From Candidatus Adiutrix sp. (GTDB lineage Bacteria; Desulfobacterota; Desulfarculia; Adiutricales; Adiutricaceae): a DNA stretch of 10,468 nt. The position numbers and the translations under genes are program-made. This document shows positions 1 to 10,468 of this stretch, piece by piece (the first letter of the stretch is position 1; every line of letters starts with the position of its first letter). The notes beneath the pieces are model-generated. The model saw only the letters and a list, made by a program, of their open reading frames with translations. It ran no database searches and was not told the origin of the DNA. The stretch covers positions 1 through 10,468 of the forward strand of contig JAITVE010000126.1 of the NCBI GenBank assembly GCA_031285975.1. Direction: 5' to 3'.

Positions 1-1692
1 TTCTTGTTTTGAGGCGGCATCCAGGCCGAGTTTTTTGAGGCGGTATTGGAGGGTTTGGCGGCCGAGGTTGAGGCGGGCGGCGGCGCGGCTGACGTTGTAA
101 CGGCATTGAATCAGCACGCCTTCGATGATGTCGCGTTCCAGCCGCTGCATCAGGCCGTCCAGGTCGGCGCAGTCGCCGGGGTAGAGGCGTTCAGCGAATC
201 CAGCTTCCGCTGGCGGCAAGGCTGTCGCCGCGTCGCGGGCTGCATGAGAAAAAGCTTCTCCGGCAAGGGTTCGCAGGTGACGTGGCAGGTTGGGCAGTTC
301 GATGGTTTCGCCGTCCATAGTGTTGAGGATGTAGTCCAGCACGTTGAAGAATTCGCGCACGTTGCCGGGCCAGGAGTATTGCCGGAACAGTTCCATAATG
401 CCGGGCGGGATGGCCGGGAAGCTTTTCAAATAATGGCGGCTTTGGCGGGCCAGGTAGGCGGCGGCCAGTTCGTCCAAGTCGTCCAGGCGCTCCCGAAGCG
501 GGGGAATGTCAATGCTCACCGCCGACAGCCGGTAATACAAATCTGTTCGCAGCAAATTGTTTTCTATCAGGCGGGCCGGGGAATCGTTGCAGGACGAGAT
601 GAAGCGCACCTCGGCGCGGATGTCCCGCACGCCGCCCACCCGGCGGAACGAGTTGGCCTCAATGGCCCGCAAAAGCTTGGACTGCATACTCAGGCTCATG
701 GAGTTCAGTTCGTCCAGAAAGAGGACGCCGCCGTCGGCTTCCTCCAGAAGGCCTGGTTTATCAACGCTTCCCGTAAATGAGCCTTTGCTGGTGCCGAAGA
801 AAACGCTCTCTATCAAAGTGTCGGGCACGGCGGCGCAGTTGACGGCCACGAATTTTTTGCGGTGGCGGCGGCCCGCGCGGTACATACTCTGGGCAAAGAC
901 TTCCTTGCCGGTGCCGGTTTCGCCTACCAGGAGCACGTGGCAGTCCTGCGGGGCGATTTTTTTGGCCAGGGCCACAGTGGCCGCGAAGTCCCGGCTGCTA
1001 CCGATGAGGTCGGAAAACTGATAGCCGCTAAAGGCCCCCGCCGGGCGGCCCACCCTGTCCTGCACCATCATTTTGCGCTCGGCCAGCCTGTCCACCTGGG
1101 CGTCGATGGATTCCAGGTTCTGCTCAAAGCAGACCGCGCCCATCAGTTCGCGGCCACGAAAAACCGGGTGAGCGGTGTTGACCGTGGAGACCATGCGGCC
1201 GCCGGGGGCCTTGAAGCTGTCAAAACGGTCAATGACCGGCTGGCGGGTGCGCAGGGTGGTCATGACCGAGCTGATTTCTTCATCGAGATCGTAGAGGTCA
1301 AGCAGCGGACGGCCTTCAAAATCAAGGTGCCCCGGAATGCCGGAGATGCGGCGGCTGGTTTGGTTCATGTAAACCAGGCGGGCCTGGCGGTCGTAAATCT
1401 GCACGCCATCGCTCACTTCGTCCAGGGCCCGGCGGTACAGGTATTCCCGCTCCGGGGCGGCGGAGGCGGCGGCGCGGCGGAGCAGCACCAGCGCACCCTC
1501 GGGCGGGTCGGGCATTTCCTGGCAGCGGAACTCTGTTTCCCGCCAGGTGAAGCGGCCGGAATCATGTTCGGCGAACCTGCGGCCAATCTGCGCCAGGCCT
1601 TGATATGCCTCGGCCAGCGCGGGGTCGTTCCAGTGGACGGCGGTGATTTTCCGCCGCGTGTCCAGTTTCAGCCAACCATCGACCAGAGTCAT
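1..1692 (-). CDS. Sigma-54-dependent transcriptional activator, RocR/NtrC-like (PAS + AAA+ + Fis HTH), 3' end outside window
   Basis: The ATG at 1692 opens 564 codons with no stop before the window edge; GGGAG lies about 9 nt upstream. It is an enhancer-binding protein that hydrolyses ATP to open sigma-54 promoters. Visible in order: an N-terminal region with a PAS-like sensor (about residues 82-195, including DGVQIYDRQARLVYMN); an AAA+ domain (about 225-460) with Walker A GETGTGKE (257-264), L1 loop GSFTGS (304-309), Walker B GGVLFLDE (321-328), YYRLS (386-390) carrying the usual arginine and WPGNVRE (441-447); and a C-terminal Fis-type HTH (about 532-555, NVSRAAARLNLGRQTLQYRL). The stretch after the L1 loop (VDKPGLLEEADGG, DELNSMSLSMQ) resembles Bacillus RocR, the activator of arginine catabolism. 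There is no receiver domain, so a small ligand probably binds the PAS. The GAFTGA motif is altered at two positions to Ser. It is divergent from the catabolic operon and very likely its activator. Only a few residues should be missing after the HTH. Confidence 0.95.
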   Translation of the reverse strand, partial: MTLVDGWLKLDTRRKITAVHWNDPALAEAYQGLAQIGRRFAEHDSGRFTWRETEFRCQEMPDPPEGALVLLRRAAASAAPEREYLYRRALDEVSDGVQIYDRQARLVYMNQTSRRISGIPGHLDFEGRPLLDLYDLDEEISSVMTTLRTRQPVIDRFDSFKAPGGRMVSTVNTAHPVFRGRELMGAVCFEQNLESIDAQVDRLAERKMMVQDRVGRPAGAFSGYQFSDLIGSSRDFAATVALAKKIAPQDCHVLLVGETGTGKEVFAQSMYRAGRRHRKKFVAVNCAAVPDTLIESVFFGTSKGSFTGSVDKPGLLEEADGGVLFLDELNSMSLSMQSKLLRAIEANSFRRVGGVRDIRAEVRFISSCNDSPARLIENNLLRTDLYYRLSAVSIDIPPLRERLDDLDELAAAYLARQSRHYLKSFPAIPPGIMELFRQYSWPGNVREFFNVLDYILNTMDGETIELPNLPRHLRTLAGEAFSHAARDAATALPPAEAGFAERLYPGDCADLDGLMQRLERDIIEGVLIQCRYNVSRAAARLNLGRQTLQYRLKKLGLDAASKQE

Positions 1693-1723
1693 GAGACCGC
1701 TCCCGCTTAATTTTTTGACAAAA

Positions 1724-1758
1724 TGCCAAAAAGTTTGTTATTATGCAAAAAGTTTTGC
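1724..1758. promoter_or_regulatory. Paired A/T-rich repeats, candidate secondary activator sites
   Basis: CAAAAAGTTT occurs at 1727-1736 and again at 1746-1755, a 19-bp period (about two helical turns). The second copy sits inside an inverted repeat GCAAAA-AG-TTTTGC (1745-1758). The shared core (CAAA, short centre, TTTG) also matches the perfect palindrome at 1792-1808. The repeats lie between the divergent regulator start and the sigma-54 promoter, where enhancer sites or an autoregulatory site would be expected. The repeats are read directly; their role is inferred. Confidence 0.45.
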
Positions 1759-1791
1759 GAAAAGAAGCCACTATACCCCAAGTCGCCGCCG

Positions 1792-1808
1792 AGCGCAAAT
1801 TTTGCGCT
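1792..1808. promoter_or_regulatory. Perfect palindrome, candidate upstream activating sequence for the sigma-54 activator
   Basis: AGCGCAAA-T-TTTGCGCT is a perfect 8-bp inverted repeat with a one-base centre at 1800. The centre is 70 bp upstream of the -24 GG of the sigma-54 promoter, a normal distance for an enhancer bound by a dimeric Fis-type HTH. It is the strongest dyad in the control region and the best candidate operator for the divergent regulator. Confidence 0.6.
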
Positions 1809-1868
1809 GCCCTTTGAAAGGCCTGTTTCTTTTGACAATACTCTGCCGGGCAGCCGCCTGCTCCGGCG

Positions 1869-1884
1869 TGGCACAGTCCTTGCT
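1869..1884 (+). promoter_or_regulatory. Sigma-54 (-24/-12) promoter of the catabolic operon
   Basis: TGGCAC (1869-1874), AGTCC, then TTGC (1880-1883) plus T matches the consensus TGGCAC-N5-TTGCW at every conserved base. The invariant GG (1870-1871) and GC (1882-1883) are separated by the required 10 bases. The expected start is near 1895, leaving a leader of about 60 nt before the lyase ATG at 1958. A divergent sigma-54 activator gene and upstream palindromes make this a strong call. The operon should be silent without activator and inducer. Confidence 0.9.
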
Positions 1885-1957
1885 TTGTCAAAAGCGAATT
1901 CGTACAGCGATTTCTATTGTAAACAGCTACCCTGTCAGCTTGTCGAAAGGGGATTAT

Positions 1958-3487
1958 ATGTCCAGAGCAGCAATCACGCTGGGCCCGAAAATTGGGCTGG
2001 CGGAATTTGTGGCCGTGGCCCGCTTTCAGGCTCCGGTGTCCTTTTCCGCTGAATATTGCGGGCGCGTGCGGCAGTCGCGGGAGTTGGTGGAGGGCTGGGT
2101 GGCCGAGGGGCGCCCCATGTACGGCATCACCACCGGCTTTGGGGCCATGTGCACCCAGGCCATTTCCCGCGAGGAGACGGCGCGGTTGCAGCGAAACATC
2201 GTTGTTTCCCATGCCGTTTCCGTGGGCGATCCCTTCACTGAGGAAGAAGCGCGGGCCACGCTGCTGATGGTGTTGCAAAATCTGGGGCAGGGTTACAGCG
2301 GCGTGCGCCTGGAAATTCTCGAGCGCTGCCGCGATTTTTTGAATCTGGGCCTGACCCCCTGGATGCCCCGCGAGGGCTCGGTGGGCTACCTGGCCCCCGA
2401 GGCCCACATGGTCATGAGCCTCACCGGGCAGGGCCGCGTATATTATGGCGGCGAACTCATGGACGCGCAGGAAGCCTTGCGCCGGGTCGGTTTGCCGCCG
2501 CTGGAACTGTCGTCGAAAGAGGGGCTGGCTCTCGTTTCCGGCACCACCTCGGCCACGGCTTTGGCCGCGCTGGCCCTCCACGATTTTATCAAAGCGGTGC
2601 GCTCGGCGGACGTTATCGCGGCCCTGAGTTTGGAAATTTTGCACGGGGTGACGCCCGCCTTTGACGCACGGGTCATGGCCGTGCGGCCCCACGAAGACCA
2701 GGCGGCCACGGCGGAAAACGTGCGGCGGGTGCTGGCCGAGTCCGCAGTCGTGGAAGCGTATAAAAACCAGCGGCTCCAGGACGCGCTTTCCCTGCGCACG
2801 GTGCCGCAGCTGCACGGCCCGGTGCGCAAGGCCTTCCGCGACGCCTTGGCAACCATAGAAACGGAGATAAATTCCTGCTGCGACAACCCCATTATCTGGC
2901 CGGACAAAACCGCGCCGGACGTGCTCTCCGCCTGCAACGCCGATTCCTCTTACGTGGGCCTGGCCATGGACTCGGCGGCCATTGCCGCCACCATGCTGGC
3001 CAAGATGTCCGAGCGGCGCAACAACAGATTGGTGGACGGCTCCCTGTCGGGCTACCCGTATTTTTTGGTGAAAAATCCCGGCCTCAACTCCGGCCTGATG
3101 ATTCCGCAATACGCCCAGGCGGGGCTGTTGAACGACATGCGCATTCTGGCCACCTCGGCCTGCATCGACAACACCAGCACCTGCGCCATGCAGGAAGACT
3201 ATGTGGCCATGGGCTACAACGCCGCCAAAAAGGCGCGGGTGGTGGCCGAAAAGCTGGAATACATCCTGGCCATTGAACTGATGTCGGTGCACGCCGCGCA
3301 AAGCTTTACGGACGCGGCTCTTCAGCGCGGCAAAGGCGGGCGGGCCCTGCTCGCCGAGATCGCCCGCCTGGCCCCCAGCCTGGAGAACGACGTGTTCCTC
3401 TACCCCCTCATTAACGACCTCAGGGATCTCATCCACTCCGGCCAGCTCATCGAGTTGGTCGAAGGGGAAATCGGGCCCCTGAAATAA
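1958..3487 (+). CDS. HAL/PAL-fold lyase lacking the MIO tripeptide (histidine ammonia-lyase homologue, possibly ergothionase-like)
   Basis: The protein has 509 residues, the usual length of bacterial histidine ammonia-lyase. The ATG is preceded by AAAGGGG. Family landmarks are clear: YGITTGFG (55-62), GSVG (140-143), LAPEAHM (145-151), EGLALVSGT (188-196), QDALSLRTVPQLHG (274-287), INSCCDNP (304-311), SERRNNRLVD (351-360), GLNSGLMI (375-382) and MQEDYVAM (411-418). In true HAL the segment reads GSVG-ASG-DLAP, and Ala-Ser-Gly cyclises to the MIO electrophile. Here GSVG runs straight into Tyr144-LAPEAH, so the triplet is absent. The catalytic Asn of LLNGT is Ser194, and the SGGNFHG segment is replaced by DSSYVG. 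The enzyme therefore cannot use MIO chemistry. The known precedent, as I recall it, is ergothionase, a HAL-fold enzyme that eliminates trimethylamine from ergothioneine by acid/base catalysis. A lyase releasing an N-methylated amine fits the MttB-like gene 12 nt downstream. The substrate is not proven, and a hutH label would probably be wrong. Confidence 0.85.
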   Translation: MSRAAITLGPKIGLAEFVAVARFQAPVSFSAEYCGRVRQSRELVEGWVAEGRPMYGITTGFGAMCTQAISREETARLQRNIVVSHAVSVGDPFTEEEARATLLMVLQNLGQGYSGVRLEILERCRDFLNLGLTPWMPREGSVGYLAPEAHMVMSLTGQGRVYYGGELMDAQEALRRVGLPPLELSSKEGLALVSGTTSATALAALALHDFIKAVRSADVIAALSLEILHGVTPAFDARVMAVRPHEDQAATAENVRRVLAESAVVEAYKNQRLQDALSLRTVPQLHGPVRKAFRDALATIETEINSCCDNPIIWPDKTAPDVLSACNADSSYVGLAMDSAAIAATMLAKMSERRNNRLVDGSLSGYPYFLVKNPGLNSGLMIPQYAQAGLLNDMRILATSACIDNTSTCAMQEDYVAMGYNAAKKARVVAEKLEYILAIELMSVHAAQSFTDAALQRGKGGRALLAEIARLAPSLENDVFLYPLINDLRDLIHSGQLIELVEGEIGPLK

Positions 3488-3499
3488 GGTGTGACGGCC

Positions 3500-4915
3500 A
3501 TGCGTTTTGTCAAAAATTTCACACGGCCCGATTTGGAGAAAATCCACCGGGCCACCCTGGAAATTTTAAGGGAAACCGGGGTGGATTTTCCCTCAGTCGA
3601 AGTTCTGAAGATATTTAAGGACAACGGTTTTCAGGTGGACGGCGAACGGGTTCGCATCAGCGAAGAGCAGTTGCAAAAAGCCCTGAGCGCCGCGCCGGAG
3701 GCCTTCGCCGTGCGGGCCCGCAACCCGGAAAACGACCTCAAGGTCGGCGGCCCGGATTTCATCCTCGGCCCCAGTTGCGGCAACACCGACATCATGGAGG
3801 CCGACGGCCAGCGGCGGCCCGGCACCTTGGCGGACTATGACCGGCTGGCCAAGCTGGTGCAGACTTCGCCCCTCAAAATGTTTTCCGGCGGGCTCTGCTA
3901 CCCCCGCGAAGTCCCCGGCCATTTGGCACATTTGTATATGCTGTTCAAGGACGTGACCATGACCGACCGGGTGGTCATGTGCAACATGGCCGCCGTGCAG
4001 AACGCCCGCGACTCATTGGACTACTTGGGCCTCGTCTTCGGCGGGCGGGCCGGGGTGGAAAAAGGGCCCTGCTCCATTTCCATCATCAACCCCTTTACGC
4101 CGCTCAAATATGCCGCCGACCAGGCCGAAGGACTGGTGCTTCTGGCCCGGGCAAACCAGCCCATGGTCATCACCAATATGATGATGCTGGGGGCCACCGC
4201 GCCCCTGTCCGTCCCCGGCGCGCTGGCCCTGGGCAACGCCGAAATCCTGGCCGGGCTGGTGCTGGCCCAGCTGGCGCGGCCGGGGGTCGGGGTGGTCTAT
4301 GGCGGCACCTCCTGCCCCATGGACATGAAAAGCATGGTGGCCACCCTGGGCACCCCCGAGGCCATTTGGCTGACTCGCGGCACTTTGGCCCTGGCGGATT
4401 TTTATAAAATCCCCAGCCGCAGCGGCGGCAGCCTCACCGACTCGCACCTGCCCGACGCCCAGGCCCTCATGGACGGCACGGCTGTTTTCATGAACGCCTT
4501 GTATGGCGGAGCCAATTTCATTCTCCACAGCTTCGGGATGCTCGGCGGCTACCAGAGCCTCAGCCTGGAAAAATTTATTCTGGATGAGGAAATGGCCCGC
4601 CTCACCCTGGCCACTTTAGACGCGCCGGAAGTGAGCGAGGCGACCATCAATCTGCCGCTCATCAAAAAAGTCGGGCCCGGCGGCGACTATTTAACCCAGG
4701 CCCACACCCTGAAGAACTGCCGTTCACTGTTCCGGCCCAGCTTCCTGAGCCGTGGCCCCTACGAGCACTGGGCGGCCCAGGGGCGGCCGGACAGCCTGGC
4801 CCAGGCTGCGGCTCATGTGGAAAAACGCCTGGCCGCCTGGGTGAAGCCGGACATCGACCCGCAATTGGAAAAAGCGTTGACAGACATGGCCCGCTCCAAA
4901 GGGGCCGAAATATAG
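3500..4915 (+). CDS. MttB-superfamily methyltransferase, non-pyrrolysine type
   Basis: The product belongs to the trimethylamine methyltransferase (MttB) superfamily. Non-pyrrolysine members such as MtgB demethylate quaternary amines and pass the methyl group to a corrinoid protein. I chose ATG 3500 (471 residues) because AGGTG at 3487-3491 is spaced 8 nt from it; a GTG at 3491 would add three residues but would overlap that site. Family signals include the N-terminal pattern LEKIHRATLEILRETGV (about 12-28), DGERVRISEEQLQKAL (47-62), a glycine/alanine-rich TIM-barrel core, GGTSCPMDMKSM (268-279) and the C-terminal GGDYLTQAHT (394-403) with FRPSFLSRGPYEHW (411-424). Length is normal for the family and there is no internal TAG, so pyrrolysine is not used; the gene does end in TAG. 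No corrinoid protein, reductive activator or MtbA-like second methyltransferase is present in the window. It is likely co-transcribed with the lyase. Confidence 0.88.
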   Translation: MRFVKNFTRPDLEKIHRATLEILRETGVDFPSVEVLKIFKDNGFQVDGERVRISEEQLQKALSAAPEAFAVRARNPENDLKVGGPDFILGPSCGNTDIMEADGQRRPGTLADYDRLAKLVQTSPLKMFSGGLCYPREVPGHLAHLYMLFKDVTMTDRVVMCNMAAVQNARDSLDYLGLVFGGRAGVEKGPCSISIINPFTPLKYAADQAEGLVLLARANQPMVITNMMMLGATAPLSVPGALALGNAEILAGLVLAQLARPGVGVVYGGTSCPMDMKSMVATLGTPEAIWLTRGTLALADFYKIPSRSGGSLTDSHLPDAQALMDGTAVFMNALYGGANFILHSFGMLGGYQSLSLEKFILDEEMARLTLATLDAPEVSEATINLPLIKKVGPGGDYLTQAHTLKNCRSLFRPSFLSRGPYEHWAAQGRPDSLAQAAAHVEKRLAAWVKPDIDPQLEKALTDMARSKGAEI

Positions 4916-4964
4916 GCACAGACCGACACGCGTGTTTGCATTCACTTGAAAAGGAAGGATTCAG

Positions 4965-6422
4965 ATGCTGAACATCTTTGACACCGCAGTGGTAATCGTG
5001 AGCTTCCTGTTGATTTTGAGGCTCGGCTACTATTTCGCCAAAACCTCTCACGACATGGACAGCTTCTACAAAGCCAACCGCTCGCTCCCCTGGTCGCTGG
5101 TCGTGGGCACCCTGATGGCCACCTGGTACGGCGGGGCGGGCACGGTGGGCACCGTGGGCTACGCCACCGGCATGGGTTTCGCCGGTTTCTTCATCTGGTC
5201 CATCGGGGCCCACGCCGTGCGCTTCCCCCTGGCCCTGTGGGTGGCCCCCCGCATCTCGGTCAAGGCCAAGGGCACCATCCCGGAACTGTTGCGCCTGAAC
5301 TACGGCAAAACAGCGGCCGTGTTCGGCTCCATCGTCATTGTGGTGAGCTGCCTGTCCATCGCCGAAGTGGCGGCCATCGGCTATGTTGGGGCCTCGGCCT
5401 GGAACGTGGACAAGCTGGTCTTGGCCATCGTGGCCGTGGGCATCGCCGTGGCCATCACCTGCATGGGCGGGCTGATGGGCCTGGCCGTGACCGACATGGT
5501 GTTTTTCTTCCTGATGGTGGTCTCGGTGGCGGCGGTTTTCCCGGCCATGTTCTTCGGCGTGGGCGGCTTTGACGGCATCTACGCCGCCCTTGAGCAGCCC
5601 GCCCCGGAAATGCTCACCGCCTTCGGCGGCATACCCTTTTTCCAAGCCGCCGTGCTCATCATCTTATGTATCAACCTCTATAAAGACCCGGCTTTCTACC
5701 AGCGCTTCGCGGCGGCCAACTCGCCCCGCACCGGCAAGCGCGCCATGCTCATGTGCTTTTCCATCTTCCTGTCCTTTGACGTGGTGACCATCATCACCGG
5801 CATGATTATCCGCACCGTTGACCCCGGCCTCACCGTGCAGCCGGAAGTCAATTACGTTTCCATGGTGCTGGCCAACCTCCCCACGGGTATGCGCGGCCTC
5901 TACATCGTGGGTATGCTGGGCGCCATCATCTCGACTTTGGACGGCTATTACCTGGTGGGCGGCGAAATCATCTCCAACGACATCATGTACATGCTGCGCG
6001 GCGACCGCGCCCTGCCCGACCGCCAGAGCATCTTCATCGCCCGCGTTTCCACCGTGGTTTTCGGCGTGGTGGGGCTGGCCGCAGCCTTCCAGTTCGACAT
6101 GGTGTATGACGCCTTTCTCTTCCTCAGCAGCCTGGGCATGACCATGCTCTTCGTGCCCATGATGGTGGCCCTGATGTACGAGGGCCGCAAAACCGACGTG
6201 GCGGGCCTGGCCAGCATGATCGTCGGCTCGGTGATCTGGATTGGCCTGAAACTCTTCCCCCTCACCACGGAAACCATGGGCACCGTTGACCCGGTCATCA
6301 TCGGCCTTCCGTTGTCGTTCCTGGCTTTCCTCATCGGCAACAATTTCGGCACCGACCTGAACGCCGCCCGCCAGCTCAAGGTTATCGACCAACTGCGGGC
6401 CAACACCGGCCAGGCCCGGTAA
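4965..6422 (+). CDS. Sodium:solute symporter (SSS family)
   Basis: The protein has 485 residues, dominated by about 12-13 hydrophobic helices, and starts at ATG 4965 after a strong AAGGAAGGA site. SSS-family features include an amphipathic DMDSFYKANRSLPW segment after the first helix, the small-residue GTLMATWYGGAGTVGTVGYA stretch of the second helix (sodium-site region), KGTIPELLRLNYGK and the LYKDPAFYQRFAAANS loop. It should import a small organic acid, amino acid or betaine with Na+ across the inner membrane. It sits 49 nt after the methyltransferase and 23 nt before a small membrane protein that probably partners it. The substrate is inferred only from neighbours: a betaine-like or N-methylated amino acid. 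It is presumably regulated with the whole operon. Confidence 0.92.
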   Translation: MLNIFDTAVVIVSFLLILRLGYYFAKTSHDMDSFYKANRSLPWSLVVGTLMATWYGGAGTVGTVGYATGMGFAGFFIWSIGAHAVRFPLALWVAPRISVKAKGTIPELLRLNYGKTAAVFGSIVIVVSCLSIAEVAAIGYVGASAWNVDKLVLAIVAVGIAVAITCMGGLMGLAVTDMVFFFLMVVSVAAVFPAMFFGVGGFDGIYAALEQPAPEMLTAFGGIPFFQAAVLIILCINLYKDPAFYQRFAAANSPRTGKRAMLMCFSIFLSFDVVTIITGMIIRTVDPGLTVQPEVNYVSMVLANLPTGMRGLYIVGMLGAIISTLDGYYLVGGEIISNDIMYMLRGDRALPDRQSIFIARVSTVVFGVVGLAAAFQFDMVYDAFLFLSSLGMTMLFVPMMVALMYEGRKTDVAGLASMIVGSVIWIGLKLFPLTTETMGTVDPVIIGLPLSFLAFLIGNNFGTDLNAARQLKVIDQLRANTGQAR

Positions 6423-6445
6423 GCATTCATCACAGGAGTTATGAT

Positions 6446-6757
6446 ATGAGCGAAAATATTGAACGCCAGGCCCAAGCCATGGAAACCGAAGAACAGCTGA
6501 CCATGGCCCAGCACAAGCAAGACCTTAAAGTGGAATGGTTCGGCGTGGACGGAGCCCTGGTTCTGCTCTACGTTCTCTTGGCCTGCTTTTACGGCTATGG
6601 GATGCTCAACCGGGTGGACGTCATCATCGGCTACTTCGCGCCCGGCGTGGCCATCCTCATCACCAGCGCGGTTTTCCTGAAATATTGCACCGAGGTTTTT
6701 CCCTTTGCCACCAAAAAGAAAAAACCGCCGGTGGACGCTTCAAAAGATCAGGGCTGA
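6446..6757 (+). CDS. Small two-helix membrane protein, probable accessory subunit of the symporter
   Basis: The product is a 103-residue protein started from ATG 6446 behind CAGGAG. A polar, Gln/Glu-rich N-terminus (1-34) is followed by two hydrophobic segments, about 36-56 (GALVLLYVLLACFYGYGML) and 58-81 (VDVIIGYFAPGVAILITSAVF), then a Lys-rich tail. Small two-helix partners directly linked to SSS transporters are known from the DUF997/DUF4212-type families; I cannot place this one in a named family. Adjacency (23 nt) and the membrane character support a role in symporter assembly or stability. Confidence 0.75.
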   Translation: MSENIERQAQAMETEEQLTMAQHKQDLKVEWFGVDGALVLLYVLLACFYGYGMLNRVDVIIGYFAPGVAILITSAVFLKYCTEVFPFATKKKKPPVDASKDQG

Positions 6758-6762
6758 GCGAC

Positions 6763-6794
6763 CGTTCCCGGCCGTTATCAGGCGGCCGGGAACG
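6763..6794. terminator. Intercistronic hairpin, possible partial terminator or mRNA-processing/stability element
   Basis: CGTTCCCGGCCG (6763-6774) and CGGCCGGGAACG (6783-6794) form a perfect 12-bp stem with an 8-nt loop, placed in the 61-nt gap after the transporter pair. It is followed by ATTGATTTG rather than a U run, so it is a poor intrinsic terminator. It could protect the upstream message 3' end or lower expression of the downstream four genes relative to the transporter. Confidence 0.6.
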
Positions 6795-6818
6795 ATTGAT
6801 TTGAATTGAGTGAAGACT

Positions 6819-7358
6819 ATGAAAATCAAGTGTTTTCCCATCACTATGGATACAAGCGAGGCCATGAAAATCGCCGAAGGCCGGGGCAATCTGCTGGGCC
6901 GCTGGGTCTTGCGCAACAAAAAAATCAGCCTGCGGGTCATGTATCTGGAAAGCCGTTACCTGACCTATGAGATGACCTACATCGACAGCCCGCTGGTGAA
7001 ATTGTTCAAAAAAACCGAGGGCCCGCCCGACCGGCAGCGCATCCGCGTGATGGTGGAAGGCACCACCTGCTCGGCGGCCTACGCGCCCAACGACATCCAC
7101 ACCATTGAAAAAGACGTGGATGAAAGCGATGTTCAGTTCACCTATTATGACGACTCGCGCCTCAGCGACGCGGGCGGCATCATGGCCAAGCGCATGGTGC
7201 GCCGCCAGCTGGGCCGCAACATGACCATCCGCCCCGTGGAAATGGAAAAAGTTTTCCGCCCCTTTTACATCGCCATCTACGGCGAGATGATCGACGGCGC
7301 CAAAGTGCGCTACCTGCCCATCCCCGCCGACGGCAACAACGTCACGCGATGTTTATAA
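6819..7358 (+). CDS. Uncharacterised 179-residue protein of the operon
   Basis: I do not recognise this family. ATG 6819 is preferred (GAGTG a few bases upstream); an in-frame GTG at 6810 would add three residues. The product is soluble-looking, with no signal peptide or membrane helix and rich in charged residues. It has an N-terminal MKIKCFPIT strand, a basic RNKKISLRVMYLESRYLTYEM segment about one fifth of the way in, a possible strand pair around RQRIRVMVEGTTCSAAYAP, and a C-terminal FRPFYIAIYGEM followed by KVRYLPIPADGNNVTR. No cysteine metal-binding set or nucleotide-binding motif is evident. Its place between transporter and RidA/AcnX, with spacings of 61 and 54 nt, says it serves the same pathway, perhaps as an accessory or scaffold protein. 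The function remains open. Confidence 0.8.
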   Translation: MKIKCFPITMDTSEAMKIAEGRGNLLGRWVLRNKKISLRVMYLESRYLTYEMTYIDSPLVKLFKKTEGPPDRQRIRVMVEGTTCSAAYAPNDIHTIEKDVDESDVQFTYYDDSRLSDAGGIMAKRMVRRQLGRNMTIRPVEMEKVFRPFYIAIYGEMIDGAKVRYLPIPADGNNVTRCL

Positions 7359-7412
7359 CGCATACGCAGCGCCGCCCCGTAACTGTTGATCGATAAAACG
7401 AAAGGACACACC

Positions 7413-7805
7413 ATGCCCAAAAGATTCGTCTCGAAAAAAATAGCCGCCTCCTCCAGCCCCCTGTCCACGGCGGTCATCGCCGGGAACACCGCCTATTTCT
7501 CGGGGATGCTCTCGATGGACCCGGCCAGCGGCGAACTGCGCCTCGGCAGCGCCTATGAAGAAACCGACCGCATCATCAACAACCTCAAAACCATGCTGGC
7601 CGAAATGGGGCGCGGCCTGGACAGCGTGGTCATGACCCAGTGCTTCCTGTCGAGCATGGAACATAACGACGGTTTCGGCGAAGCCTATGCCGCCCACTTC
7701 GGCGCCCTGCCCTGCCCCCCGGCCCGCAGAACCATTGTGGCCGTTGAGCTTTGGGGCGGCTGCAAAGTGGAAATAAGCTGCACCGTCTACCTCGGAGACG
7801 ACTGA
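7413..7805 (+). CDS. RidA-family (YjgF/YER057c/UK114) enamine/imine deaminase
   Basis: The product has 130 residues, the typical RidA length. ATG 7413 follows AAAGGA with 6-nt spacing; an upstream in-frame TTG at 7386 is less likely. Conserved elements include GNTAYFSGMLSMDPASGEL (24-42), the central helix with TDRIINNLKTMLAEMG (51-66) and the C-terminal PPARRTIVAVELW (102-114) and KVEISC (118-123). The Arg and Glu that bind the carboxylate and catalytic water in active RidA fall at 105 and 120, the E. coli positions, so hydrolytic activity is likely. RidA proteins release ammonia from 2-aminoacrylate-like enamines/imines. The next gene, 3 nt away, encodes an AcnX dehydratase, whose product from a 3-hydroxy amino acid would be exactly such an enamine. 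It is likely a pathway-dedicated paralogue rather than the housekeeping copy. Confidence 0.9.
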   Translation: MPKRFVSKKIAASSSPLSTAVIAGNTAYFSGMLSMDPASGELRLGSAYEETDRIINNLKTMLAEMGRGLDSVVMTQCFLSSMEHNDGFGEAYAAHFGALPCPPARRTIVAVELWGGCKVEISCTVYLGDD

Positions 7806-7808
7806 GGC

Positions 7809-9110
7809 ATGGTCAAACTCACTCCCCGCGAACAGGCCATGCTCTCCGGCCAGGATGGGCCCATGAAGCAAAGGGCCCTGGAAAACGTGGTTCAATACGC
7901 CGAGATTTTAGGCGCGGAATCCCTGTGCCCGGTGAGCCGGGCCACGGTTTTCTGCGGCCGCCACAGCTATTTGGAGGCCGCCGGTAATTTGAAGTATCAC
8001 GAGATGTTCAGCCGCGTGCAACTCGGCTCGGACGAGCTGTTGCCTCCCGCTGAAATCGAACGGCAATGCCTGGCCCAAACCTGCGTCAGCCCCTGCGAAA
8101 CCTTTGAGTACCAAGCCTTTCAGCAGAGCCATAGCGTTTTTGTGGAAAACCGGGAATATTTGGACGAAGCCCGAAAAATGGGCGTGGTGGAAGTGGGCAC
8201 CTGCGCCCCCTACCTCAACGGCTGGCTGCCGCTCCCCGGCGAACATTTCGTGACCACCGAATCGGGTATGACCATCCTGGGCAACAGCCTGTGGGCCGCC
8301 CGCTGCAATTCCGACGGCATTGAAGCGGCCTTCTGGTCGGCTCTCTGCGGCCGCACCCCGCGCTGGGGCCGCCACCTCACGGAAGGCCGCCGGGCCAACA
8401 TCCGGGTGGCGGTGGACTTCGTTCCTGAAACTATGATTGAGTGGGACTTGCTGGGCCGGGCCCTGGGCCTGCGGCTGCCGCTGCACTCCCAACCGGCGGT
8501 GACCATGGATTCTTCGGGCGCGGATTTCAACCGCCTGCGCCAATTCCTCACCGCGCTGGCGGTGTCCAGCAACTGCGAAATCTGCCACATCGTCGGCCTG
8601 ACCCCGGAAGCCCCGAGCCTGGCCGCCGCCTTTCAGGGGGAAGACCCGGCGGCCTATCCCGAGATACGCCTCAGCCGGGCCGACCTGGCCGAAACCTATG
8701 ACGCGGCTTGCGATCCTGGGCGCGGCCCCGTGGATTTGGTCAGCCTGGGCTGCCCCCATTACGATATCTATCAGCTTCAGGATGTCGCCCGCCTTTTGGA
8801 TGGCCGCCGCATAGCCCCCGGCGTGACGCTCCAGGTCTGGACGACCCTGGCCGTCAAGGCCCTGGCCGATTACAACGGTTTCACCGCCGCCATTGAAAAA
8901 GCCGGGGGCAGCCTTTACACGGCCTCCTGCCCGGTGACCATCAAGAGCGATTATCTGGCAAGCTTTCGCGGGGCCGTGTTCGACAGCCTCAAGCAGATTA
9001 CCAGCGCCCGCCTCAACCTGCGCGGCGCGGCCTACTACGCCACGGCTGCCCAGGCTGTGGACGCGGCCTGCAGCGGCGAATGGAAGGAGGCGAACCGATG
9101 GAAAGCCTAG
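7809..9110 (+). CDS. Aconitase X (AcnX) large/catalytic subunit, DUF521 type
   Basis: The product has 433 residues and starts at ATG 7809, 3 nt after the RidA stop; GGAG at 7794-7797 can serve as ribosome site. AcnX large subunits are Fe-S hydro-lyases; characterised members are cis-3-hydroxy-L-proline dehydratase and archaeal mevalonate-5-phosphate dehydratase. Family hallmarks are MLSGQDGPMKQRAL (11-24), TCAPYLNGWLPLPGEH (131-146), GNSLWAARCNSDG (158-170), GRTPRWGRHL (181-190), SLGCPHYDIYQL (312-323) and SCPV (373-376). Two regions depart from the pattern I recall: the early SAH.G motif reads VSRATVFCG, and the usual P-T-T-x-N segment reads AQTCVSPCETFE with an added CxxxC pair (92, 96). 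The C-terminal end of the large subunit is also atypical. These changes suggest a distinct clade with a different substrate. The small subunit overlaps by 13 nt, so translation is coupled. Confidence 0.9.
   Translation: MVKLTPREQAMLSGQDGPMKQRALENVVQYAEILGAESLCPVSRATVFCGRHSYLEAAGNLKYHEMFSRVQLGSDELLPPAEIERQCLAQTCVSPCETFEYQAFQQSHSVFVENREYLDEARKMGVVEVGTCAPYLNGWLPLPGEHFVTTESGMTILGNSLWAARCNSDGIEAAFWSALCGRTPRWGRHLTEGRRANIRVAVDFVPETMIEWDLLGRALGLRLPLHSQPAVTMDSSGADFNRLRQFLTALAVSSNCEICHIVGLTPEAPSLAAAFQGEDPAAYPEIRLSRADLAETYDAACDPGRGPVDLVSLGCPHYDIYQLQDVARLLDGRRIAPGVTLQVWTTLAVKALADYNGFTAAIEKAGGSLYTASCPVTIKSDYLASFRGAVFDSLKQITSARLNLRGAAYYATAAQAVDAACSGEWKEANRWKA
9084..9090 (+). promoter_or_regulatory. Shine-Dalgarno AAGGAGG inside the AcnX large-subunit gene
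   Basis: AAGGAGG lies 7 nt before ATG 9098 and fixes that codon as the small-subunit start. An earlier in-frame ATG at 9080 has no such site. It is embedded in the last codons of the large subunit, a layout typical of coupled subunit translation. Confidence 0.8.
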
Positions 9111-9520
9111 AAATTCAAGGCCGCCCCGCCATAGCCGGGCGGGCGGAGGGTGTGGCCCTGGTTTGCCCCGAAAGCCTCACCGGCTGGGGCGGCATTGACC
9201 CGGCCACCGGGGAAATCAAAGATTTGGCCAGCGGCAACCGGGGACAATCCATCGCCGGAAAAATTCTGGTCATTCCCGGCAGCCGGGGTTCCAACGGCTG
9301 GTCGTGCTATTACAGCATCACCCGGGTCAGCGGCGCGGCCCCCAGGGCGCTCGTCGTCACCCGCGTTGATTCCAGTTCCGCCGTGGCGGCGGTGGGCCTG
9401 AAAGTGCCCGCCGTGGTTGACTTTCCCGCTGACGCCGACCCCTGCCGCCTCATTCAAAACGGCGATTACGTTATTGTGGACGGCGATACCGGGCGGGTAA
9501 CCATTCGGCGCGGCGAATAA
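9098..9520 (+). CDS. Aconitase X (AcnX) small subunit, DUF126 swivel domain
   Basis: The product has 140 residues and overlaps the large subunit by 13 nt in another frame. It is the swivel (domain-4-like) part of the AcnX hydro-lyase, supplying the serine that acts in catalysis. Typical motifs are GRPAIAGRAEG (8-18), GWGGIDPATGEIKDL (29-43), RGQSIAGKILVIPGSRGS (48-65), APRALVVTRV (81-90), VPAVVDF (103-109) and NGDYVIVDGDTGRV (121-134). The expected Ser is in SRGSN (62-66). In many genomes the two subunits are fused; here they are separate. It is the last gene of the operon, with a strong hairpin 24 nt beyond the stop. Confidence 0.93.
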   Translation: MESLEIQGRPAIAGRAEGVALVCPESLTGWGGIDPATGEIKDLASGNRGQSIAGKILVIPGSRGSNGWSCYYSITRVSGAAPRALVVTRVDSSSAVAAVGLKVPAVVDFPADADPCRLIQNGDYVIVDGDTGRVTIRRGE

Positions 9521-9543
9521 AAAATCTCCGCATCCGTACACTG

Positions 9544-9569
9544 CAAAAGCCTCCTTTTGGGGGCTTTTG
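9544..9569. terminator. Bidirectional intrinsic terminator between converging genes
   Basis: CAAAAGCCTCC pairs with GGGGGCTTTTG across a TTTT loop, giving an 11-bp stem with one T-G wobble. The arms begin with an A tract and end with a T tract, so either strand presents a GC stem closing on U residues. It lies in the 82-nt gap between the AcnX small-subunit stop and the end of the methyltransferase on the opposite strand. It should end both transcripts. Confidence 0.75.
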
Positions 9570-9602
9570 GCGTATTGGGGGCAGTCTGTCAAACGATATG
9601 AA

Positions 9603-10361
9603 TCAAGCTTGCGCCGCTTGCATCTGGCGAAAATATTCGCACATGAAGACGGCCCCGGCCACGGAGACATTGAGGGATGAAACCTGGGCCCGGTTTTGGG
9701 GAATGGCCAGAAGTTCGTCGCAGGTTTTTTTGATGATGCGGCTCAGGCCCTGGCCTTCGGAGCCGAGCGCCAGCACCGTCCGGGGCGCGAATTGGTGCCG
9801 GAAAAGATTGCCCTCGGCCTCGCCGTCGGCCCCGGCCAGCCAAAAGCCGCGCTCCTGCAAGGTCTCCAGGGCGCGGCGCAAATTGACCACGCGCACCAGG
9901 GGCAAAACCTCGGCCGCTCCGGCGGCGGCATGGACGGCCGCCGGGGTCAGCGCGGCGGAACGCTCCCGCCCGGTCAGCACCCCCGCCGCCCCGAAAGCCA
10001 GGGCGCTGCGCATCAGGGCCCCGAGGTTGCCGGGGTCTTCCACCTGGTCGAGGGCCAGGACGAGCGCCGGCCCCTCCGCCGGCAAAGTTTCCAGAAAATC
10101 CTCAAAACCCACGTACTCCAAGGGATCAAAAAGGGCGACCAAACCCTGATGCCCCTCCCGGCCATAGACGCGATCCAGGGCCTGGCGGGGGGACATTTTG
10201 ACGGCCAGGCCGTGGGCGCGGGCCAGGGCGTAAATTTCGTCCAGGGCCGCGTTCCGATGGCGGCCCTCGGCGGCCATGAGGCTGCGGCAGCTTTTGGGGC
10301 GGCTTTTGAGAGCGGCCAGCACGGCGTTGAGCCCGCCCACAATTTCAGCATCTTGCTTCAC
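9603..10361 (-). CDS. rlmB: 23S rRNA (guanosine-2'-O-)-methyltransferase, RlmB/SpoU-TrmH family
   Basis: The product has 252 residues, with start GTG at 10361 behind AAGGA (spacing about 6 nt). The N-terminal substrate-binding domain (about 5-75) begins IVGGLNAVLAAL and ends with the characteristic GHQGLVALF (70-78). The C-terminal SPOUT domain carries the three family motifs: DQVEDPGNLGALMRSA (105-120), LALGSEGQGLS (194-204) and SLNVSVAGAVFMCEY (230-244), which form the knotted SAM site. RlmB methylates G2251 in the ribosomal P loop. Closely related SpoU members with other rRNA or tRNA targets cannot be excluded. Motif 3 is preceded by IPQNRAQVS rather than the more usual IPM.G.V.S. It is a housekeeping gene converging on the catabolic operon and unrelated to it. 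Confidence 0.9.
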   Translation of the reverse strand: MKQDAEIVGGLNAVLAALKSRPKSCRSLMAAEGRHRNAALDEIYALARAHGLAVKMSPRQALDRVYGREGHQGLVALFDPLEYVGFEDFLETLPAEGPALVLALDQVEDPGNLGALMRSALAFGAAGVLTGRERSAALTPAAVHAAAGAAEVLPLVRVVNLRRALETLQERGFWLAGADGEAEGNLFRHQFAPRTVLALGSEGQGLSRIIKKTCDELLAIPQNRAQVSSLNVSVAGAVFMCEYFRQMQAAQA

Positions 10362-10410
10362 AATTTTTCCTTCATGCGGCAGCAGCCCGGCGCGGCTCTA
10401 CCCTTTGACA

Positions 10411-10467
10411 TTAAAGCTTTCGCAACAGCCACAGTACCCCGACCACCGAGTCGCCCAGGTCGTCGAT
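10411..10467 (-). CDS. C-terminal end of an unidentified gene (5' part outside window)
   Basis: The minus strand reads an open frame from the right edge, IDDLGDSVVGVLWLLRKL, to TAA at 10413-10411, 49 nt before the methyltransferase start. The same direction and short gap suggest co-transcription with it. Eighteen residues, amphipathic to hydrophobic, are too few to name a family. It could be a chance open frame, but the codons look coding. Confidence 0.45.
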   Translation of the reverse strand: MDDLGDSVVGVLWLLRKL

Positions 10468-10468
10468 T

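Follow-up and report, generated by a model that had tools for sequence, protein, structure and literature searches.

The window, here the whole analysed stretch of 10,468 nt (contig JAITVE010000126.1, assembly GCA_031285975.1), comes from Candidatus Adiutrix sp., a host known from its genome alone. Eight intact reading frames, all on the + strand, span positions 1958-9520 (Table 1) and are separated, in order, by 12, 49, 23, 61, 54, 3 and -13 nt, which agrees with the original prediction of eight co-directional genes with gaps from 61 nt down to a 13-nt overlap. The Pfam assignments in gene order were PF00221, PF06253, PF00474, none, none, PF01042, PF04412 and PF01989. The PF00474 match places the third product in the SSS family, with a predicted role in transport. 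The 103-aa fourth product gave no family in the Pfam and NCBIfam comparison, and neither did the 179-aa fifth product, whose AF2 model (pLDDT 89) had no clear fold match in the PDB.

Table 1. Coordinates of the genes and other features in the window.
Feature	Positions	Strand	Evidence
PAS + sigma-54 AAA activator + Fis HTH, regulator	1-1692	-	PF00158, PF25601, PF02954, PF00989; 3' end cut by contig edge
Sigma-54 promoter-like site TGGCACAGTCCTTGCT	1869-1884	+	Perfect TGGCAC-N5-TTGCT; 0.03 expected by chance
MIO-less HAL-fold lyase (predicted histidine-betaine trimethylamine-lyase)	1958-3487	+	PF00221, E 9.6e-158; ASG deleted; N195S/Y280L/F329A
Non-pyrrolysine MttB-superfamily methyltransferase	3500-4915	+	PF06253, E 1.6e-113; no in-frame stop
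SSS-family transporter	4965-6422	+	PF00474, E 4.1e-14; distant choline and glucose SSS structures
Small partner of SSS transporter, 103 aa	6446-6757	+	No family match; adjoins SSS in Smac51 and Synergistota loci too
Strong intergenic hairpin, 14-bp stem, no T tail	6763-6794	+	-30 kcal/mol, z -6.3
Conserved 179-aa protein	6819-7358	+	No Pfam/NCBIfam match; 37 homologues besides itself
RidA-family enamine/imine deaminase	7413-7805	+	PF01042, E 9.4e-21; PAR motif present
Aconitase X large subunit	7809-9110	+	PF04412, E 3.7e-84
Aconitase X small (swivel) subunit	9098-9520	+	PF01989, E 5.9e-20; aligned to TkAcnX small chain and AtAcnX N-terminus
Hairpin 3' of operon, possible (bidirectional) terminator	9544-9569	+	-20.1 kcal/mol, z -4.2

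A sigma-54 promoter had been predicted in front of the operon, and the site found there matches the sigma-54 consensus perfectly. The activator gene is divergent from the operon. Homologues of this activator, which belongs to a large family and was searched for with no identity floor, were found in the fetched stretches of 39 of 66 lyase relatives (within 1.5 kb in 5 of the 66). The terminator predicted at the operon end is only plausible: a hairpin lies there, but it lacks a following T run and is absent from the output of the terminator scan. The stronger hairpin inside the operon had gone unmentioned. A scan for sigma-70-type promoters returned six sites against 2.1 expected, among them one upstream of the operon (1715-1744, 11/12 match) and two before the RidA gene (at 7120 and 7264, 9/12 match each). 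Given the end hairpin without a T run, the internal hairpin and the sigma-70-type sites, one uninterrupted transcript is only putative.

The first gene product has PF00221 and the HAL fold (AF2 pLDDT 89.5), and GSVGASGDLAPLAH of HAL aligns to GSVG---YLAPEAH in it, the ASG tripeptide being deleted. With no Ala-Ser-Gly (or Thr/Cys-Ser-Gly) for MIO it falls, in this respect, outside the MIO-dependent HAL/PAL/TAL lyases, and its score against the hutH profile TIGR01225 was 471.7 bits, below the cut-off of 539.15. HutH (1b8f/1eb4, 7tqr) was nearest to it in both sequence (E 1.3e-81) and fold (TM 0.92 to 1eb4), with H83, R283 and E414 in common, but N195, Y280 and F329 are changed in the window lyase, and it is generally found next to BCCT or SSS transporters. 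The deletion, GSVG-YL.P(E/D)AH, was common to 119 of the 120 best homologues, the window's copy counted. Lyases of this deletion clade are named histidine ammonia-lyase or HAL/PAL/TAL family ammonia-lyase in databases.

The ergothionase of Treponema denticola (6s7j/6s7q), an ergothioneine trimethylamine-lyase, resembles the window lyase in its HAL fold without MIO, in N195S and Y280L, and in the HAL-type H83 and E414. The two did not group together, however. In a tree of 82 rows, from which most SVGYLSPE rows, rows below 450 aa and two duplicates were left out, the deletion clade (45 rows) formed one branch (97/95; 98% of bootstraps) and the ergothionase type (5 rows) another (100/100). Ergothionase has Phe329 rather than Ala, and at the MIO site it is shorter by one residue (E-GD), whereas the window lyase is shorter by three (Y---L); identity to the C. 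symbiosum ergothionase orthologue was 29%. Judged from sequence, the deletion clade is well supported and distinct from ergothionase, which is the known relative of HAL without MIO. The predicted MIO-less HAL homologue is thus upheld by the deleted ASG but is not without precedent, ergothionase being one, though in another clade (PMC13405746, in the part available).

Among 73 deletion-clade rows (two duplicates and one fragment left out), position 195 was Ser in 58, position 280 Leu or Met in 70 and position 329 Ala, Pro or Cys in 70. Residue numbers and roles for 83, 195, 280, 283, 329 and 414 follow HAL. MIO-type sequences had N195 and Y280 in 32/32, and the ergothionase types had L280 in 5/5, S195 in 3/5 and Phe329 in 5/5. 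Since N195 was retained in 15 of the 73 rows (4 of 15 Synergistota lyases) and all three HAL residues at 195, 280 and 329 in 3, the deletion clade may hold several activities. H83, R283 and E414 were all present in 69/73; two rows had Cys83 and two were fragments. PDB titles among the structures compared name Y280F, F329A and D145A mutants.

A BCCT betaine transporter lay within 1.5 kb in 48/66 lyase loci versus 0/29 ASG-type control loci (Fisher p 2e-12), a comparison in which most of the lyase loci come from Bacillota, the controls belong to the phylum of the window, and the p value ignores relatedness. Each control locus carried a 1.5 kb flank; 28 were seen as ASG type and one (L107) is a fragment. 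Loci of C. symbiosum, Blautia, Acidaminococcus and Flintibacter all have deletion-clade lyases beside betaine transporters. Genes of the hut route were in reach in 10/66 lyase loci, and HutU within 1.5 kb was commoner in the controls (13/29 versus 1/66). Two Siminovitchia loci read hutU-hutI-arginase family-BCCT-lyase, that is, hut clusters with a deletion-clade lyase in HutH's place. An ergothionase-type enzyme was encoded in the same stretch as a deletion-clade lyase in L014, L031, L062, L065 and L280, which makes different substrates for the two clades probable.

The nearest solved structure to the MttB-like protein was glycine betaine methyltransferase (9yce/2qne, E about 1e-100). Like the superfamily members MtgB (2qne/9yce), MtpB, MtcB and MtyB, it has PF06253 and no in-frame amber codon, and the genome holds corrinoid proteins; unlike those systems, the operon has no corrinoid protein or methyltransferase partner. 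Five MTTB matches without in-frame stops and eight PF02607 corrinoid-protein matches, mostly open frames of 211-246 codons, were found in the genome, none of the latter in the operon. The RidA protein combines PF01042 with the PAR motif, whose Arg is catalytic; RidA and OCD proteins are given their generally accepted roles here.

The aconitase X is of the two-chain type (PF04412 + PF01989), like TkAcnX, with the three Fe-S cysteines and the Glu129, Ser130 and Lys530 positions kept. The AtAcnX chain aligned (7d2r) carries Cys449 and Val510, a mutant described in the available part of PMC8184944, where Asp203 contacts the substrate nitrogen. The window protein has Phe at the Asp203 position (Ala47 in TkAcnX) and Ser at the Tyr534 position, and it scored 134 bits against profile NF051439 (cut-off 700). 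All 120 subfamily members have Phe or Tyr at the Asp203 position, including those with no MttB nearby, so this aromatic residue does not demonstrate an N-methylated substrate; the phosphate-binding Asn53 position holds Tyr (119/120) or Phe. In 28 AcnX-subfamily loci, which are not independent events because two genomes each gave two loci in close copies, MttB lay within 8 kb in 10, RidA or OCD/mu-crystallin in the stretch in 16 (both absent in 12) and a corrinoid protein in 5. The 16/28 figure fits imine formation, in line with the original prediction that AcnX and RidA point to a 3-hydroxy amino acid step. None of the six more distant AcnX stretches had MttB, RidA/OCD or a corrinoid protein. 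The window MttB is 76% identical to that of Smac51, 32% to that of G970 and 23-36% to MttBs near other AcnX genes; given the low identity outside Smac51, these MttBs may not share a substrate.

Co-occurrence of the lyase, MttB-like and AcnX genes elsewhere, the check proposed with the original prediction, was confirmed in Smac51, which has all eight genes, and in the Synergistota genome G970, which has seven in a different order, with no RidA in its stretch. Smac51 has a second deletion-clade lyase, 66% identical, in a simple locus of regulator, lyase and BCCT; the window-type enzyme could therefore have shifted to another substrate. The locus consists of two modules, A (SSS transporter, small partner, 179-aa protein, lyase) and B (MttB, RidA, AcnX large and small subunits). 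In 14/17 Synergistota loci, near-duplicates among them (L282-L285, L288-L289) making these counts non-independent, the transporter, 179-aa-type protein and lyase occur without the remaining genes, and a homologue of the 179-aa protein adjoins the SSS gene in 17/17. MttB and AcnX (with RidA or a corrinoid protein) occur elsewhere without the lyase, once with their own transporter and 179-aa-type protein. In G944 the two modules form distinct clusters, with an SSS gene and a gene for a 179-aa-type protein in each, and one corrinoid protein adjoins MttB there. In the window the modules are interleaved, MttB lying between lyase and SSS, which speaks for one pathway. The original prediction is thus supported in part: the genes do co-occur elsewhere, but with each module also found without the other, a single linear route for a single compound is not supported.

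From gene content, homology, clade, residues and co-occurrence we infer substrates, reactions and regulation as follows. The chances seem about even to us that the locus is a two-module operon for N-methylated amino acids, in which the lyase would likely convert hercynine to trimethylamine and urocanate, and MttB, AcnX and RidA would demethylate, dehydrate and hydrolyse a 3-hydroxylated betaine. The SSS transporter and its partner would import the betaine. Common active-site changes and gene context suggest that the lyase eliminates trimethylamine from histidine betaine (hercynine). As in ergothionase, MIO would be dispensable, since the quaternary trimethylammonium leaves readily by itself. 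The urocanate formed would feed into the usual hut route, which like MIO chemistry is textbook background; the genome does carry a gene for urocanase. Of the substrates first put forward, histidine betaine gains from the tie of the lyase to betaine transport and from some hut loci, whereas nothing specific spoke for proline or hydroxyproline betaine. Module B probably acts on a predicted N-methylated 3-hydroxy amino acid by demethylation, dehydration and imine hydrolysis. The methyl acceptor for MttB would be a free corrinoid protein encoded elsewhere in the genome. AcnX would then take the alpha-H and beta-OH off the amino acid left behind, and the enamine/imine would be hydrolysed by RidA, giving a 2-oxo acid. 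A D-2-hydroxyacid dehydrogenase gene is inserted in the Smac51 set, and its product could reduce the 2-oxo acid. The divergent activator may switch on both modules.

A wider reading, which we hold more tentatively, as possible but rather doubtful in its full extent, makes the deletion clade a so far unrecognised enzyme class of hercynine trimethylamine-lyases. MIO would have been lost separately in this class and in ergothionase, and its members would be an unnoticed origin of trimethylamine in gut Clostridia, Blautia, Acidaminococcus and Synergistota. In the window, the enzyme would be coupled to a new corrinoid/AcnX/RidA route stripping and dehydrating a 3-hydroxy betaine. The clade might instead be a second kind of ergothioneine lyase, as the N195S and Y280L changes shared with ergothionase would allow; Clostridium symbiosum, an ergothioneine degrader according to the available part of PMC13405746, does have a deletion-clade lyase. 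This is unlikely in our judgement: C. symbiosum also has an ergothionase-type enzyme about 3 kb away (E 4e-133 to T. denticola ergothionase), five loci altogether carry such an enzyme in the same stretch, and position 329 separates the types (Phe in 5/5 versus A/P/C in 70/73). Free histidine as the substrate, with the lyase a MIO-independent ammonia-lyase replacing HutH, would suit the H83, R283 and E414 residues and the three loci (L051, L052, L011) that have the lyase with hutU-hutI and no second lyase in the stretch. It is nevertheless very improbable, because betaine transporters adjoin the lyase, ordinary ASG-type HALs also occur in the L111, L201, L008 and L034 genomes, and the HAL reaction with a free amine depends on the MIO electrophile.

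The relation between the modules can also be read otherwise. A linear pathway in which all eight products import, demethylate, dehydrate and cleave one beta-hydroxylated histidine-type betaine would account for the single operon, the single divergent sigma-54 activator, the interleaved order, and the sets in Smac51 (full) and G970 (reordered, without RidA). We rate it somewhat below the ergothioneine-lyase alternative, since either module is found without the other and G944 keeps separate clusters with separate SSS and 179-aa-type proteins; we know of no such natural compound. Chance insertion without any metabolic link, to which the separability of the modules, the 32% MttB identity between the window and G970 sets and the sigma-70-like sites before RidA would lend themselves, is the least probable of all, as the combination occurs in two phyla with differing order and the modules are interleaved, not adjoining, in the window.

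Trimethylamine formed in the gut is linked to cardiovascular risk, and surveys of the genes behind it target known ones, choline TMA-lyase for example. In one inventory of trimethylamine-source genes (PMC10653893), a word search of the main text, as far as available, returned no ergothioneine, ergothionase, hercynine or histidine. A second MIO-less lyase clade beside betaine transporters may be an additional, overlooked gut trimethylamine source now annotated as histidine ammonia-lyase, and the deletion clade and ergothionase would offer a natural comparison for MIO loss, with two common substitutions and different lesions. The terms aconitase X and RidA were absent from the literature found that names MttB, trimethylamine methyltransferase and BCCT together; placing the AcnX subfamily with MttB, RidA and corrinoid proteins would give it a role that can be tested. 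Close to one AcnX relative (L179, 37%) there is a DapA-family gene (PF00701), in what resembles a hydroxyproline-type cluster; this cluster, like TRAP and XDH large subunits among the neighbours, was named by eye.

Eight genes lie on one strand of contig C74, the window, in a host genome of 2.45 Mb (78% complete). In gene order their products belong to the aromatic amino acid lyase, MTTB and SSS families, to no family in the next two cases (the small SSS partner and a 179-aa protein), and to the RidA, AcnX and AcnX swivel families. The operon of the original prediction was confirmed by the gene set, the common strand, the gaps and the sigma-54 site. We keep a reservation on a single transcript, because a hairpin lies inside the operon and sigma-70-type sites are in surplus (6 observed vs. 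2.1 expected in a scan of the window). This hairpin has a GC-rich stem of 14 bp separating the small SSS partner gene from the 179-aa gene, and is a possible attenuator or processing site.

Features of the window and of stretches (L-numbers) fetched around relatives of its genes
Stretch	Feature	Position	Orientation	Remark
Window	PAS/sigma-54 activator	1-1692	divergent from operon	
Window	sigma-54 site	1869		perfect match; 0.03 expected by chance
Window	eight-gene operon	1958-9520	+	gaps 12, 49, 23, 61, 54, 3, -13 nt
Window	hairpin	6763-6794		within operon; strong
Window	second hairpin	past operon end		weaker than the internal hairpin
Window	rlmB	3' of operon	opposite	
L177	AcnX locus			AcnX large-AcnX small-BCCT-MttB-RidA
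L248 (genome G944)	AcnX locus			SSS-179-aa-type protein-AcnX-RidA-MttB-corrinoid
L248 (genome G944)	AcnX large gene	9535-8228	-	in-frame TGA at codon 92
L280 (genome G844)	cluster with two lyase types	5890-16336		
L109 (genome Smac51)	MttB and molybdenum hydroxylase-like genes	15217-19900		
L210 (genome Smac51)	MttB and molybdenum hydroxylase-like genes	7793-15018		
L204 (own genome)	MttB and molybdenum hydroxylase-like genes	6897-9906		

By sequence and by fold, the nearest relative of the window lyase is histidine ammonia-lyase (HAL). The residues missing from it are exactly the three (Ala-Ser-Gly, ASG) that make the MIO; the lyase has no MIO-forming feature and is not a MIO enzyme. The deletion is common to 119 of the 120 best matches listed, the window's own copy counted. 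A genome scan gave 66 loci with lyase relatives. By title these are mostly Bacillota; Smac51, one Fusobacterium and one Synergistaceae are also among them. The lyases with the deletion (the deletion clade) group on a single branch with good support in a tree of 82 rows, and those of the ergothionase type on a separate branch, outside which the window lyase fell. Ergothionase is also known to be without MIO (PMC13405746), but its MIO site is one residue shorter, whereas that of the deletion clade is three residues shorter. Since the lesions differ and the branches are separate, the alignment and the tree suggest that the MIO was lost twice, independently. The Tyr280 position (HAL numbering throughout) is Leu or Met in 70 of 73 deletion-clade rows and Leu in all 5 ergothionase-type rows, and the Asn195 position is Ser in 58/73 and 3/5 rows, respectively; both residues are kept in 32 of 32 MIO-type rows. 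His83, Arg283 and Glu414 of HAL are all present in 69 of 73 deletion-clade rows, and this retention points to a substrate that would carry imidazole.

BCCT proteins are betaine/carnitine/choline transporters. A BCCT gene was found within 1.5 kb of the lyase at 48 of 66 loci, compared to 0 of 29 control loci (ASG-type relatives from the window's own phylum; the comparison is unadjusted for relatedness or phylum difference). Either BCCT or SSS was in reach at 54 of the 66, and at seven of the remaining 12 the stretch extends less than 0.1 kb ahead of the lyase match. Homologues of the window activator, a member of the large sigma-54 activator family, occurred anywhere in the stretch at 39 loci, and hut genes at 10. 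Two Siminovitchia share the order hutU, hutI, arginase-family gene, BCCT, lyase; in this hut cluster BCCT and lyase, the betaine pair, stand where hutH would be. The combination of urocanase, a side chain with imidazole and a quaternary ammonium as leaving group makes hercynine the predicted substrate of the deletion-clade lyase, with urocanate and trimethylamine as products. We place ergothioneine second, because an ergothionase-type enzyme is already present in the same stretch at five loci (L014, L031, L062, L065, L280).

The large AcnX subunit of the window falls in a subfamily with Phe or Tyr at the Asp203 position in 120 of 120 matches listed. In the hydroxyproline enzyme Asp203 is the nitrogen-binding residue, as outlined in PMC8184944; judged by this position, the window AcnX is not that enzyme. 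Within 8 kb of the subfamily AcnX (28 loci) we counted MttB at 10 loci, RidA at 12, OCD at 9, BCCT at 4 and a corrinoid protein at 5; six stretches with less closely related AcnX (26-31% identity) had none of these. RidA or OCD was in the stretch at 16 of the 28 loci and neither at 12. RidA hydrolyses imines and OCD-type enzymes are able to reduce them, and the subfamily AcnX therefore most likely converts a 3-hydroxy amino acid to an imine. The non-pyrrolysine MttB proteins characterised to date demethylate specific quaternary amines, and several share one corrinoid protein, as summarised in PMC8604678. Corrinoid proteins are encoded in the window's own genome. Outside Smac51, MttBs near AcnX are 23-36% identical to that of the window, which counts against a common substrate.

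The predicted co-occurrence of lyase, MttB-like and AcnX genes was borne out in other genomes. Smac51 carries the full set of eight together with the regulator, 68-91% identical to those of the window, with a 2-hydroxyacid dehydrogenase inserted in the operon; hutU (65% to Siminovitchia hutU) and a hutI-like gene (36%) begin approximately 5 kb past it. The Synergistota genome G970 has, on one strand and in this order, AcnX large (53% identity to the window), AcnX small (68%), MttB (32%), a 4Fe-4S protein, SSS (51%), its small partner, a 179-aa-type protein (29%) and the lyase (46%); RidA is absent from this set. On an Acidaminococcus contig the terminal part of AcnX large together with AcnX small immediately precedes three MIO-less lyases and SSS. 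Of the seven HAL-family genes of Smac51, one is in a plain regulator-lyase-BCCT locus and one encodes a further deletion-clade lyase accompanied by SSS and a regulator. Others encode a lyase of the ergothionase type and an ordinary HAL.

The original prediction had all products acting on one compound along one route. The set recurs in two phyla and its order in the window is interleaved, with MttB between lyase and SSS; both points favour a single substrate. Against it, either module stands alone elsewhere: SSS, small partner, 179-aa protein and lyase (module A), or MttB, RidA and both AcnX subunits (module B). With the 179-aa protein as marker, module A was sought in 183 Synergistota genomes and the marker was found in 16, at 17 loci. 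SSS adjoins it at 17/17 and a deletion-clade lyase is in the stretch at 15/17 (near-duplicates counted in both); 14 of these 15 gave no match to AcnX or MttB. Of the two loci without lyase, L290 stops inside a gene at the contig end, and L248 of G944 has AcnX, RidA, MttB and a corrinoid protein in its place. SSS, a 179-aa protein homologue and the lyase form a second cluster of G944 (L281), so that this genome holds both modules separately. The trio of SSS, 179-aa protein and lyase also occurs in four Bacillota stretches (L038, L041, L043, L059). We take the operon to be two predicted betaine-degrading modules behind one importer. Module A would work like ergothionase; module B would combine quaternary-amine demethylation with a subsequent hydroxyproline-dehydratase-type step.

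Each protein family in the operon is already known. What appears to be new is a separate loss of MIO, the association with transporters, and the gene combination. In lists of at most 12-20 papers per topic, titles and opening lines of abstracts on ergothionase/MIO, AcnX, MttB, hercynine and gut ergothioneine lyases, from a collection covering few subscription journals, contained no description of the deletion-clade lyase or of the operon, which is weak evidence of absence.

Several variants were observed. A 280-390-aa protein, missing from the window operon, recurs beside the lyase/SSS module (L016, L041, L043, L239, L276-L281, L286, L287, L290), with C-terminal 4Fe-4S domains in both scanned copies (L016, L239). 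The L280 cluster unites a deletion-clade lyase, 4Fe-4S protein, 179-aa-type protein, SSS, molybdenum-hydroxylase-like gene and ergothionase-type lyase. Deletion-clade lyases of L053, L068, L042 and L202 are without ASG and have Asn195, Tyr280 and Phe329. Tandem pairs occur in L007, L037, L039, L045, L047, L050 and L054 (mostly Blautia), where copy two has kept Asn195 and has Pro329. Two HAL-family lyases of Smac51 have Cys-Ser-Gly at the MIO site, one near AcnX, OCD, BCCT and MttB genes (L209), the other near BCCT and MttB (L210).

The in-frame TGA of the L248 AcnX large gene is followed by a stem-loop (-15.6 kcal/mol), and the column holds Cys in 112 of 142 AcnX relatives (Cys92 in the window), Asp in 29 and Thr in 1, making the product a candidate selenocysteine enzyme. 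Asp occupies this column in L243, L244, L249, L250, L251, L253 and L254. These seven loci and L256, all Synergistota, show another AcnX context, with RidA and/or OCD, a TRAP-like transporter in most, and a conserved protein that by eye resembles a cysteine desulfidase/serine dehydratase relative. Three loci have MttB beside xanthine-dehydrogenase-type molybdenum hydroxylase-like genes, in one case with a HAL-family lyase between them, and possibly serve N-methylated heteroaromatic compounds.
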